Below, one piece after another: positions 1 to 64,000 of a DNA stretch of 64,000 nucleotides (its first letter is position 1; each line of letters begins with the position of its first letter). The notes under the pieces were generated by a model that searched no databases, had not been told where the DNA came from, and saw only the letters and a list, made by a program, of their open reading frames with translations. This stretch comes from an uncultured Pelagibacteraceae bacterium (GTDB lineage: Bacteria > Pseudomonadota > Alphaproteobacteria > Pelagibacterales > Pelagibacteraceae). A program made the translations under genes and the position numbers. The stretch spans positions 1 through 64,000 of the forward strand of contig CACJEG010000002.1 of assembly GCA_902592375.1 (NCBI GenBank). Direction: 5' to 3'.

Positions 1-656
1 TGATAAAGAAAAGTATCTATTTACTTCCAGAAATAAATAGAAGTGAGATTAAAAAGTATAATATCATTTCGTGTCCTGGCTGTTATCCAACTTCTATTCT
101 GTTGCCCCTGATACCTTTGTTTAAAAAAAATTTAATTAAACTTAATAGCATAATAATTGATTCAAAATCTGGATATTCAGGTGCAGGTAGAAATGTTCAC
201 AATAAATATAAAGACAAAAATCTATACGAGTCTTTAAGTGCATATGGAGTTGGTTTCCATCGCCATAATTCAGAAATTGATCAAATGTTAAGAAAATTTA
301 CTAAGAAAGAATTTCAATTTAGTTTTACTCCTCACTTATCACCAATGTTTAGAGGAATTTTAAGCACAATATATCTAGACTTAGAAAAAAATATTTCTCA
401 ATCAAAAGTATTAAACACATTAGCTAATTTTTATAAAAATGAGAAATTTGTAAAAATATTAAAATCAAACTCTTTGTTAAGCACTAATGACGTAATAAAT
501 ACTAACAATTGTTACATTTCAGTATGTAAATCTAAATATAGCAATAAAATAATCATTCTATCTGCTATTGATAATTTGATTAAGGGTGGGGCAGGTCAAG
601 CTGTACAAAATTTAAATAATAAATTTAATTTTCCTGAAAAGACTGGATTAAAATGA
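1..656 (+). CDS. argC: N-acetyl-gamma-glutamyl-phosphate reductase, 5' end outside the window
   Basis: Third step of arginine biosynthesis: NADPH-dependent reduction of N-acetylglutamyl phosphate to the semialdehyde in the cytoplasm. The reading frame is open from base 3 with no start, so about 217 C-terminal residues are visible and the NADP-binding N-terminus is missing. Seen: the catalytic-cysteine motif CPGCYPT (bases 72-92, Cys at 81-83), SGAGRN, the HRHNSEI box with the catalytic His, FTPHLSPMFRGI and the C-terminal KGGAGQAVQN. These are the family signatures in the usual order. The stop overlaps the start of the next gene as ATGA, which suggests translational coupling. Identification is firm. 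The Pro of the usual HRHxPEI box is Ser here. Confidence 0.95.
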   Translation, partial: IKKSIYLLPEINRSEIKKYNIISCPGCYPTSILLPLIPLFKKNLIKLNSIIIDSKSGYSGAGRNVHNKYKDKNLYESLSAYGVGFHRHNSEIDQMLRKFTKKEFQFSFTPHLSPMFRGILSTIYLDLEKNISQSKVLNTLANFYKNEKFVKILKSNSLLSTNDVINTNNCYISVCKSKYSNKIIILSAIDNLIKGGAGQAVQNLNNKFNFPEKTGLK

Positions 657-880
657 GAATATTTATAATAATTTTTTTTTCATTAATATTAGCCAATTGT
701 TCTTTAAACAAAGATTCTCAATATTGGACAGAAAATTCTATTGAAAAAAAAAATAATCAAAAAAAATTAAATGAAATATTAAAAAAGGCAGACGATATAA
801 CGTCAATGACATTAGAGGAATATGAGATTTATATAGATGACTATACAAAAAAAAGTAAATATCCAGATATAAGCAAATGA
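653..880 (+). CDS. Small predicted lipoprotein, 75 aa, function unknown
   Basis: I do not recognise the family. Residues 1-15 are a hydrophobic signal sequence ending in the lipobox LANC, so Cys16 would be lipidated after signal peptidase II cleavage. The mature part is about 60 residues, highly charged and Lys/Asp/Glu-rich, with no recognisable fold. It overlaps argC upstream and hom downstream, both by ATGA, so the three genes are probably co-transcribed and translationally coupled. Being sandwiched between two amino-acid biosynthesis genes argues that it is a real expressed gene but says nothing about function. A periplasmic or membrane-anchored role is inferred only from the lipobox. Confidence 0.75.
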   Translation: MRIFIIIFFSLILANCSLNKDSQYWTENSIEKKNNQKKLNEILKKADDITSMTLEEYEIYIDDYTKKSKYPDISK

Positions 881-2169
881 GTAAATTAATTAATATTGCA
901 GTAGTAGGACTTGGTCAGGTAGGTAATTATTTGCTAAACGAACTAAATAAAAAAAAGAAAGATATTGAGCTTAAAACAGGTAAAAAAATAAATGTAGTTG
1001 CTGTATCCGCAAGAAGTATTAATAAAAAACGAAAATTTAAAATTAATAAAAAAATATTTTACAAAAATCCTTTAGAAATTTTTAAAAAAAATAACATTGA
1101 TATATTGTTTGAGGCTATAGGTTTATCAGACGGAATTTCTAAAAAAGTTGTTGAAACTGCTTTAAAAAATAAAGTCCATGTTATTACACCTAATAAAGCT
1201 TTAATATCAAAACACGGTAATGAGTTAGCAAAACTTGCAGAAAAAAATAAGGTTAATTTGGAATTTGAAGCATCAGTTGCTGGAGGTATCCCTATATTAA
1301 GATCTATTAAAGAAGGGTTAGCAACAAATAAAATATCAAAGGTTTATGGAATTCTGAATGGTACCTCAAATTATATTTTATCTGAAATGGAAAATTCAAA
1401 TGAAAATTTTGCTGACGTTTTAAAAAAAGCACAAATACTTGGTTATGCCGAACCTGGTAATCCTAAATTAGACTTAAATGGTTTTGACGCATTTGCAAAA
1501 GTTAGAATTTTGTCTGCTTTAGCCTTTAATAGTAAAATTTCAAAACATAAATGTTTAATGGAAGGAATAGAAAAAATTGAATTAAAAGATATTAAAATTG
1601 CAAATCAATTAGATTTAAGAATAAAGCTACTGGGAATTTCTGAGTTAAAGAATAATTATCTTTTTGAAACTGTTCATCCATGTTTGGTTAGTAAAAAATC
1701 TTATATTGGTAATGTTAACGGTGTAATGAATGCATTAATTCTACAAGGTAAACCTGTTGGAGAAAGTGTATTGCAAGGGGAGGGAGCTGGACCAGGCCCT
1801 ACTTCTTCATCATTACTTTCTGATTTATTATCAATTTTGCGTGGAAATATTAAAAAACCTTTCGGTGTTAGTGTTTCTAAGCTTAAATCTTTAAAGCCAT
1901 ATAATGTAAATAATTATGTAAATTCATTATATTTAAGATTTGAAGTAAAAGATAAACCTGGTGTATTATCAGAAATAACTAATCGTTTAGCTAAATACAA
2001 AATTTCAGTTAAAAGGTTAATCCAGACACCTGATAAGAAAAACAATAAGGCAACAATAGTTATTATAACTCATAAAACATCTGAAACTAATATTCATAAT
2101 TGCTTGTCTATTTTTAAAAAAAATAAAAATATTTTAAAAACACCAACATTAATTAGATTGCTTGGTTAA
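877..2169 (+). CDS. hom: Homoserine dehydrogenase with C-terminal ACT domain
   Basis: NAD(P)H-dependent conversion of aspartate semialdehyde to homoserine, the branch toward threonine and methionine. Seen over 430 residues: an N-terminal Rossmann motif VVGLGQVGNYLL (about residues 9-20), the substrate-domain signatures GTSNYILSEM and GYAEPGNPKLDLNGFDA containing the catalytic Asp/Lys region, and an ACT domain from about residue 348 (FEVKDKPGVLSEITNRL). The length and three-part layout are those of monofunctional bacterial Hom; the ACT domain is the usual site of threonine feedback inhibition. It overlaps the lipoprotein gene by ATGA and the next permease gene by one base (TAATG). Identification is firm. 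Confidence 0.96.
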   Translation: MSKLINIAVVGLGQVGNYLLNELNKKKKDIELKTGKKINVVAVSARSINKKRKFKINKKIFYKNPLEIFKKNNIDILFEAIGLSDGISKKVVETALKNKVHVITPNKALISKHGNELAKLAEKNKVNLEFEASVAGGIPILRSIKEGLATNKISKVYGILNGTSNYILSEMENSNENFADVLKKAQILGYAEPGNPKLDLNGFDAFAKVRILSALAFNSKISKHKCLMEGIEKIELKDIKIANQLDLRIKLLGISELKNNYLFETVHPCLVSKKSYIGNVNGVMNALILQGKPVGESVLQGEGAGPGPTSSSLLSDLLSILRGNIKKPFGVSVSKLKSLKPYNVNNYVNSLYLRFEVKDKPGVLSEITNRLAKYKISVKRLIQTPDKKNNKATIVIITHKTSETNIHNCLSIFKKNKNILKTPTLIRLLG

Positions 2170-3068
2170 TGGAAATTTATTTAAAACTTTTTGAAGTTTT
2201 ATTTCCAGTATTCCTAATAGTAGGTCTTGGATATCATTTGGGTAAAAAAAATCCCGATTTTGATACATCATTTATAACTACATACGCTGGTAATTTTGGA
2301 ACTCCAGCTCTCGTTATTTTTGCTATTACTGCAGGTGGAGTAACTTTTGAGTTATTTAGTGAATATTTTGGTTACGCAATTATCTTATTAACATTATTTG
2401 GGATTGTAGGTTTGATTTTTCTTGTTCTTATGAAGAAAGATTATATTCGTGAATTACCAACTTTCATCTTGCCGAATACTGGAAATATGGGTATTCCGAT
2501 TTGTTTATTTGCCTATGGTGAATTAGGAATGGGTATAGCTGCTGCAATTTCATCTCTTATAGTTTTACTCCACTTTACTTTAAATATTTTTTTAGCAAAA
2601 AGAGCCTTTGATTTTAAAACAATATTAAAAAGCCCATCATTTTACGCAATTTTAATAACAGTACTCTTTTTGTATTTTGAAATTCCATTTCCTCAATTTG
2701 TATTAAATACTGTAATGCTTTTAGCTTATGGAATGATTGTAATGATCCTTATGTCGCTAGGTGTTGCTCTTACACAAATGAAAGTATTTTCTTTTAAAGA
2801 TGCATTAATAACTTCTTTTGGAAGAGTAATATTAGGTCCTATTATAGGATTTGCTGTTATAAAATTTTTTAATTTATCTGGTATACCAGCTGGTGTTCTG
2901 TTAATTCAGTCTTGTATGCCTAGTGCAATTTTGTGTTATTTGATTGCGCACATGTATTCTCCTAAAGAAATTGTAGATAATATATCTAGCACAATTGTAG
3001 TATCTACAATCATGTCCTTATTCACTATTCCGATAACATTATTCTTTGCTTTAAAATACTTCTATTAA
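2169..3068 (+). CDS. AEC-family (auxin efflux carrier-like) permease
   Basis: A 299-residue integral membrane protein with about ten hydrophobic segments. Family-like features are the Asn/Gly/Pro-rich stretches GNFGTPALVIFAITAGG (around residue 37) and LPNTGNMGIPICLFAYGELG (around residue 100), and the C-terminal QSCMPSAILCYLIAHMY. This repeated broken-helix pattern is typical of AEC carriers, which export organic acids or small anions; the substrate here cannot be read from the sequence. The start codon overlaps the stop of hom by one base, so it belongs to the argC-lipoprotein-hom operon. It is followed 16 nt later by a second permease. Family assignment is good, function is open. Confidence 0.85.
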   Translation: MEIYLKLFEVLFPVFLIVGLGYHLGKKNPDFDTSFITTYAGNFGTPALVIFAITAGGVTFELFSEYFGYAIILLTLFGIVGLIFLVLMKKDYIRELPTFILPNTGNMGIPICLFAYGELGMGIAAAISSLIVLLHFTLNIFLAKRAFDFKTILKSPSFYAILITVLFLYFEIPFPQFVLNTVMLLAYGMIVMILMSLGVALTQMKVFSFKDALITSFGRVILGPIIGFAVIKFFNLSGIPAGVLLIQSCMPSAILCYLIAHMYSPKEIVDNISSTIVVSTIMSLFTIPITLFFALKYFY

Positions 3069-3084
3069 GAGATATCCTTCTTTT

Positions 3085-3936
3085 ATGAAGGCTATAATTT
3101 TAAATGCATCTGCTTGGATGATTGTTCCTGTAATGGATGCTTTTGCTAAATATTTAAGCTCATCTATGGATGTTTTGCAGATAACGTGGGCAAGATATTT
3201 TTTTACTGTAGTCTTTACATTATCCCTAATGCTTATCTTTTATAGGCATTCATTAGTTTGGACGAAAAAACCAGCCCTTCAATTAATTAGAGGATTAATT
3301 TTTGTTTTTTCTACTTATTTATTCTTTTATGCAATATCGGAAATTTCACTTCCTAAAGCCTTAACTTTGGCTTTTGTTGCTCCAATTTGTGTTACAGCCT
3401 TATCTCCATTTTTTCTAAATGAGAAAGTAGGGGTGAAGAGGTGGACTGCTGTATCATTAGGATTTATTGGAACTTTAATTGTAATCAGACCTGGCTTTAT
3501 AGAACTTAATTTGGCTACCATGGCTGCTTTAGGTAATGGAATTTGCTATGGGTTTTATCTTATTATCACGAGGAAGCTCAGTTCCTCTGACAATCCTCTT
3601 CTAACCCTTTTACTATCTGGTTTAATAGGAACCATTATAATTAGCCTATTTATGCCCTCAGTTTGGGTTAATCCTACGTCAAATCAGTGGATTTTAATGG
3701 CTTTAATCGGCCTTATAGCCTCTGTAGCGCATCTTTTTCTCATATTATCACTCAAATACGCTGATGCTTCTAAATTAGCTCCTTTGGGCTATACAGAGAT
3801 AATTACCAATATACTAATTAGTTATTATTTCTTTCATGAATTACCAGACAACTGGACTTATTTAGGTTTGTTTATCATTGTTCTCAGTGGTCTATATATT
3901 TCTAGAAGAGAATATTTGCTCAATCGTTCTAATTAA
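3085..3936 (+). CDS. EamA/DMT-superfamily metabolite transporter
   Basis: A 283-residue protein with about ten transmembrane segments arranged as two EamA repeats. Each repeat ends in the expected pattern: FLNEKVGVKRWTAVSLGFIG in the first half and FFHELPDNWTYLGLFIIV in the second. Members of the drug/metabolite transporter superfamily exchange or export small metabolites; the substrate is not predictable here. It lies 16 nt after the AEC permease on the same strand and is probably the last gene of the operon, because a long AT-rich non-coding stretch follows. A second, unrelated DMT protein (RarD type) is encoded at 21467-22345. Confidence 0.88.
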   Translation: MKAIILNASAWMIVPVMDAFAKYLSSSMDVLQITWARYFFTVVFTLSLMLIFYRHSLVWTKKPALQLIRGLIFVFSTYLFFYAISEISLPKALTLAFVAPICVTALSPFFLNEKVGVKRWTAVSLGFIGTLIVIRPGFIELNLATMAALGNGICYGFYLIITRKLSSSDNPLLTLLLSGLIGTIIISLFMPSVWVNPTSNQWILMALIGLIASVAHLFLILSLKYADASKLAPLGYTEIITNILISYYFFHELPDNWTYLGLFIIVLSGLYISRREYLLNRSN

Positions 3937-4450
3937 TAGTAAACAGATAGTTACTAATATATAATGTAATACTTTAATATAATAAATTAAATTATTGTAA
4001 TTATTATATTTTTTAATATTTAATATATAGATAAATTAATAAAATTATCAAATAAATTACTATTATCTTAAATAGATAAAGACATAAATAGCAATATTAA
4101 TAAAGAAAATAAACCATAATACTTAAAAGTGTTTAATACCAATGGTTTTATTAGCTAGTTAATCACTAAATTCAAAATTCTTATTTTAATAAGTGGGTAG
4201 GGGAACAAAAATTTTTAAAAATTCTATAAAAATTGATACTAAATTTAGCCTTGGTATCATTGAAAAGTAGAGCAATGCAGTTATAGAATATATGTTTTAA
4301 ACGGCCATAGAGGTGCTTTATTTTGTTATATTTCGATATATAGTGCAACTTGAAGGGTGAATATTACTATTTATGTTTAAATAAGCTTAAATATTAAAAA
4401 AACGTTGATTTTACTAGTCTTTTTGACCATAAAATAGGCCAAAAAAGCCA
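3937..4450. other. 514-bp AT-rich intergenic stretch, no gene seen
   Basis: No open frame of credible length exists on either strand. Bases 3937-4130 are almost pure A/T. The rest is slightly richer in G/C and contains short inverted repeats, for example TGATAC/GTATCA around 4234-4258 and an AATAAACCAT/ATGGTTTTATT pair around 4108-4152. None has a following T-run convincing enough to call a terminator. In a genome with spacers of a few bases this is one of the longest empty gaps in the window. It separates the argC-hom operon from the block that contains the orphan integrase. It may hold an unrecognised RNA or decayed DNA. Confidence 0.5.
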
Positions 4451-4720
4451 CTAAATATCAACTTTTTCGGATCTCAATAAACGCAGTTTTGTCTTAATTC
4501 CACCTCTCCCTGAGTATCCACCAAGGCCTCCATCGGACCGAATTACTCTATGACAGGGTATTTTGGGGGCATAAGGGTTTTTTCCACATGCATTAGCTAC
4601 AGCACGCGCTGATTTAGGGCTTTTTATAGCTATTGCTACCTGTTTATAGGTTTTAACAGTGCCTTTAGGTATAGTTTTAAGGTAATTCCAGACTTTTAAT
4701 TGAAATTTAGTACCTTTCAT
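4451..4720 (-). CDS. ogt: Single-domain 6-O-alkylguanine-DNA methyltransferase
   Basis: Suicide repair of O6-alkylguanine in DNA by transfer of the alkyl group to a cysteine. I take the ATG at 4720, giving 89 residues; a TTG 27 nt upstream is unnecessary. Seen: the active-site motif IPCHRV with Cys56, the helix-turn-helix segment with SARAVANACGKNP (Arg39 as the base-flipping arginine) and the C-terminal GGYSGRGGIKTK. The usual N-terminal RNase-H-like domain of Ogt/Ada-C (about 70 residues) is absent, so this is the minimal catalytic domain. The active Cys is present, so it is not an alkyltransferase-like (ATL) protein that has lost it. The start overlaps the stop of a small membrane gene (TGATG). 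Confidence 0.9.
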   Translation of the reverse strand: MKGTKFQLKVWNYLKTIPKGTVKTYKQVAIAIKSPKSARAVANACGKNPYAPKIPCHRVIRSDGGLGGYSGRGGIKTKLRLLRSEKVDI

Positions 4721-4890
4721 CAATAAAAATTTAAAATAAGGAAGCAAACTATAAAGAAAACAGTTAAAATTGAAAGATAAATAGTTTCAAGAGTTTTTCC
4801 AGATTTTCTATAATTAATAAAGCTTAATATTGCAAAACCAAAAGATGTTATTAAGAAATATATCGGTTCAATTACTCCATCTAAGCCCAT
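4720..4890 (-). CDS. Small predicted membrane protein, 56 aa, coupled to the methyltransferase gene
   Basis: A short minus-strand frame reading MGLDGVIEPIYF at its N-terminus and ending CFLILNFY. It has two hydrophobic segments (about residues 9-26 and 38-55) separated by a basic, polar turn (NYRKSGKTLET), as expected of a helical hairpin in the inner membrane with a cytoplasmic loop. It starts with ATG at 4888-4890, and its TGA stop shares one base with the ATG of the methyltransferase gene, a typical translational-coupling junction. That junction and the membrane-like composition are the reasons for believing it. I do not recognise the family. No Shine-Dalgarno is obvious, which is common in this genome. 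Confidence 0.6.
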   Translation of the reverse strand: MGLDGVIEPIYFLITSFGFAILSFINYRKSGKTLETIYLSILTVFFIVCFLILNFY

Positions 4891-4964
4891 TTATGATTTA
4901 TATTTCATCATTATTGAGCTGGCAATATCATTAATTGTTTCTAAAAAATGACTAATTATTTTAA

Positions 4965-4993
4965 TTGACAATAGAAAACGCTTAATATATTAC
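4965..4993 (+). promoter_or_regulatory. Candidate sigma-70 promoter of the integrase gene
   Basis: TTGACA at 4965-4970 is a perfect -35 hexamer. A 17-bp spacer is followed by TATTAC at 4988-4993 as the -10. The predicted start of transcription is near 5000, about 27 nt before the integrase ATG. The -10 overlaps the left arm of the dyad listed at 4989-5023. It is called by eye only. Confidence 0.5.
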
Positions 4994-5023
4994 TAATGAT
5001 AATTAATTGTTATCAATAGTAAT
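4989..5023. promoter_or_regulatory. 14-bp inverted repeat over the integrase promoter
   Basis: The left arm ATTACTAATGATAA (4989-5002) and right arm TTATCAATAGTAAT (5010-5023) are complementary at 13 of 14 positions, with a 7-nt centre. The dyad starts inside the putative -10 and ends 3 nt before the ATG of the integrase. Its position fits an operator for autorepression or a recombinase-binding site; which of these cannot be decided from sequence. Confidence 0.55.
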
Positions 5024-5026
5024 TAT

Positions 5027-5980
5027 ATGAATGAACTGACAACAGACCTAAAATCACTTCATGAGGCAACTTTAAATAACCTTAAAAGCTCTAAAGCAAA
5101 TAACACTTTAAGAGCATATAAATCAGACTTTAAAGACTTTGGAGCTTTTTGTGCTAAGCATGGTTTAAATTCTTTACCATCTGAACCTAAAATCGTTTCT
5201 TTATACCTTACCCACCTTTCTAAAAATTCAAAAATCAGCACTTTAAGAAGAAGATTAGTTTCAATTAGCATGTTTCATAAACTAAAAGGGCATTATTTAG
5301 ATACAAAACATCCAATCATTGTTGAAAACTTAATGGGAATAAGAAGGGTAAAAGGAAGTATTCAGAAAGGTAAAAAACCTATATTAATCAATCATTTAAA
5401 ATCAATAATTGATGTAATAAATCATCAAAAAATTGAGGAAATTAAGAAGTCAAGAGATAAGACAATCATCCTAGTAGGCTTTGGAGGTGGTTTTAGACGA
5501 ACTGAACTTATTTCAATTAACCATGAGGACTTGGAGTTTGTAAATGAGGGTCTCAAAATCTCCATCAGAAGATCAAAAACTGATCAATTCGGTGAAGGAA
5601 TGATGAAAGGTCTACCCTACTTCACTAATGAAAATTATTGTCCAGTGGCTAATCTTAAAAATTGGTTACAAATTTCTAAAATAAAATCTGGGCCAATTTT
5701 TAGAAGATTTTCTAAAGGATCAACTTTAACTGAAAATAGATTAACAGATCAATCTGTAGTTCTGTTAATAAAAGAATACTTAAAACTAGCAGGTATTGAA
5801 AATAAAAATTTTGCAGGTCATAGTTTAAGATCAGGTTTTGCAACCGTCGCTGCAGAATCTGGTGCTGATGAACGTAGCATTATGGCAATGACTGGTCACA
5901 AAACAACGCAAATGGTTAGAAGGTATATAAGAGAGGCCAATATATTTAAAAATAATGCTTTAAACAAAATTAAAATATAA
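5027..5980 (+). CDS. Orphan tyrosine recombinase / integrase
   Basis: A 317-residue site-specific recombinase. The N-terminal SAM-like core-binding domain spans about residues 10-95 and the catalytic domain about 115-310. The catalytic set is complete: Arg157 (GFRRTEL), the beta-hairpin Lys184 (RRSKTDQ), His265 and Arg268 (HSLRSG), His291 (GHKTT) and the nucleophile Tyr300 (MVRRYIREA). It should therefore be active. No tRNA, excisionase or other phage gene touches it and I see no duplicated attachment site beside it, so it looks like the remainder of, or a single-gene, integrated element. A dyad repeat covers its promoter. It is not XerC/XerD-like in its immediate neighbourhood, although that family cannot be excluded by eye. 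Confidence 0.9.
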   Translation: MNELTTDLKSLHEATLNNLKSSKANNTLRAYKSDFKDFGAFCAKHGLNSLPSEPKIVSLYLTHLSKNSKISTLRRRLVSISMFHKLKGHYLDTKHPIIVENLMGIRRVKGSIQKGKKPILINHLKSIIDVINHQKIEEIKKSRDKTIILVGFGGGFRRTELISINHEDLEFVNEGLKISIRRSKTDQFGEGMMKGLPYFTNENYCPVANLKNWLQISKIKSGPIFRRFSKGSTLTENRLTDQSVVLLIKEYLKLAGIENKNFAGHSLRSGFATVAAESGADERSIMAMTGHKTTQMVRRYIREANIFKNNALNKIKI

Positions 5981-6008
5981 TTCTTATTAATTTTTGTAAA
6001 AAAAGTTC

Positions 6009-6875
6009 TTAAATGTAGGAAAAAAGTAATTTAATTTTGCATTTTAATAAATCTTTATAATAAAAAAAATTTTTAATTGGTTCATCTATAGGCCCAATAT
6101 ATTTCTGTGATACGATCTTTTTATCTTTAAATATACCACCCCTTAAATAATATTTTACAAAAAAAGTTGGAGTGATTTTCCATTTTTTTAAAAAGGTTTT
6201 GCTCCCATTATTAGCAATTAGGTCTTTTTTTTTTCTTAAAGTAACAGAGGAAAAATGATAAACATTGAATTTTGATAAACCTTTAAAAATTCTAACACCT
6301 TCATTCCATAATTTCATATTTAAATCAGGATCAGATCCCATACCAGGGTTAAATTCTTCACTAAAACCTCCAATTTTATCCCAAATTGATTTATGAATTA
6401 AATGAGGTGCCCAATGACTACCTTGAAAATCATAGAAACTAATTTTGGGTAAATAAGAAAGTAATTTTTTTTCGTCAAAATTTTCATAATTATCACCAGC
6501 ATCAATTTGTATATGACCAGAATTTTTTTCAATCATTGATGCGGATAGATAAAATTTATCTGTTTTTAATTTCTGAACATCTTTAAATAAATAAAAATCC
6601 CAATCAGGACAAAAATACATATCATCGTGTGAATAAAGTATATAATTTGTAGTTGCACCTTTTGCAGCTAAATTAACAGAGCTACATAAACCTAAATTTT
6701 TTTTTGAGTAAGTATATTTAAAATTATTATTTTTTATGTATTCCAAAGAACCATCTGTACCCTCATTGATATGAATTATTACTTCATGACTATATTTTGA
6801 ATTTTTTAATATACTATTTAATGTTATTTTTAAGTACTCTAGATTATTAAATGTAGGTATAATTATTGAAAACAT
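6009..6875 (-). CDS. Family 2 glycosyltransferase
   Basis: A 288-residue GT-A fold inverting glycosyltransferase. Seen: the N-terminal nucleotide-sugar motif SIIIPTFNNLEYL (residues 3-15), the metal-binding acidic motif HDD at residues 83-85 (YSHDDMYF), and a distal WDKIGGFSEEF-like acceptor motif with the following DLNMKLW. No transmembrane segment is evident, so it is probably cytoplasmic or peripheral. The start overlaps the stop of the larger glycosyltransferase gene by one base, so the pair is co-expressed. Likely role: adding sugars to a surface polysaccharide or protein glycan; the sugar and acceptor are unknown. The sequence is very Lys/Asn/Phe-rich even for this genome. Confidence 0.85.
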   Translation of the reverse strand: MFSIIIPTFNNLEYLKITLNSILKNSKYSHEVIIHINEGTDGSLEYIKNNNFKYTYSKKNLGLCSSVNLAAKGATTNYILYSHDDMYFCPDWDFYLFKDVQKLKTDKFYLSASMIEKNSGHIQIDAGDNYENFDEKKLLSYLPKISFYDFQGSHWAPHLIHKSIWDKIGGFSEEFNPGMGSDPDLNMKLWNEGVRIFKGLSKFNVYHFSSVTLRKKKDLIANNGSKTFLKKWKITPTFFVKYYLRGGIFKDKKIVSQKYIGPIDEPIKNFFYYKDLLKCKIKLLFSYI

Positions 6876-8992
6876 TAAAAAAGAGTAGCATTATCGCCCA
6901 ATGAAATGTCTATAAAGTATTTTGTGACTCTTGTTTCATTGAAAAGTTTGAAATATTTTTTTTTTCCATTTTTAGCAATTTTTTTTCTAAGCTTGTCATT
7001 TTTTGAGTAAAATTTTATTTTATCAGATAAATCATTTATATTTTTATAAAAAATAATTTCATTTTTTTTAAAAATATCCTGCATGTGAACTTTTTCGTCT
7101 ATAAAAGTAAGCAATCCGTTACCCATAATTGAGGCAATTCTGTTACTTGAATAATATCTGGTTGGTTTACCTCTACTTAAATTAAGACCCATTTTTGAAT
7201 TAATTAATGCATTGTTAAAATCATTCCCCCAAATTGGTTGTTTGTTTGCAAATCCATAAAAATCATATTTTATATCAGGGATTTTTTTAACTAATTTATC
7301 TAGAAAGTTTATTCTTTCATCTTCTACACCTTCTTTAAGTGTGGCTCTATTAACTCCATGACTCATTGCATAAAATAAATCTTTTTTAGGTTTCATTTTA
7401 TAAACCTCAAATCTTTCGATATTTTTGTCTACAGGCACAAAGAAAAAATTAAAATTATTTCTACTAATAGTTTTATTTAGAATTGATGGATCTGTTGTAA
7501 TAAAATTATGATCTACAAAATCTGAATATAATTTAATATTTGAAATATTTTGTTTTGAATAATTTAGGCTAGGCATCACCGGATCTTCATTCCACTGTGA
7601 TAAGATAAGATTTTTATTAATTGATTTAAAAGCATCCAAGGTATTGAGTTCGATATTTTTTGTATGTCCAAAAAAAACAATATCTGGATTATAATTTTTA
7701 AAAGTATCAACTAAGAAAGTTTGAAAATTATTTCTGTTAGGAATTAAACTAAAGGATTTATTGTTCCTCAAGTAGTCTCTATCACTAATTTCCAAAACAT
7801 CATGGCCATTTCTTACAAAACCATTTGTAAATTTTTTACCTAAAGAAATATTAAATAATCTATGATTAAGTTTCTGACCTTGATTGTATAAGTTTATTAT
7901 TTTTAATTTTTTCTTACTAATATTAATATTAAAAAAAGGTAAACAGTTTTCACGTATTTGATCTATTATCTTTGTATTTTCAGTTATTAAATGTTTAACA
8001 TTTTTTCTACCTAAAGATTGTATTTTTTTTCTGTTTTTATTGTTTGTTATTAATTTTTTAATTTCAATGTAAAGTTCATTTGAATTAAGTTTTTTTAAAA
8101 CAATTGCAGAACTTGTCGTTTCTTTTAACCCCCCTTTGTTACTAATAATTGTAGCACATCCTCTAGATGTAGCTTCTAATGACGTTCTCCCAAATGGCTC
8201 TTCCCATCTTGATGGTACAACAGCAATTTCAGACTTATTTAAAATATTTAGAGTTTTTTTATGTTTAAGAAATCCAAGTTCTTTGTGTCTTGGATGGTTA
8301 ATATAAATATTCCTCCTATCTTCATCACCAAGTGAATAAGCTTTCCATTTAGGAAATTTATCTAATATTCTTATTACGGCATCTCTAAAAATATCATATC
8401 CTTTAGAATAATTTAACCTTCCTACAAAAATTATGTTTTTTTCTTTTTTTATTTTTTTTTGTTTATTTACACTAGGATAAACAACTTCGGTTTTAGTTTG
8501 CAATTTTTGATCTATATCTAAAAAAAATCTTTCCCTTACCCATTCACTTACAAATATAATTTTTTCAACATTTTCTAATATCTTTAATCTCTCTTTGACT
8601 GATTTTGAACCCTTCATAGATAAAGGATCATTATGAAAATAAAAAACAAATTTACTGTTAATTTTATTTATTAATTTAAATAGTAACTGTGGTCTGTTAT
8701 GAACTTCGATAATATCAAAAATATTATTTATAAGTTCTCTTGTTAGTTTTTCTGCATATTCATTTGTAGTACTTTTGAATTTAGACTTTAAATTTTTTAA
8801 ATTTATATTTTTATAATTTTTACTTAGGTAATCTTTTGATTTTGTATGACCATAAATAATATTATTTTTTTTATATTTTGATTTTTTGAAAAATTCAGAA
8901 ACCCAGAGAGAAGCAGCTGATGCTTTACTAAATGTATAGTTTTCTTTATAAGGCAAGATTGTTGCTATATTAAGATTTTTTTTTAAATTCAT
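6875..8992 (-). CDS. Two-domain glycosyltransferase: GT4 fused to a CgeB-like domain
   Basis: A 705-residue protein with two GT-B-like halves. Residues 1 to about 365 are a GT4-type transferase: IIFVGRLNYSKGYDIF starts the C-terminal Rossmann half and EEPFGRTSLEATSRGCATI is the EX7E nucleotide-sugar motif. Residues about 370-705 resemble the CgeB/Glyco_trans_1_2 family, with VFFGHTKNIE, ILSQWNEDP and the C-terminal SRGKPTRYYSSNRIASIMG box. No signal or membrane segment is seen. It overlaps the GIY-YIG gene upstream by 23 bp and the GT2 gene downstream by 1 bp. A bifunctional enzyme adding two sugars to one surface glycan is the natural inference. The second-domain family call is less certain than the first. 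Confidence 0.82.
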   Translation of the reverse strand: MNLKKNLNIATILPYKENYTFSKASAASLWVSEFFKKSKYKKNNIIYGHTKSKDYLSKNYKNINLKNLKSKFKSTTNEYAEKLTRELINNIFDIIEVHNRPQLLFKLINKINSKFVFYFHNDPLSMKGSKSVKERLKILENVEKIIFVSEWVRERFFLDIDQKLQTKTEVVYPSVNKQKKIKKEKNIIFVGRLNYSKGYDIFRDAVIRILDKFPKWKAYSLGDEDRRNIYINHPRHKELGFLKHKKTLNILNKSEIAVVPSRWEEPFGRTSLEATSRGCATIISNKGGLKETTSSAIVLKKLNSNELYIEIKKLITNNKNRKKIQSLGRKNVKHLITENTKIIDQIRENCLPFFNINISKKKLKIINLYNQGQKLNHRLFNISLGKKFTNGFVRNGHDVLEISDRDYLRNNKSFSLIPNRNNFQTFLVDTFKNYNPDIVFFGHTKNIELNTLDAFKSINKNLILSQWNEDPVMPSLNYSKQNISNIKLYSDFVDHNFITTDPSILNKTISRNNFNFFFVPVDKNIERFEVYKMKPKKDLFYAMSHGVNRATLKEGVEDERINFLDKLVKKIPDIKYDFYGFANKQPIWGNDFNNALINSKMGLNLSRGKPTRYYSSNRIASIMGNGLLTFIDEKVHMQDIFKKNEIIFYKNINDLSDKIKFYSKNDKLRKKIAKNGKKKYFKLFNETRVTKYFIDISLGDNATLF

Positions 8993-9230
8993 ATAATAAT
9001 CTCAATCTTTCTTTTCTATCTTTTTTTAGCTTATATTCAAATGTAAGTGCTTTAGATTTCGAATAAAACTTTTTTTTGTAAATATATTCCCATTTATACC
9101 CTCTCGTAGATTTAGCACCTAAATTTGAATTATGTTTTTCTAATCTTTTATTTAAATTATTAGTATATCCAACGTATGTTTTAACCGGGTAGCCATCTAA
9201 GGTTTTAATGAAATATACGTAATAAACCAT
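8970..9230 (-). CDS. Small GIY-YIG domain protein
   Basis: An 86-residue stand-alone GIY-YIG nuclease-fold protein of the UPF0213/YhbQ kind. Seen: YYVYFIKT at residues 3-10 in place of GIY, YVGYTNNLNKRLEKHN (the YIG motif with the catalytic Arg), AKSTRGYKWEYIY, and the conserved Glu in ALTFEYKLKK. Homologues are common, often near tRNA genes or horizontally acquired DNA, and their cellular substrate is unclear; a role in DNA repair or nuclease activity is only family-based. It begins 19 nt from tRNA-Glu and overlaps the large glycosyltransferase gene by 23 bp, so it is probably the first gene of that operon. Confidence 0.88.
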   Translation of the reverse strand: MVYYVYFIKTLDGYPVKTYVGYTNNLNKRLEKHNSNLGAKSTRGYKWEYIYKKKFYSKSKALTFEYKLKKDRKERLRLLYEFKKKS

Positions 9231-9249
9231 CTGAGGTTATCTAATTTTT

Positions 9250-9324
9250 TGGCGGTCCCTAGGGGAATCGAACCCCTCTTTCGAGGATGAAAACCACGTG
9301 TCCTAACCGATAGACGAAGGGACC
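9250..9324 (-). tRNA. tRNA-Glu (anticodon TTC)
   Basis: Complete cloverleaf on the minus strand. The acceptor arms GGTCCCT/AGGGACC pair perfectly, the T-arm contains GGTTCGATTCC, the anticodon loop reads TTTTCAT with TTC, and CCA is encoded at the 3' end (9252-9250). The 3' end faces the GIY-YIG/glycosyltransferase/integrase block, the side on which tRNA-targeting elements normally insert. Confidence 0.97.
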
Positions 9325-9371
9325 GAATTGCTGCTTTTTATTGTAAAACCAACAATTAATCAAGCATATCA

Positions 9372-10313
9372 TTATAAATTTTGTTTTAGTTTTATTACCT
9401 TTTTAAAACCTGACGATTTATGTGTCACTAATGTCTCTGAATAGAAATCATTACCTTGAATTTTAATACCTGCAACTAAATCACCAGAGGTAATTCCTGT
9501 CGCACAAAAAATAGAATCACCTTTAATAATTTCATTTAATTCATATTTTTTTGTTAAATCATTAATTCCCATTTTTTTAGCCCTTGCCTTATCCTTTTCT
9601 GTATTGAACAAAAATCTACCTTGAAAATTACAATTAAATGAATCCAAAGCTGATGCAGCAAGCACACCTTCTGGTCCACCACCAATACCTAAAAAAATAT
9701 CAACATTATATTTTTCATCTGTTACTAACAAAGCTCCTGATACATCACCATCTGTAATTAATTTCAAATTAACTTTTAATTTTTTTAGCTCTTGAATTAT
9801 CTCATTGTGTCTTGGTCTATCAAGAATACATGCCGTTAATTCTTCTGGATTTTTATTTAGATAATCACTTAAGTTGAAAATATTTTGTTTAACTGTATAA
9901 TCTAAATCAATAACATTTTTTTCAGTAATTTTTGTTGATATTTTTTCCATGTAAGTTTCTGGCGCATTAAATAAACTATTTTTTTCCGCAACAGCTATTA
10001 CAGACAAAGCCCCAGGTAAATTGTTTGCTGCAAAATTTGTGCCTTCTAACGGATCAACAGCTATATCAAATTCAGGCCCATTATTTGTACCAAGTTTTTC
10101 TCCAATATATAACATTGGAGCTTCATCCAATTCACCTTCTCCTATTACTATCTGCCCTTTAATTTCTAGTTTATTTAATTCAGATCTCATGGAGTCTACA
10201 GCTGCTTTATCAGCTGCAATTTTATCTTTTTTCCCCACCAAATATGATGATTCTAATGCTGCTTTAGAAGTTATGTTAACAAATTTGTCTATAAAATTTT
10301 TATCTATAGTCAT
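9372..10313 (-). CDS. glpX: Class II fructose-1,6-bisphosphatase
   Basis: Gluconeogenic hydrolysis of fructose 1,6-bisphosphate to fructose 6-phosphate. The 313-residue length is typical. Seen: IGEGELDEAPMLYIGE (metal-binding acidic residues, about 58-73), AVDPLEGTNFAANN with the DPLEGT phosphatase signature, DGDVSGAL and GIGGGPEGVLAASAL. These are diagnostic for the Li-sensitive GlpX family. Its ATG overlaps the stop of the SbmA-like gene by one base. In many alphaproteobacteria glpX sits next to hom; here the two are about 7 kb apart on opposite strands with the integrase/glycosyltransferase block between them, which hints at rearrangement, although I cannot show the ancestral order. Confidence 0.95.
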   Translation of the reverse strand: MTIDKNFIDKFVNITSKAALESSYLVGKKDKIAADKAAVDSMRSELNKLEIKGQIVIGEGELDEAPMLYIGEKLGTNNGPEFDIAVDPLEGTNFAANNLPGALSVIAVAEKNSLFNAPETYMEKISTKITEKNVIDLDYTVKQNIFNLSDYLNKNPEELTACILDRPRHNEIIQELKKLKVNLKLITDGDVSGALLVTDEKYNVDIFLGIGGGPEGVLAASALDSFNCNFQGRFLFNTEKDKARAKKMGINDLTKKYELNEIIKGDSIFCATGITSGDLVAGIKIQGNDFYSETLVTHKSSGFKKVIKLKQNL

Positions 10314-11305
10314 TAAGCTTTTTCATCTATTAATTCTTTTTGCTTAATTTTATACTCAAATTCTCTTAATCGTTTATAAACACTAGCAAGTTCAATTATA
10401 GTTGGCCATGCTTTCAATATATATTGCATAGAACCCTCTACTCTACCAAATGCTCTTATGATTTGTTGCATAACCCCAAGTGTTACTGCACCAGCAACTA
10501 TAGCAGGTGCTAAAAAAACATACGCTGATAAAACATTAGCCTGTAAATAAGCTATTCTTCCAATATTAAAATACAAGTATCTAATATAACTTAAAAAATG
10601 AATACTTCTAACTCCATCAAATAATTCTTCTATGGTTTTTGGTCTTATAGTTCCGTCATCCTCTGCAATTACAAGTATTTTCCTATAGGCGGCCTCTTTT
10701 TTTTGTAGATCGTATTCAACACCTACTAATCTCAAAATTAAACCAAGTAAAATTAAAAATATTGTCCCTCCGATTGACCAAATTAAAGCACCAACGATTA
10801 AACCATAATCCCAATCACCAAAGAAGAATATTGGTATTCCAATACTTAATCCAAATAATATAGGCATAAACTCAACGAGTATCATTAAAGCTTCAATTAA
10901 GCTGGTACCAAGAGACTCCATAATTCTAGAAAACTTAATAGTATCTTCTTGAACTCTTTGCGCTGCACCTTCAATTTTTCGAGCCTTATCGTAAACACTG
11001 TGATACCACTCAACCATAGCGGTTCTCCATCTAAATAAATAATGCGAAGTAAAAAAACTTACTACTACAGCAACACCAACATACATAGCAGCCAAAGTTA
11101 TAAATGATATTAAGCTTGCCCAGTACTCTTCTATAGTGATTGAGTTTGGAGCTCCAAGAGCTTTTTGAATCATGTCATAAAATTCACCAAACCATTCATT
11201 TATTTTTACGTCAATTTTAACTTGAATCCAAAGCGAAGATAAGATTATAGCTGACCCAATCCATGACCATAGAAACCAACTTTTTTGAGTGAAAAATCTA
11301 AACAT
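10313..11305 (-). CDS. sbmA: SbmA/BacA-family peptide transporter
   Basis: A 330-residue membrane protein with about six or seven hydrophobic segments and no ATP-binding domain. Family-typical stretches are WRTAMVEWYHSVYDKARKIEG, then GAAQRVQEDTIKFSRIMESLG and SLIEALMILVEFMPILF; the EGAAQRVQED motif is the SbmA/BacA signature. Relatives import peptides and modified peptides using the proton gradient, and BacA also affects lipid A very-long-chain fatty acids. It is roughly 75 residues shorter than E. coli SbmA, so this is a compact form. It lies 3 nt after the NDUFS4-like gene and overlaps glpX by one base, so the three may be one transcript. The gene symbol is by family only. Confidence 0.82.
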   Translation of the reverse strand: MFRFFTQKSWFLWSWIGSAIILSSLWIQVKIDVKINEWFGEFYDMIQKALGAPNSITIEEYWASLISFITLAAMYVGVAVVVSFFTSHYLFRWRTAMVEWYHSVYDKARKIEGAAQRVQEDTIKFSRIMESLGTSLIEALMILVEFMPILFGLSIGIPIFFFGDWDYGLIVGALIWSIGGTIFLILLGLILRLVGVEYDLQKKEAAYRKILVIAEDDGTIRPKTIEELFDGVRSIHFLSYIRYLYFNIGRIAYLQANVLSAYVFLAPAIVAGAVTLGVMQQIIRAFGRVEGSMQYILKAWPTIIELASVYKRLREFEYKIKQKELIDEKA

Positions 11306-11308
11306 TAA

Positions 11309-11590
11309 TTATTTTAAAAAATTATCTGCGTATGACTTCTTTACAGTTTTTCTTTTTCTTGGTTCAATTAACTCAAAATCAATTTTTTTCTTTTTTGCAT
11401 AATTAACAGCTAGTTCTTTAGAGGAAAATTCTAATTTTAACTCTGTGTATGTATCGGATGAACTTTCCCAGCCCATTAAAGGATTTTTAGTTGGATCTTT
11501 TGTTTTAAATTCTAAAATCCATTTATTATTTTTTGCTAAACCCGATTGCATTGGATTTTTATTTGGTATGTAAATAATTGCTTTTTTCAT
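11309..11590 (-). CDS. NADH dehydrogenase accessory subunit, NDUFS4/NDUFA4-like
   Basis: A 93-residue soluble protein. The segment NPLMGWESSSDTYTELKLEF, then ELAVNYAKKKKIDFELIEP and the C-terminal KKSYADNFL match the conserved parts of the alphaproteobacterial ETC complex I subunit family, related to the mitochondrial 18-kDa NDUFS4 subunit (MGWTSS.D and KSYADNF boxes). It is expected to be a peripheral accessory subunit of respiratory complex I facing the cytoplasm. Its presence supports an alphaproteobacterial origin. It starts 6 nt from tRNA-Pro and is followed within 3 nt by the SbmA-like gene. Confidence 0.88.
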   Translation of the reverse strand: MKKAIIYIPNKNPMQSGLAKNNKWILEFKTKDPTKNPLMGWESSSDTYTELKLEFSSKELAVNYAKKKKIDFELIEPRKRKTVKKSYADNFLK

Positions 11591-11596
11591 AAATGA

Positions 11597-11673
<77 letters not shown>

Positions 11674-11767
11674 ATCCGAGTACTAATACAGCAGTTATTG
11701 ATAATTTCAATGTATAAAGATACCAAAATTAAAAGAAATTTGAATAAAATCTGGTATATAACGAAGC

Positions 11768-12265
11768 ATGATAATTACTTGTCCAAATTGTAACAAGCAA
11801 TTCAAAATTGATAATTCTTTAATACCAGATGAAGGTAGAGATTTGCAATGTGGATTATGTGATCATATTTGGTTTTATAATATCCAAGAAAAAAATAATG
11901 AAGTATTAGAGTTAAAACAAGAAATTATCAGTGAAGACATTGAAACAAAAGCTGAAAATAAAGAGGATAAAATAGAAGAGAAACAACAACCAGAAGAAAT
12001 AACTAAAACTGAAATAAATAATAAAAAAAAAGAAAAAAATTCAGAAAAACAAAAAAATACAATTACACTTAAAAAAACAGAAAATAAGGGAAGTAAATTT
12101 TTTTCTTATTTAATAGTATTTATTATATCTTTTGTTGCATTAATTATCTTAGTGGATACTCTAAAAACTCCACTAATTAATGTTTTTCCAGGAATAGAAA
12201 TTATACTATTTAACCTTTTTGAAACATTGCAAGATATAAAACTATTTATTATAGACCTTATTTAA
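11768..12265 (+). CDS. Zinc-ribbon (MJ0042-type) membrane-anchored protein
   Basis: A 165-residue protein in three parts. The N-terminal zinc ribbon has Cys5-x2-Cys8 and Cys28-x2-Cys31, the MJ0042/zinc_ribbon_5 pattern ITCPNCNKQF ... LQCGLCDHIW. A long charged Glu/Lys-rich linker (about 45-110) would be disordered. A single transmembrane segment lies at about residues 115-137 (LIVFIISFVALIILV), followed by a short tail. Homologues are widespread in alphaproteobacteria with no settled function; binding to a protein or nucleic acid through the ribbon is only a family expectation. It precedes nhaA by 6 nt and is likely co-transcribed with it. Confidence 0.8.
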   Translation: MIITCPNCNKQFKIDNSLIPDEGRDLQCGLCDHIWFYNIQEKNNEVLELKQEIISEDIETKAENKEDKIEEKQQPEEITKTEINNKKKEKNSEKQKNTITLKKTENKGSKFFSYLIVFIISFVALIILVDTLKTPLINVFPGIEIILFNLFETLQDIKLFIIDLI

Positions 12266-12271
12266 TTTTTT

Positions 12272-13453
12272 ATGATTAATTATATATCTAAGCCTTTTAG
12301 ATGGTTTTTTAAATTAGAAGCTGCCAGTGGACTTGTACTATTGTTTGCTGCAATAATTGCATTATTTATAAGCAATTCTGGTCTAGCAGATTTATATTTT
12401 GCTACTCTAAATAAGTATTTATTCATAGGTATTAATAATTTTGGATTAAAATTATCAGTATTGCATTGGATCAATGATGCGTTGATGGCAATTTTCTTTT
12501 TCTTTGTTACTTTAGAAATTAAAAGAGAATTTTTACAAGGTGAACTTTCTAATATTAAACAAGCTTTATTACCAATAATAGCTGCTGTAGGAGGAATGTT
12601 AGTTCCAGCATTATTTTATGTTTTCATAAACCTAGGTGATAGTGAAACTTTAAATGGATGGGCTATTCCCTCAGCTACTGATATTGCTTTTTCTTTAGGA
12701 GTTTTGTCTTTGCTAGGTAAAAGAGTTCCTTTATCTTTAAAAGTATTTTTAACTGCGTTAGCTATAATTGATGATTTGGGAGCAATAGTAATTATCGCCC
12801 TATTCTATTCTGGAGATTTGAGCATTAAGTATTTATCTTTAATGTTATTAGCTTTTATAGTTTTGTTATTAATTAACAAATTTAATATTAAAAAGTTCTT
12901 ACCTTATTTAATTGTCGGTGTCTTCCTTTGGGATTTTACACATAACTCAGGAATACACGCTACTATTGCTGGTGTTTTGTTAGCTATGACAATTCCACAT
13001 AGAAAAAAAGAAAAAGATTTTTCTTTATTGATAAAAGTTGAACATGCAATTAGTCCATATGTTGCTTTTGGAATAATGCCTTTATTTGCATTTGCCAATG
13101 CAGGTGTATCTCTAGAGGGTTTATCGTTTGCTTCATTACTTGATAAGGTTCCCCTAGGAATCGTATTAGGACTATTCCTTGGTAAACAACTAGGTGTTTT
13201 TGTATTCTCTTACGTATCTATAAAATTGAAAGTAGCACAAATGCCAAACGACACAAGTTGGTACAATTTTTATGGTGTAGGAGTTCTTACTGGCATTGGT
13301 TTCACAATGAGTTTATTTGTTGGAAATTTAGCTTTTGTTGAAAATATGCAATATATGGATGGTGTAAAAATAGGTGTGTTAACTGGATCATTACTATCTA
13401 CTTTATTTGGTTATTTTTTAATATTACTTACACCAAATAAACCTAGCAAATGA
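12272..13453 (+). CDS. nhaA: Na+/H+ antiporter NhaA
   Basis: Electrogenic sodium/proton exchange across the inner membrane for pH and Na+ homeostasis, apt for a marine cell. The 393-residue length and about twelve hydrophobic segments match the family. Seen: ATDIAFSLGVLSLLGKRVP (residues about 134-152) and the catalytic double Asp in TALAIIDDLGAIVIIALFY, plus GIGFTMSLFVGNLAF near the C-terminus. The two Asp residues correspond to D163/D164 of the E. coli protein, so the transport site is intact. The stop overlaps the start of the glutathione peroxidase gene (ATGA). Confidence 0.96.
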   Translation: MINYISKPFRWFFKLEAASGLVLLFAAIIALFISNSGLADLYFATLNKYLFIGINNFGLKLSVLHWINDALMAIFFFFVTLEIKREFLQGELSNIKQALLPIIAAVGGMLVPALFYVFINLGDSETLNGWAIPSATDIAFSLGVLSLLGKRVPLSLKVFLTALAIIDDLGAIVIIALFYSGDLSIKYLSLMLLAFIVLLLINKFNIKKFLPYLIVGVFLWDFTHNSGIHATIAGVLLAMTIPHRKKEKDFSLLIKVEHAISPYVAFGIMPLFAFANAGVSLEGLSFASLLDKVPLGIVLGLFLGKQLGVFVFSYVSIKLKVAQMPNDTSWYNFYGVGVLTGIGFTMSLFVGNLAFVENMQYMDGVKIGVLTGSLLSTLFGYFLILLTPNKPSK

Positions 13454-13992
13454 GAAAAATAATATTTCTGTTATCTATAATTATGCTTTTCTTTAAAAAT
13501 TCAACAACTGCGAACTATGAAAAAATAATTTATGAATTCAGTATAGAGAGCATAACTGGAGAGACAATTAATTTTAAAGATTATAAAAATAAAGTCATTT
13601 TAGTTGTAAATACAGCAAGTTACTGTGGATTTACAAAGCAATATGATGAATTACAAGAATTGTGGGATTTATATAAAGGAAAAGGTTTAATTGTTCTTGG
13701 TGTTCCATCTAATTCATTTAATCAAGAAAAAAATAATAATAAAGATATCAAAGAATTTTGTGAAGTAAATTTTAATATTAGCTTTCCTCTAACAACATTA
13801 ACTGAAGTTAAAGGTAAAAATGCTCATGAACTTTTTAAATGGGCAAAAAAAAATCATGGTAAGTCGGCTGAACCAAAGTGGAATTTTCATAAAATCTTGA
13901 TTAATAAAGAAGGTAAAGTTCAAGATACATTTGCATCATTTACAAAACCAACTTCAAAAAAAATGATTAAAGCCATAGAAAATATCTTATAA
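13450..13992 (+). CDS. Exported glutathione peroxidase-family thiol peroxidase
   Basis: Reduces peroxides using thiols (glutathione or thioredoxin). The 180 residues include an N-terminal hydrophobic signal of about 20 residues, implying export to the periplasm, unlike the usual cytoplasmic BtuE. Seen: NTASYCGFTKQYDELQELW with the peroxidatic Cys encoded by TGT (not selenocysteine), LGVPSNSFNQE (family FPxNQFxxQE) and the WNFHKILI box. The Cys, Gln and Trp of the catalytic set can be placed, although Asn/Ser replaces the usual NQFG spacing. It overlaps nhaA by 4 bp and the MBL hydrolase gene on the opposite strand by 6 bp. Confidence 0.88.
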   Translation: MRKIIFLLSIIMLFFKNSTTANYEKIIYEFSIESITGETINFKDYKNKVILVVNTASYCGFTKQYDELQELWDLYKGKGLIVLGVPSNSFNQEKNNNKDIKEFCEVNFNISFPLTTLTEVKGKNAHELFKWAKKNHGKSAEPKWNFHKILINKEGKVQDTFASFTKPTSKKMIKAIENIL

Positions 13993-14757
13993 GTTTATTG
14001 TTAATCCATCATGTGCAGGAATAACATTTTTAGGTAACATTTTTTTAAGAACCTTATAATCTAATACTGGTGATAAATTAGTAAGAATCGCTTTTTTTGG
14101 TTTGAATTTTTTAATTACAGCAAGTGAAGTTTCTAAATTAAAATGTGATGGATGATAATTGTACCATAAGCAATCAATAATTAAATATTGAAGATTTTTA
14201 AAATATTTATGATCTTTGTTATAAATTTTACTTACATCACTAATATAAGCTAATTTTTTATTAATTATGAAGCAATTTGATTTTACTTTACCATGTTGAA
14301 CCATAATTGATTGTATCCCGATTTTTTTATTATTATTTTTAGTAAATATTTTTTTAGGCAATTTATTAAGTTTTAGTGTTGCAGGATATTCTTTTGAATA
14401 GCTTTTAAATATATAAGAAAATGTAGAATTAAGATATTTAGAAGTATATTTATCAGCATAAACATCAAGCTGTTTTCTGCTGTTTATATAAAAAGATCTC
14501 AAATCATTTATTCCATGTGTCTGATCACCATGCATATGTGAATATAATACTTTATTAATTTTTTTTATTTTATGTTTTAAAAGTTGTTGTCGTAGGTCAG
14601 GAGATGTGTCTATAAGAATATTTTCATCTGTGGTTTTTATTAAAGCTGAACATCTTGTTCTATAATTTTTTTTATTATTAGGATCACAATTTCCAAAGAA
14701 ACCATCTGGTCTTGGTACACCCATTGAACTACCACAGCCTAAAATAATAAATTTCAT
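13987..14757 (-). CDS. MBL-fold metallohydrolase, PhnP-like
   Basis: A metallo-beta-lactamase-fold phosphodiesterase of the PhnP type. I choose ATG at 14757 (256 residues) rather than an upstream TTG. Seen: the N-terminal MKFIILGCGSSMGVPRPDG with FFGNCDPNNKKNYRTRCSA, LIDTSPDLRQQLL, the metal motif SHMHGDQTHGINDLR (family HxHxDHxxG; the Asp-His pair appears as Gly-Asp-Gln-Thr-His), and NLSPVLDY near the end. In alphaproteobacteria this gene commonly follows tatD, as it does here, and its in vivo substrate is not established. It is cytoplasmic. It follows tatD by about 5 nt and converges with the peroxidase gene, overlapping it by 6 bp. Confidence 0.82.
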   Translation of the reverse strand: MKFIILGCGSSMGVPRPDGFFGNCDPNNKKNYRTRCSALIKTTDENILIDTSPDLRQQLLKHKIKKINKVLYSHMHGDQTHGINDLRSFYINSRKQLDVYADKYTSKYLNSTFSYIFKSYSKEYPATLKLNKLPKKIFTKNNNKKIGIQSIMVQHGKVKSNCFIINKKLAYISDVSKIYNKDHKYFKNLQYLIIDCLWYNYHPSHFNLETSLAVIKKFKPKKAILTNLSPVLDYKVLKKMLPKNVIPAHDGLTINL

Positions 14758-14762
14758 TAATT

Positions 14763-15524
14763 TCAATTAAAAAATAGTTTATTAAAGTTATCTGTAGTTT
14801 TTTTTATTAGATCTTCTTTGGATATATTTTTAATTTCAGCTAATTTTGCAGCAGTATAATCAATGAATGATGGTTCATTTTTTTTTCCTCTTTTAGGAAC
14901 GGGTGCTAAAAAAGGACTATCAGTCTCAATTAAGATATTATCCATTGGAATAGATTTGAACGTATCTTGTAAATCTAATGAGTTTTTAAAAGTAATGATA
15001 CCGCTTGCTGAAAAGAATGAATTTAAAGTCATTAGTTTTTCTGAGAATTCTTTAGACCCAGTAAAACAATGCATCAAAATTTTAAGGTTTTCATTTTTAT
15101 ATTCATTTAAAATCTCAAAAGTTTCTTTTTCTGCGTCTCTTGAATGAACAATTAATGGAATATTGGTTTTTATGGATGCTTCTATATGTTCTTTAAAACT
15201 TGCTATCTGTTTGTCTTTTTCACTATTATTATAATAAAAATCTAACCCTGTTTCTCCAATTCCAATAATTTTTGAGTTTTGATTGAGACTTTCAATGATC
15301 TGTTTTGAAGTGATAATATCTTTAGAGCTTTCATGAGGATGAATACCAATAGTACCATAGATCATCTCATCTTTATTAATTAAATCTTTTACTCTAGAAA
15401 AACTTTCAAACGAAGTTGAGATAGTTAATAACTTTTCTATACCAACTTCTTTTGATCTTTGTATTACATTAGCTAAATCACTTAATAATGGTTCATGATC
15501 TAGATGGCAGTGTGAATCAATCAT
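14763..15524 (-). CDS. tatD: TatD-family metal-dependent DNase
   Basis: A 253-residue TIM-barrel hydrolase of the TatD/YcfH family. Metal ligands are visible in order: HCH at residues 4-6 (MIDSHCHLDH), Glu in GIGETGLDFYY, His in LIVHSRDAEKE, His in LMHCFTGS, and Asp in ETDSPFLAPVP, followed by KRGKKNEPSF. Relatives have 3'-5' DNase activity or unknown hydrolase activity. It overlaps metG upstream by 8 bp and sits in the conserved dacC-tmk-holB-metG-tatD-MBL order on the minus strand. Identification as a TatD-family protein is firm; the exact substrate is not. Confidence 0.92.
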   Translation of the reverse strand: MIDSHCHLDHEPLLSDLANVIQRSKEVGIEKLLTISTSFESFSRVKDLINKDEMIYGTIGIHPHESSKDIITSKQIIESLNQNSKIIGIGETGLDFYYNNSEKDKQIASFKEHIEASIKTNIPLIVHSRDAEKETFEILNEYKNENLKILMHCFTGSKEFSEKLMTLNSFFSASGIITFKNSLDLQDTFKSIPMDNILIETDSPFLAPVPKRGKKNEPSFIDYTAAKLAEIKNISKEDLIKKTTDNFNKLFFN

Positions 15525-17058
15525 TATTTTTCTCTATTTTTTTAAAAAGTATGTCTATTTTATTAATATTATTACCTTTTGTTAAATACTCATTATTAGA
15601 AACTGAATCTAATTTTATATTTTTTTCTTCAATGTCAAAAATCTTTAATGCCTTTAAAGAAGATTCTGGAATAATTGGATATAGTAAAAAACTTATTTTT
15701 CTTACAATTTCTAAAGTAGTGTAAACAATAGTATTTAATCTAATTATATCTTCTTTCTTTTTCCATGGTTCTTGATCATTAAAATATTTGTTAGCTTCAA
15801 AAAGTGAATTTACAATATAATCAATGTAAAAATTAATATTTTGATTGTCAATTTCTGACCTAATATTATCTAAATTATCTTTATACTTATTTAGTATTAA
15901 TAAATCTTCATCATGAAATTTAACTTCTAATGGAATTTTTCCATTACAATTTTTTATTGCAAAAGCTATTACACGCTGACATAAATTTCCATAATTGTTA
16001 GCTAGATCACTATTAATACAATCTTCTAGCCTTTCTTGAGATATATTTCCATCATTTCCAAAAGAAACTTCTTTAATTAAGTAATATCTTAAAGGATCTA
16101 GACCATACTCTTTAATTATTTCAAGTGGATCAAGAATATTTCCTTTAGATTTAGACATTTTTTCTTCTCCTGATAATATCCATCCATGCCCATAAACTCT
16201 CTTTGGTAAATCAATTTTTGCAGCTAATAAAAAGGCAGGCCAATAAACAGCATGAAATCTAAGTATATCTTTACCAATTAAATGTATTGAGGCTGGCCAA
16301 AATTTTTTAAATAAATCATCATTTGTATTAGGATAGTTTAATGCGCTTAGATAATTTGTTAAAGCATCGAGCCAAACATATATAACGTGGTTTTCATTAT
16401 TTGGAACAGGTATGCCCCATGAAAAACTTTTTCTACTAACAGAAAGATCTTTAAGACCACTTTTTACAAAACTAATAACTTCATTTTTTCTAGATTGTGG
16501 AGCGATAAAATCTGGATTAGCTTCATAATATTCTAATAATGGTTTTTCCCACTTTGAAAGTCTAAAAAAATAAGATTCTTCTTCAATCCATTCAACAGGA
16601 GATTTTGATGATATAGCAATTTTTTTTCCGTCTAATTCCTCAATTTCATCTTCGTTATAAAAGGCTTCATCTGATACAGAATACCATCCAGAATAATTTG
16701 ATAAATATATATCATCATTTTTTTCAAGTTCATTCCAAAGATGCTGAACTGTTTTTTTATGCCTAGCTTCTGTAGTTCTTATAAAATCAGTATTAGATAA
16801 ATTCAAAGTTTCTGAAAGATCTCTAAAGGTTTGACTAATTTGATCACAAAATATTTGAGGCTCCTTCCCCACTCTTTCAGCAGATCTTTGAATTTTTAAT
16901 CCATGTTCGTCTGTACCAGTAAGAAAATGAACCTGATAATCATCAATTTTTTTAAATCGAGCAAAAAAATCTGCAATTATACTCGAGTATGCATGACCCA
17001 TATGAGGCTTAGCTGACGGGTAGTATATAGGCGTTGTAATATAATAATTTTTATCCAT
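15517..17058 (-). CDS. metG: Methionyl-tRNA synthetase
   Basis: Charges tRNA-Met, including the initiator. The 513-residue length fits the shorter class without a C-terminal tRNA-binding extension. Seen: ITTPIYYPSAKPHMGHAYSS (HIGH-type signature as HMGH), TGTDEHGLKIQ, WGIPVP, YVWLDALTNYL and the KMSKS loop (EKMSKSKGNILDP). The zinc-knuckle cysteines of the E. coli type are absent (GWYSVSDEAFY ... SKSPVEW), which is usual for the alphaproteobacterial MetG form. It overlaps holB by 8 bp upstream and tatD by 8 bp downstream, so it belongs to a long minus-strand operon. Confidence 0.97.
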   Translation of the reverse strand: MDKNYYITTPIYYPSAKPHMGHAYSSIIADFFARFKKIDDYQVHFLTGTDEHGLKIQRSAERVGKEPQIFCDQISQTFRDLSETLNLSNTDFIRTTEARHKKTVQHLWNELEKNDDIYLSNYSGWYSVSDEAFYNEDEIEELDGKKIAISSKSPVEWIEEESYFFRLSKWEKPLLEYYEANPDFIAPQSRKNEVISFVKSGLKDLSVSRKSFSWGIPVPNNENHVIYVWLDALTNYLSALNYPNTNDDLFKKFWPASIHLIGKDILRFHAVYWPAFLLAAKIDLPKRVYGHGWILSGEEKMSKSKGNILDPLEIIKEYGLDPLRYYLIKEVSFGNDGNISQERLEDCINSDLANNYGNLCQRVIAFAIKNCNGKIPLEVKFHDEDLLILNKYKDNLDNIRSEIDNQNINFYIDYIVNSLFEANKYFNDQEPWKKKEDIIRLNTIVYTTLEIVRKISFLLYPIIPESSLKALKIFDIEEKNIKLDSVSNNEYLTKGNNINKIDILFKKIEKNND

Positions 17059-17980
17059 TTAGTATTTTATCCTCAAATTCCATAAACAATGTTTCCTCAT
17101 CTAAATTATAAGTTTTAGTATTATTAATTTTTTCTAAAAAATAATGGTATGACTTTAGTAAATTAATATTTTTGCTAGATATATTGTTTCTAAAATAAAG
17201 TTCAATAAAAGAATAAATGATTTCAATAATTGATTTATCTTTTTTATAAATTTTATCTTTAATTATAGTTTTTAGTATTGTGTTTAAATCAAAATTAACA
17301 AGATCTAAGTCGTATTCTTCAGACAACTTAATTAATTTAAGCAATTTTCCGGGAGTTGCATAATAATCAAATAACTTATTATTGATAATAGTATTTATAT
17401 CATCGTTTAATAATTGATTAACAATTCTAATAGACTGATCTTTTGTTAAAAAAACATTGAAATTTAAACATCTAGATTTAAGAGTTGGTAGCACTCTTTT
17501 ATTATTATTTATTAAAATAAAATTTATATTTTCATTAGGTTCTTCTAAAATTTTTAACAAAGCATTAATAGAATTTAAATTTAACAATTCAATATTATCA
17601 ATTAAAACAAATCTCTTTTTATTATTAAATGAGGATTTATTTAGATTTATTATCAATTCCCTAATTTGATTTATATCAATATTTTTTTTTTCCTCTAATA
17701 CATCAATTAAGTAAAAATTTGGATTAGATTTATTTAGTATAAGTTTGTATGACTTATTACCTGGATTAATTTTATTTTTTTCAAAATCATATGAATGTTC
17801 TTCATTTTCCGATAATACAAGATTAATTAAATGATATGCTAATGTTGATTTTCCAATACCTTTTTCACCAGATAAAAGAATTTTATTAGGCAAAGTATCA
17901 TTTTTAGATAATTTATATAATTGATTAAAAACTTCTTTGTGCTCAAATAAATTTATTTGAGTTAGGGGATTTAAATTCAT
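17051..17980 (-). CDS. holB: DNA polymerase III delta-prime subunit
   Basis: A clamp-loader subunit of the replicative polymerase. The 309 residues contain the Walker A SGEKGIGKSTLAYHL (about 38-52), the segment LIDNIELLNLNSINALLKILEEPNENINFILI (family IDxAdxMnxxAaNALLKtLEEPP) and a sensor-1 like LPTLKSRC. These are the AAA+ signatures of HolB. It lies between tmk and metG, the conserved position in alphaproteobacteria, overlapping tmk by 4 bp (ATGA) and metG by 8 bp. The C-terminal third is poorly conserved and Lys/Asn-rich. The zinc-finger cysteines of the E. coli protein are not seen, which is common in this lineage. Confidence 0.92.
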   Translation of the reverse strand: MNLNPLTQINLFEHKEVFNQLYKLSKNDTLPNKILLSGEKGIGKSTLAYHLINLVLSENEEHSYDFEKNKINPGNKSYKLILNKSNPNFYLIDVLEEKKNIDINQIRELIINLNKSSFNNKKRFVLIDNIELLNLNSINALLKILEEPNENINFILINNNKRVLPTLKSRCLNFNVFLTKDQSIRIVNQLLNDDINTIINNKLFDYYATPGKLLKLIKLSEEYDLDLVNFDLNTILKTIIKDKIYKKDKSIIEIIYSFIELYFRNNISSKNINLLKSYHYFLEKINNTKTYNLDEETLFMEFEDKILNG

Positions 17981-18594
17981 TTAATTAATTTTTTAATTTG
18001 ATTAATTATTAAATTTTCATTTGTTTTTATATCTAAATTAGAATCAATTATTTTGTATGATTTTTTATTTGATTTAGCTAATTTCAAAAAACCTTTTTGA
18101 ACTTTGTTATAAAAATTCATATCAAACTGATCATATCGATTGAGAGATTTTCTATTTTTTAATCTTTGAAATAGATTTTTTTTATTTACAACATTGAGAA
18201 AAGTAAAATTGACTTTAATGTTTTTTAATAGGAATTTATTTATGATATTTATAATGTTTAAATCAACACCCATACCATAATGCTGATATGCTACAGTTGA
18301 GTCTGTAAATCTATCAATCAAAATAATTTTTTTTTTGTATGATTTTTTTATAAGATTTATATTTTCACTACGCGCTGCTAAATATAAAAGTAAATCAGTA
18401 TATATGTTAAAATTAGATTTTTTATTTAAAATTAATCTCCTTATTTTTTCAGAATTAAGACTTCCACCAGGTTCTCTTATCTTTATATAGTTAATTTTCT
18501 TTTTATCTAAATATTTAGATACTTTATTTATATGATGACTTTTGCCACTACCCTCTATACCCTCAAAAACAATGATGGGTTTTTTAGACATCAC
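17977..18594 (-). CDS. tmk: Thymidylate kinase
   Basis: Phosphorylates dTMP to dTDP. The 205-residue length is typical. Seen: P-loop FEGIEGSGKSHH (about residues 10-21), the DRX-type substrate motif REPGGSLNSEKIR and the DRFTDSTVAYQHYGMG stretch (family DRY.dSt.AYQ). All three catalytic motifs are intact. There are two possible ATG starts in a row (MMSKKP); both fit. It overlaps dacC by 11 bp and holB by 4 bp in the minus-strand operon, where it is flanked by peptidoglycan and replication genes as in other alphaproteobacteria. Confidence 0.95.
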   Translation of the reverse strand: MMSKKPIIVFEGIEGSGKSHHINKVSKYLDKKKINYIKIREPGGSLNSEKIRRLILNKKSNFNIYTDLLLYLAARSENINLIKKSYKKKIILIDRFTDSTVAYQHYGMGVDLNIINIINKFLLKNIKVNFTFLNVVNKKNLFQRLKNRKSLNRYDQFDMNFYNKVQKGFLKLAKSNKKSYKIIDSNLDIKTNENLIINQIKKLIK

Positions 18595-19735
18595 CCCAAA
18601 TTAAATAATTTATTGATTTTATTAATCTTGTAAAAAAATTAACTTTTTTAATTTCTTTCGATGAAAGTAAATCATACTCACCTATAAGCTCTTGATCATA
18701 AACAACTCTTAGAGTGGCTATTTTTTTATCTTTTTCAATTGGTGCTTCGACTGGTCCATCATACTTAACAACAACTTTTAAAAGTTTTTTTTTCGCTTTT
18801 TTGATTGTTTTATAAATATCTTCCTTTGTATATGCTTGCACGCTATTCTCTTTTCCTAACCAAACATCAATTTTGTGCAATGGTTTATTAGCTTTAGCTA
18901 TTTCTACAAGATCATAGTTGGTAAGACCAAATGTAAGTAATTTTGTGCTCTCTTTAGATCTAGCATTTTTAGAATTAAAACCGCTCCCTACAGCAATCAA
19001 TCTTCTGCCATTTCTATCTATTGATGATGCTAAAGAATATTTTTCAACAGCTAAATAACCAGTTTTTATTCCATCTGCTCCAAGATTTTTATAAAGCAAT
19101 GGATTTCTATTTCCTTGTGTTATTGGATCGCCCCCTGTTCTATCCCACGTAAATTCTTTTTCAGCAAACATTTTGTAAAATTCAGGATGTTCTTTAATTA
19201 AATATCTAGACATTTTTAAAATATCTCTAACAGTTGAGTAATTGTCGGGGTCATTTATTCCTGATGAATTAGAAAAATTTGTATTATCCATTCCTAATTC
19301 TTTTGCTTTAGCAGTCATTAAAATTGCAAATTCTTCTTCAGTACCCGCTATACCTTCGGCTAATGCAATACATGCATCATTACCAGAAGCAACAATAATA
19401 CCTCTTAATAAATTTTCTACAGAGACCTGATCACCTACCATTATAAACATCGATGAATACCCAGATGCAGATAATCTCCAAGCTCTCTCAGATATTATAA
19501 ATTTTTCGTCTAAACTAAGATCGCCTGATTTTATTAAATCGAAAGCAATAATTGCTGTCATTATTTTTGTCATAGAAGCTGGATAAATTGAAATATCTGG
19601 CTCTTTTTCATAGAGAATTTCTCCAGAATGATAATCTTGTAATATTGCAGTTCTTGCCTTTACATCAAAATTAGCTTTTGAAAAACTTACTAATGAAAAA
19701 CTAAAAAAAATTACAATTAAAAATATTCTAAACAT
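18584..19735 (-). CDS. dacC: D-alanyl-D-alanine carboxypeptidase
   Basis: A penicillin-binding protein that trims the terminal D-Ala of peptidoglycan pentapeptides in the periplasm. The 383 residues start with a signal peptide (about 1-21, ending SKA). Active-site motifs are complete: SMTK (Ser54, Lys57), SGN in VASGNDACIALAEGIAG, and KTGY in ADGIKTGYLAVEK. A C-terminal PBP5-like domain follows from about residue 285 and ends with a short amphipathic stretch (NFFTRLIKSINYLIWG) that could anchor it to the membrane. It overlaps the RlpA-like gene by 8 bp and tmk by 11 bp. DacC versus DacF naming is arbitrary. Confidence 0.92.
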   Translation of the reverse strand: MFRIFLIVIFFSFSLVSFSKANFDVKARTAILQDYHSGEILYEKEPDISIYPASMTKIMTAIIAFDLIKSGDLSLDEKFIISERAWRLSASGYSSMFIMVGDQVSVENLLRGIIVASGNDACIALAEGIAGTEEEFAILMTAKAKELGMDNTNFSNSSGINDPDNYSTVRDILKMSRYLIKEHPEFYKMFAEKEFTWDRTGGDPITQGNRNPLLYKNLGADGIKTGYLAVEKYSLASSIDRNGRRLIAVGSGFNSKNARSKESTKLLTFGLTNYDLVEIAKANKPLHKIDVWLGKENSVQAYTKEDIYKTIKKAKKKLLKVVVKYDGPVEAPIEKDKKIATLRVVYDQELIGEYDLLSSKEIKKVNFFTRLIKSINYLIWGDV

Positions 19736-20489
19736 CTTTTAATATCTCTATATTTTCAAAATTTAATACTTTTATTTCGTTAAATGATTTTTCTAGTTTT
19801 TTTATATCATTAAATGGACCTAATAATACCCTATATTTAGTTTTTGATAATTTCTTAATTACAGATCTTTTTATATTTGTCTCATCTTTTATTCTATTAA
19901 CCATATTTTCAGCTGAGTCTCGGTAATAAAAATCTGCAATTTTTATTGAATATAAAAATTTATGTTTTTTTGTTTTGACTTCTTTAGTCTTTTCTTTACC
20001 TAGATTATCTATGGTAATACCGTCAACAGGAGCTTTTTCAGCTACACTTTTCTCTTCATCAAAAGTCTTGGCCTTTTTAGCTACAAATGTTGAACTTTTT
20101 GAGATTAAAACAAGATCGATATAAGGTTCTTTAGGGTCAAGTGATAACTCTTCAGCAATTCGTTGCGTAATTACAGAGTTATAAAAAGTAGAGAATTTAA
20201 CGTTATTAGAGATTACTTCTGCTATAATGGATTTATCATTAATAGGATTGGTAATTTTAACAAATGAATTTTTTTTAATTTTATTATGAAAAATTAGAAG
20301 AGATCTATTATCGATTTTTTTAGATATTTTTTTTTCTTTTTTTAATTCATCATCATAAATTAAAGCAAATCCAGTATTACTATACTTTTGATCACTAATA
20401 TAAACTAAGTTTTTATTATTTTGATCAAATTGATTACATGCAGATAAAAAAAGTATAGAAATAATTAATATTAGTTTTTTAAAGTTCAT
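19728..20489 (-). CDS. rlpA: SPOR-domain lipoprotein, degenerate RlpA
   Basis: A 253-residue lipoprotein. The signal sequence ends with the lipobox LSAC (Cys18). Residues about 40-140 look like a worn double-psi beta-barrel of the RlpA type (KITNPINDKSIIAEVIS, followed by ITQRIAEELSLDP), but the catalytic Asp-containing RGPF loop of active RlpA is not recognisable. A C-terminal SPOR domain (about 175-253; FLYSIKIADFYYRDSAENM ... YRVLLGPFNDIKKLE) would bind denuded glycan strands at the septum. Gene order mltB-rlpA-dacC is conserved in alphaproteobacteria and supports the naming. It overlaps both neighbours. It may bind peptidoglycan without cutting it. Confidence 0.72.
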   Translation of the reverse strand: MNFKKLILIISILFLSACNQFDQNNKNLVYISDQKYSNTGFALIYDDELKKEKKISKKIDNRSLLIFHNKIKKNSFVKITNPINDKSIIAEVISNNVKFSTFYNSVITQRIAEELSLDPKEPYIDLVLISKSSTFVAKKAKTFDEEKSVAEKAPVDGITIDNLGKEKTKEVKTKKHKFLYSIKIADFYYRDSAENMVNRIKDETNIKRSVIKKLSKTKYRVLLGPFNDIKKLEKSFNEIKVLNFENIEILKDV

Positions 20490-21480
20490 TTTTAAATTTA
20501 TCTTTTAATGTACAAACGGCTAAAGCAAATCGCAACGACCTATTCCATTTTAATATTATCTCATAGTTATCAAATACAATATAAGCTGGATTTAAAGTTT
20601 CGGCATCAGGTATGATATCTTTATCTGGAGTTATAATAGCCACCTTTAAAGAGTTGTACTTACTATCTATTTGATCATTATTTTTAATAAATTTTCTAAA
20701 ATATTTTAACTTTTTTTTATCATGAAGTTTTTTTGCGGAAATGTTTAAATATTTACTTGGTATATTGTCTGATAAATCAATTCTATAAAAACAAGGATTT
20801 TCACTTTTCCAGCCTATTTGATTTAAATAATTAGATGCAGAAGCATAAGCATCATTATTATTTTTTAAATCTATATATCCGTTGCCATCATGGTCAATAG
20901 CATAATTTTTCATTGTTGATGGCATAAATTGAAAAAAACCAAAAGCACCTGCCCAAGACCCATATAACGTTTTATAATCTATTTGATCATTTTCTATTAA
21001 TCGCAAAAGTATTAATAATTCATTTGTAAAAAATTCTGATCTTCTTTTATCAAAACTTAAAGTTGCTAATGAGGATAAAATATCCATTTTACCAACATAG
21101 GTTCCAAAATTTGTTTCTATTCCCATCAGAGCTAATAGTAACTCTCTCTCTATATTAAATTCGTTTTCAACAGTATTTATTAATTTTGAATTTTTTTCAT
21201 AGAATTTTTTTCCTAAAGAGACTTTTTTTGAAGATGTTCTTTTTGAAATATAAGTTTTAGTATCCTCATAAAATTCAGGTTGATACCTATCATATTTTAT
21301 CACATCTGATAAAAATTTAGTATCAGACATAACTGTATCAAACGTTTTTTCTGAAATATTGTTTTCTAAAGCTATTTTTTTGAAATTTAATTTCCAATTT
21401 TCAAATTCTTTATTAATATCAGCAAATGAGAAATTAATAGAAATAAAAATAAAAAATAAAAAAAAATTAATTAGTTTCAT
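20479..21480 (-). CDS. mltB: Lytic murein transglycosylase MltB-type
   Basis: Cleaves the glycan backbone of peptidoglycan, forming 1,6-anhydroMurNAc ends, in the periplasm. The 333 residues carry a signal peptide (1-20, FSFA) without a lipobox, so this is a soluble form. Seen: LLALMGIETNFGTYVGK with the catalytic Glu (the GVETxxG position of MltB), LSTLA-like SSLATLSFDKRRSEFF, GSWAGAFGFFQFMPST and DHDGNGYIDL. These are the SLT_2/MltB family landmarks. It overlaps the RarD-like gene by 14 bp and the RlpA-like gene by 11 bp. Confidence 0.93.
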   Translation of the reverse strand: MKLINFFLFFIFISINFSFADINKEFENWKLNFKKIALENNISEKTFDTVMSDTKFLSDVIKYDRYQPEFYEDTKTYISKRTSSKKVSLGKKFYEKNSKLINTVENEFNIERELLLALMGIETNFGTYVGKMDILSSLATLSFDKRRSEFFTNELLILLRLIENDQIDYKTLYGSWAGAFGFFQFMPSTMKNYAIDHDGNGYIDLKNNNDAYASASNYLNQIGWKSENPCFYRIDLSDNIPSKYLNISAKKLHDKKKLKYFRKFIKNNDQIDSKYNSLKVAIITPDKDIIPDAETLNPAYIVFDNYEIILKWNRSLRFALAVCTLKDKFKNEL

Positions 21481-22345
21481 GCAAATCCTTCAAATATATA
21501 ATTACAGCAATCCAAATAAAAATAAAACTAACTAATTTTGTTATTGAAAAAGGCTCGTTGTAATAAAAATAACCCAATAAAAACTGAAAAGTTGGAGTTA
21601 TATAAAATATCATGCCTGTCGGTCCTAAACCACAGAGTTCAACTCCCCTAACATATAAAAATAAAGGTATAACGGTCATAGGTCCAGCAAGATAAATAAA
21701 TAGCATCATTGAAGGATCAGATAATTGAAAATCATTATAACCTTTGCTTGTTATTAGATAAAAAGCCAATAGTGCAAATGGTAATATAAATAAACTCTCT
21801 ATAAGAAGGCCTACATCAGTATCAACATTAATTTTTTTTCTAACTAAATTGTAAAACCCCCAACTTAAAGCAACAATTAAACCAACCCAAGGCAATGATT
21901 TAATACTCACAATTATTAAAAAAAGAATAGATAGAATAACCAACAAGATTGAAAAGACTCTTTTTTTATTTAGTTTCTCTTTAAAAAAAAGATAACCAAG
22001 CATTACGCTTAAAATGGGCATTATAAAATACCCAAAACTTGCATCTATAATTCTATTTGTTGCTATAGCATATATCCATACACCCCAATTTATAAAAATT
22101 AAAAATCCTGAGATAAATAAATAAAATAAATTTGATTTATTTTTTACGATTTTAAAAAAAACATTCCATTTAGAGAAAAAAAAAGTGGTCAGAATTAAAG
22201 TAAACGCTGTCCACAAACATCTATGAACTACTAATTCAATATGCCCAATATAAGCGATATATTTAAAATAAATTACACCAAAAAATCCCCACCAAAAAGA
22301 TCCAAACCCAGCAAGTAATAAGCCTTTATTAAATTCTTTATTCAT
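21467..22345 (-). CDS. rarD: RarD-type DMT-superfamily transporter
   Basis: A 292-residue membrane protein with about ten helices in two EamA repeats. The N-terminal stretch KGLLLAGFGSFWWGFFGVIYFK and the HIELVVHRCLWTA box, with WVYAIATNRI-like GVWIYAIATNRIIDASFGYF, are characteristic of the RarD/YojE group rather than generic EamA proteins. The substrate is unknown; the rarD name refers to family likeness and not to chloramphenicol resistance. It is the first gene of the long minus-strand run. Its start lies about 70 bp from the tRNA-Ser half-copy, so it marks the left flank of the tRNA-Ser insertion. Confidence 0.85.
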   Translation of the reverse strand: MNKEFNKGLLLAGFGSFWWGFFGVIYFKYIAYIGHIELVVHRCLWTAFTLILTTFFFSKWNVFFKIVKNKSNLFYLFISGFLIFINWGVWIYAIATNRIIDASFGYFIMPILSVMLGYLFFKEKLNKKRVFSILLVILSILFLIIVSIKSLPWVGLIVALSWGFYNLVRKKINVDTDVGLLIESLFILPFALLAFYLITSKGYNDFQLSDPSMMLFIYLAGPMTVIPLFLYVRGVELCGLGPTGMIFYITPTFQFLLGYFYYNEPFSITKLVSFIFIWIAVIIYLKDLHETN

Positions 22346-22413
22346 AGGAAAGCATGATGCTTGTAATTAATAAGTTTATTAGACTATTTTATGGTTGAAT
22401 TAAATAATTATAA

Positions 22414-22470
22414 TTATAAAACCTTGCTCACGGAGAGATGGCTGAGTGGTTGAAAGCACCGGTCTTGAAA
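22414..22470 (+). repeat. 57-bp direct repeat, left copy (att-like core)
   Basis: Identical to 25624-25680. It contains TATAAA (22415-22420), the leader and the 5' half of tRNA-Ser. Identity stops exactly after the anticodon loop; the following bases (TTCCAAG) do not match the tRNA. Confidence 0.9.
22432..22470 (+). pseudogene. 5' half of tRNA-Ser(TGA), truncated copy
   Basis: Thirty-nine nucleotides identical to the start of the intact tRNA-Ser at 25642: acceptor 5' strand, D-arm, anticodon stem 5' strand and loop. The 3' half is missing, so no tRNA can be made. A promoter-like -10 is retained, so a short truncated transcript is conceivable. It is best read as the tRNA 5' portion displaced by integration of the 3.2-kb segment. 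Confidence 0.88.
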
Positions 22471-22653
22471 TTCCAAGTAACCCCTACTCCCATTAAGACG
22501 ATTCACATACTTATCAAGTCATTGCTTACTTATTTAATTTCACCTTTTACGAAAAAAGCATCATTCTTGGCTCGCTTAAGCTACAAAACTAGAGACAAAC
22601 TAGAGACAAATATTATTTATTAATTTTTTAAAATAGATTTTGCTCTTAAATAA
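22471..22653. other. Non-coding left end of the tRNA-Ser segment
   Basis: There is no credible gene. After the tRNA half comes about 116 bp of unrecognised sequence, then the tandem CTAGAGACAAA arm repeat, then a short AT-rich stretch up to the 3' end of the glycosyltransferase gene. A plus-strand frame from 22438 to 22623 begins inside the tRNA half and is not considered real. Confidence 0.6.
22587..22611 (+). repeat. 25-bp arm-like direct repeat, left copy
   Basis: It consists of two tandem CTAGAGACAAA units plus flanking bases and is a perfect match to 25546-25570. Tandem 11-bp units beside an att core resemble integrase arm-type binding sites. Confidence 0.85.
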
Positions 22654-23661
22654 TCAATTGTTTGGATTAAGATTTTCTAGGAAGATTTTTGCAGCTTTTT
22701 CCCAAGAGAAATTTTTTGCAAATTCAAGACAATCTTGACGATTTATTTTTAATGCTTTCATCGCAGATTTTCTCAAATCGTGATCTAGAGTATCAATATT
22801 AGTTCCTCCTAATATATCTTTAGGTCCAGGTACAGGATAAGCAGCAACAGGTGTTCCGCAATTTAAAGACTCCAAAATAACTATACCAAAAGTGTCAGTT
22901 TTACTTGGAAATACAAAAACATCTGATGATGCAAAATGTGAAGCTAATTCTCCATTAGTTCTTTCACCTAAAAAAATATCTTTTGGAAACTTTTTTTTTA
23001 AATTTTTTAAATCAGGTCCTTTTCCAATAATAACTTTAGTACCTTCGAGATCCAAATCTAAAAAGGCTTTAATATTTTTTTCAACTGCAATCCTACCAAC
23101 ATATATCCATATAGGTCTTTTATAAGGTAAATTTTGTTTAACAGGATTTTTAAATGCGCCATGATTGCCTCCCCTAGTCCATGTTACCATTTTATTATTA
23201 TCTATACCTAATGCTATTAGTTCCTCACGCATAGACTCTGTTGTAATTAAAATTTTTTCAGCTTTATTATGAAAATTACATAAAAATTTTTCTGACCACT
23301 TAGCTGGAATTATGGGCATATATAGTTTCATATATTTATCAAACCTGGTGTGAAAACTTGTGGTAAATTTCAGATCTTTTTTAATACAATGTCTTCTTGC
23401 CATGAAGCCAATGGGTCCTTCTGTTGCAATATGTATAGCATCAGGATTGATGGAATTAATCAAATTACTTACACGTGGCCACACATTTATAGACAATCTT
23501 ATTTCGTTATATTTTGGCATTGGTACTGTAAAAAATTGTTGTGGAGTAAGATATTCAATAATGTGACCTTGTGATTTAAGTATCTCACCAGTTTGATGAA
23601 GTGTTCTTACAACACCGTTAACTTGAGGGTAATATGCGTCAGTTACTATTAAAATTTTCAT
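22654..23661 (-). CDS. agt: Family 4 glycosyltransferase, probable diacylglycerol glycosyltransferase (Agt-like)
   Basis: A 335-residue GT-B glycosyltransferase. The N-terminal half starts MKILIVTDAYYPQVNGVVRTL (residues 1-20 region) with TEGPIGFMARRHC and FTTSFHTRFDKYM. The C-terminal half has IWIYVGRIAVEKN and the EX7E motif in KTDTFGIVILESLNCGTPV. This is the type found with SqdX and with the Agt enzymes that glycosylate diacylglycerol. It lies 3 nt downstream of the PlcP gene on the same strand, the pairing known for phosphate-stress lipid remodelling in marine alphaproteobacteria (PlcP makes diacylglycerol, Agt makes glycolipid). The acceptor is inferred from this pairing. A role in another glycan is possible but less likely. 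Confidence 0.82.
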   Translation of the reverse strand: MKILIVTDAYYPQVNGVVRTLHQTGEILKSQGHIIEYLTPQQFFTVPMPKYNEIRLSINVWPRVSNLINSINPDAIHIATEGPIGFMARRHCIKKDLKFTTSFHTRFDKYMKLYMPIIPAKWSEKFLCNFHNKAEKILITTESMREELIALGIDNNKMVTWTRGGNHGAFKNPVKQNLPYKRPIWIYVGRIAVEKNIKAFLDLDLEGTKVIIGKGPDLKNLKKKFPKDIFLGERTNGELASHFASSDVFVFPSKTDTFGIVILESLNCGTPVAAYPVPGPKDILGGTNIDTLDHDLRKSAMKALKINRQDCLEFAKNFSWEKAAKIFLENLNPNN

Positions 23662-23664
23662 TCT

Positions 23665-24471
23665 TTAAGATGCTTCTTTTATGTAAGTAAACTTATCCTT
23701 GTCTTTATCTTCTGAGATATATTCTTTTCTTTTTGTGTCCCAATAAATAATTTCAAAAGTTCCGTCATATTTTTCAGCCAAGGCTGTGCATGACTCTACC
23801 CAATCACCACAATTTAAATAATTTACTCCATTAAAATCTCTATCTTCAGCATGGTGTATGTGACCACAAATAATTCCATCAAATTTTTTTTTTTTCGCAT
23901 AATTTGAAACCGTCTTTTCATATTCACCAATATATTTAACTGCATTTTTGACTTTATATTTTAAAAATTTTGCAAGTGACCAATATTCTTTACCTCTTAA
24001 CTTCCTAAAAAAATTAATTATTACGTTTAGTTTTAACAATAAATTGTAGGCTATTGATCCAAGTTTAGATAACCATTTTGCATGTTTCATAACACCATCC
24101 CAAGCATCGCCATGAACTACAACATATTTTTTTCCTGAATTTGTTTTGTGAATAACTCTATTAACAAAATGGATATCTCCAAAATTCATTGGGATAAATT
24201 TTCTAAGTAATTCGTCATGATTTCCAATAATGTAAAATACTTTTGTACCATGTCTCGATTTTCTCAATATTTTTTGAATGACATCATTGTGCGATTGTGG
24301 CCAATGAAAACTTTTTTGCATAGCCCAAATGTCGATGATATCACCAACCAAATAAAGATTTTCAGATCTTGTATATTTAAAAAACTCAAGAAGTTTATTA
24401 GCCTGACAACCTTTTGTCCCCAAATGCACGTCAGAAACAAATATACTTTTATATTTTAAAAGATTTAGCAT
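23665..24471 (-). CDS. plcP: PlcP-type metallophosphoesterase (phospholipase C)
   Basis: Hydrolyses phospholipid head groups to diacylglycerol under phosphate limitation. Calcineurin-like motifs are complete: SDVHLGTKG, GDIID, GNHDELL, VVHGDAWDG and CGHIHHAED. The following NCGDWVESCTAL distinguishes the PlcP group from LpxH, the usual database mis-annotation. I choose ATG 24471 (MLNLLKYKSIFVSDV, 268 residues) because family members begin shortly before the first motif. An upstream in-frame ATG at 24528 would add 19 poorly conserved residues and would put the Pho-like box inside the gene. No membrane segment is evident. It is followed after 3 nt by the glycosyltransferase gene and is divergent from the lipid-kinase gene. 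Confidence 0.85.
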   Translation of the reverse strand: MLNLLKYKSIFVSDVHLGTKGCQANKLLEFFKYTRSENLYLVGDIIDIWAMQKSFHWPQSHNDVIQKILRKSRHGTKVFYIIGNHDELLRKFIPMNFGDIHFVNRVIHKTNSGKKYVVVHGDAWDGVMKHAKWLSKLGSIAYNLLLKLNVIINFFRKLRGKEYWSLAKFLKYKVKNAVKYIGEYEKTVSNYAKKKKFDGIICGHIHHAEDRDFNGVNYLNCGDWVESCTALAEKYDGTFEIIYWDTKRKEYISEDKDKDKFTYIKEAS

Positions 24472-24485
24472 TAACAAATCTATTT

Positions 24486-24503
24486 TTGTAACAATATTGT
24501 AAC
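24486..24503 (+). promoter_or_regulatory. Candidate PhoB box between plcP and the lipid-kinase gene
   Basis: TTGTAACAATATTGTAAC is a direct repeat of TTGTAAC with 11-bp period. It differs from the box before pstC (61999-62016) at one position. It is followed after exactly 10 bp by TATGTT (24514-24519) as a -10 on the plus strand, which would drive the kinase gene from about 24526. A much weaker opposite-strand match (24535-24552) is the only candidate for plcP-agt. Confidence 0.65.
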
Positions 24504-24567
24504 GTGAATCATTTATGTTTTCTGACATTCAATTATTAAGAATTTGTTAAAATTTTTTTAAAGAATT

Positions 24568-25452
24568 ATGTATTTTTGTTTAATCTATAATCTCAATTCT
24601 TCTTCAGGAAGAAAATCAAAGTTCATAAATAAAATATTATCAAAATTAAAGGAAAGTAATTCAGTGGACTACTTCGAGACTAAAACAGTAGATCAAGCCA
24701 AAAAAATTTTAGAGAATTTTAGTCAAAAAAATTATGATCGACTAATAATAGCTGGTGGTGATGGATCTGTTTCTTTTGCAATTAATGAACTAATTAAAAA
24801 TGATTTTAAATTTAAAGAAGATTTTGCAGTAGGTTATATTCCTGCTGGTACTGCTAATTTACTTCAGGCTGAATTATCAATGAATAAGAAGGTTGATGAC
24901 ATAGTAAATGTATTAATTTCAAATAATTATAAGCCTTCAAGCCTTGTAAAAATTAATGAAAATTACTTCCTTTTAATGGCAGGTATAGGATGGGATGCAA
25001 AAATTGTTCATTCAATTAATTCAAAAATAAAAAAGATTCTTGGTAAAATTATTTTTGGAATTAAAGGTTTTCAATATTTTATATTAATGAATAATAAAAA
25101 ATTGAACGTCACCTTTGATGGAAAATTTTATCAAGCAGACTGGATTTTATCCTCAAACACTAAATATTATGCTGGACATCATATAATCAACAATACAAAT
25201 ATTTTTGAAAATGAATTGGTAACCTATATATTCAAAGATCTAACAAGATTAGGTTTGTTATATTCTATTTTTTTAATAATTATTAATGGCGACTTAAGTA
25301 AAAATAAGAATGTGATAACAACTTATTCTAAAAATATCACTATAAAAGGAAATGATTTAGTTCCGGTACAAATTGATGGAGATAATTTTGGTTTGCATAA
25401 AAGAATTCATTTAAATCTCTCAAATAAAAAAGTTAATTTTCTTATTCAATGA
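24568..25452 (+). CDS. Diacylglycerol kinase-family lipid kinase
   Basis: A 294-residue member of the DAG/sphingosine kinase catalytic family (DagK/YegS/BmrU-like). Seen: MYFCLIYNLNSSSGR (family N-P-xSG position), LIIAGGDGSVSFAINEL with the nucleotide-binding GGDGS (about 71-75), GYIPAGTANLLQAEL (family GTxNdfA) and a C-terminal QIDGDNFG. The expected reaction is ATP-dependent phosphorylation of diacylglycerol to phosphatidic acid. Placed divergently from plcP-agt behind a Pho-like box, it would return PlcP-made diacylglycerol to phospholipid synthesis or balance the pool. The acceptor lipid is inferred. It is probably cytoplasmic or peripheral on the inner membrane. Confidence 0.85.
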   Translation: MYFCLIYNLNSSSGRKSKFINKILSKLKESNSVDYFETKTVDQAKKILENFSQKNYDRLIIAGGDGSVSFAINELIKNDFKFKEDFAVGYIPAGTANLLQAELSMNKKVDDIVNVLISNNYKPSSLVKINENYFLLMAGIGWDAKIVHSINSKIKKILGKIIFGIKGFQYFILMNNKKLNVTFDGKFYQADWILSSNTKYYAGHHIINNTNIFENELVTYIFKDLTRLGLLYSIFLIIINGDLSKNKNVITTYSKNITIKGNDLVPVQIDGDNFGLHKRIHLNLSNKKVNFLIQ

Positions 25453-25545
25453 ATATAATCTTTATAATTTTAATTAATACATTGTAAAAATCGTCAGATC
25501 CAGAAACTTGATTCAATGTAGCTAAGTAATAGGATTTTGTAGGAT

Positions 25546-25570
25546 AACTAGAGACAAACTAGAGACAAAT
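25546..25570 (+). repeat. 25-bp arm-like direct repeat, right copy
   Basis: A perfect copy of 22587-22611, with two CTAGAGACAAA units. It lies 53 bp before the right 57-bp core repeat. Confidence 0.85.
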
Positions 25571-25601
25571 TAAACTTTTCAAAAAAAAATATCCTGTTTT
25601 T

Positions 25602-25630
25602 TTGTTGAATTTTAATATTTTACTTATAAA
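25602..25630 (+). promoter_or_regulatory. Promoter of tRNA-Ser
   Basis: TTGTTG (25602-25607) and TATAAA (25625-25630) with a 17-bp spacer precede the tRNA by 11 bp. The -10 is part of the duplicated 57-bp core, so the cassette brought its own -10, while the -35 lies in cassette DNA. Confidence 0.55.
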
Positions 25631-25680
25631 ACCTTGCTCACGGAGAGATGGCTGAGTGGTTGAAAGCACCGGTCTTGAAA
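25624..25680 (+). repeat. 57-bp direct repeat, right copy (att-like core)
   Basis: Identical to 22414-22470. It ends at the last base of the anticodon loop of the intact tRNA-Ser. Confidence 0.9.
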
Positions 25681-25731
25681 ACCGGCAAAGGGGCAACTCT
25701 TTCCTGGGTTCGAATCCCAGTCTCTCCGCCA
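25642..25731 (+). tRNA. tRNA-Ser (anticodon TGA), intact
   Basis: A complete class II tRNA. The acceptor arms GGAGAGA/TCTCTCC pair, the anticodon stem CCGGT/ACCGG holds the loop CTTGAAA with TGA (25676-25678), a long variable arm follows, then GGTTCGAATCC in the T-arm and encoded CCA (25729-25731). Its 5' half is duplicated at 22432. The stop codon of sdhE begins on the next base. Confidence 0.97.
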
Positions 25732-25995
25732 CTATTTTTCAACATAATCAAAATTTTTAAATAAATCAGTTACATTATTTTTTTCAAAAATAAAATCGGT
25801 CTCTAAACCATTTAAAAAATTGTATAAATTTGAATCATCAATATCCAATAATTTTTCTAATTTCACTAAATCATCATCACTTAAGTCATTAATATATTTT
25901 TTAACAAAAGCTCCTAAAAGTTTATCCATTTCTTTGGTGCCCCTATAATTTGATCGATAAATAATTTTTTTTTTTAATTCGTCTATATTGATCAT
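25732..25995 (-). CDS. sdhE: Succinate dehydrogenase assembly factor SdhE
   Basis: Small cytoplasmic protein that promotes covalent FAD attachment to SdhA. The 87 residues contain KIIYRSNYRGTKEMDKLLGAF, where RGTKEMD corresponds to the essential RGxxE motif of SdhE/YgfY/Sdh5, and DLVKLEKLLDIDDSNLYNFL, the family helix. Length and layout fit. It is divergent from recG (25 bp apart), an arrangement common in alphaproteobacteria. Its stop codon abuts the 3' end of tRNA-Ser, so it marks the right flank of the tRNA-Ser insertion. Confidence 0.92.
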   Translation of the reverse strand: MINIDELKKKIIYRSNYRGTKEMDKLLGAFVKKYINDLSDDDLVKLEKLLDIDDSNLYNFLNGLETDFIFEKNNVTDLFKNFDYVEK

Positions 25996-26020
25996 AAATA
26001 TTAGAATATATTAGTTGTTA

Positions 26021-28072
26021 ATGAATAATAAAACAAATTATGAATATTTATTGTCAGATTTAAGTTCTTTAAAAGGTGTAGGTATTAAAACAAAAAATTT
26101 ATTAAAGAAGAAAAATATTAATAATTTATTTGATTTACTATGGAAACTTCCAAAATCTTATACAGATAGAAGTTTGTCATCAAAAATAAAAGATTTAAAA
26201 ATTGGTGAAATACAAACAGTAACTATAATTCCACAAAAGTATAACTTCCCAAGAATAAGGAAATTACCAAACAGAGTTTTATGCAGTGATGAAACTGGTG
26301 AAATAGATTGTATTTTTTTTAATAGTTATGAAGGTTATATTAAAAAAATCTTGCCTTTGGGTAAAGAAATTACTGTTAGTGGTAAAATAGGTTATTTTAG
26401 AAATAAATACCAAATTACAAATCCAAAATATGTTTCTGAAGATTCTTCTTTAATCAAACGTACTCATAATAAATACTCATTAACCGAAGGTATTTCTGAA
26501 AAAATATATAATAAAATCTTAAATCAAATAATCAATAATTTACCAGTTTTTAGTGAATGGCACTCTAAAAGTATTTTATCTAAATTTAAAAATATAAGTT
26601 GGAATAGCTCAATTAAAGAACTGCACAAACCTGAAAATATTGGAAATTATAAATCAAATTTTTATCAAAGACTTGCTTTTGATGAAATATTTTCAACATT
26701 TCTAGTTAATTCAGAAATAAGAAAAAAAATAAAAAGAATTAAGAAAAAAAATAAAATAATCAATGTAAATAAACAAAATTCTTTAATTGATAAATTAGAT
26801 TTTTCTCTTACCGATGATCAACAAAAATCACTTAACGAAATAAATAAAGACTTAAGTTCACCAAATAAAATGTTTAGACTTTTGCAAGGAGACGTTGGTA
26901 GTGGAAAAACAATAGTGTCTCTTTTAGCAGCAATTAATACTATAAACTCTGGTTTTCAGGTTGCTTTTATGGCTCCTACGGAAATTCTAGCAAGACAACA
27001 TTTTAATTTAGCAAAAAAATTATTTCCTAAAAATATAAATATAGCTCTTATTTCTGGAAAATCAGAATACAAGGTAAAAAAAGAAATACTTCAAAGATTA
27101 GAAAATAATAAAATTGATATTATTTTTGGTACACACGCTATTTTTCAAAAAAAAGTAATTTTCAAAAAATTAGGATTAATAATTATAGATGAACAACATA
27201 AGTTTGGAGTGAATCAAAGAAAAAAATTGTCGGATAAAGGTGGATCAAATTGTGACGTATTATTAATGACAGCAACACCTATACCTAGAACTCTAACAAT
27301 GACAATTTATGGCGATATGGATATTTCAATAATTAGAGAAAAACCTAAAAATAGAAAACCAATTAAAACATATAGTAAGTTAGAGGTTAAAATTGAAGAT
27401 GTTTTAAAATTTATAAGAAAAGAAATTAACTTGGGAAATCAAATTTTTTGGGTATGTCCATTAATTGAAGAGTCCAAAAAGCTGGATCACTCATCTGCTG
27501 TAAAAAAGTATGAATATTTAGAAAGAAAGTTTCCAAATCAAGTTTGTTTGCTTCATGGAAAAACTGATTTAGATGAAAAAAATAAAATACTAAACAATTT
27601 TTTAAATAATAAATTTAAGATTTTGGTTTCTACAACGATTATTGAAGTTGGGATAGATTTTCCAAATGCAAATACTATTATAATTGAAAATGCTAATAAA
27701 TTTGGTTTATCCCAACTTCATCAATTGAGAGGTAGAGTTGGTCGTGGAGATAAAGACTCTACATGCATATTAATGTTTAAATCAAATCTAAGCGAAAACG
27801 CAAAAAAAAGAATAAAAATTTTAAAAGACACTAATGATGGTTTCTTAATATCTGAAGAGGATATGAAACTACGAGGGTTTGGGGATATTTTGGGATTTAA
27901 ACAAAGTGGTGTAAAAAATTTTAAGTTAGCAGATCCAATTCAGAATAGTGATCTTTTCTTATTAGCTGAAAAAGAAATGAGAAGAATAGAAAAATCAAAT
28001 GAAGATATAAGTAAATTCAAACCTTTGATAAAATTGTACGATAGAGCTGATATAATAAACGATATAGCTTAA
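26021..28072 (+). CDS. recG: ATP-dependent DNA helicase RecG
   Basis: Branch-migrating helicase that remodels stalled forks and D-loops. I use ATG 26021 (683 residues) in preference to an in-frame TTG at 26015. Seen: the N-terminal wedge/OB domain, Walker A QGDVGSGKTIVSLLAA, MAPTEILARQH, the DEQH-box IDEQHKFGVNQR, MTATPIPRTLTMT, LVSTTIIEVGIDFPNA and QLRGRVGRG, which together define RecG. All helicase motifs are intact. It ends 4 bp inside the convergent DUF502 gene. Confidence 0.97.
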   Translation: MNNKTNYEYLLSDLSSLKGVGIKTKNLLKKKNINNLFDLLWKLPKSYTDRSLSSKIKDLKIGEIQTVTIIPQKYNFPRIRKLPNRVLCSDETGEIDCIFFNSYEGYIKKILPLGKEITVSGKIGYFRNKYQITNPKYVSEDSSLIKRTHNKYSLTEGISEKIYNKILNQIINNLPVFSEWHSKSILSKFKNISWNSSIKELHKPENIGNYKSNFYQRLAFDEIFSTFLVNSEIRKKIKRIKKKNKIINVNKQNSLIDKLDFSLTDDQQKSLNEINKDLSSPNKMFRLLQGDVGSGKTIVSLLAAINTINSGFQVAFMAPTEILARQHFNLAKKLFPKNINIALISGKSEYKVKKEILQRLENNKIDIIFGTHAIFQKKVIFKKLGLIIIDEQHKFGVNQRKKLSDKGGSNCDVLLMTATPIPRTLTMTIYGDMDISIIREKPKNRKPIKTYSKLEVKIEDVLKFIRKEINLGNQIFWVCPLIEESKKLDHSSAVKKYEYLERKFPNQVCLLHGKTDLDEKNKILNNFLNNKFKILVSTTIIEVGIDFPNANTIIIENANKFGLSQLHQLRGRVGRGDKDSTCILMFKSNLSENAKKRIKILKDTNDGFLISEEDMKLRGFGDILGFKQSGVKNFKLADPIQNSDLFLLAEKEMRRIEKSNEDISKFKPLIKLYDRADIINDIA

Positions 28073-28686
28073 GATTTTTTAGTTGAAGTACCAGCTGATA
28101 CTATAAATTTAGAAGCTTCTTCAAACGACATATTTAAATATATAACATCTTCTACCGGGAACATTAACAAGAAACCACTTGTTGGGTTTGGTGTGGTTGG
28201 CACAAAAACATTAATTAAATTTTTTCCTGTTTTATCTGCCATCTCTCCTTTGTTTTCCTTTGTAGCAAATCCAACAGCCCAAACTCCTTTTCTTGGATAT
28301 TCAATCAATACAACACTTTTTTTACCATCATCTTTTTTTGAAAAAGTTTCCGTCATTTGAACAATTGCTGAATAAACTGTCCTTAAAAAAGGAATTCTTT
28401 TAAACAAATCATCAATTAATTTTAGAATTCTTCTTCCAAAAAATGATAAAGACAGACCACCAACAATAGTAATAAGTAAAATTGAAATTACAATTTCAAC
28501 GCCAGGAATATTGAAAGGTAAATAACTATTTGGATTAAGATTTTTTGGAATTAAGTTTGAAGATATTCCTATTAAAATTTTTGTTAAATATAGAGTGAAA
28601 CCTATCGGTATTAAAACAACAACACCAGTAATAAAGTAGTTTCTAAGAGTTAAAGATAAAGATTTTTTTGTACCTTTTTTTGCCAT
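28069..28686 (-). CDS. DUF502-family membrane protein
   Basis: A 205-residue protein with two strong transmembrane segments (about residues 15-38 and 60-82). The family signature is visible: YFITGVVVLIPIGFTLYL, IPGVEIVISILLI, GGLSLSFFGRR, RIPFLRTVYSAIVQ and the C-terminal PTTPNPTSGFLLMFP. Function is unknown in all members I know of; plant relatives are tied to membrane traffic, which says little here. It follows recG in many alphaproteobacteria; here it is convergent with recG with a 4-bp overlap. Confidence 0.85.
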   Translation of the reverse strand: MAKKGTKKSLSLTLRNYFITGVVVLIPIGFTLYLTKILIGISSNLIPKNLNPNSYLPFNIPGVEIVISILLITIVGGLSLSFFGRRILKLIDDLFKRIPFLRTVYSAIVQMTETFSKKDDGKKSVVLIEYPRKGVWAVGFATKENKGEMADKTGKNLINVFVPTTPNPTSGFLLMFPVEDVIYLNMSFEEASKFIVSAGTSTKKS

Positions 28687-28798
28687 ATAATTAACTGTAA
28701 CTTGCGTAAATTACAAACAATATTGATATAATAAATAATACTATTAATATTTTATTGTTCAGATTCATGTTAAACTACTATTATCAAATTTTATAGTT

Positions 28799-29626
28799 AT
28801 GAATAGAAGAAAATTCTTATCTTATATGGGTTGTGGATGTGGAAGTTTATTACTTTCTTCTTGTACCACTGCACCTATAACTGACAGAAAACAATTAAAA
28901 ATTGTTTCTGAGGCAAAATTAAATGCTCAAGCAGCAGCAATTTATGAAAAAATAAAAGAAAAAGAAAGAATGAGTGATGACACAAAAACTCTAAATGAAA
29001 TCAAAGAAATTGGAAAAAAAATGGAAAACTCAATTTCAGAGTATTTTTACAGAGCTGGATTAGAAGACCCTACTCTAAATTTTGAATGGGAATATATATT
29101 AATTGATAGAAAAAAAGTTAGAAACGCATGGTGTATGCCTGGAGGCAAGATAGCAGTTTATACAGGTATACTAGAGGCAACTAAAAATACAGACGGGTTG
29201 GCTGCTGTGATGGGGCATGAAATAGCTCACGCTGTTGCAAAACATTCTGTTGAAAGAGCAAGCAGAGCAACTCTTGTTAATACAAGCGCTCAATTGATTG
29301 ATATTTTTAGTGGTGGAAAACTATCTCAAGTAAATAGAACAACAGGAATGAATACTGTAGGTTTAATAACTCAGATAGGCTTATTAAATCCTTTTAACAG
29401 AAAACAAGAAAGTGAAGCTGATTATTTAGGTATGATTTTTTCATCTTTATCTGGATATGACATTCGTGAAACAGTTAAGATCTGGGAAAGAATGAAAGAG
29501 TTAAACAAAGGTAAAGAGCCTCCTGAATTTATGAGTACACACCCTTCCTCAGATAACAGAATTAAAGATCTTAATGAAAAGATGAACGATGTTATTCTAG
29601 ACTATCCACCAATTGAAATAAGTTAA
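28799..29626 (+). CDS. M48-family metalloprotease lipoprotein with Tat-like signal
   Basis: A periplasmic zinc protease of the LoiP/BepA/Oma1 type. The 275 residues contain the zinc motif GHEIAHAVAKH (HExxH) and the distal ligand Glu in ESEADYLGM, with the LNPF(N)RKQESEAD context of the family. The N-terminus MNRRKFLSYMGCGCGSLLLSSC has adjacent arginines followed by x-F-L, then a weak hydrophobic stretch and a lipobox ending at Cys22. That looks like a twin-arginine lipoprotein signal. TatABC are encoded later in this window. The expected role is envelope protein quality control. It precedes tRNA-Lys (opposite strand) by 9 nt. Confidence 0.9.
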   Translation: MNRRKFLSYMGCGCGSLLLSSCTTAPITDRKQLKIVSEAKLNAQAAAIYEKIKEKERMSDDTKTLNEIKEIGKKMENSISEYFYRAGLEDPTLNFEWEYILIDRKKVRNAWCMPGGKIAVYTGILEATKNTDGLAAVMGHEIAHAVAKHSVERASRATLVNTSAQLIDIFSGGKLSQVNRTTGMNTVGLITQIGLLNPFNRKQESEADYLGMIFSSLSGYDIRETVKIWERMKELNKGKEPPEFMSTHPSSDNRIKDLNEKMNDVILDYPPIEIS

Positions 29627-29635
29627 ATCAATTAA

Positions 29636-29711
<76 letters not shown>

Positions 29712-29866
29712 ACAAAATTGATTCATTTTTTCTAAATGAATAGTGTGTGTATACAGATAAATTTTTATTTTTCAATTCGTTGAATAAAAAAGTTTTAATC
29801 AATTAAGCTTGTTAAATTAACCATTTTGTTTATTTTTTTATATACAAAATAGCACACTATTAATTA

Positions 29867-30979
29867 CTACAACTTATCAATGTATTTGTCGTGAAATTCA
29901 TCAAATGTTCCTTTATTTATATTTTTTCTAATTTCTGACATTAATTCTTGATAAAAATTAATATTATGAAGCGTCAATAGCATTGAAGCCAATATTTCAT
30001 TAGTATTAAATAAATGATTTAAGTAATTTTTTGAATATTTGTTTAAGTTAAGATTTTCACAACTAGAATCAAGTGGAGTATTATCATTTTGATACTTTTT
30101 ATTTTTGATATTAAGCCTTCCATTCCATGTAAATGCTAAACCCGTTCTTCCAGATCTGGTAGGTAACACACAATCAAACATATCTATACCTCTTTTAACA
30201 GCGCCTAAAATATCTGATGGCGTTCCAACACCCATTAAATAGTGAGGTTTTTCTATAGGTAAGTATTCTTTGATATCATCTAAAACATTAAACATTTCAT
30301 TTTGTGTCTCACCTACTGCTAATCCTCCAATAGCATAACCATCAAAACCAATTTTAACTAATTCTTCAAGTGATTTAAGTCTTAAATCTTTAAATAAACC
30401 TCCTTGTACAATTCCAAATAAAGCTTTATGAGGATTACTTCCAAAAGCTACTTTAGATCTTTCAGCCCAGTAAATTGATAAATCCATTGATTTTTTTATA
30501 ATATTATAATCATTAGTTTTCTTTGGACATTCATCCATAATCATTACAATATCTGAATTTAAACCTAATTGTATTCTTATGCTCTCCTCAGGACTTAAAT
30601 AAAATTTCTTACCGTCAACATGAGAGTTAAATATTGCACCCTTCTCCCTATCAATTTTATTTAATTTTGAAAGTGACATTACTTGAAAACCGCCAGAGTC
30701 AGTTAAGATAGGTAAATCACAATTCATAAAATTATGAAGTCCACCAGCAGACTCTATTCTTTCAACACCAGGTCGTATCATTAAATGATAGGTATTTGAA
30801 AGTATAATTTCAGAACCTGTTTTTTTAATGTCATCTATTGTGCAAGCTTTTACTGTAGCTTGTGTTCCAACAGGCATAAAAGCTGGAGTTTGTATATTTC
30901 CACGATGTGTCTCTATCAAACCACACCTAGCAAATTTATCTTTTTTTAAAACGTTAAAGGCAAATTTTTTTAATGCCAT
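29867..30979 (-). CDS. tgt: tRNA-guanine transglycosylase with incomplete zinc site
   Basis: Exchanges G34 for preQ1 in GUN tRNAs on the way to queuosine. The 370 residues carry the catalytic features: LTDSGGFQVMSL (general base Asp), GIVQGG, GGLAVGE and MFDCVLPTRSGRTG (nucleophile Asp). The zinc site is unusual. The canonical C-x-C-x2-C segment before YS(R/K)xYLxHL reads SSCENLNLNKYSKNYL, so only the first Cys remains; Asn and Leu replace the second and third. The His of TLHN is kept. The fold otherwise seems normal, so the protein may be active without, or with weak, structural zinc. It lies 8 nt after the ppi gene in the gyrA-coaD-ppi-tgt run. Confidence 0.93.
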   Translation of the reverse strand: MALKKFAFNVLKKDKFARCGLIETHRGNIQTPAFMPVGTQATVKACTIDDIKKTGSEIILSNTYHLMIRPGVERIESAGGLHNFMNCDLPILTDSGGFQVMSLSKLNKIDREKGAIFNSHVDGKKFYLSPEESIRIQLGLNSDIVMIMDECPKKTNDYNIIKKSMDLSIYWAERSKVAFGSNPHKALFGIVQGGLFKDLRLKSLEELVKIGFDGYAIGGLAVGETQNEMFNVLDDIKEYLPIEKPHYLMGVGTPSDILGAVKRGIDMFDCVLPTRSGRTGLAFTWNGRLNIKNKKYQNDNTPLDSSCENLNLNKYSKNYLNHLFNTNEILASMLLTLHNINFYQELMSEIRKNINKGTFDEFHDKYIDKL

Positions 30980-30987
30980 TAATAAAA

Positions 30988-31548
30988 TTATTGGGATTTA
31001 AAACTAATAATTTTATCTGGATCAGTCACAGCACCGTTATTATTTTGATCACCTCTTTTTATTTTATCAACAAATTCCATTCCCTCTATCACTTTTCCAA
31101 AAACTGTATATTGTCGATCTAAAAAGGGAGCTGGCTGAAAACAAATAAAAAATTGACTATTTGCACTATTTGGATCTTGAGCTCTTGCCATTGATAAAGT
31201 TCCTCTGTCATGTGGCAGACTATTGAATTCTTGCTCTAAATCAGGAAAATCTGATCCACCCATTCCGGCTCTTCTAAGATCAAAATCTTTTGATTCTGAA
31301 TTTCCAAATTTAACATCCCCTGTTTGAGCCATAAATCCATCTATAACTCTGTGAAAAACAACGTTATCGTATTTACCACTATTTGCTAATTCCTTAATTC
31401 TTTTAACATGATTTGGAGCAACATCCTCAAACAATTCAATTTTAACGTCACCATCTTTTAATTTTAATATCATTATATTCTCCTCAGCTATTGATTGATT
31501 GGTAATTAAAAAAAACAAAATAAGTATTTTAATAAAAATTTTATTCAT
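30988..31548 (-). CDS. ppiA: Exported cyclophilin-type peptidyl-prolyl isomerase
   Basis: Catalyses proline isomerisation in exported proteins. The 186 residues start with a signal peptide (about 1-21, NQSIAEE), so it is periplasmic. The cyclophilin core is complete: VVFHRVIDGFMAQTGD (catalytic Arg and Phe), SMARAQDPNSANSQFFICF and LDRQYTVFGKVIEGMEFV. Alphaproteobacteria often place this gene between coaD and tgt, as here. It overlaps coaD by 8 bp. The ppiA symbol is chosen for the exported form and is not a strict orthology claim. Confidence 0.9.
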   Translation of the reverse strand: MNKIFIKILILFFLITNQSIAEENIMILKLKDGDVKIELFEDVAPNHVKRIKELANSGKYDNVVFHRVIDGFMAQTGDVKFGNSESKDFDLRRAGMGGSDFPDLEQEFNSLPHDRGTLSMARAQDPNSANSQFFICFQPAPFLDRQYTVFGKVIEGMEFVDKIKRGDQNNNGAVTDPDKIISFKSQ

Positions 31549-32035
31549 ATTTCTCTTTTAAAGATTTAATTGTACTTTTTGTAGTAAATTTTTTTATATC
31601 ACCTTTTAATTTAACTATTTCCTTAACAAATCTTGATGAGATTATTTGATTTTCTACATCAGACATTAAAAAAATTGTTTCTATGTTTTGATCTAATTTT
31701 CTATTCATACCAGCTAACTGAAATTCATATTCAAAATCAGATACAGCTCTTAATCCTCTTAGAATAATGTTTGATTTATATTTTTTACATAAATCAGTGG
31801 TTAAAGACCCAAAAGAAACTACTTTTATTTTTTTTCTATTTAATTTTAGATCTTTAAATAAGGCTTTATTTACTATTTCTATTCTTTCCTCAGAACTAAA
31901 TAAATAATTCTTGTTACTTTCATCTGAAACACCTACTACTATTTTATCAAATAATTTTAATGATTTTTTTATTACATCTATATGTCCAAAAGTAATTGGA
32001 TCAAATGTTCCAGGATAAATTGCAATTTTACTCAT
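31541..32035 (-). CDS. coaD: Phosphopantetheine adenylyltransferase
   Basis: Penultimate step of coenzyme A synthesis: ATP plus 4'-phosphopantetheine gives dephospho-CoA. The 164-residue length is typical. Seen: IYPGTFDPITFGHIDVI (TxGH nucleotidyl-transferase motif), ILRGLRAVSDFEYEFQLAGMNRKLD and ISSRFVKEI, which corresponds to the family ISSTxVRE motif (Arg replaces Thr). It is 9 nt downstream of gyrA and overlaps the cyclophilin gene by 8 bp, the alphaproteobacterial order gyrA-coaD-ppi-tgt. Confidence 0.96.
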   Translation of the reverse strand: MSKIAIYPGTFDPITFGHIDVIKKSLKLFDKIVVGVSDESNKNYLFSSEERIEIVNKALFKDLKLNRKKIKVVSFGSLTTDLCKKYKSNIILRGLRAVSDFEYEFQLAGMNRKLDQNIETIFLMSDVENQIISSRFVKEIVKLKGDIKKFTTKSTIKSLKEKYE

Positions 32036-32044
32036 TAAATTAAA

Positions 32045-34624
32045 TTAAATTAAATTATCATCAATTTTAATAGCTGAAACAACTTTTTCTTCTCCTGATA
32101 ACTTAATTATTCTAACTCCTTGAGTATTTCTGCCTGCAGTTCTAATTTCTTTAACAGCTACTCTAATAACTCTTCCTTTATTAGTAGAAATTAAAATTTC
32201 ATCCCCTTCAAAAACTGGAAATGATGAAGTAATATTTCCATTTCTTGGTGAATTTACTATTCCTATAATTCCTTTGCCTCCTCTGTTAGTAACTCTGTAA
32301 TCACTATGAGAAGTCTTTTTTCCATAACCATTTTCACTTATTGATAAAACAAATTTTTCTTTTGCTGTTAATTCAGATTTTTCATCTTTTGATTTTTTTC
32401 CTTTTTTATTAATTTTATCATTATGAATAACTGACAAAGATACTATTTGATCATTTGGTGCTAACTCTATACCTTTAATTCCTTTAGAAGATCTACCTTT
32501 AAAAACTCTTAGCTTCTTAGCTTCAAATCTAATGCATTTTCCAAATTTTGTGCTTAAAATTATGTCTTGATCATCTTTACAAATTTTAACACCTACAATT
32601 TTATCATTATTATCCAATTTCATTGCAATTTTTCCAGATGCATTAATTGATGAAAAATCTTCTAAACTATTTTTTCTTACTTTTCCTTGCGCTGTAGCAA
32701 AAATAATTTGATAATTTTTTAAATCAGTTTCATCCTCTGGCATTGGCATAATTGAGCTTATTGCCTGATGACTCTTCAAAGGTAAAATATTAAATAAAGA
32801 TTTTCCTTTTGAAGAAGATGACCCCTCTGGTATTTTCCATGCTTTGATCTTGTAAACTAAGCCCTCGGTAGAAAAGAAGAGTAGCGAAGTATGAGTATTT
32901 ACTGATAATGTTTGAACAACTGAGTCTTGATCTCTAGTTGTTATACCTGATTTTCCCTTACCACCTCTTTTTTGTTTTTTTACCCCATCTAAGGAACCCC
33001 TTTTTATGTATCCTTGTAAGGTAACTGTAATTATTACTGATTGTTTTTGGATTGTTTCCTCAATATCGTAATTTAAAACAGCATCTATAATTTTAGTTCT
33101 TCTTGGTATAGCAAATTTCTCTTTAATATTTTTTAACTCTTCACTGATTACTTTTAAAAGTTCCTTTTTTGATGAAATAATCTTTTTATATTTAGTTATT
33201 AGTTCAGCTAATTTTTTAATTTCAACTTCGATTTCATTTATCCCTAATGCAGTTAATTTTTGAAGTCTTAATTCTAAAATAGCCAAAACTTGTGGTTCAG
33301 ATAAAGAATAAAGGTTTTTACCTTTTTTTCCCTCAACTAAAGAAATTAATTTTTGAGATTTATTTATTTTCCATTTAGTTTTTAAAATAGATATTTTAGC
33401 ATCATCGGGTGTTTTAGATGATCGAATAATTTTTATTATTTTATCTAAATTTTCAACTGAAACAGATAATCCTATTAGTATATGAGCACGTTCCTCAGCT
33501 TTTTGAAGGTCAAATTTAGTTTTTTTAATTACAACATCTTCTCTAAAAGTTAAAAAATTAGATAAAAAATCTTTTAGTGTGCAGGTTTGTGGTTTTCCTC
33601 CAACAATAGCTAAAGTATTAAAACCAAATGAACTCTCTATTTGAGTATTTTTATATAATTGTCTCTTTATAGTTTCTGGTTCTACACCATTTCTTAAATC
33701 TATTGCTACCCTAATACCTTCTCTATTAGACTCGTCTCTAATATCTCTTATTCCTTCGATCTTTTTTTCTCTTACTAATTGAGCAATCCTTTCGTTTAAA
33801 ACAGATTTGTTTACTTGATACGGTATAGAGGTTATTACAAGTCTTTCACGTCCGTTTTTTTGTTGCTCAATTGAAATTTCACCCCTTATCTTAAAGGACC
33901 CTCTACCATTGTTATATCCTTGTTTAATTATATCTTTACCTATAATTACACCGCCTGTTGGAAAATCTGGACCCGGTATATGTTTCATTAATTCTTTAAT
34001 TTTAATATCTTTGTTATCTATTAAGGCTAAGGTGCCATCTATAATTTCACCTAAATTATGTGGAGGTATACTTGTTGCCATACCAACAGCAATACCACCG
34101 GCTCCATTTACTAATAAATTTGGAAACTGCGCTGGTAAAACACTAGGTTCTTTCTCTGTTTCATCGTAATTACTTTTGAAAGAAATTGTATTTTTTTCAA
34201 TATCATCAATTAAATATTGAGAAACTTTCGATAAACGAGTTTCCGTATATCTCATTGCTGCAGCTGGATCACCATCAATAGAACCAAAATTTCCTTGGCC
34301 TTGAATTAACGGTAAACTCATGGAGAAATCCTGTACCATTCTTACTAAAGCATCATAAACAGATTGATCACCATGCGGGTGATATTTACCAATAACATCT
34401 CCGACTATTCTTGCAGATTTTCTAAATTGTTTAGACCAATCATATCCGCCTTTGTACATTGCATATAAAATTCTTCTATGAACTGGTTTTAATCCATCTC
34501 TAACATCAGGAAGAGCACGACTTACAATTACGCTCATTGCATAAGAAAGATATGATGAGCTCATCTCATCATGCATTGAGATTAATTTTATATTTTTATC
34601 TTTAAACTCTTCGGTATTTTTCAT
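32045..34624 (-). CDS. gyrA: DNA gyrase subunit A
   Basis: The DNA-breaking subunit of gyrase, which introduces negative supercoils. The 859 residues contain the winged-helix/tower region with [21 protein letters not shown], the catalytic Tyr in [11 protein letters not shown], and the C-terminal beta-pinwheel with the GyrA-box-like [10 protein letters not shown]. In the quinolone pocket the usual GDSAVYDT reads GDQSVYDA, so the position equivalent to E. coli Ser83 is Gln while Asp87 is kept. The gene follows ssb by 5 nt and precedes coaD by 9 nt on the minus strand. Confidence 0.97.
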
Positions 34625-34629
34625 AGAAG

Positions 34630-35079
34630 TTAAAATGGAATTTCATCATCCATATCTGACACTTGTGAAGAATCCTCAATATTATTTTGTTGAGTTGTGT
34701 CATTTTGAATTCCGCCACTAGAATTTCCTCCTCCCAACATTGTCAGTGAAGAATTATATCCTTGTATAACTATTTCAGTTGAGTATTTGTCTTGTCCCGA
34801 TTGTTCATCTTTCCATTTTCTAGTCGTAAGTTGTCCCTCAACATAAACTTGAGCACCTTTTTTTAAATATTGTTGAACAACATTTACTAAACCCTCGTTA
34901 AATACAACTACACGGTGCCACTCCGTTTTCTCTTTTCTTTCACCTGTGTTTTTGTCTTTCCAAGATTGACTTGTTGCAAGGCTTAATCTGGCTACACTTT
35001 TGCCATTTACCATTTGCTTAATTTCAGGATCTGCGCCCAAACGACCAATTAATAATACTTTATTTAAACTTCCAGCCAT
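34630..35079 (-). CDS. ssb: Single-stranded DNA-binding protein
   Basis: Coats single-stranded DNA in replication and repair. The 149 residues have the OB-fold start [55 protein letters not shown] and a Gly/Asn/Gln-rich linker. The acidic tail ends MDDEIPF, the conserved protein-docking tip. It is divergent from uvrA across 88 bp, the same neighbour pair as in many proteobacteria, and it heads the ssb-gyrA-coaD run. Confidence 0.97.
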
Positions 35080-35109
35080 AATATTTAATATTTGTTAAAT
35101 TAGTTAATT

Positions 35110-35128
35110 AGAATTATATCACAATTCT
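35110..35128. promoter_or_regulatory. Inverted repeat in the ssb-uvrA divergent promoter region
   Basis: AGAATT (35110-35115) and AATTCT (35123-35128) form a perfect 6-bp dyad with a 7-bp centre, about 30 bp from ssb and 40 bp from uvrA. In other bacteria this divergent region holds an SOS operator, but the sequence does not match the alphaproteobacterial LexA direct repeat, so the call is weak. Confidence 0.25.
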
Positions 35129-35167
35129 TCTGAATATTAATTTTATTAACTCAAAGCAACTAAAATT

Positions 35168-38020
35168 ATGATGAAAAAGATAGTTATTAAGGGCGCTAAA
35201 GAACATAATTTGAAGAATGTTACTGTAGAGATTCCAAAAGACAAATTTGTGGTCATAACGGGTCTATCAGGATCAGGAAAATCATCTTTAGCTTTTGATA
35301 CTATCTACGCAGAAGGTCAAAGAAGGTATGTAGAGAGTTTATCTGCCTACGCACGTCAATTTTTAGATAAAATGAAAAAACCAAATGTTGATTTAATTGA
35401 AGGATTAAGTCCAGCTATTGCAATAGAACAAAAAAATACATCCAAAAATCCAAGATCTACTGTTGCAACTGTAACAGAGATTTATGATTACATGAGGGTA
35501 TTATACGCTAGAGCAGGTATCCCCTACTCACCATTTACAGGTAAACCAATAACTTCTCAAACAATTACACAAATAGTAGATTTAGTTAAAAAATTACCAA
35601 AAAAATCAACAATATATATTTACGCACCAGTAGTAAGAGGTCGTAAAGGTGAATATAAAAAAGATATTTTAAGCTACAAAAGAAGAGGTTTTAGAAAAAT
35701 TAAAATTGATAATGTTTTATATGATATTGAAAAATCACCTAATCTAGATAAAAAACTTAAACATGATATTTCAGTCTTAGTCGATAGAATAGTTTTAAAT
35801 TCAAAACTTGGTAACAGGTTAGCTGAAAGTATTGAAACAGCTGTAAATTTAGCTAACGGTTTAGTATTTGTTGAATATGAGGATGAGACACTTCCTCAAA
35901 AATTTAGAAAAATTGAAAAATTAATTTACTCTACCAAATTTGCTTGCCCTGAGAGCGGATTTACAATTGAGGAAATTGAACCAAGACTTTTTTCATTTAA
36001 CAGCCCCTATGGAGCTTGTGAAGAGTGTGAAGGAATTGGAATGAAATTAAATGTTGATCCAAATTTAGTTGTTCCTGATGAAAGAAAAAGTTTAGCAGAT
36101 GGAGCTATTGAACCATGGTCAAAATCAACCACATTATATTACGCTCAAACTTTAGCATCATTAGCAAAACATTATGGTTTTTCTTTAGATGAAAAATGGA
36201 AAAAATTACCCAAAAAAATCAAAGATATTATTCTTTATGGTTCTGATGAAGATGAAATCAAATTTAATTATGATGATGGTTACGAGAAATATTCTTATAA
36301 AAAAACTTTTGAAGGTGTAATTAATAATCTTGAAAGGAGATTTTTAGAATCTGATAGTGAATGGAAAAGAGAAGCTATTGCTGAATATCAATCTGATACA
36401 GCATGTGAAGCATGTAATGGTGACAGATTAAAAGAAGAGGCTTTATGTGTTAAAATCAATGATCTTAATATAAGTGAAGTAACAAAAAAATCTATTTTAG
36501 ATGCAGCAGAATGGTTTAAAAATTTAGAGAATAATCTTGATAAAAGACAATTCAAAATTGCTGAGCATGTTTTAAAAGAAATAAATGAAAGATTGAATTT
36601 TCTTTTAAATGTTGGTTTAGATTATTTAACATTATCTAGAGAATCTGGAACATTATCAGGTGGTGAAGCACAAAGAATAAGATTAGCTTCACAAATCGGA
36701 TCTGGTTTAACAGGTGTTTTATATGTTTTGGATGAACCATCAATTGGATTACATCAAAAAGATAATGTTAAGCTTATTAATGCATTAAAAAGATTGCGAG
36801 ATCTTGGCAATACAGTAATTGTTGTTGAGCATGACACCGAGACAATGGAAAATGCAGATCATATTATTGATCTTGGTCCTGAAGCCGGAAGTAATGGTGG
36901 CGAGATAACAGCGCAAGGATCATATGAGGAAATTAAAAAAGATAAAAACAGTATTACCGGACAGTATCTTGCTAATAAAAAAACAATTGATATTCCAAAA
37001 TCACGACGTTTAGCTAAAAATGGAAGATTTGTTGAAATCAATGGTGCAAGTGGAAATAATTTAAATAATGTAAATCTTAAAATTCCAACTGGCACTTTTA
37101 CCTGTGTTACTGGTGTATCGGGTAGTGGTAAATCTACTCTAATATTACAAACACTCTTTCATGCCTTAAATTTAACTTTAAATAATAAAGCAAGAAAAGC
37201 TCCCAAATCATTTAAAGGTTATAAAGGTGTAGAACTAATTGATAAAATAATTGATATTGACCAATCTCCTATTGGGAGAACGCCAAGATCAAATCCAGCA
37301 ACATATACGGGAGCCTTTGGTCCTATTAGAGATTGGTTTACAAGCCTTCCAGAGTCTAAAACAAGAGGATATAAACCTGGAAGATTTTCTTTCAATGTAA
37401 AAGGAGGTAGATGTGAAGCTTGTGAGGGTGATGGTGTAATTACATATGAAATGCATTTTTTACCTGATGTTTATATACAGTGTGACGAATGTAAGGGTAC
37501 AAGGTACAATAGAGAAACTTTAGAAATTAAATTTAAAGGTAAAAGTATTGCTGATGTTTTGGATATGTCGGTTGATGAAGGGTGTGAATATTTTGAAAAT
37601 ATATCTAATATAAAAACAAAACTATTAACTCTCAAAAAAGTTGGTTTGGGCTATATTAAAATCGGTCAGCAAGCAACTACATTATCAGGAGGTGAAGCGC
37701 AACGAATAAAACTTGCAAAAGAACTTTCAAAAAGATCAACGGGAAGAACGATGTATATCTTAGATGAACCAACCACAGGTTTACATCAACATGATATTAA
37801 AAAACTTTTAGAGATACTTCATACGTTTGTAAAACTTGGAAATACAGTCGTTGTTATTGAGCACAATCTAGATGTAATTAAAACAGCCGACTACATTGTA
37901 GATATGGGGCCTGAAGGTGGTGTAAAGGGTGGTAATATTGTCGCCGAAGGAAAACCTGAAGAAGTATGCAAGGTTAAAGAGAGTTATACTGGTCAATTTT
38001 TAAAACCGCTTTTAGCTTAA
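35168..38020 (+). CDS. uvrA: Excinuclease ABC subunit A
   Basis: Damage-recognition ATPase of nucleotide-excision repair. The 950 residues contain two ABC modules: Walker [15 protein letters not shown] near the start and [11 protein letters not shown] at about residue 650, each with its signature ([32 protein letters not shown]) and Walker B ([20 protein letters not shown]). The second zinc module is intact (CEACEGDG ... CDECKGTRY). In the first, the second Cys is Ser (CPESGFTI), a variant also usual in alphaproteobacteria. It is divergent from ssb. Two ATGs in a row at the start; either fits. Confidence 0.97.
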
Positions 38021-38070
38021 ATTTAACAACTTAAAAATATTCAAAAATTAGTGTATAGTTATTAAGAATC

Positions 38071-38673
38071 ATGAGTACTTTATTGTCATCTTTATCAAAA
38101 ACAATCCACGCATCACTTGCTTTAGCAATTATTTTGTTTTTAGGATTGTTTTATTTAAACGATGGAATTGCTTTCGATACGCTATTCTGGAGCTGGTTAT
38201 TTAGATACATACATGTAATTGTTGCAATTATGTGGATTGGATTATTGTGGTATTTCAATTTTGTTCAAATTCCAAATATGGGAAAAATTCCTGATGAACA
38301 AAAACCAGCTATTGGTAAAGTAATAGCACCAGCTGCATTATTTTACTTTAGATGGGCTGCTGCATTAACTGTTCTTTCGGGTTTAATTCTCGCTCTTCTT
38401 AATGGATATCTTCATGATGCAATGACTTTAAGCATTGGTTCAGGTGTTCCAAAACATACAGCAATTGGAATCGGAATGTGGCTTGGAATTATAATGGCAT
38501 TTAATGTCTGGTTTGTGATTTGGCCAAATCAAAAAAGAGCTTTAGGAATAGTTGAGAGTGATCCAGATACAAAAGCTAAGTCAGCTAAAACTGCAATGCT
38601 TTTCTCAAGAACAAATACTTTATTATCATTACCTATGTTACTTACAATGGTAATAGCTCAAAACTTATATTAA
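38071..38673 (+). CDS. PuuD-like (urate hydroxylase N-terminal domain) membrane protein
   Basis: A 200-residue protein with about five hydrophobic segments. The stretch RYIHVIVAIMWIGLLWYFNF, then VQIPNMGKIPDEQKPAIGKV and IAPAALFYFRWAAALTVLSG match the membrane domain of PuuD-type urate hydroxylases (Urate_ox_N). The haem-binding cytochrome c domain found at the C-terminus of full PuuD is absent, and no CxxCH motif is present. No purine genes are nearby. Family membership is fairly clear; urate oxidation is not assured for this short form, which could be an electron-transfer or unrelated membrane protein. It converges with secF, one base apart. Confidence 0.7.
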   Translation: MSTLLSSLSKTIHASLALAIILFLGLFYLNDGIAFDTLFWSWLFRYIHVIVAIMWIGLLWYFNFVQIPNMGKIPDEQKPAIGKVIAPAALFYFRWAAALTVLSGLILALLNGYLHDAMTLSIGSGVPKHTAIGIGMWLGIIMAFNVWFVIWPNQKRALGIVESDPDTKAKSAKTAMLFSRTNTLLSLPMLLTMVIAQNLY

Positions 38674-38674
38674 A

Positions 38675-39568
38675 TTATTTTTTATCGTCTTCTTCTCTAA
38701 AAACAGTTTTCTGTGAAACCCTTAATCTAACTAAAACAGTGTTAGCTATATAAATTGAAGAATAAGTTCCAAAAACAACACCAAGTATCATTGCTAGAGA
38801 AAAACCTTTTAATATTTCTCCACCAAAAAAATAAATTGCTAATAAAGCTAGCAAAGTAGTTGCAGAAGTTATTATAGTTCTTGATAACGTCTCATTAATT
38901 GAAATGTTTGTTAATTCGAAAATTTTGATATCTGAATATTTTCTCAAATTTTCACGCACACGGTCAAAAATAACTACAGTATCATTCATTGAATATCCAA
39001 CTATTGTTAACACAGCTGCAATTATTGATAAGTTAATTTCTAAACTAAATAGTGAAAAAACTCCTAGAGTTACAATAACATCATGAAACAAAGCTAAAAT
39101 TGCACCCAAACTAAATTGCCATTCAAATCTTATCCAAATATAAATTAACATTAATGCTAAAGACAAAGATATTGCTATAACTCCTGATTTTAGTAATTCA
39201 GCACTTACCTTTGGCCCAACATTCTCTACCCTTCTAAAATCATAGTTATTTCCAAAAGATTTATCTAAATTAGTCTTAATTTCTTCAATAATATTTTTTT
39301 TATTATCTTTATTTTCAAATTTTACTAAAAAATCTGTATCATTGCCAAATTTCTTAACTGAAACATCTCCTAAATCCATTTGATTAAATCTATCTCTTAA
39401 TGAACTTACATTTATTTTTGAATCTGAAGCTCTTAACTCAATTAAAGTACCACCTTTAAAATCTATACCAAAGTTTAGTCCTTTAAAAATTAACAATAAT
39501 AATGAAACAACAATTAAAATTGATGAAAGCAAATTAAAGTGATTATAATATTTGTTAAAAGCAATCAT
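38675..39568 (-). CDS. secF: Protein translocase subunit SecF
   Basis: Works with SecD to complete export through SecYEG using the proton gradient. The 297 residues have six hydrophobic segments, a periplasmic domain after the first, and the family motifs FGIDFKGGTLIEL, IVGYSMNDTVVIFDRVRENL and TTLLALLAIYFFGG. The C-terminal tail is basic. It shares one base with the end of secD (TAATG-type junction), so the two are translationally coupled at the end of the yajC-secD-secF string. Confidence 0.96.
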   Translation of the reverse strand: MIAFNKYYNHFNLLSSILIVVSLLLLIFKGLNFGIDFKGGTLIELRASDSKINVSSLRDRFNQMDLGDVSVKKFGNDTDFLVKFENKDNKKNIIEEIKTNLDKSFGNNYDFRRVENVGPKVSAELLKSGVIAISLSLALMLIYIWIRFEWQFSLGAILALFHDVIVTLGVFSLFSLEINLSIIAAVLTIVGYSMNDTVVIFDRVRENLRKYSDIKIFELTNISINETLSRTIITSATTLLALLAIYFFGGEILKGFSLAMILGVVFGTYSSIYIANTVLVRLRVSQKTVFREEDDKK

Positions 39569-41121
39569 TAGATTAATTTTTCCTTATCTTTATTTCTTGA
39601 TACATAAATACTAGTGAACAATCTTGCTATGAAATAGACTGAAAATAGCGTTGTAAATATTCCAACTCCTAAGGTTACAGCAAAACCTTTAACTGGACCC
39701 GAGCCCATAAAAAACAAAATAATTGCAGCTAATAATGTGGTAATATTGGCATCTAAAATTGCTGTTCTTGATTTTGTATAACCACCATCAAAAGCCAAAA
39801 TATTATTAGTCTCATCTTTTAGCTCTTCTTTAATCCTCTCAAAAATTAAAACATTTGCATCAACTGCCATACCTACAGTTAGGATAATTCCTGCAATACC
39901 AGGTAATGTTAAAGTAGCTTCAAATAAAGTTAAAACACCTAAAAGAATAAACAAATTAACTATTAGTGTTACATTGGTAATTAATCCGAAAATTTTATAT
40001 TTTATGAACATAAAAATTATGACCAACATAAAACCTATTGCCAAAGCAATCATTCCTGCATTAATTGAGTCTTGTCCAAGATCAGGTCCAACCGTTCTTT
40101 CTTCAATTATTTCTAATGGTGCTGGCAATGCTCCTGATCTTAATAATAAAGCTAGATCAGTTGCTGTTTGAAAAGTAAAGCCACCACTTATCTGGCCAGA
40201 ACCACTAGCAATCGTATCTCTAACTACAGGTGCACTGATAATTTTACCATCTAAAACAATTGCTAATTGTTTTCCAATACCAGTTGATGTTGCCTTACCA
40301 AACCTCTTTGCGCCTACTCTATCTAAAGTAAATGAAACAATTGTTTGGTTAGCTTGAGTATCCATTTTTGGTTGTGCATCGAGTAAATTTTCACCACTGA
40401 TTATAATTCTTTTACTAACTGTGGCTTCTTCAAGGCCATTTTCAAATTTTAATTTTTCAACACCAAAACGATCATTTTCATCATTTGTTACAAAACGAAA
40501 TGTAAGATTTGCAGTTTTACCAAGTAATGATTTTATTCTCATTGGATCATCTAATCCAGGAAGCTCTACTAAAATTCTGTTATTTCCTCTTTTAAGTATG
40601 TTGGGTTCATTAGTTCCAACCTCATCTACTCTTCTTCTTACTATTTCTATAGCTTGATCTTGAGAAGAAGTTTTAAGTTTAATTAAACCCTGTCTTGAAA
40701 AATTAACTTTTAAATTTAACCCAGTATCTTCAATTTCTAACTGATGTGATTTAAATCTTGGGTAATAAGGGTTAAGGTCACTATTTTCGTCCTGAAAAAC
40801 ATCTAAGACAGATTGCTTATCATTATTTGTAACATTAAAAAAAATATTCTGATTATCTATTTTAATATTGTTGATTTTAATATTTTTTTCTTTGAAGTAA
40901 TTTCTAATTGTTGTTGTTAGGTTTTGTAATTTTTGTTCAATTACAGGTTCGTTGTCAATTTCAAGTAGTAGATATGATCCACCCTGAAGGTCCAATCCTA
41001 GATTAATTTTTTTATCAAAAAAATCATCATCAAATTTAAAAAGATTTGATGAAGCAATTAAAATAAATAAAACTGAAAAAAGAGTTATAAATAAAATTCT
41101 TAACTTAGAGAAATAAAGCAC
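39568..41121 (-). CDS. secD: Protein translocase subunit SecD
   Basis: The partner of SecF. Its 517 residues have a first membrane segment (about 8-27), a large periplasmic part with GLDLQGGSYLLLEID, RRVDEVGTNEPNILKRGNNRILVELPG and the P1-head region, and five further membrane segments with GIAGIILTVGMAVDANVLIFERIKEEL. These are the diagnostic SecD motifs. It is preceded by yajC after 14 nt and overlaps secF by one base. Length and order agree with other alphaproteobacteria. Confidence 0.97.
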   Translation of the reverse strand: MLYFSKLRILFITLFSVLFILIASSNLFKFDDDFFDKKINLGLDLQGGSYLLLEIDNEPVIEQKLQNLTTTIRNYFKEKNIKINNIKIDNQNIFFNVTNNDKQSVLDVFQDENSDLNPYYPRFKSHQLEIEDTGLNLKVNFSRQGLIKLKTSSQDQAIEIVRRRVDEVGTNEPNILKRGNNRILVELPGLDDPMRIKSLLGKTANLTFRFVTNDENDRFGVEKLKFENGLEEATVSKRIIISGENLLDAQPKMDTQANQTIVSFTLDRVGAKRFGKATSTGIGKQLAIVLDGKIISAPVVRDTIASGSGQISGGFTFQTATDLALLLRSGALPAPLEIIEERTVGPDLGQDSINAGMIALAIGFMLVIIFMFIKYKIFGLITNVTLIVNLFILLGVLTLFEATLTLPGIAGIILTVGMAVDANVLIFERIKEELKDETNNILAFDGGYTKSRTAILDANITTLLAAIILFFMGSGPVKGFAVTLGVGIFTTLFSVYFIARLFTSIYVSRNKDKEKLI

Positions 41122-41135
41122 TTAACTAAAAATTA

Positions 41136-41429
41136 TTATTTTTTAACTTCTTGTGTATTTGTATTAACAAGACTTTGAATACCTGTTGATTTAACTATCT
41201 CAACTTTAACGTTTTCAGCAATTTCTACTTCAACTTTATCATTGTCTATAAGTCTCTCCACAGTACCTGTAATTCCACCAGAAGTAACAACCTTGTCACC
41301 TCTCTTAAGGCTTTCAACCATTGCTTTGTGCTCTTTAACTTTTTTTTGCTGTGGTCTGATTAAGAAAAAATAAAAAATAACAAAAATTAAAATTAACGGT
41401 ATAAATTGTCCTATTCCTGAGCCTTCCAT
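41136..41429 (-). CDS. yajC: Preprotein translocase subunit YajC
   Basis: Single-span protein of the SecDF-YajC holotranslocon. The 97 residues have one N-terminal transmembrane helix (about 8-24, FIPLILIFVIFYFFLIRPQ) followed by the family signature RPQQKKVKEHKAMVESLKRG and the small beta domain VVTSGGITGTVERL. A purine-rich AAGGAGA sequence lies a few bases before the ATG, a clear ribosome-binding site. It is followed by secD after 14 nt and preceded by serS at 55 nt. Confidence 0.95.
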   Translation of the reverse strand: MEGSGIGQFIPLILIFVIFYFFLIRPQQKKVKEHKAMVESLKRGDKVVTSGGITGTVERLIDNDKVEVEIAENVKVEIVKSTGIQSLVNTNTQEVKK

Positions 41430-41484
41430 AAATCTCCTTATAAATTATGTGAATACTTATACTATCTGTGTAATTAAAACAACT

Positions 41485-42744
41485 TTATTTAGCTGAAATC
41501 AATTCCAAATTATTCATATACGGTCGCAGTACCTTAGGAACAATAATCGAACCATCTTTTTGTTGATAGTTTTCTAATACAGCAATTAAGGTTCTACCCA
41601 CAGCTAAACCACTTCCATTTAATGTTCCAACAAAAACAGTTTCCTTGTTTTTATTTTTATATCTTGATTTCATTCTTTGGGCCTGAAATGTTGAACAAGA
41701 AGAGCATGATGATATTTCACGATACTTGTTTTCTGATGGCAACCACACTTCAATATCATAAGTTTTTTCTGCACTAAAACCCATATCACCTGAACATAAA
41801 ATTACTTTTCTATAAGGTAACTGTAGCTTATCAAGAATATCTGTTGCGCAGTTTGTCATTCGCTCTAATTCTTCTAGGCAATTTTCTTTTTCTACAATAC
41901 TAACCATCTCAACCTTATAAAATTGATGTTGCCTAATCATTCCTTTAGTATCTTTTCCATAACTGCCAGCTTCTTTTCTAAAACATGGAGTTGAAGCAAC
42001 AAATCTCATTGGTAAATCTTTTTGGTCAACGATTTTATCTTTAACAATGTTTGTTAAAATTACTTCAGCGGTTGGAATTAAAAATTTTCTATCAGATCCT
42101 TGATCAAATTTTATTTCAAATTGATCGTTTTCAAATTTTGGTAATTGGCCTGTTCCATACATTGTATTATCAGATGCAATCAATGGAGGTGAAATCTCTT
42201 GATAGCCATTTTGAACGATATGAGTATCTAACATAAAGTTAGATAAAGCTCGTTCTAGTAATGCTAACTCTTTTTTAACAAATACAAATCTTGATCCAGT
42301 TGTTTTAGTTGCAAGATCAAAATCAAGCATGGCTAAATTTTCTCCAAGTTCGTAGTGAGATTTGGGTTTAAAATCAAATTCAGGAACTTTACCTGCTTTT
42401 AAAACTTCCACATTGTCATTTTCATCTTTTCCATTCGGAACATCCTGATGAGGTATGTTGGGTATACTTGATAAAATGTTATCTAATTCAGCTTTAGTAT
42501 TTTTTTGTTGCTCAGCGATCTTTTCTAATTCAGTAGAGATTTCTTTAGATTTTTTGAATAAACTTTCATCTTTAGATTTTGAAATATCTTTTTTTTCTTT
42601 TTCTAAATTTTCTTTCTTTTTAATTAAATCTCTATTTAATTCATCAAGCTTTTTTAAATTATTAAAATCAATTTTAACTGAACGTTTTTCAAGATCTTTT
42701 TCAAATTTTGAATAGTCTTTTCTAATTTCTTTTAAATTATGCAT
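41485..42744 (-). CDS. serS: Seryl-tRNA synthetase
   Basis: Charges tRNA-Ser, the tRNA whose gene lies at 25642. The 419 residues start with the long antiparallel coiled-coil arm (about 25-100), followed by the class II catalytic core: [21 protein letters not shown] (motif 2), [17 protein letters not shown] and [20 protein letters not shown] (motif 3). All class II signatures are intact. It overlaps tatC by 8 bp, within the tat-ser-sec operon order. Confidence 0.97.
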
Positions 42745-43507
42745 CAGTCTTTTCTAAATTTTTGTTTTCTATAAATTTTACTGAAAATATTGATAATTCA
42801 TATAAAATTAATAAAGGAATAGCTAAACCTATTTGAGTAATTGGATCTGGTGGTGTAAGCAATGCAGCAGCAGCAAATATAATTACTACAACATACTTTC
42901 TTCTTTCTTTTAGAAATTGACTGTCAACAACACCTATTCTGGCTAACAAACTTAAGACTATAGGTAGTTGGAAACTTATTCCAAATGCAAAAATTAACTT
43001 CATAACAAGTGACAAGTATTCATTTACTTTAGCTTCTAATTGAATTGGTAGAGTTGTAGACATCCCTGTACTTTCAAATGATAAAAAGAATTTAATAGCT
43101 AGAGGCATTATCAAATAATAAACTAGCATACCCCCCAAAAAGAAAAGAATTGGTGTTAAGATAAGATATGGAAGTATAGCAACTTTTTCATGTTTATATA
43201 ATCCCGGTGCAATAAATTTCCATATTTGCATTAGAATAAATGGACAGGTCACAAAAAAAGCTGTGAAAAAGGATACCTTAATATAAGTTAAAAAAGTTTC
43301 CTGTAAGGCGGTAAAAATAAGCCTTCTATCAGATCCATCATCTTTTACAGCTTGAGCAAATGGATCAACTAAAAAACCGTAAATATGTTCAGCAAAAATA
43401 TAACAAATAACAAAAAAGATTATTAGAAATATAAAACTATGTATTAATCTTTTTCTTAGTTCTGTTAGATGGCTAACAAATCCACCTTCATTTTCTTCAT
43501 TACTCAT
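42737..43507 (-). CDS. tatC: Twin-arginine translocase subunit TatC
   Basis: The signal-recognising core of the Tat export system for folded proteins. The 256 residues have six hydrophobic segments. Seen: [15 protein letters not shown], the conserved cytoplasmic N-terminus that contacts the twin-arginine motif, then FITCPFI-like [23 protein letters not shown] and the [14 protein letters not shown] helix. The catalytic-face Glu near the N-terminus is present (LTELR). It overlaps tatB and serS by 8 bp each. A likely client, the M48 lipoprotein, is encoded at 28799. Confidence 0.96.
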
Positions 43508-43718
43508 CTTTTTTAGTTTCTTTTTTTATTTCATTATCAATTTTTTCATCATCAATTTCTAAATTAGAAACTTCATTTTGAATGTTGCTCACATATCTTT
43601 TTGCAGTCCCTATCCAAGAACCTGCTTTCTTTAACATGATTGGAAAATCTTTTGGCCCAAGAACAACAATTGCAATACCAACAACAATTAATATCTCAAA
43701 CCAACCAATAGTGGGCAT
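43500..43718 (-). CDS. tatB: Twin-arginine translocase subunit TatB
   Basis: A 72-residue single-span protein with the short N-terminal helix MPTIGWFEILIVVGIAIVVL, the hinge GPKDFP and an amphipathic helix (MLKKAGSWIGTAKRYVSN), followed by a charged tail. The GWFEI... LGPKDFP pattern marks TatB rather than TatA. It is shorter than most TatB proteins, with most of the C-terminal tail missing, in keeping with genome streamlining. It overlaps tatC by 8 bp and follows tatA after 5 nt. Confidence 0.93.
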   Translation of the reverse strand: MPTIGWFEILIVVGIAIVVLGPKDFPIMLKKAGSWIGTAKRYVSNIQNEVSNLEIDDEKIDNEIKKETKKDE

Positions 43719-43723
43719 GTGAT

Positions 43724-43924
43724 TTAATCTTTATTTTCTGAGTCTTTATTTTCGTCGGATATATTTTTTGGCTCTGTATCGTCAGTAACATCTGACGCCA
43801 TTCCTTTTTTGAAACTTTTAATTCCCTTAGCTACATCACCCATCAGACTAGAGATTTTACCTCGTCCAAATAATAAGACTACTAATATAACTACGATTGC
43901 TATTTGCCAAATTCCTATGCTCAT
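43724..43924 (-). CDS. tatA: Twin-arginine translocase subunit TatA
   Basis: The pore-forming or membrane-weakening component of Tat export. The 66 residues contain one membrane helix (about 6-20), the hinge [21 protein letters not shown] and the amphipathic helix, then an acidic tail. The FGRGKI and [13 protein letters not shown] motifs are diagnostic. It heads the tatABC set, 47 nt downstream of scpB and 5 nt before tatB. Confidence 0.95.
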
Positions 43925-43971
43925 GAAAAACTTATAACCTTTTTATGGTTAATTTAAAAGTGACTTTTTGG

Positions 43972-44673
43972 TTAATCTTTCTCTTCTGTATCAAGAGTGC
44001 TGTTTAACATCTCGTCAATATTAGAATAAATATCCTCTTTTTTTTCTTCCTGTTTTTCTTTGTAAAATTTTCCAGTTCCAAAAATTGCATTATCGACACT
44101 AGAACTATCAATTAATCCAGCGGCACCTAATTCATCAATTGTTGGTAAATCAGATAATTTTTGAAGATTGAAATGACTTAAAAATTCATCAGTTGTAACA
44201 TACTGAATTGGTCTACCTGGAACATCTTTACGACCTCCTGGTTTGACCCAGTTGAGTTCCATCAATATTTCAAGAGTATTCGTTCCAAATGCAACACCTC
44301 TTATCTCCTCAATCTCAGCTCTAGTAACAGGTTGGTGATAAACGATTATGGCTAAAGTCTCCACTGCAGCTCTAGAAAGTTTCTTTTCTGCTGTCTTCTC
44401 TTGTGACATGATATTAGATAAGTTCGGTGAAGTTCTAAATGACCACTTATCCTTAATACAAACTAAATTAATACCACGTTGAGAGTATTCTTGTTGTAAC
44501 TTCTCTAATGATTTTGCAACACTACCCTTTTTAGTAATTTTGCTTTCAATTGTATCATTATCTAATGGTTCTGCAGCAGCAAAAATAACTGCTTCAATTT
44601 CTTTTTCTAAATCAGTTAACTTAGATGGAAATTTTACAATGTTATCTTTTGTAATCTTTTCTTTTTTAATCAT
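43972..44673 (-). CDS. scpB: Segregation and condensation protein B
   Basis: Kleisin-interacting subunit of the Smc-ScpAB condensin. The 233 residues contain tandem winged-helix domains: LEKEIEAVIFAAAEPLDND at the start, then LSRAAVETLAIIVYHQPVTRAEIEEIRG and the following RPIQYVTTDEFLSHFNL, all ScpB hallmarks. The C-terminal 40 residues are charged and probably disordered. It overlaps scpA by 8 bp, so the two partners are co-expressed. Confidence 0.94.
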   Translation of the reverse strand: MIKKEKITKDNIVKFPSKLTDLEKEIEAVIFAAAEPLDNDTIESKITKKGSVAKSLEKLQQEYSQRGINLVCIKDKWSFRTSPNLSNIMSQEKTAEKKLSRAAVETLAIIVYHQPVTRAEIEEIRGVAFGTNTLEILMELNWVKPGGRKDVPGRPIQYVTTDEFLSHFNLQKLSDLPTIDELGAAGLIDSSSVDNAIFGTGKFYKEKQEEKKEDIYSNIDEMLNSTLDTEEKD

Positions 44674-45409
44674 TATTTTCCTTCACATAAATATCATCAA
44701 ATAACTTATCTTGTTTCATAGTTAAATTTCCTTCTTTAACTAATTCTAACGATCCAGCAAATATCCCTGCTTTACCCGTACGTTTATATTTTGAATTACT
44801 TTTAAAATTTTGAGGAATTAAATCATCTAATTTCTTCCAATCAATTAATTTACCGAAAAATTCTCTTATCGTTTTAATTCCATCTTCTGTAGTAAATACA
44901 GGTAATTTAGGAATATTCATTTTTTGAAAGTCCTTGGTCATAATAATTGTTGAATATGACTTAAGAAGCTCAAATAAACTTAAATTATATTCTGTACTAT
45001 AAATAGATCTTATATTTCCTTTCATTCCTCTTGATCGAATTTCTCTTCCTAATCTTTTTCTTTTTAACATTTGTTCAGAAAGCAATCTTATCAATTCTAG
45101 TTTTTTAAGTTGTAATTTTAATTTTTCAGCAACTTCTTGAACTTTAAATTCTTCTTCTGGTGTTCCTGGAAGTAATAATTTAGATTTTAAATAAGCTAAC
45201 CAAGTTGCCATCAATAAATACTCAGAAGCAATTTCTAAATTTAAATCTTTTTCTTTTGTAATATAATCGTGAAATTGATCTGCTAACTTTGTTATTGATA
45301 TCTCTTCAAGATCTACCTTTTGAGCTTTGGCTAAATCTAAAAGGACATCTAGAGGGCCATTATAATTATTAATATCAACATTAAATAATGCAGAATCAGA
45401 AATAGTCAT
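44666..45409 (-). CDS. scpA: Segregation and condensation protein A (kleisin)
   Basis: Bridges the heads of the Smc dimer in chromosome organisation. The 247 residues show the N-terminal NYNGPLDVLLDLAKAQKVDLEEISITKLADQ segment and EYLLMATWLAYLKSKLLLPG, the conserved Smc-neck binding part, plus a C-terminal winged-helix region around FAGSLELVKEGNLTMKQDK. The family is unmistakable. It lies 9 nt after nagZ and overlaps scpB by 8 bp. The smc gene is not in this window. Confidence 0.94.
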   Translation of the reverse strand: MTISDSALFNVDINNYNGPLDVLLDLAKAQKVDLEEISITKLADQFHDYITKEKDLNLEIASEYLLMATWLAYLKSKLLLPGTPEEEFKVQEVAEKLKLQLKKLELIRLLSEQMLKRKRLGREIRSRGMKGNIRSIYSTEYNLSLFELLKSYSTIIMTKDFQKMNIPKLPVFTTEDGIKTIREFFGKLIDWKKLDDLIPQNFKSNSKYKRTGKAGIFAGSLELVKEGNLTMKQDKLFDDIYVKENND

Positions 45410-45418
45410 ACTCAGATA

Positions 45419-46369
45419 TTAACTTAAAATTTTATAAAATAGCGATGTTTTTTTTATAATAAAATTACTTACCTTTGGTGAATTATCACCAACCACCTTC
45501 ATTTCAGACAATTTACCATTACAATGAAGAGCAAGATTACAACCTGCACTAAACGTTTTAATAGTATTAGTTTTTAAATCATCTTTTAAACTTTTCATTG
45601 ATAAATCATCTGAAATTAAAATGTTTTTAAAGCCGATTTTTTTTCTAATTAAATTTATAATTTTTTTAGAGTGTGTAGCGGTATTTAGTTTATCAATACT
45701 TTGATAAATTACATGTGCTGTAATTGCAAAATAACTTTGTTTTTTCTTGAATGAAAAAAAATCATTTTTATTCAAATAATTTAAGTTTTTGGTAACTATA
45801 GGAGTAAATTTATGACTATCTACCTTAGCTAATCCATGCCCTGGTATGTGTTTCATCACAGTTCCAATGGAATTTTCATGAAAATAATCAATACAAATAT
45901 CTCCAATTTTAGAGATATTTTTTTTATTTTTTGAAAAAGACCTATCACCAATAATGTTGCTAGATCCTTTAACTCTAAGATCTAAAACAGGAACGGTATT
46001 TATGTTAACACCGATTGATTTAAGCAAATACGAAGTTTTATCGATAAATAATTTATAAATAATATTAAATTTTTTCTTATCTTTTGTGAATAAATTGCCA
46101 AAATATTCAGAAGTCAAATTATCAAATGAAATAATTTTACCTAATCGATTTACACGTCCTCCTTCTTGATCAATTAATATTGGGTATTTTTTGTCTTTAA
46201 ATATCTTTTTTATTTTATCAGTTAATTTTTTAGTTTGTTCAATTGAACTTATGTTTCTTGAAAATAAAATAACTCCCCATGGTTTATATTTTTTTAAAAA
46301 AGTAATCTCTTTATTTGATAATGTTGATGATTTTAAACCAACAATAAAAGCTCTTCTATTCTTAATCAT
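45419..46369 (-). CDS. nagZ: Beta-N-acetylhexosaminidase NagZ
   Basis: Cytoplasmic glycoside hydrolase family 3 enzyme that removes GlcNAc from recycled anhydro-muropeptides. The 316 residues contain ILIDQEGGRVNRL (residues about 65-77), VLDLRVKGSSNIIGDRSF, the catalytic loop VMKHIPGHGLAKVDSHKFTP (with the His/Asp acid-base pair) and LISDDLSMKSL with the nucleophile Asp. All NagZ landmarks are present. It sits between the 86-aa membrane protein gene (8-bp overlap) and scpA. Confidence 0.94.
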   Translation of the reverse strand: MIKNRRAFIVGLKSSTLSNKEITFLKKYKPWGVILFSRNISSIEQTKKLTDKIKKIFKDKKYPILIDQEGGRVNRLGKIISFDNLTSEYFGNLFTKDKKKFNIIYKLFIDKTSYLLKSIGVNINTVPVLDLRVKGSSNIIGDRSFSKNKKNISKIGDICIDYFHENSIGTVMKHIPGHGLAKVDSHKFTPIVTKNLNYLNKNDFFSFKKKQSYFAITAHVIYQSIDKLNTATHSKKIINLIRKKIGFKNILISDDLSMKSLKDDLKTNTIKTFSAGCNLALHCNGKLSEMKVVGDNSPKVSNFIIKKTSLFYKILS

Positions 46370-46622
46370 TCTCTAAAAGTTTCCAAAAATTAAACTTTTT
46401 TTTCTTTTTTTTGTTTGTTTGCTTAACGTATTCTATTACATTATCTGTATCATTTTCCAAAACAGGTAAATTTTTTGAGTATAATTTAATTTTTTTATCG
46501 TTATTTTTATAAGATCTGTATGATTTCTTCTTATTTTCGTCTGAAAAATAATATCTACCAGTCAAAAAAATAAATAAAGCAATTACAACAATAAAGATTA
46601 AATACTTAATTTCTTTTAGCAT
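46362..46622 (-). CDS. Small single-span membrane protein, 86 aa, unknown
   Basis: One N-terminal transmembrane helix (about 7-24, YLIFIVVIALFIFLTGRYYF) is followed by about 60 very basic, Lys/Asn-rich residues with no recognisable domain. In many alphaproteobacteria the gene between argS and nagZ encodes a larger SPOR-domain membrane protein. This short protein holds the same slot and the same N-terminal anchor, so it may be its reduced remnant, but no SPOR motif remains. It is tightly packed (1-bp overlap with argS, 8-bp overlap with nagZ), which argues that translation continues. Function unknown. Confidence 0.7.
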   Translation of the reverse strand: MLKEIKYLIFIVVIALFIFLTGRYYFSDENKKKSYRSYKNNDKKIKLYSKNLPVLENDTDNVIEYVKQTNKKKKKKFNFWKLLEND

Positions 46623-48355
46623 TACATTTTATCTGGCGTATCTACACCAACTATATCCATTCCTGATTTTACAACGTTAGATATTGCTTTTAAAAAAATT
46701 AATTTATCTGGTGAAACAGTTTTTTGATCATTAATAAATCTTTTTTCTGGGTTTTGTTTACCAAGATTCCAATACGAATGAAATTCTGAGGCAAGATCAT
46801 ATAAATAGACAGGTATTCTATGTGGTTCTAATTTTGAACTAGCTGCATCGATACATTTTGGCCATTCTGAAATCTTTTTTAAAATTTTGATCTCATCATT
46901 TGAATATTCAAAACTAAAATCATCTAATTCAATTTTTGAGTTTAAATCTTTATCAATATGTCTAAAGACAGATGAAATTCTAGCATAACAATATTGAACG
47001 TAATATAATGGATTATCTTTAGATTTTTCTTTTACAGCATCAAAATCAAAATCTAATTCTACATCACTGCTTCTGTTGAGCATGATAAACCTAGTTGCAT
47101 CTTTTCCAACTTCCTCAATTAAATCATCAACCGTAATGTAGTCACCTTTTCTTTTAGACATCTTAAATGGTTTGTTATCTTTAATTAATTTTACAAGCTG
47201 ACTAATTTTACAAATCAATTTATCTTTTTTTCCTGAAAGAGCTTCAACTGAGGATGAAATTCTTTTGATGTAACCAGCATGATCTGCACCAAGAATATTT
47301 ATTAAATAATCAAATTTACGATCTACTTTATTTTTATGATAAGCAACATCACTTGCAAAATAAGTCCATGTTCCATCTGACTTTTGTAATGCTCTATCTT
47401 TATCGTCACCAAAATCAGTAGATTTAAAAAGTAACTGTTCTCTTTCTACCCAGTTTTTATCATCTTCACCAGCTGGTGCTTTAATTTTTCCTTTGTATAC
47501 AAATTTATTCTTTTCTAAAAATTTTATTACACTCTCTACTTCGTTATTTGAAACAATACTTTTTTCACTAACGAAATTATCGTGGTTAATTCCTAAACTC
47601 TTAAGGTTTTTTTTAATTAAAAGTAGCGCCTGTTCTATCGATAAAGCTGTTAACTTATCACTTATTTCCTCATAATCATCAAAATTCAAATCAGGATTAT
47701 CCGAAACTATATTTTTTGCAAAATCGACTAGATAATCCCCTGGATACAAATCAGGATTGTCTTGTGGAAAAGTTTCATTAAACTTTACTTCTCTAATTCT
47801 AAAATATACAGATTTAGTAAAATTTATAATCTGGTTACCATAATCATTTACATAATACTCTTTTGTAACCTTGTGTTTATTAAATATTAATACATTAGAT
47901 ATGACGTCACCTAAAATAGCTCCCCTACAATGACCAACATGCAAAGGCCCTGTGGGATTAGCTGATACAAATTCAACTAAATAATTATTTTTTTTCTCTT
48001 TTTCATTAATTCCAAATTTTTCAGCGTTATTAATTATTTCTTTAATAAAGTTTGACCAAAAAGATGGCTTAAATTTAATATTTATGAAACCAGGTTTTGC
48101 AACGGATATATTTTCTATTTTATCATCACTATTTTTTATTTCAGGTGCAAGTTTTTCTGCCAATTCTATTGGAGAGGTTTTATTTAGTTTAGATAAAACC
48201 ATTGCAACATTAGTTGAAATATCACAATCAAATTTTGGCGGTGGTATTTCAGCATTAATACCATTAAAACTTTCAGGAATGATAAGTTGATTTTTTTTAC
48301 TAAGCTCAACAATAATTGATTTTATTTTATCTAAACATAATTCAAAAATATTCAT
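46622..48355 (-). CDS. argS: Arginyl-tRNA synthetase
   Basis: Class I synthetase charging tRNA-Arg. The 577 residues include the N-terminal Add-1 domain, the HIGH box in VEFVSANPTGPLHVGHCRGA, NYVNDYGNQI-like YYVNDYGNQI, the KMSKS-type motif FKMSKRKGDYITVDDLI and the C-terminal anticodon-binding helical domain with YVQYCYARISSVFRH. Everything expected is present. It overlaps dgt by 4 bp (ATGA) and the 86-aa membrane gene by 1 bp. Confidence 0.97.
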   Translation of the reverse strand: MNIFELCLDKIKSIIVELSKKNQLIIPESFNGINAEIPPPKFDCDISTNVAMVLSKLNKTSPIELAEKLAPEIKNSDDKIENISVAKPGFINIKFKPSFWSNFIKEIINNAEKFGINEKEKKNNYLVEFVSANPTGPLHVGHCRGAILGDVISNVLIFNKHKVTKEYYVNDYGNQIINFTKSVYFRIREVKFNETFPQDNPDLYPGDYLVDFAKNIVSDNPDLNFDDYEEISDKLTALSIEQALLLIKKNLKSLGINHDNFVSEKSIVSNNEVESVIKFLEKNKFVYKGKIKAPAGEDDKNWVEREQLLFKSTDFGDDKDRALQKSDGTWTYFASDVAYHKNKVDRKFDYLINILGADHAGYIKRISSSVEALSGKKDKLICKISQLVKLIKDNKPFKMSKRKGDYITVDDLIEEVGKDATRFIMLNRSSDVELDFDFDAVKEKSKDNPLYYVQYCYARISSVFRHIDKDLNSKIELDDFSFEYSNDEIKILKKISEWPKCIDAASSKLEPHRIPVYLYDLASEFHSYWNLGKQNPEKRFINDQKTVSPDKLIFLKAISNVVKSGMDIVGVDTPDKM

Positions 48356-49470
48356 TTATTATCGTTATAAAGGTTAATTGCGTATCTATCTGTCATACCA
48401 GATATAAAATCTGAAATAGCTCTATATTTGTCTTTAGTCAATTGCTCTTTAGTAAGAAATTTTCTTGGATTTGATTTAATTATTTTAAATAATTTCTTAA
48501 TTATCATTTTACCTCTTTGATTCTTATTAAGCACCGATTTATTGTCATACATTCTATGTCTTAAAAATGATCTGATTTCTTGTTCTGAATTTTCTATTTT
48601 ATCTGAAAAAGAAACTATTAATTGATTTGATTTTGATACATCTTTTAATGACTTAATTTTAAATTTTTTAATATTTTTTTCTGTATTACTTAGTAAATCT
48701 CTTATCATAATATCTATTGAATCTCTGATGATTTGGTAAATAGCAATTTTATAATTTTTTTTATTAATTTTGTTTTTATATTTTTGATAAATGTCTTTAA
48801 AAAAATCTAATTCAACTAATTCCTCAAGTTTAAATAGGTTTGCTTTAATTCCATCCTGAATGTCATGATTATTATATGCAATATCATCTGATATAGCTGA
48901 TATTTGAGCTTCTAATGATGGATAAGTATTAAAATTAATTTTATTTTTGAAAACTTTTGAACCAATTAATTTATTGATCATGCTTAGATCATCTACAGGT
49001 CCGTTATGTTTTAAAAGGCCTTCTAAAGTTTCAAGAGTTAAATTTAATCCAGCAAATTTGAAATATTTATTCTCCAAAAACATTACGATTCTTAGTGTCT
49101 GAAGATTATGATCGAAACCTCCATAGTTTTGCATACATTCATCTAAAGCATCCTCTCCTGCATGGCCAAATGGAGTATGACCTAAATCATGAGCAAGACT
49201 TAAGGTTTCAGCTAAATCTTCATTTAATTTTAGATATTTTGCAATTGATCTTGCTATTTGAGCAACTTCAATTGAATGAGTAATCCTTGTTCTAAAATGA
49301 TCCCCTTCTGTGTTAACAAATACTTGGGTTTTATGCTTTAATCTTCTAAATGATGCGCTGTGTATTATCCGATCTCTGTCGCGTTGAAAAGGAGATCTGT
49401 ATTTTGAATTAGCTTCTTTATTAAGTCTGCCTTTACTTTTAAATACGCCTAACAAAGTGTCTTTTTTCAT
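48352..49470 (-). CDS. dgt: Deoxyguanosinetriphosphate triphosphohydrolase-like protein
   Basis: HD-domain triphosphohydrolase that splits dGTP or other dNTPs to the nucleoside and triphosphate. The 372 residues contain RDRDRIIHSASFRRLKHKTQVF, EGDHFRTRITHSIEVAQIAR (first His) and the HD motif LAHDLGHTPFGHAGEDAL, then AISDDIAYNNHDIQDG. This is the type 2 Dgt-like group common in alphaproteobacteria next to argS. It is the first gene of the long minus-strand operon that ends with secF and is divergent from erpA across 50 bp. Confidence 0.93.
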   Translation of the reverse strand: MKKDTLLGVFKSKGRLNKEANSKYRSPFQRDRDRIIHSASFRRLKHKTQVFVNTEGDHFRTRITHSIEVAQIARSIAKYLKLNEDLAETLSLAHDLGHTPFGHAGEDALDECMQNYGGFDHNLQTLRIVMFLENKYFKFAGLNLTLETLEGLLKHNGPVDDLSMINKLIGSKVFKNKINFNTYPSLEAQISAISDDIAYNNHDIQDGIKANLFKLEELVELDFFKDIYQKYKNKINKKNYKIAIYQIIRDSIDIMIRDLLSNTEKNIKKFKIKSLKDVSKSNQLIVSFSDKIENSEQEIRSFLRHRMYDNKSVLNKNQRGKMIIKKLFKIIKSNPRKFLTKEQLTKDKYRAISDFISGMTDRYAINLYNDNK

Positions 49471-49520
49471 CCTTTAATTTAAATAATTAAGTATTATATT
49501 AGTAATATCAGTGTTCAGAC

Positions 49521-49838
49521 ATGATTAAAGAAATTAAATTTACGGATAATGCGTTAAAACAAATAGATAATTTGTTATCAAAAAAAGACAAAGGATCATT
49601 CTTCAGAATCGCTATCAAAGGTGGAGGATGTTCTGGTTTTCAATATGAATTTACATTTGATAAATCAAAACAAGATGATGATTTAAATTATCAAAATATT
49701 TTAATTGATAAAACTTCAGCTGATTTACTTAAAGGATCTGAGGTTGATTACGTGTCTGAACTTATAGGTGAACAATTCAAAATTTCTAATCCACAAACCA
49801 AATCTTCATGTGGTTGTGGAGTGTCTTTCTCACTTTAA
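49521..49838 (+). CDS. erpA: Iron-sulfur cluster insertion protein, ErpA/IscA family
   Basis: A-type carrier that delivers Fe-S clusters to apo-proteins. The 105 residues contain FTDNALKQIDNLL, GGGCSGFQYEFTFD with the first Cys ligand, and the C-terminal SSCGCGVSFSL with the CxC pair; the three Cys of the family are present. It is the first gene of a two-gene plus-strand unit; the TAA stop shares a base with the xthA start (TAATG). In alphaproteobacteria this erpA-xthA pairing next to dgt-argS is common. Confidence 0.93.
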   Translation: MIKEIKFTDNALKQIDNLLSKKDKGSFFRIAIKGGGCSGFQYEFTFDKSKQDDDLNYQNILIDKTSADLLKGSEVDYVSELIGEQFKISNPQTKSSCGCGVSFSL

Positions 49839-50614
49839 TGCTCATTTCATCTTGGAATGTAAACTCGGTAAGAGCAAGAATCGAAAATATCAAAAGCTAT
49901 TTATTAAAATATAAACCTGATATTTTAATGATGCAGGAAATCAAAACTGAAGATGTTAATTTTCCATATGATGATTTTTCATCAATGGACTATGAAAGTC
50001 ATGTATTTGGTCAAAAAAGTTACAATGGTGTAGCGATCATCTCAAAAAATAAATTAAAAAATGTCAAAACAGATTTAATTAAGGATAAGTTAAAACAATC
50101 AAGAATAATTTCAGCTGAATTTGAATATAAGAAAAAAAATATACATTTAATAAATATTTATACCCCTAATGGTAATCCTGTAGATACAGAAAAATATGAT
50201 TATAAAAAAGAATGGCTTGATCAATTAATAAAACAATTAAAAGCATTATCTAAAAAAAATTTAAACATTATTTTAGCAGGCGATTTCAATATAATCCCTT
50301 CGGCTGAAGATGTTTACAATGTTAAAAGTTTTGAAGACGACGCATTATACAGACTTGAAATTAGAAAAAAATTTAGAGAAATGATTAATCTTGGTTTTAA
50401 TGACGTCTACAGACATTTTTATGAAGATAAAGAAGGATATACATTTTGGGATTATATGAGGGGTGCATGGCAAAAAAATAATGGCATGAGGATTGATCAT
50501 TTTTTAGTTTCAAATTCTATGATTGATCAAATTAAAGATATTAATATTAATAAAGATCCACGTGGAAGAGAAAAGCCTTCTGATCACACACCAATTGAGA
50601 TTAATTTAGCTTAG
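49838..50614 (+). CDS. xthA: Exodeoxyribonuclease III
   Basis: AP endonuclease/3'-5' exonuclease of base-excision repair. I start at ATG 49838 (MLISSWNVNSVRARI, 258 residues) because this is where the family begins and because it overlaps the erpA stop by one base; a frame extension inside erpA is not needed. Seen: ISSWNVNSVRARIENI, DILMMQEIKT (metal Glu), INIYTPNG, LAGDFNIIPS (Asp/Asn), DVYRHF ... YTFWDYMRGAWQKNNGMRIDHFL and the catalytic SDHTPI. All active-site residues are present. Confidence 0.95.
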   Translation: MLISSWNVNSVRARIENIKSYLLKYKPDILMMQEIKTEDVNFPYDDFSSMDYESHVFGQKSYNGVAIISKNKLKNVKTDLIKDKLKQSRIISAEFEYKKKNIHLINIYTPNGNPVDTEKYDYKKEWLDQLIKQLKALSKKNLNIILAGDFNIIPSAEDVYNVKSFEDDALYRLEIRKKFREMINLGFNDVYRHFYEDKEGYTFWDYMRGAWQKNNGMRIDHFLVSNSMIDQIKDININKDPRGREKPSDHTPIEINLA

Positions 50615-51604
50615 AGATTTAATTTTATTTACTAATTCTTCGTTAATATTTCTTGGACCAGTATCCATTCTATTCTTGTGACGTCTTTCTCCAGGTAATC
50701 TTACTTCACCCATTGATTTCATTTTTTCAAAAAATTCCTCAGCATGTTTTTGCCAATTAGTACCTGAAGTTTTATCTGGGTTAATGGCTAGTATGAATTC
50801 ACCGCCACTTGGAGGACCACCATCATTATTATCTTTGGCAGCAGTTTCAAAACTAAAATTATCTCCAACTAATGCTCCTGCCATTAATTCTACCATCATT
50901 GCAATTGCAGATCCTTTATAGCCACCAAAGGGTAATAAAACTCCACCATCAGCAATTTCCCCCGGATCAGTTGTTTCTTTACCATCTTTGGTCAAACCAG
51001 TTCCAAGTGGAACTTTATGCCCTTCTCTTTTAGCAACTTGAACTTCTCCCATAGCCATAGATGATGTTGCCATATCATAAACAACAGGAGTTTTACCAGG
51101 TCTTGGCCAAGCAAATGAAATTGGGTTCGTTCCAAATAATGGTTTTATTGCTCCTGCAGGTGCAACAGCAGGTTTGTAAGATGTACATGCAAATGCAACC
51201 AAACCATCTTCGGCTAACTTTTCTGTTTCAGGCCACATAGCAGCCATATGATGTGAATTATTTATTGCTAATACTGCAACACCATTTTCTTTTGCAGCTT
51301 TAGCTAATTCAGGCAATCCTTTATTTAAAACAACAGGTGCTAAACAATTATTACCTTCAACTTTAATTACTGATGGAGATATTTTTTTAACTGCGGGTTT
51401 TCCTTTACCATTTATCTTTCCACCTTTAAGTCCAGTCACGTAAGCTGGTAATCTAAATAGACCATGTGATACAGAACCATCTCTTTCAGCATTTCTAATT
51501 AGGTCAGATAAAATTGATGCTGTTTCATCATCACAACCATTTGCCAAAAGTGTTTTTTTAGCTAGTTCAAATATTTCGTCTAAAGTTAAAGATACAGTGC
51601 TCAT
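50606..51604 (-). CDS. Ldh/YiaK-family NAD(P)H-dependent oxidoreductase
   Basis: A 332-residue member of the malate/L-lactate dehydrogenase family (YlbC, YiaK, DpkA), which has its own fold and binds NAD(P)H. Seen: SHGLFRLPAYV, NNSHHMAAMWPETEKLAEDG (catalytic His), PLFGTNPISFAWP, VYDMATSSMAMGEVQVAK and LLPFGGYKGSAIAMMVE. Substrates in the family include ureidoglycolate, malate, 2,3-diketogulonate and piperideine-2-carboxylate; I cannot choose between them. Its start overlaps the end of zur by one base, so it is co-transcribed with the zinc-uptake genes, which is an unexplained association. It converges with xthA (9-bp overlap). Confidence 0.85.
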   Translation of the reverse strand: MSTVSLTLDEIFELAKKTLLANGCDDETASILSDLIRNAERDGSVSHGLFRLPAYVTGLKGGKINGKGKPAVKKISPSVIKVEGNNCLAPVVLNKGLPELAKAAKENGVAVLAINNSHHMAAMWPETEKLAEDGLVAFACTSYKPAVAPAGAIKPLFGTNPISFAWPRPGKTPVVYDMATSSMAMGEVQVAKREGHKVPLGTGLTKDGKETTDPGEIADGGVLLPFGGYKGSAIAMMVELMAGALVGDNFSFETAAKDNNDGGPPSGGEFILAINPDKTSGTNWQKHAEEFFEKMKSMGEVRLPGERRHKNRMDTGPRNINEELVNKIKSLS

Positions 51605-52002
51605 TATTTTGATTTACATTTTTTACATAAACCAAAAAATTCTAAATTATACTTGCTATATTTCATTCCAGAGTCATCTGAAAAATTAGATAAATATTTT
51701 GAAAGTTTTGAATTACTTATTTCAGATACATTTTCACAACTTTCACAAATTGAAAAAGCTGTTGCTTTTGAAACCTGACAGCTTGAATTTTGACAAGCTA
51801 TAAAAGCATTTCTGCTTTCAATCTTATGAATTTTTCCTATTTCAACCAACTTATCTAGGGCTCTATAAACTTGTAGTGGTGCTTTTATTCCTTTTTTTTG
51901 GACATTAAATAAAATTGAATAAGCTTTCATAGGTCCACCAGATTTATCAATAAGATCAAAAATGATTTTTTGATTTTTGGAAAGATTATGTTCTTTTTGC
52001 AT
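51604..52002 (-). CDS. zur: Fur-family zinc-responsive repressor
   Basis: A 132-residue winged-helix metalloregulator. The N-terminal DNA-binding part includes GGPMKAYSILFNVQKKGIKAPLQVYRALDKL (the family recognition region AYxIL and P-x2-VYRAL). The C-terminal dimer/metal part has Cys pairs in ACQNSSCQ, ICESCENV and LCKKCKSK, giving structural and sensory zinc ligands. Its location 24 nt after znuB, with palindromic operators in the znuC-znuA intergenic region, makes Zur the natural call rather than Fur. It is expected to repress zinc uptake when zinc is plentiful and is probably co-transcribed with znuCB, so it would be autoregulated. Confidence 0.87.
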   Translation of the reverse strand: MQKEHNLSKNQKIIFDLIDKSGGPMKAYSILFNVQKKGIKAPLQVYRALDKLVEIGKIHKIESRNAFIACQNSSCQVSKATAFSICESCENVSEISNSKLSKYLSNFSDDSGMKYSKYNLEFFGLCKKCKSK

Positions 52003-52026
52003 CTTTAAATTCTTATCAATTAGTTA

Positions 52027-52830
52027 TCAATTTTTCAATTTAATCGATTGTTTAATATTGAGTAAAGACAATATAAATAAAATCAAAGAAGCCATTATAA
52101 TTGAAGGCCCAGATGATGTATTAAATTCTAGAGAGGAAAATAGTCCTAATAATACTGACAACAATCCTCCAATTATTGAAAATAACACCATCTTTTGAGG
52201 ACTATCAGAAATATTTCTAGCCATAGCAGCTGGAATAATCAACATTCCTGTTATTAATAATAGACCAACCATTTTAATTGATATTGCAATTACAGCGGCC
52301 ATAAGAATTGTAAAAATAGCTTTTGCTCTATCAGGGTTTAACCCTTCTGCTTCTGCTAATTCGTAATTAACTGTAGATGCAAACAATGGTTTCCAAATTA
52401 ATTTTAGAACTAATAAAATTACTGCCCCACCAGTCCAGATAATTAATAAATCATCAATTGTTACGGCTAATATATCACCAAACAAAAGTCCCATAATATC
52501 AAAACGAATAAAGGTTAAAAAACCTATTACTACTAATCCAACCGCTAAAGAAGAGTGAGCTAATAGACCAAGCAAAGCATCACCAGGTAAATTAGTTTTC
52601 TTCTGTAATTGAATTAAAATTAAAGCAATTAAAGATGATATAATAAATACTGAAAGAGCAATGTTTAATTCAAACGAGTATGCTAAAGTAACACCAAGTA
52701 AAGCTGAGTGAGCTAAAGTATCACCAAAGTAAGATAATCTCCTCCAAACAACAAAACAACCAAGAGGCCCAGTTACTAAAGCTATACCTAAGCCTGCAAT
52801 TAGTGCTCTTATAAAAAAATCATCAAACAT
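52027..52830 (-). CDS. znuB: Zinc ABC transporter permease
   Basis: Membrane subunit of the high-affinity zinc importer ZnuABC. The 267 residues form about eight hydrophobic segments of the ABC-3 family: LIAGLGIALVTGPLGCFVVWRRLSYFGDTLAHSALLGV at the N-terminus, DDLLIIWTGGAVIL, and LLLITGMLIIPAAMARN near the C-terminus. The GDTLAHSALLGV motif is diagnostic. It starts one base after the znuC stop and is followed by zur after 24 nt, all on the minus strand. Confidence 0.94.
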   Translation of the reverse strand: MFDDFFIRALIAGLGIALVTGPLGCFVVWRRLSYFGDTLAHSALLGVTLAYSFELNIALSVFIISSLIALILIQLQKKTNLPGDALLGLLAHSSLAVGLVVIGFLTFIRFDIMGLLFGDILAVTIDDLLIIWTGGAVILLVLKLIWKPLFASTVNYELAEAEGLNPDRAKAIFTILMAAVIAISIKMVGLLLITGMLIIPAAMARNISDSPQKMVLFSIIGGLLSVLLGLFSSLEFNTSSGPSIIMASLILFILSLLNIKQSIKLKN

Positions 52831-52831
52831 A

Positions 52832-53578
52832 TTAGTTTTTTTTTATTTCACCTTTATCTGAATGAACATGATCATGTTTATGTTCATATACAGAAAGAAT
52901 TTGAGATGCTTGTTCACCAAATAAGGTTTTATATTCATTGTTTTTAGCAACATCCATTGGTGATCCAGAACAACATACGTGACCATTTAAACAAACCACG
53001 TGATCAGTTGCAGTCATAACTGTATGCAAATCATGTGAGATTAATAGAATTCCACAATTTAGTGTGTCAGAAATTCTTTTAATTAATTCATACAAAGCAA
53101 TCTCACCAGTGTAATCAACTCCTTGAACAGGTTCATCAAGAACTAATAATTCAGGTTTTTTTGAAATAGCTCTAGCAATTAAAACTCTTTGAAATTCACC
53201 ACCTGATAAATTTCCTAAATTTTTATTCTTAAGATGTATAACACCTGTTAATGTAAGTGCTTCATCAATTGCCTCATCTTTAATATTTTCAGTTAGAAGC
53301 ATAAAATCATAAACTCTTAAAGGTAAGGTCCAATCAATAGATATTTTTTGAGGAACATATCCAACTTTATTTGTGTATTTCTCAACACTTCCTTCTATGT
53401 TTTTGTAAATTCCCAATGCAATTTTTGCGGTAGTACTTTTTCCAGATCCATTAGGTCCAATAAGGGTAACAATCTTTCCTTTTTCAACAGTTAATGAAAC
53501 TCCTTCCACTAGCCATTTATCATTTTGTTTAAAACCAGCGTTATTTAATTTTACTAATGTACTATTTTCTGAGCTCAT
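52832..53578 (-). CDS. znuC: Zinc ABC transporter ATP-binding protein
   Basis: ATPase of the ZnuABC importer. The 248 residues contain Walker A IGPNGSGKSTTAKIAL, the signature LSGGEFQRVLIARAI, Walker B LLVLDEPVQGVDYTG and the switch His (LISHDLHTV). PQKISIDWTLPLRVYDF is typical of the Znu/Zur-regulated subgroup. The C-terminus ends in a His-rich stretch (YEHKHDHVHSDKGE), a possible metal-binding tail. It is divergent from znuA over 71 bp that contain two palindromic operator-like sites. Confidence 0.94.
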   Translation of the reverse strand: MSSENSTLVKLNNAGFKQNDKWLVEGVSLTVEKGKIVTLIGPNGSGKSTTAKIALGIYKNIEGSVEKYTNKVGYVPQKISIDWTLPLRVYDFMLLTENIKDEAIDEALTLTGVIHLKNKNLGNLSGGEFQRVLIARAISKKPELLVLDEPVQGVDYTGEIALYELIKRISDTLNCGILLISHDLHTVMTATDHVVCLNGHVCCSGSPMDVAKNNEYKTLFGEQASQILSVYEHKHDHVHSDKGEIKKN

Positions 53579-53585
53579 ATATTGC

Positions 53586-53614
53586 TTGACTTATAAATGT
53601 TATATTATTACATA
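53586..53614 (+). promoter_or_regulatory. Candidate znuA promoter
   Basis: TTGACT (53586-53591), a 17-bp spacer and TACATA (53609-53614) form a plausible promoter, with transcription starting near 53621, about 29 nt before the znuA ATG. Both palindromic Zur-like sites overlap or adjoin it, as expected for repression. The call is by eye. Confidence 0.45.
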
Positions 53615-53630
53615 ATGTTATATTATAACA
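53598..53630. promoter_or_regulatory. Two Zur-like operators in the znuC-znuA divergent region
   Basis: TGTTATATTATAACA (53616-53630) is a perfect 15-bp palindrome. TGTTATATTATTACA (53598-53612) is the same sequence with one mismatch, centred 18 bp away. The TGTTATA-N-TATAACA form resembles known proteobacterial Zur boxes. Their location between the znuCB-zur operon and znuA would allow shared, cooperative repression of both. Confidence 0.75.
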
Positions 53631-53649
53631 ACCAATTAAATTACTTATT

Positions 53650-54816
53650 ATGAAAAATATTAAAAAAATACCACTTATATTCTCAATATTATCAATTCTA
53701 ACATTCTTTACACCAGCAAATGCTGAAATAAAAGTAGTTGCTTCTATTAAACCAATTCATTCATTAGCTAGTTACTTAATGGATGGTATTGCTAAACCTG
53801 ATTTAATAGTTGATGGATATGCTTCTCCACATGGATTTGCAATGAAACCTTCGCACGCAAAAATGCTTCAAAATGCAGATCTAATATTCTGGGTTGGTGA
53901 AGATTTAGAGAGTTTTTTAGAAAAACCATTGAGTTCAATTGCTAAGAAAGCAGAAAAAATTGAATTAATGGAAACTAAAGGATTACAGGTATTAAAATTT
54001 AGAGAGAGAAATATTTTTGACGAACATGATCATGATGATCACGGACATGACGACCATGGTAAGAAAGAAGATGATCACGACGATCATGGACATGATGACC
54101 ACGGTAAAAAAGAAGATGACCATGACCATGATGACCACGGTAAAAAAGAAGATGACCATGACCATGATGACCACGGTAAAAAAGAAGATGACCATGACCA
54201 TGATGACCACGGTAAAAAGGAAGATGATCACGACCACGATCATGACGATCATGGTAAAAAAGAGGATGATCATGACGACCACGGACATGACGATCATGAT
54301 GGACATGCGCATGGTGAATTTGATCCACACATTTGGTTGGACCCAATTAATGCAAAAGCTATGTTAAATGAAATGGCAGAACATTTAATTGAAAATGATC
54401 CTAAAAATGAAGCTAAATATAAAAGTAATTTAGCAAAAGCTTTACAAGAAATAGATAAACTTACAATTGATGTAATGACAGATTTAAGCAACAGTGTTTC
54501 TTCAATTGTATTCCATGACGCTTATCAATATTTTGAAGAAAGATTTAATGTTAAAGTGTTAGGTGCATTTACTGTTAATACAGATGTTATGCCTGGAGCT
54601 GAACAACTTGCTGAAATTAGAGAAATTATCGAGCATGATAAAGTAGCTTGTGTATTCTCAGAGCCTCAGTTTAATCCTGATATTATCAATGCAGTTGCAA
54701 AAGATATGAAGATTAAAACTGGTGTTCTAGATCCTCTTGGTGCAACATTAGATCCAGGAAAAGACTTATATTTCAATTTAATTAGAAATATGTCTGCATC
54801 CTTCAAAGGTTGTTAA
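53650..54816 (+). CDS. znuA: Zinc ABC transporter substrate-binding protein with expanded His/Asp loop
   Basis: Periplasmic zinc-binding protein of ZnuABC. The 388 residues start with a signal peptide (about 1-25, PANA). Zinc ligands are recognisable: IKPIHSLASYL, then DPHIWLDPINAKAM after the loop, VFHDAYQYFEERF, and the C-terminal DPLGATLDPG. Between about residues 124 and 222 lies an extremely His/Asp/Lys-rich loop made of repeats such as DDHDHDDHGKKE. Such loops are normal in ZnuA (zinc scavenging or chaperoning) but usually about 20-40 residues long; this one is roughly 100. The protein is correspondingly longer than the usual 300-330 residues. It is divergent from znuC under two Zur-like sites and followed by a strong hairpin. 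Confidence 0.95.
   Translation: MKNIKKIPLIFSILSILTFFTPANAEIKVVASIKPIHSLASYLMDGIAKPDLIVDGYASPHGFAMKPSHAKMLQNADLIFWVGEDLESFLEKPLSSIAKKAEKIELMETKGLQVLKFRERNIFDEHDHDDHGHDDHGKKEDDHDDHGHDDHGKKEDDHDHDDHGKKEDDHDHDDHGKKEDDHDHDDHGKKEDDHDHDHDDHGKKEDDHDDHGHDDHDGHAHGEFDPHIWLDPINAKAMLNEMAEHLIENDPKNEAKYKSNLAKALQEIDKLTIDVMTDLSNSVSSIVFHDAYQYFEERFNVKVLGAFTVNTDVMPGAEQLAEIREIIEHDKVACVFSEPQFNPDIINAVAKDMKIKTGVLDPLGATLDPGKDLYFNLIRNMSASFKGC
54025..54315 (+). repeat. In-frame tandem repeats in znuA
   Basis: Coding units of 45, 45, 36, 36, 36 and 42 bp, followed by a worn remainder, each encode a variant of D-D-H-(G/D)-H-D-D-H-G-K-K-E. The three central 36-bp units (54115-54150, 54151-54186, 54187-54222) are almost identical at the DNA level, which points to recent slippage or unequal exchange. 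All unit lengths are multiples of three. Confidence 0.9.
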
Positions 54817-54829
54817 TTAAAAATTAGGT

Positions 54830-54863
54830 TTAATCCGGGAATTTTTTCAAATTCTCGGATTAA
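54830..54863 (+). terminator. Terminator-like hairpin after znuA
   Basis: Arms TTAATCCGGGAAT (54830-54842) and ATTCTCGGATTAA (54851-54863) pair over 13 bp with one G-T, around an 8-nt loop, 14 nt after the znuA stop. It is the strongest hairpin in the area but lacks a clean T-run afterwards, so termination is probable and not certain. Confidence 0.5.
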
Positions 54864-54947
54864 CAAATAATTATTATTGTTATTTAATCTCACAAAAAAG
54901 ATTGTATTTATTTTAAAGAAGATTTATTTTCTTTCATAATCTATCTT

Positions 54948-55829
54948 ATGAATGATTTAAATTTATTTAAAAAAAATGGCTTTCTTGTTAAAAAAAATCT
55001 AATTTCTCAAACTAAGATAAATAAAATTAATAAAATTGTTAATGAAGTAATTTCTAAAGAAAAAAAAAGAAAAAAAGGTAATGGTACAAATGGAACTCAG
55101 TCCTATAATAACTACCATTTTGTCTACAATTCAGGCTCATCAAAAAATAAAGAAATTCTAAGATTAAATAATCCTCAAAACAGACATAAAGTTTTCTATG
55201 AATTGTCTAGAGATAAAAGAATTATATCTATAGCTAAAAAATTATTAGGTGGAACAGTAAGATTTCATCTAGGTAAATTAAATTTTAAGCTTCCAAATAA
55301 GAAAAAAGGCAGTGAAATTGGATGGCACCAAGATTGGGCTTTTTACCCTCATACGAACGATGATTTAATTACAGTTGGCGTATATTTAGATGATTGCTAT
55401 GAAAAAAATGGGCCACTTAAAATAATAAAGAATTCACACAAAAAGAAATTGTACAGCCACCACAGCAAAGAAAATTATTTTGTTGGAAAAATAGACACTA
55501 AAAAAAATAAAATAGGAACTAAAGATAGTGTTTCTATAACTGGGACAGCAGGAACAGTAGTATTTTTTCATTGTAGATCAGTTCATGGGTCTGGACACAA
55601 TCAAATGAATAACTCAAGACCCTTAATTTTATTTGGTTATAGAGCTTGTGATGCATGGCCATTAATTAATGATGGAAACCCTCATCCTGAGGTTAATTTA
55701 GATAATTATGATAAAAATATCATTGTTGGAAATAAATCAATAAAACCAAGATTGACTAAAGTCCCAACCATAATCCCACTGCCTAAGAAGAAACACTACG
55801 TTTCTATCTATGAACTTCAAAAAAATTAA
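54948..55829 (+). CDS. Phytanoyl-CoA dioxygenase (PhyH)-family oxygenase
   Basis: A 293-residue Fe(II)/2-oxoglutarate-dependent oxygenase. The facial triad is visible: His and Asp in GWHQDWAFYPHT (HxD at about 124-126) and the distal His in CRSVHGSGHN, with the 2-oxoglutarate-binding Arg in NSRPLILFGYR. Y(L)DDCYEKNGPLKIIKNSHKK is the family core strand pair. Members hydroxylate small molecules (for example ectoine or lipid-like substrates); nothing here identifies the substrate. It stands alone after znuA with its own upstream spacer and is followed by the arsC operon. It is a cytoplasmic enzyme. The family call is firm. Confidence 0.88.
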   Translation: MNDLNLFKKNGFLVKKNLISQTKINKINKIVNEVISKEKKRKKGNGTNGTQSYNNYHFVYNSGSSKNKEILRLNNPQNRHKVFYELSRDKRIISIAKKLLGGTVRFHLGKLNFKLPNKKKGSEIGWHQDWAFYPHTNDDLITVGVYLDDCYEKNGPLKIIKNSHKKKLYSHHSKENYFVGKIDTKKNKIGTKDSVSITGTAGTVVFFHCRSVHGSGHNQMNNSRPLILFGYRACDAWPLINDGNPHPEVNLDNYDKNIIVGNKSIKPRLTKVPTIIPLPKKKHYVSIYELQKN

Positions 55830-55845
55830 ATCACATTGAAGTTTA

Positions 55846-55879
55846 TTGTAATAAATCTTTAACAAAACATTCATATAAA
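55846..55879 (+). promoter_or_regulatory. Weak PhoB-like box and -10 before the arsC operon
   Basis: TTGTAATAAATCTTTAAC (55846-55863) matches the pstC box at 14 of 18 positions. It is followed after exactly 10 bp, as at the other sites, by TATAAA (55874-55879). The predicted start of transcription falls at about the ATG (55886), giving a leaderless mRNA. The match may be chance in AT-rich DNA; the identical spacing is the argument for it. Confidence 0.4.
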
Positions 55880-55885
55880 TTCTGA

Positions 55886-56110
55886 ATGTCATTTTTTAAA
55901 AAATATCTAAAGTGGATAAGTACACTCTTAGTGTTAACTGGTATTTTACTTACAAATCTTAATATTTACCCGCTGAATATTTATTTTCATGGGCTTGGTG
56001 TTGTCGGATGGACAATTTCAGGTTTCTTATTAAAGGATAAAGCCATTTTAACTAACTTTGGGTTACAAATTCCATTATTTGTAATCGGTATTTATAAAAT
56101 TATTTTTTAA
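55886..56110 (+). CDS. Small membrane protein, 74 aa, in the arsC operon
   Basis: Unrecognised small hydrophobic protein. Three membrane-like segments are likely: about residues 8-26 (WISTLLVLTGILLTNL), 30-48 (YFHGLGVVGWTISGFLL) and 56-73 (GLQIPLFVIGIYKIIF). The N-terminus is basic (KKYLKW). It shares its last base with the arsC start (TAATG), so it is translationally coupled to arsC and then the aquaporin gene. A role in arsenic handling is suggested only by this coupling. A 7-bp stem (ACATTCA, 55867-55873, with TGAATGT, 55883-55889) could enclose its ATG if transcription began further upstream. Confidence 0.7.
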   Translation: MSFFKKYLKWISTLLVLTGILLTNLNIYPLNIYFHGLGVVGWTISGFLLKDKAILTNFGLQIPLFVIGIYKIIF

Positions 56111-56541
56111 TGAAAAATATTTTATTTGTATGCACAGGAAATTCAGCAAGAAGCATTATAGCTGAGAGTATTATCAATAATGAATACTCAAATAAATTTA
56201 AAGCTTTTAGTGCTGGTAGCAATCCATCAGGAAAAATCAATATTGATGTTAGAAGTTTTTTAGAGAAAAATAAAAATTATGATCTAACTAACTATAGTTC
56301 TAAAAACTTTGGAGAGTTTATAAATAATGAAGTAAAGATGGATCACGTAATAACGGTATGCAATAACGCAAATAATGAGGTATGTCCTATTTGGCCTGAT
56401 AAAAACCAAATTATACACTGGGATATAGACGATCCAGTAACTAAACTTCAAAATGCTAATGACGAAGAAAAGCAAATAATCATTAGAAACACTTTCAATA
56501 TTATAAGCAATAAAATTAAAGATTGGCTAGATGAAAAATAA
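56110..56541 (+). CDS. arsC: Arsenate reductase, low-molecular-weight phosphatase type
   Basis: Reduces arsenate to arsenite with thiol electrons. The 143 residues contain the phosphatase-like P-loop VCTGNSARS with Cys8 and Arg14, and the redox pair Cys84 and Cys92 in VCNNANNEVCPIWP, followed by HWDIDDPV. The three-Cys arrangement distinguishes ArsC from protein tyrosine phosphatases of the same fold. It is overlapped by the small membrane gene (1 bp) and itself overlaps the aquaporin gene by 11 bp, giving an arsC-channel unit like the ArsC-AqpS system of rhizobia. It lies immediately beside the phoB end of the phosphate locus; arsenate is a phosphate analogue imported by Pst-type systems. 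Confidence 0.9.
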   Translation: MKNILFVCTGNSARSIIAESIINNEYSNKFKAFSAGSNPSGKINIDVRSFLEKNKNYDLTNYSSKNFGEFINNEVKMDHVITVCNNANNEVCPIWPDKNQIIHWDIDDPVTKLQNANDEEKQIIIRNTFNIISNKIKDWLDEK

Positions 56542-57187
56542 AAATAAATATTTTCTTTCAGAATTTATTGGAAGTTGCTTTCTAGTAATGATCATAGTTG
56601 GGTCAGGGTTAATGGCAGAAAATCTTACCAATGATACAGCGGTAATGCTAATTGCAAATACTATAGCAACTGGAGCTGGATTGTTTGTGCTAATAACTGT
56701 TTTTGCTGATGTGTCTGGAGCTCATTTTAATCCATTTGTTAGTATTGCTATGACAATTACAGGAAAACTAAAAAAACGTCTTCTACCCTTTTATATTTCA
56801 GCTCAGATCCTTGGATGTTTATTAGGTGTGGCTTTAGCTAATTTCTTTTTTGAACATCAGATTTTTGAATTATCGACAAAATCAAGAGATGGTATCTATA
56901 TTTTTGTATCAGAAATTATAGCAACATTAGGACTAATAATTATTATTTTTGGATCCATGAAGTCAGGTAAAATTACTGTCGCTGCATCTGTTGGGTTATA
57001 CATTACAGCTGGTTATTGGTTTACTTCATCAACATCTTTTGCAAATCCTGCTGTAGCAATAGCAAGAACATTCACAGAGTCGTTTACTGGTATAAGTTAT
57101 TTAAACACTCCTTTTTATATAGCTGCTGAATTGATTGGTATGTTGATTGCTATATATTTGGTAAAAAAGATTTTCTTAAATAAGTGA
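56531..57187 (+). CDS. aqpS: MIP-family channel, AqpS-like, with NPF in place of the first NPA
   Basis: A 218-residue aquaporin/aquaglyceroporin with six hydrophobic segments and two half-helices. The first pore motif reads GAHFNPFVSIAMT (Asn67-Pro-Phe69) in place of NPA. The second is FANPAVAIART (Asn172-Pro-Ala174, with the selectivity-filter Arg179). Coupled to arsC by an 11-bp overlap, it most likely lets arsenite leave the cell down its gradient, as AqpS does in rhizobia, replacing an ArsB/Acr3 pump (none is present). Glycerol or water transport cannot be excluded. It converges with phoB, overlapping by 12 bp. Confidence 0.85.
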   Translation: MKNKNKYFLSEFIGSCFLVMIIVGSGLMAENLTNDTAVMLIANTIATGAGLFVLITVFADVSGAHFNPFVSIAMTITGKLKKRLLPFYISAQILGCLLGVALANFFFEHQIFELSTKSRDGIYIFVSEIIATLGLIIIIFGSMKSGKITVAASVGLYITAGYWFTSSTSFANPAVAIARTFTESFTGISYLNTPFYIAAELIGMLIAIYLVKKIFLNK

Positions 57188-57856
57188 ATAACCAGAAGAT
57201 CTAACTGTTCTAATTAATTCTTTTTTATTTTTTAAGTTAACTGATTGCCTTAATCTTCTAATGTGGACATCTATAGTTCTGCTTTCGACATTTACATTAT
57301 TTGGCCAAACACTTTCTAGTATTTGATCTCGAGAATAAACTCTTTTAGGATTTGTTAAAAAAAACTCTAATAACCTAAACTCAGTTGGCCCAAGTTTAAT
57401 TTCTTGACCGTCTCTAAAAACTCTTTTTTCAATTCTATCTAACATTAAGTCATCAAACTTTAAATTATCTGATACAGTATTTGGATTAGATCTTCTTAAA
57501 ACTGCTTTAATTCTCGCCATTAGCTCATTGAAACTGAAAGGTTTAGTTAAATAATCATCTACCCCACTATCTAACCCTTTAATTTTATCTTCTTCTTCAC
57601 CTTTGGCAGTTAACATGATCACAGGTAAATTTTTAAAACTATTGTCTTTTCTAATATTTTTGCAAATTTCAATACCGGAGAGATCAGGTAACATCCAATC
57701 TAATAAAAGTAAATCTGGCTGAAATTTTTTTAATTCCTTTAAACCATCATTGCCATTCAATGACGATGAAACTAAAAAACCATTTTTTTCTAAATTATGT
57801 TGAACTAATTGAATTATTGAAGGTTCGTCCTCAATAATAAATATTTTGCCATTCAT
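57176..57856 (-). CDS. phoB: Phosphate regulon response regulator PhoB
   Basis: OmpR-type transcription factor activated by PhoR. The 226 residues have a receiver domain with KIFIIEDEPSI (acidic pocket), LLLDWMLPDLSG (phospho-acceptor Asp), MLTAKGEE and TKPFSFNEL (Lys), then a winged-helix DNA-binding domain from about residue 130 (LGPTEFRLLEFFL, YSRDQILESVWP, VESRTIDVHIRRLR). Position in phoR-pstSCAB-phoU-phoB makes the identity firm. The proposed target boxes are at 63184, 61999, 24486 and perhaps 55846. Its 3' end overlaps the aquaporin gene on the other strand by 12 bp. Confidence 0.96.
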   Translation of the reverse strand: MNGKIFIIEDEPSIIQLVQHNLEKNGFLVSSSLNGNDGLKELKKFQPDLLLLDWMLPDLSGIEICKNIRKDNSFKNLPVIMLTAKGEEEDKIKGLDSGVDDYLTKPFSFNELMARIKAVLRRSNPNTVSDNLKFDDLMLDRIEKRVFRDGQEIKLGPTEFRLLEFFLTNPKRVYSRDQILESVWPNNVNVESRTIDVHIRRLRQSVNLKNKKELIRTVRSSGYSLI

Positions 57857-57857
57857 T

Positions 57858-58550
57858 TTATTGCTGAATAACTTTACCTTTTGGTCTGCTTCCTTTTAGA
57901 TACTCGCCTTTAATTAAATAACAAATTGACTCAGCAATATTTGTTATATGATCTCCAGCTCTTTCAAGATTTTTTGTTGCGAAAATTAAATGTGTTGAAA
58001 AGTCTAAATTCTTTTTATCTTTAGAGAGAAAATCAATTACACTTTCCATAGCAATATAAGTAAGGTCATCTACTTGCTCGTCTTTTTCCCACACTTCTTT
58101 TGCCTTATCATAGTTTTTATTAACGTAACTATCTAGTACATCGTTTAATTGCTTTATAACTAATTCGCCTAATCTTTTTAAATTACCTAAAAGTTCTTCA
58201 GGTAAATCTAATGGAAGAGGTTTAACTTTCTTTGCATTACTCTTAGATAAATCTCCAATTCTTTCTAAATCTTGAGATATTTTTAATGAGCTAATTGTTT
58301 CTCTTAAATCAATTGCCATTGGCGCTCTCTTTACCAACAATGTCATTATTTGAGTATCAATTTTAGATCTGAATTTATTTATTTCATCATCACTTTTAAT
58401 AATTTTATCAATTGAATCTTTATCAACTTTAATTACCGCATCCATTGAATCAATTAATTGAGACTCGGTTAGACTTCCCATTTTTATAACAGAGTCTATT
58501 AAGTGCCTTAATTCTTCTTCATAAGATTTTACTGTGTGTTCATTGCTCAT
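57858..58550 (-). CDS. phoU: Phosphate transport regulator PhoU
   Basis: Negative regulator linking Pst transport state to PhoR. The 230 residues form two similar three-helix bundles: HTVKSYEEELRHLIDSVIKMGSL at the start with RAPMAIDLRETISSLKISQDLERIGD, and in the second half FSTHLIFATKNLERAGDHITNIAE. The E/DxxRxGD-type motifs (LERIGD and LERAGDH) are the metal-binding signatures. It lies 3 nt after pstB and 1 nt before phoB. Confidence 0.96.
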   Translation of the reverse strand: MSNEHTVKSYEEELRHLIDSVIKMGSLTESQLIDSMDAVIKVDKDSIDKIIKSDDEINKFRSKIDTQIMTLLVKRAPMAIDLRETISSLKISQDLERIGDLSKSNAKKVKPLPLDLPEELLGNLKRLGELVIKQLNDVLDSYVNKNYDKAKEVWEKDEQVDDLTYIAMESVIDFLSKDKKNLDFSTHLIFATKNLERAGDHITNIAESICYLIKGEYLKGSRPKGKVIQQ

Positions 58551-58553
58551 AAT

Positions 58554-59324
58554 TTATCCAAATCTACCTGTAATATAGTCTTGTGTCATTTTATTGTCAG
58601 GATTTTTAAAAATTTTCTCTGTTTTGCCTACCTCTATTAGTTTACCAAGGTGAAAAAACCCTGTTTTCTGCGAAACTCTAACTGCTTGTGCCATTGAATG
58701 AGTAACAATTACTATAGTATAGGTTTTTTTAAGCTCATCTATTAATTCCTCAATTTTTGCTGTTGCTATTGGGTCTAAGGCTGAACAAGGTTCGTCCATT
58801 AATATAACTTCAGGATTAACAGAAATTGCTCTAGCAATACAAAGACGTTGTTGTTGACCACCAGAAAGACCAGTTCCAGGTTCATCGAGTCTATCTTTAA
58901 CTTCTTCCCACAATGCAGCTTTCTTTAAACTATTTTCCACAATTTCATCTAATTCACTTTTAGTTTCACCTTTTCCATGAATTTTTGGACCATAAGAAAT
59001 ATTATCATATATGCTTTTTGGAAATGGGTTTGGTTTTTGAAAAACCATTCCTACTCTTTCTCTTAAAGATACTACATCTAAATTTTTATCGTTGATTTCA
59101 ACACCATCTATTTCAATGTTTCCAGATACTTTACAAATATCGATTACATCGTTCATGCGGTTAATACATCTGATGAAAGTAGATTTTCCACATCCTGATG
59201 GTCCAATTAAAGCAGTAACTTCTTTTTCGTTTAAATCTAAATTCACATCAAACAAAGCTTGTTTTTCTCCATAATAGACATTTAGATTTTTAGATTTTAT
59301 TTTTACATTATTCATTAGTTCCAT
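58554..59324 (-). CDS. pstB: Phosphate ABC transporter ATP-binding protein
   Basis: ATPase of the high-affinity phosphate importer. The 256 residues contain Walker [39 protein letters not shown], the signature [15 protein letters not shown], Walker [17 protein letters not shown] and the switch [20 protein letters not shown] and NRMND are PstB-specific. It overlaps pstA by 10 bp. Confidence 0.97.
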
Positions 59325-60586
59325 CTTTTCTCAAATTTTTGTCTTAAGTATACTGCTAAAAAATTCATTACAATCAAAAAACTTAATAACATCATAATAG
59401 TAGCTGATGTTTTTTCAACAAATCCTCTCTCAGCAGACTCTGACCATAAATAGACTTGTACAGGTAAAGATGAAGAAGGATCAATTGGTGTTGATGGAAT
59501 ATCAACAACAAAAGCTACCATTCCTATCAAAATTAATGGAGCTGTTTCTCCTAATGCTTGTGCTAATCCTATTATAGTTCCTGAAAGTGTACCAGGTAAT
59601 GCTAAAGGAACTACATGGTGAAATACAGATTGAAACTTAGAGGCACCAACAGCCAATGCACCCTCTCTTATTGATGGTGGTACAGCTTTTAATGATGCTC
59701 TACATGGTATGATTATTCTAGGCAAAGTCATGAGTGCTAAAGTAATTCCAGCTACTAATGGTGTTGATCTAGGTAATTGAATTGTTGCTAATAATATTTG
59801 TAGTGCTAATAAACCATAAACTATTGACGGCACAGCAGCTAAATTATTAATATTAATTTCAATAAAATCTGTGATTTTATTTTTTGGCGCAAACTCTTCT
59901 AAATAAATTGATGCTAACACTGCAACAGGAAATGCTAACAATAAGCAAATAATTATACTATAGAATGATCCAATTAGAGCACCACCTATACCAGCAAGCT
60001 CAGGATCACGTGAGTCTCCATTTTTAAAGAAATAATTATTAAAATTTTTAATAATTTTTTTATTTTCAACTAAATTATCATAAATGATTAATTGAAAATC
60101 TGAAATTCTTCTTCTGTCTTCAGGTAAATCTCTTGGATAATTTCCTTTATGAAGTTGATCAATATCATCAGATGCGGTTATTTCTAAATTTATTTTTTTT
60201 CCAATTAAATTGTTATTTTCTAAAAAGGCTCTTTTAATCTCGATTTCTGCATCTGTTGTGAATAAATCAATTAACTGATTTTCTTGATCTAAATCTTGAG
60301 CTGGAAATACTTTTAAAAGACTTTCAATTGTAATGTCGTAGAAATCAGCCTCTAAAATTTGATCCTCAGTGGCACCATTTTTAATTTCTAATAACTCCTG
60401 ATCAAAGAAAACCTCTACATTTATAGCTGTTTTCATAAATGCTGAGCTACCTTTTGAAAAAATATTATGTACTAAGATTAATACAAATAATAAAGCAACA
60501 AAAATTGATGCTAGACCATAAAACCTAAATCTTTTTTCAGCACTATGTCTTTTTTTTAATCTTTCTTCTTTAGTCATACTTCTCAC
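59315..60586 (-). CDS. pstA: Phosphate ABC transporter permease PstA
   Basis: One of two membrane subunits of the Pst importer. The 423 residues include an N-terminal extension (about 1-190, the DUF3333-like part with one membrane helix and a large periplasmic region) typical of alphaproteobacterial PstA. The permease domain follows: [39 protein letters not shown], then the coupling-helix region [27 protein letters not shown] and [10 protein letters not shown]. It overlaps pstC by 17 bp and pstB by 10 bp. Confidence 0.95.
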
Positions 60587-61973
60587 GATATTTTTTAACT
60601 GCTCTTTGAGCTATATAATTAAGAACAAGTGTGGCTATAAATAATGTTAAACCTAAAGCAAAAGCAGATTGAGTTTTTGGACTATCAAATTCTTGGTCTC
60701 CAACTAAAATCATTACTATTTGTGTGGTTATAGTTGTTGTAGACTCTAAAGGATTAATTGTGAGATTTGCAGCAAGACCAGCTGCCATCACAACTATCAT
60801 GGTTTCTCCTATAGCTCTCGAGACAGCTAACAAAACAGAACCAATAATTCCAGGTAATGCTGCAGGTATAACTACTTTTTTTATCGTTTCTGATTTAGTG
60901 GCTCCTACCGCATATGATCCATCTCTTAATGATTGAGGAACAGAATTTATTACGTCGTCTGATAGTGATGAAACATATGGAATAATCATTATACCCATAA
61001 TTAATCCAGCAGCTAAAGCACTCTCTGATGAAACAGTTAATCCTAAATTTTCTCCAATTTGTCTAAAGAAGGGTCCAACTGTTAAAGCTGCAAAAAAACC
61101 ATAAACAACTGTGGGAATACCGGCTAAGATTTCAATAATTGGTTTTGAAATTCTTCTAATTTTTACTGATGCATATTCAGCCATATAAATTCCAGAAAAC
61201 AGTCCAATTGGGACAGCAACAAGCATTGCGATAAAAGCAATAAAGGAAGTGCCGGCTATTAATGGAATAAATCCAAATGCATCTTTTAATTCATCATATT
61301 CTGCAGCAGTGATTGCAGAAGCATCACTAACAAAAGCTCTTTGAGGACTCCAATTTGTTCCAAACAAATAATCAAAAATATTGATTACAGAAAAGAATTT
61401 TATACTTTCAAAGAGAAGAGAAAATATTATTCCTAAAGTTGTTAAAATTGCAATTAGTGATGATGCAAATAATAATCCTTTTAAAATAACTTCGACATCA
61501 TCTCTTGCTTTATTATTATTTTTTATTTTTTTTAACGAATAAATTACCGATGCAATAACGATACCAAAAATTAATACTATTTTGGAATTAGTAAAAAGAT
61601 TTATAAATTTTGCGTAGGAAAGTGCACTTTCTTTTAAAATAGTATCTATATCCCCAAAATAAGTTCCAGCATATATAGCTTTAATTTTTTCATAAATTAA
61701 GTTAGCTTCATTTTTATCATTAAAAATAGCTCCTTGATTAGCAGCAGTTTCAATAATAATTGATTTAATAATTACTGGTTCAAATAGTGTCCAAATTAAA
61801 AGAAATACCAATGAAGGTATAGAACACCATAGGACTAAATAATACCCATAAAATTTTGGTAGAGCATTTAATTTTATATTTTTCTCAATTGAAATACTTT
61901 TAGTTTTTGATCTACCGTAGAAAAATAATGATAATGAAAATATTGTTATTAAAAAGATTAATACGAAATTCAT
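60570..61973 (-). CDS. pstC: Phosphate ABC transporter permease PstC
   Basis: Second membrane subunit of Pst. The 467 residues have an N-terminal extension with two membrane helices, then the permease core: YAGTYFGDID region, FIPLIAGTSFIAFIAMLVAVPIGL, EILAGIPTVVYGFFAALTVGP, and SLRDGSYAVGATKSETIKKVVIPAALPG with RAIGETMIVVMAAG. It is separated from pstS by a terminator hairpin and has its own Pho-like box (61999-62016) with a -10 that would start transcription within about 3-5 nt of the ATG. It is probably transcribed both by partial readthrough and independently. Confidence 0.95.
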   Translation of the reverse strand: MNFVLIFLITIFSLSLFFYGRSKTKSISIEKNIKLNALPKFYGYYLVLWCSIPSLVFLLIWTLFEPVIIKSIIIETAANQGAIFNDKNEANLIYEKIKAIYAGTYFGDIDTILKESALSYAKFINLFTNSKIVLIFGIVIASVIYSLKKIKNNNKARDDVEVILKGLLFASSLIAILTTLGIIFSLLFESIKFFSVINIFDYLFGTNWSPQRAFVSDASAITAAEYDELKDAFGFIPLIAGTSFIAFIAMLVAVPIGLFSGIYMAEYASVKIRRISKPIIEILAGIPTVVYGFFAALTVGPFFRQIGENLGLTVSSESALAAGLIMGIMIIPYVSSLSDDVINSVPQSLRDGSYAVGATKSETIKKVVIPAALPGIIGSVLLAVSRAIGETMIVVMAAGLAANLTINPLESTTTITTQIVMILVGDQEFDSPKTQSAFALGLTLFIATLVLNYIAQRAVKKYREKYD

Positions 61974-61998
61974 TCGCTCAGATTGATATCTTTTAAAT

Positions 61999-62016
61999 GT
62001 TACAATTTTGTTACAA
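61999..62016 (-). promoter_or_regulatory. PhoB box upstream of pstC
   Basis: On the minus strand it reads TTGTAACAAAATTGTAAC, a perfect direct repeat of TTGTAAC with 11-bp period. The candidate -10 TATCAA (61988-61983) is 10 bp further on. The short distance to the ATG at 61973 implies a nearly leaderless transcript. Confidence 0.72.
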
Positions 62017-62040
62017 ATTAAAGCCTTGATTGAAATAAAA

Positions 62041-62070
62041 AAAAAGGCCAGTAAATACCGGCCTTTTTTT
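62041..62070. terminator. Bidirectional rho-independent terminator after pstS
   Basis: AAAAAGGCC (62041-62049) and GGCCTTTTT (62060-62068) pair around a 10-nt loop, with A and T runs on the two sides, so it ends transcription on either strand. It lies 17 nt after the pstS stop and upstream of the pstC box, so pstS can be made in excess over pstCAB. Confidence 0.85.
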
Positions 62071-62086
62071 GGGGATAAGTTTAAAT

Positions 62087-63115
62087 TTATTTAATATTAA
62101 TTGTATTTAGATCCAAAGCTGCAGTTCTAGTTACCTTGTACTTATCAGAAGCTAATGGAACTAATCCAATTTTCGCTAAATAACCTCTGTTACCCATAGA
62201 TTTTTTAGAGGTAAATTCTTTTAAATATTCCTCAATACCTGGAACTACACCAATATGAGCTTTTTTAACGTAAAAGAATAATGGTCTAGCAATTGGATAT
62301 GAATAATCTTGAATACCTTCTAAAGATGGTTGCACACCTTCAATTGAAGCAGCTTTAACCTTATCTTTATTAGCAACTAGATAACTATAACCAAAGAAAC
62401 CATAAGCGTCTGGGTTTGAAGTTAGTTTTTGAACAATTAAAGTGTCATTTTCACCAGCTTCAACTGCATAACCATCTTCTCTCATTTTAGCACATTCTTT
62501 TTTTGCTTTTTTACCTGCAGCGTCATAAAGTGATTTTGCAGTTTTTGTGCATCCTTTACCCATAACTAAAGAATTCCACGCATCTCTAGTTCCTGATGTT
62601 GGGGGCGCTATTAAAATTTCAATTTTTTTGTTTGGAAGACTTGCATCTATATCACTCCATTTTTTGTATGGATTTTCAACAAGTTTACCATCAACATCAA
62701 CTTTAGCAGCTAAAGCTCTCCACAATTGTTCTTTTGTAAAATCTGCATCTGGGGCACTCACTGCATGTGCAAATGAAATTCCATCGTTACCTACTACAAT
62801 TTCAATAATTTCAGAAACTCCATTTTTTTCACATAATGCTTTTTCTTTTGGCTTAATTGCTCTTGAAGCATTTGTTACATCTGGATGATTAACACCAACT
62901 CCTGCGCAGAATAATTTCATTCCACCACCAGTACCTGTACTTTCAATAACTGGAGTTTTAAATTTTCCACTTTTACCGAATTTTTCAGCAACCACTGTTG
63001 CATATGGGTAAACTGTTGATGACCCTACAATTTTGATTTGGTCTCTTGAGTAACTAGTTGTTGTAAAACTTAATACTAAAAGAAATCCAAATATTACGCT
63101 TATTATTTTATTCAT
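62087..63115 (-). CDS. pstS: Phosphate ABC transporter substrate-binding protein
   Basis: Periplasmic phosphate-binding protein. I choose ATG 63115 because AAAGGAG lies about 6 nt upstream, an unusually good ribosome-binding site here; an in-frame ATG 21 nt earlier lacks one. The 342 residues start with a signal peptide (about 1-23, TTSYS). Seen: IKIVGSSTVYPYATVVAEKF (phosphate-binding Ser/Thr), ESTGTGGGMKLFCAG, IGR-like NDGISFAH, and PPTSGTRDAWNSLVMGKGC with the Arg/Asp that bind phosphate. It is the first gene after phoR and is followed by a strong terminator, consistent with high-level expression. Confidence 0.96.
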   Translation of the reverse strand: MNKIISVIFGFLLVLSFTTTSYSRDQIKIVGSSTVYPYATVVAEKFGKSGKFKTPVIESTGTGGGMKLFCAGVGVNHPDVTNASRAIKPKEKALCEKNGVSEIIEIVVGNDGISFAHAVSAPDADFTKEQLWRALAAKVDVDGKLVENPYKKWSDIDASLPNKKIEILIAPPTSGTRDAWNSLVMGKGCTKTAKSLYDAAGKKAKKECAKMREDGYAVEAGENDTLIVQKLTSNPDAYGFFGYSYLVANKDKVKAASIEGVQPSLEGIQDYSYPIARPLFFYVKKAHIGVVPGIEEYLKEFTSKKSMGNRGYLAKIGLVPLASDKYKVTRTAALDLNTINIK

Positions 63116-63183
63116 AATTCTCCTTTTTAGATTCATAATTCAACCTAAATAAAATTGATTCTTAAACATTTTATTAAAGGAAG

Positions 63184-63201
63184 GTTAAACTTTTGTTACA
63201 A
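63184..63201 (-). promoter_or_regulatory. PhoB box upstream of pstS
   Basis: On the minus strand it reads TTGTAACAAAAGTTTAAC, identical to the pstC box in its first 11 bases with two changes in the second half. TAAAAT (63173-63168) follows after 10 bp as the -10. The leader to ATG 63115 is about 45 nt and includes the strong ribosome-binding site. Confidence 0.68.
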
Positions 63202-63221
63202 CGACTAACTTTTTAGTTGAA

Positions 63222-64000
63222 TTACAAAGGATTAAATTTGATATCTATGGTAGTTCCTTCATTTTCAATACTACTAATGTCCATCTCAGCTCTATGTTGT
63301 GAGACTAAATGTTTTACAATGGCTAAACCAAGACCTGTACCACCTACACTTCGGCTTTTGCTTGGATCAACAGTAAAAAATCTCTCAGTGATTCTATGTA
63401 TAGATTCTTTTGGAATACCTATTCCCTGATCTGCTACTGAAACAGTATTAAACTCACCATCTTTTTTAGCAGTGATTGTAATTTCTTTATTTTTATCACT
63501 GTATTTGATTGAATTATCGATAAGATTAGTAAAAATTTCTATTAATTTATCTCTATCACCAATTATTTTAAAATTATCAATTTTGTTAAATTTAATACTA
63601 ATATTGTTTTTACTAATTATTTTTTCATAAGTTTTAATAACATAATCAATCAGTTCTATAAGATCTATTTCATGTGTTGGTCGAATATGTTCCTGTAATT
63701 CAATTTTAGATAATGATAATAAATCTCTGATTAAATTTTCCATTCTCTCAGATTGAGAGCTCATTACTGGTAATAAATTAGTTACTTCCGAATTCTTTTT
63801 TAAATCTGAATTATTTTCAAATGTTTCAAGTCCCATTTTAATGGATTGTAGAGGCGTTCTTAGCTCATGTGATACGTTAGCCACAAAATCAGATTTTAAT
63901 TGTTGGAATTTATGAAATTCAGTTAAATCCCTTATAAATAACACACAACATATTTCATCAAAAAATAGATTATTCTTATCAAGGTAAATTGTTATATTTA
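63222..64000 (-). CDS. phoR: Phosphate regulon sensor histidine kinase PhoR, N-terminus outside the window
   Basis: Sensor kinase that phosphorylates PhoB when phosphate is low. About 259 C-terminal residues are visible and the frame stays open to the window edge, so the membrane and most of the PAS region are missing. Seen: the PAS end (CCVLFIRDLTEFHKFQ), the phospho-acceptor box FVANVSHELRTPLQSIKMGL (His-kinase dimerisation domain), the N box IFTNLIDNSIKYS, the G1 box VADQGIGIPKE, and the G2 box GGTGLGLAIVKHLV. All catalytic boxes are intact. It precedes pstS by 106 bp, which carry a Pho-like box. The gene order fixes the identity. Confidence 0.94.
   Translation of the reverse strand, partial: NITIYLDKNNLFFDEICCVLFIRDLTEFHKFQQLKSDFVANVSHELRTPLQSIKMGLETFENNSDLKKNSEVTNLLPVMSSQSERMENLIRDLLSLSKIELQEHIRPTHEIDLIELIDYVIKTYEKIISKNNISIKFNKIDNFKIIGDRDKLIEIFTNLIDNSIKYSDKNKEITITAKKDGEFNTVSVADQGIGIPKESIHRITERFFTVDPSKSRSVGGTGLGLAIVKHLVSQHRAEMDISSIENEGTTIDIKFNPL

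Follow-up and report, generated by a model that had tools for sequence, protein, structure and literature searches.

By which route a SAR11 cell acquires genes for a particular niche is an open question; to our knowledge, few mobile elements are recognised in the streamlined genomes of this group. The question was raised here by a 64,000-nucleotide stretch of DNA (the window) from an uncultured Pelagibacteraceae bacterium, in which three putative lipid-remodelling genes are found at a tRNA-Ser(TGA) gene. The initial annotation had described them as a coherent lipid module carried as mobile cargo on a tRNA-borne cassette.

The three open reading frames were present and their Pfam families fitted the annotated functions (Table 1). 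They constitute the cargo, agt-plcP and a divergent dagK, of a 3.2-kb cassette (22414-25731) seated in the tRNA gene. The cassette is bounded by a 57-bp duplicate of the tRNA 5' half, with a spacing of 3210 bp between the copies, and the right boundary of attL is the 7-nt anticodon loop CTTGAAA. The intact tRNA together with the exact displaced copy demonstrates that the tRNA link of the lipid genes is real. Inside each end lies a 25-bp repeat containing two 11-bp iterons, and the two repeats (22587-22611 and 25546-25570) are 100% identical. The cassette ends thus have a lambda-like attachment layout, consisting of the tRNA-Ser 5' half, the P' stretch and, at fixed distances to either side, paired iterons. 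No integrase gene was detected in the cassette by ORF and Pfam analysis, the three cargo ORFs belonging to other families; the combination of an own integrase and a replication/primase gene, as in phage satellites, was likewise absent.

Table 1. Positions, strands and supporting evidence of the features in the window
Feature	Position	Strand	Evidence
attL, displaced tRNA-Ser(TGA) 5' half and upstream sequence	22414-22470	+	exact copy of 25624-25680
Element-side P' stretch	22471-22586	+	aligns with counterpart in four other tRNA-Ser cassettes of unrelated cargo
Left arm, tandem 11-bp iteron ACTAGAGACAA x2	22587-22611	+	repeat comparison
Agt-like GT4 glycosyltransferase	22654-23661	-	Pfam Glyco_transf_4 67.2 bits, Glycos_transf_1 64.5 bits
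PlcP-like metallophosphoesterase	23665-24528	-	Pfam metallophosphoesterase 46.8 bits
Pho-box-like repeat TTGTAAC-N4-TTGTAAC, facing dagK	24486-24503	+	predicted site, perfect copy
Diacylglycerol-kinase-family protein (dagK)	24568-25452	+	Pfam DAGK_cat 78.8 bits; GGDGS motif read from sequence
Right-arm signature GGATTTTGTAGGATAACT and the same two iterons as left arm	25532-25568	+	end alignment, signature scan
attR, element-borne upstream region and 5' half rebuilding tRNA gene	25594-25680	+	repeats, empty site, AG-422-C13 comparison
Intact tRNA-Ser(TGA)	25642-25731	+	tRNA prediction
Other perfect Pho-box-like copy, outside cassette	61999-62016	-	26 bp 5' of pstC-like ORF

The mobility of the module was evident from two comparisons. 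In the close relative G022 the site is unoccupied: its sequence matches the window at 98.8% identity across 22300-22470, after which the intact tRNA follows directly. The SAR11 cell AG-422-C13 contains a near-identical cassette (99.4% DNA identity, 20 mismatches in 22432-25731) in the same tRNA, whereas its flanks are only 71-81% identical to those of the window, and therefore the cassette was recently transferred horizontally between divergent SAR11 cells, with its ends at the tRNA. The claim of mobile cargo was borne out accordingly, and a core-genome phylogeny without gain or loss does not describe a cassette that is mobile and whose site is empty in G022. That the three genes are lineage-specific core genes lying beside a tRNA has next to no probability, given the empty sites in relatives, the identity of the cassette between cells with divergent flanks and another common address of the module near phoR; an accidental origin of the tRNA fragment is ruled out by the empty sites.

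The window cassette belongs to a family of SAR11 cassettes that lack an integrase and carry unrelated cargo between lambda-like attachment ends with paired 11-bp iterons; their targets are tRNA-Ser, tRNA-Leu or a small gene. The duplicated tRNA half was found in five of 397 genomes, where the ends align and the cargo differs. The right-end arm signature was detected in 63 of 399 genomes (78 matches), compared with 2 genomes for a reversed-pattern control. The targets were classified for 30 inspected signature loci; in 10 of them tRNA-Ser follows the signature at 110-112 bp, and in 7 tRNA-Leu follows it at 118 bp. The end alignment showed direct iterons. The cargo comprises one to a few genes and several siblings are shorter than 2 kb; recombination sites are kept while the enzyme gene is absent, as judged for the siblings by reading ORFs, with protein families run on a few. 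A literature search of open-licence papers yielded no earlier description of such SAR11 cassettes. Neither the signature nor the tRNA-Ser left-end parts had exact matches in the viral contigs scanned, and the tRNA-Ser half was unmatched in the phage collection.

The correspondence between the two ends of an element was determined with position-defined left arms of 13 tRNA-Ser elements. Mismatches to their own right arms totalled 49, whereas shuffling gave a mean of 107.9 and none of 100000 shuffles reached so low a value, although 3 of the 13 elements were closer to the right arm of another element. The test left out G731 and AG-422-C13, whose cassette is that of the window, as well as the first G558 array element, which has no recognised left end; in G521 and G736 an offset of one or two bases raises the mismatch count. 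For the tRNA-Leu arm pairs a total as low as the observed one arose in 195 of 100000 shuffles, and the own arm was the best in 3 of 9, but these left arms had been selected by right-arm similarity and the comparison is hence circular.

Such end-to-end matching bears on the possibility that the cassette is the relic of a formerly integrase-bearing island and is now spread by homologous recombination between conserved tRNA flanks. The 57-bp exact left repeat and the conserved right tRNA would provide the homology, and divergence from G022 is greater in the right flank of the window (sdhE) than in rarD and recG, a pattern resembling a recombination tract. Nevertheless, AG-422-C13 and the window diverge right at the tRNA ends, and the sequence differs upstream of the left tRNA half and is unchanged upstream of the right copy, as site-specific integration predicts. 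Moreover, the iterons of both ends co-vary within elements, each element of the G558 and G719 arrays has its own matching iteron pair, and the ends are common to cassettes of different cargo. The relic explanation is consequently regarded as unlikely.

Candidate sources of the integrase were found at the same sites, which are also occupied by satellite-like elements with similar attachment sites, encoding an integrase-like protein of 530-580 aa and an AEP/DUF5906 primase. The putative helpers L327, L351, G686 and G302 combine these two genes. In G686 a tandem array comprises a cassette right end, half of a tRNA-Ser, an element encoding an AEP/DUF5906 primase and a 558-aa protein, and the intact tRNA-Ser. 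The 558-aa protein is 40% identical to the L313 integrase, 48 of 50 bases of the element's P' agree with the G358 cassette, and the distance from arm to tRNA is 96 bp, compared with 95-96 in two cassettes. The iteron is identical to that of the G699 cassette; as it has few variable positions, a single exact match is weak by itself. The AGTCTC triplet at +23 was common to the 12 tRNA-Leu left ends examined and to integrase-bearing contigs and was absent from the G240 element. In L351 a 581-aa integrase-like ORF lies next to a complete attP of the third site, the small gene. From these likenesses we infer that the cassettes borrow the integrases of satellite-like elements: the integrase would be supplied in trans by an element at the same tRNA with similar attachment sites, and the iteron would serve as the address matching a cassette to an integrase variant.

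The search for helpers also gave negative results. No helper carrying the iteron of the window was found, and relatives of the L313 integrase occurred in only 6 of 399 genomes, with none found in the genome of the window. The 16-18 bp cassette signature GGATTTTATAGGAT was absent from the helper ends seen (G686, G302, L351), which agreed in 7-8 of 16 bases. The L313 and G302 proteins pass the PF00589 cut-off, those of L327 and L351 score under it, and those of G686 and G240 had zero Pfam matches at E 0.01; the putative integrase role of the latter four thus rests on similarity to the L313 and G302 proteins, and PF00589 is insensitive to some larger integrase-like proteins. ACT-type tandem iterons were not found at seven further integrase loci (L307-L313) of arm-positive genomes; despite this, L313 is a candidate tRNA-Leu helper.

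Other mobilisers were considered as well. Mobilisation by a host tyrosine recombinase, presumably Xer, is very improbable. A sole PF00589 match was detected in the genome of the window (5396-5935) and in the one-contig, arm-signature genome G095, which would suit this explanation, with the reservation that PF00589 misses some integrase-like proteins; however, iterons differing among elements are better suited to dedicated integrases, and integrase-bearing elements with similar attachment sites occupy the same targets. A resolvase was rejected, as none of the 13 genomes searched, each carrying the signature or a duplicated tRNA half, had a PF00239 match, while 10 of 14 controls were positive. 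Kinship of the cassette ends with a named phage was likewise rejected: Pelagibacter phage HTVC105P has a tRNA-Leu half beside an integrase but different inner arms. A tRNA-Ser half also occurs in L125, L136 and L142; in L125 it lies beside an integrase-like ORF (PF00589 26.6 bits, just below the cut-off), and the sequence flanking this ORF is unlike the cassettes.

Taken jointly, the best explanation of the locus, to which we assign a probability of about 0.65, is an integrase-less mobile cassette that obtains its integrase from satellite-like elements and carries co-regulated lipid-remodelling genes as cargo.

The cargo was named PlcP, Agt and DAG kinase from family, synteny and literature, and these names are putative; the NCBIfam cut-off was reached by none of the three proteins. 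The metallophosphoesterase and GT4 genes are adjacent and co-directional, as in the PlcP-Agt module, and homologues indicate that the plcP start codon may be an internal Met near 24471. The best solved-structure match of the dagK product was DgkB 2qv7 (E 5.7e-20), and its score with TIGR00147 was 102.1 bits, under the cut-off of 118.65. Among the neighbouring genes Pfam was run on the rarD, sdhE, recG, manC, phoR, phoB, pstS and pstC homologues, the other names (valS, ilvD, rlpA and the like) being read from sequence. Under phosphate starvation PlcP would convert phospholipid to diacylglycerol, Agt would convert that diacylglycerol to glycolipid, and a co-regulated kinase would return part of it to phosphatidate, which would keep some phospholipid synthesis running and avert diacylglycerol accumulation. 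The three-gene kit probably lets cells exchange phosphorus lipids for sugar lipids.

The proposed coherence of the gene set was confirmed by co-occurrence. In a genus sample of 37 genomes, that of the window included, plcP was present in 8, and all 8 had dagK, in three of them (G018, G032, G036) as fragments at contig ends. Both plcP and agt accompanied the kinase in 80 of the 80 loci kept from 177 DAGK relatives. The kinase is thus a fixed partner of plcP-agt within the genus. It is not a universal third partner, as plcP was present in 13 of 24 genomes of the same order and a dagK match in 0 of the 13. Among the 80 loci, 77 had phoR and/or manC in the locus, 2 were tRNA cassettes and 1 was unassignable. 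The tRNA cassette had been proposed as the mechanism of the patchy distribution; the mobile-cargo part of this proposal stands, but the cassette accounts for a minority of the patchiness only.

The initial annotation had assigned the kinase to reversal or tuning of the diacylglycerol pool. That it mainly reverses the remodelling once phosphate returns, a rival to the regulatory part of our explanation alone, would be permitted by the family's expected reaction from diacylglycerol to phosphatidate, and divergent transcription makes separate control possible. This role is doubtful in view of the predicted perfect Pho-box-like repeat facing dagK, identical to that 5' of pstC, because of which the kinase is probably induced under phosphate starvation. 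The best dagK-facing repeat scored at least 11/14 in 79 of the 80 loci, many of which are near-copies and not independent, compared with 48 of 3000 random stretches. The predicted repeats suggest that the kinase acts during starvation and not solely to reverse the remodelling.

CIMEs are elements that keep recombination sites and rely on the enzyme of another element, and phage satellites such as VEIMEs and tycheposons have their own integrase and a replication/primase gene. The putative helpers resemble the latter by gene content in encoding both an AEP/DUF5906 primase and an integrase-like protein, whereas the window cassette has neither gene. VEIMEs and tycheposons are named as marine phage satellites in the part of PMC11389934 available, and tycheposons also in that of PMC10872708. 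MITEs and CALINs, as far as described in PMC11389934, keep their recombination sites, as the cassettes do, and depend on another element's enzyme, as the cassettes may. In contrast to them, the cassettes have a lambda-like attachment site whose paired iterons are specific to each element, carry one to a few cargo genes, sit at tRNA 5' ends or at a gene, and have an apparent helper that is satellite-like (PMC11389934, in part). In the tRNA-seated islands of Islander (PMC4383910, in part) a tDNA and a displaced fragment likewise flank the island, with the crossover in the anticodon loop. The window cassette differs in lacking an integrase and in its 5' fragment, reported for 159 of 3919 Islander islands, and several siblings are below 2 kb; since the Islander filters require an integrase and a 2-kb minimum, such cassettes would be discarded (PMC4383910, in part). 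With regard to the cargo, the available parts of PMC4796936 and PMC8231724 report that plcP of SAR11 HTCC7211 complements a mutant and that its glycosyltransferase makes glycolipids from diacylglycerol. The PlcP-Agt remodelling of marine bacteria described there involves the same adjacent, co-directional metallophosphoesterase and GT4 genes, while the constant divergent DAGK-family partner and the status of tRNA-cassette cargo differ here.

Finders that require an integrase and a 2-kb minimum, such as Islander, would discard these cassettes (PMC4383910, in part), for which the end signature is a simple search key. The finding also connects a lipid module that saves phosphate with gene traffic possibly following phage satellites. 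A wider reading, held tentatively, is that SAR11 might exchange genes in an integron-like manner without a resident integrase, with iteron-addressed cargo cassettes stacked at tRNA-Ser, tRNA-Leu and the small gene and moved by satellite integrases, perhaps travelling with the satellites in phage particles. If true, abundant ocean bacteria would receive genes for phosphate saving and defence through a three-tier nest of phage, satellite and cassette. How SAR11 gains niche genes becomes testable with a cassette family whose ends and target are defined and for which there are candidate helper integrases.

The window covers contig C2 from its start to 64 kb, in a genome of 1.25 Mb and 23 contigs that belongs to SAR11 as judged from its relatives. 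The cassette lies between rarD and sdhE. The left-hand tRNA copy extends as far as the anticodon loop, CTTGAAA. According to sequence reading, the stem CCGGT/ACCGG encloses this loop in the tRNA; an anticodon loop within its stem is a usual core for a tyrosine integrase. An identical 11-bp iteron pair, ACTAGAGACAA, was found inside both cassette ends. The cargo consists of co-directional genes of a GT4 glycosyltransferase (agt) and a metallophosphoesterase (plcP), with the gene of a DAGK_cat protein (dagK) in the opposite direction. The lipid function of the cargo is suggested by these families and by the literature. No integrase was detected between the cassette ends. The only PF00589 match in the genome was located at 5396-5935 of the window.

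Selected features of the window
Feature	Position	Remark
57-bp exact copy of tRNA-Ser 5' half and upstream sequence	22414-22470	left boundary of cassette
Pho-box-like repeat, perfect	24486-24503	facing dagK
Intact tRNA-Ser(TGA)	25642-25731	right boundary of cassette
ORF reading like ZnuA	53650-54816	long tandem His/Asp-rich repeat (DHDDHGKKED)
Pho-box-like repeat, perfect	61999-62016	26 bp 5' of pstC-like ORF

The site was empty in the close relative G022 (rarD 98.6% and recG 96.6% protein identity), the DNA of which tracks the window up to 22470 and continues into an intact tRNA. Cell AG-422-C13 has this cassette in its tRNA-Ser(TGA) as well: the alignment over 22432-25731 was gap-free with 20 mismatches (99.4%), the flanking DNA on both sides being 71-81% identical to the window. 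The corresponding identities of AG-390-A23 were 98-100% in the cassette, 92-98% in the left and 82-97% in the right flank. The three cassettes formed one clade in the PlcP (100/99) and kinase (100/100) trees, and in the Agt tree their sister was the phoR-locus copy of the relative G018 (100/100). Due to these identities and trees, the window cassette is a recent horizontal transfer with its ends at the tRNA; the proposal of the initial annotation that the module is mobile cargo was thus confirmed. When window 25681-26000 was compared with G022 (L075), the sdhE protein was 75% identical to that of G022, far more divergent than rarD and recG, as would be expected after exchange of a tract to the right of the tRNA.

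Among 60 relatives and the window's genome, plcP was determined in 8 of 37 genus genomes and 13 of 24 order genomes. The same eight genus genomes carried dagK, three as contig-end fragments, and it was absent from all 13 plcP-bearing order genomes; one weak match (E 6.5e-4) was additionally found in the relative G010. A scan of named genomes yielded 177 kinase relatives, 80 of which were retained. As agt and plcP adjoined dagK in all 80 loci, the view of the three genes as a set stands. Two retained loci were tRNA-Ser cassettes, 77 contained phoR and/or manC, and one was too short to classify. In the 78 loci outside tRNA-Ser cassettes, a distance of no more than 300 bp separated phoR from agt in 71 and manC from dagK in 62, 57 loci having both; in 13, manC was 0.3-6.4 kb distant. 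The dagK-manC gap was about 4.7-6.4 kb in L192, L193, L213, L217, L219 and L228, the genes being adjacent in most loci. G000 and G022 had manC and phoR together, with the module absent. The module therefore has two addresses, of which the phoR neighbourhood is the commoner. The tRNA cassette, initially considered a mechanism for the patchy distribution, accounts for only a minority of carriers. At the mosaic loci L070 and L072, identities to the window were 81% (plcP) and 58% (dagK) in G016, and 89% (agt), 80% (plcP) and 74% (dagK) in G018.

The repeat TTGTAAC-N4-TTGTAAC had two perfect matches within the 64-kb window, and a two-mismatch copy was located 5' of a pstS-like ORF. With at most two mismatches, five matches were found compared to a mean of 1.01 in 100 shuffles, 2 of which reached five. 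In the 130 bp before dagK, the best score facing the gene was at least 11/14 in 79 of the 80 kinase loci (48 of 3000 random stretches reached 11), and the plcP-facing score was 13 in 71, many of these loci being near-copies and hence non-independent. In the window cassette, the dagK-facing copy was perfect and the plcP-facing one only 10/14. The repeats are read as predicted PhoB sites. The suggestion that the kinase reverses the remodelling is doubtful, since a perfect repeat faces dagK and another lies 5' of the pstC-like ORF (Pfam DUF3708 and BPD_transp_1); starvation induction from such predicted sites would fit better with sharing of the diacylglycerol flux than with simple reversal.

The tRNA-Ser half was present at least once in 135 of 397 family genomes and twice in five, all five having inserts of 1.1-3.2 kb with alignable ends and differing cargo. 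The cargo at tRNA-Ser in G358 (L112) was a type IIG restriction-methyltransferase (PADLOC, 1061 bits), a restriction-modification system. An N6_N4_Mtase and ResIII pair (Pfam) was the cargo at tRNA-Ser in G543 (L270), and a three-gene set resembling type I restriction-modification, by reading only, occupied the small-gene site in G702 (L316). The right-end signature gave 78 hits in 63 of 399 genus genomes; the reversed control gave one hit in each of two. Of 30 inspected loci, ten were 110-112 bp before tRNA-Ser(TGA), seven 118 bp before tRNA-Leu(TAA) and one more distant from tRNA-Leu. The other 12 had no tRNA near. A single small protein gene (the third site) had seven of them at its 5' end; one more was at a duplicate of this 5' end, and the remaining four were truncated or lay at other places. 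Cassette arrays were present in several genomes. No recombinase was recognized by reading the 53 ORFs of 24 elements, family searches covering only a few of them. Left arms of the tRNA-Ser class start about 118 bp past the core. Compared by position with their own right arms, the left arms of 13 elements had 49 mismatches versus 107.9 with shuffled partners (0 of 100000 shuffles as low), and the own right arm was the best match in 10 of 13.

Candidate helpers were found for all three sites. Of 399 genus genomes, 6 had relatives of the L313 integrase (551 aa, PF00589 40.5 bits), one of these being broken; the window's genome had none. In G686, the order was cassette right end (the left end lying beyond the stretch examined), tRNA-Ser half, putative helper element and intact tRNA-Ser. 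The element encodes an AEP/DUF5906 primase and a 558-aa L313 relative (40% identity) without a Pfam match at E 0.01. Its P' shared 48 of the first 50 bases with the G358 cassette and 27-34 with nine others, the P' of one further cassette not being located. The G686 arm is 96 bp from the tRNA (95-96 bp in two cassettes), and its iteron is identical to that of the G699 cassette.

In G240, a tRNA-Leu cassette similarly precedes a half and an element that encodes a 531-aa L313 relative (36%), also without a Pfam match at E 0.01, but the inner arms of this element differ. Upstream of the half, a run of pilin-like genes with the common N-terminal stretch FTLIELLVVVAIIGILAAVGVVAYNGYT was observed (L362, 419-4075). 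Twelve tRNA-Leu left ends from nine genomes carried AGTCTC-N4-AGTCTC-N4-AGTCTC 23 bases past the core, scoring 13-17/18. At the same offset, the viral contigs L327, L342 and L348 scored 18 and L346 13, compared to at most 10 in the other 19 viral contigs and 14 in 20000 random strings; G302 and L313 scored 17 and 13. L327, a 7.8-kb contig with repeated ends, encodes a primase and a 545-aa integrase-like ORF (PF00589 23.6 bits, under the 27.1 cut-off) related to those of L348 (94%), L342 (90%), L346 (70%) and L313 (54%). The element at tRNA-Leu of G302 encodes a PF00589 integrase (40.4 bits) and a primase, its right arm ACTAGAAACAAACTAGAAACTA lying 104 bp from the tRNA (103 bp in a cassette). 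The isolated pelagiphage HTVC105P carries the 5' half of SAR11 tRNA-Leu(TAA) directly after its annotated integrase gene (L350, 4684-4723); phage, satellite-like elements and cassettes therefore have one common target. A full attP matching the third site, with ACTCGA iterons to either side of it, was found in the satellite-like contig L351 next to a primase and a 581-aa integrase-like ORF (26.1 bits), the first codons of which are overlapped by the P' iterons (5724-5820).

The cassette signature GGATTTTATAGGAT was absent from the ends of G686, G302 and L351, and none of the three matched the window's own iteron. The use of borrowed satellite integrases by the cassettes is the best explanation, with a probability of about 0.65. 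At rather less than even odds, SAR11 may possess an integron-like gene exchange without a resident integrase, in which cassettes would be moved by phage-satellite integrases, perhaps in phage particles.
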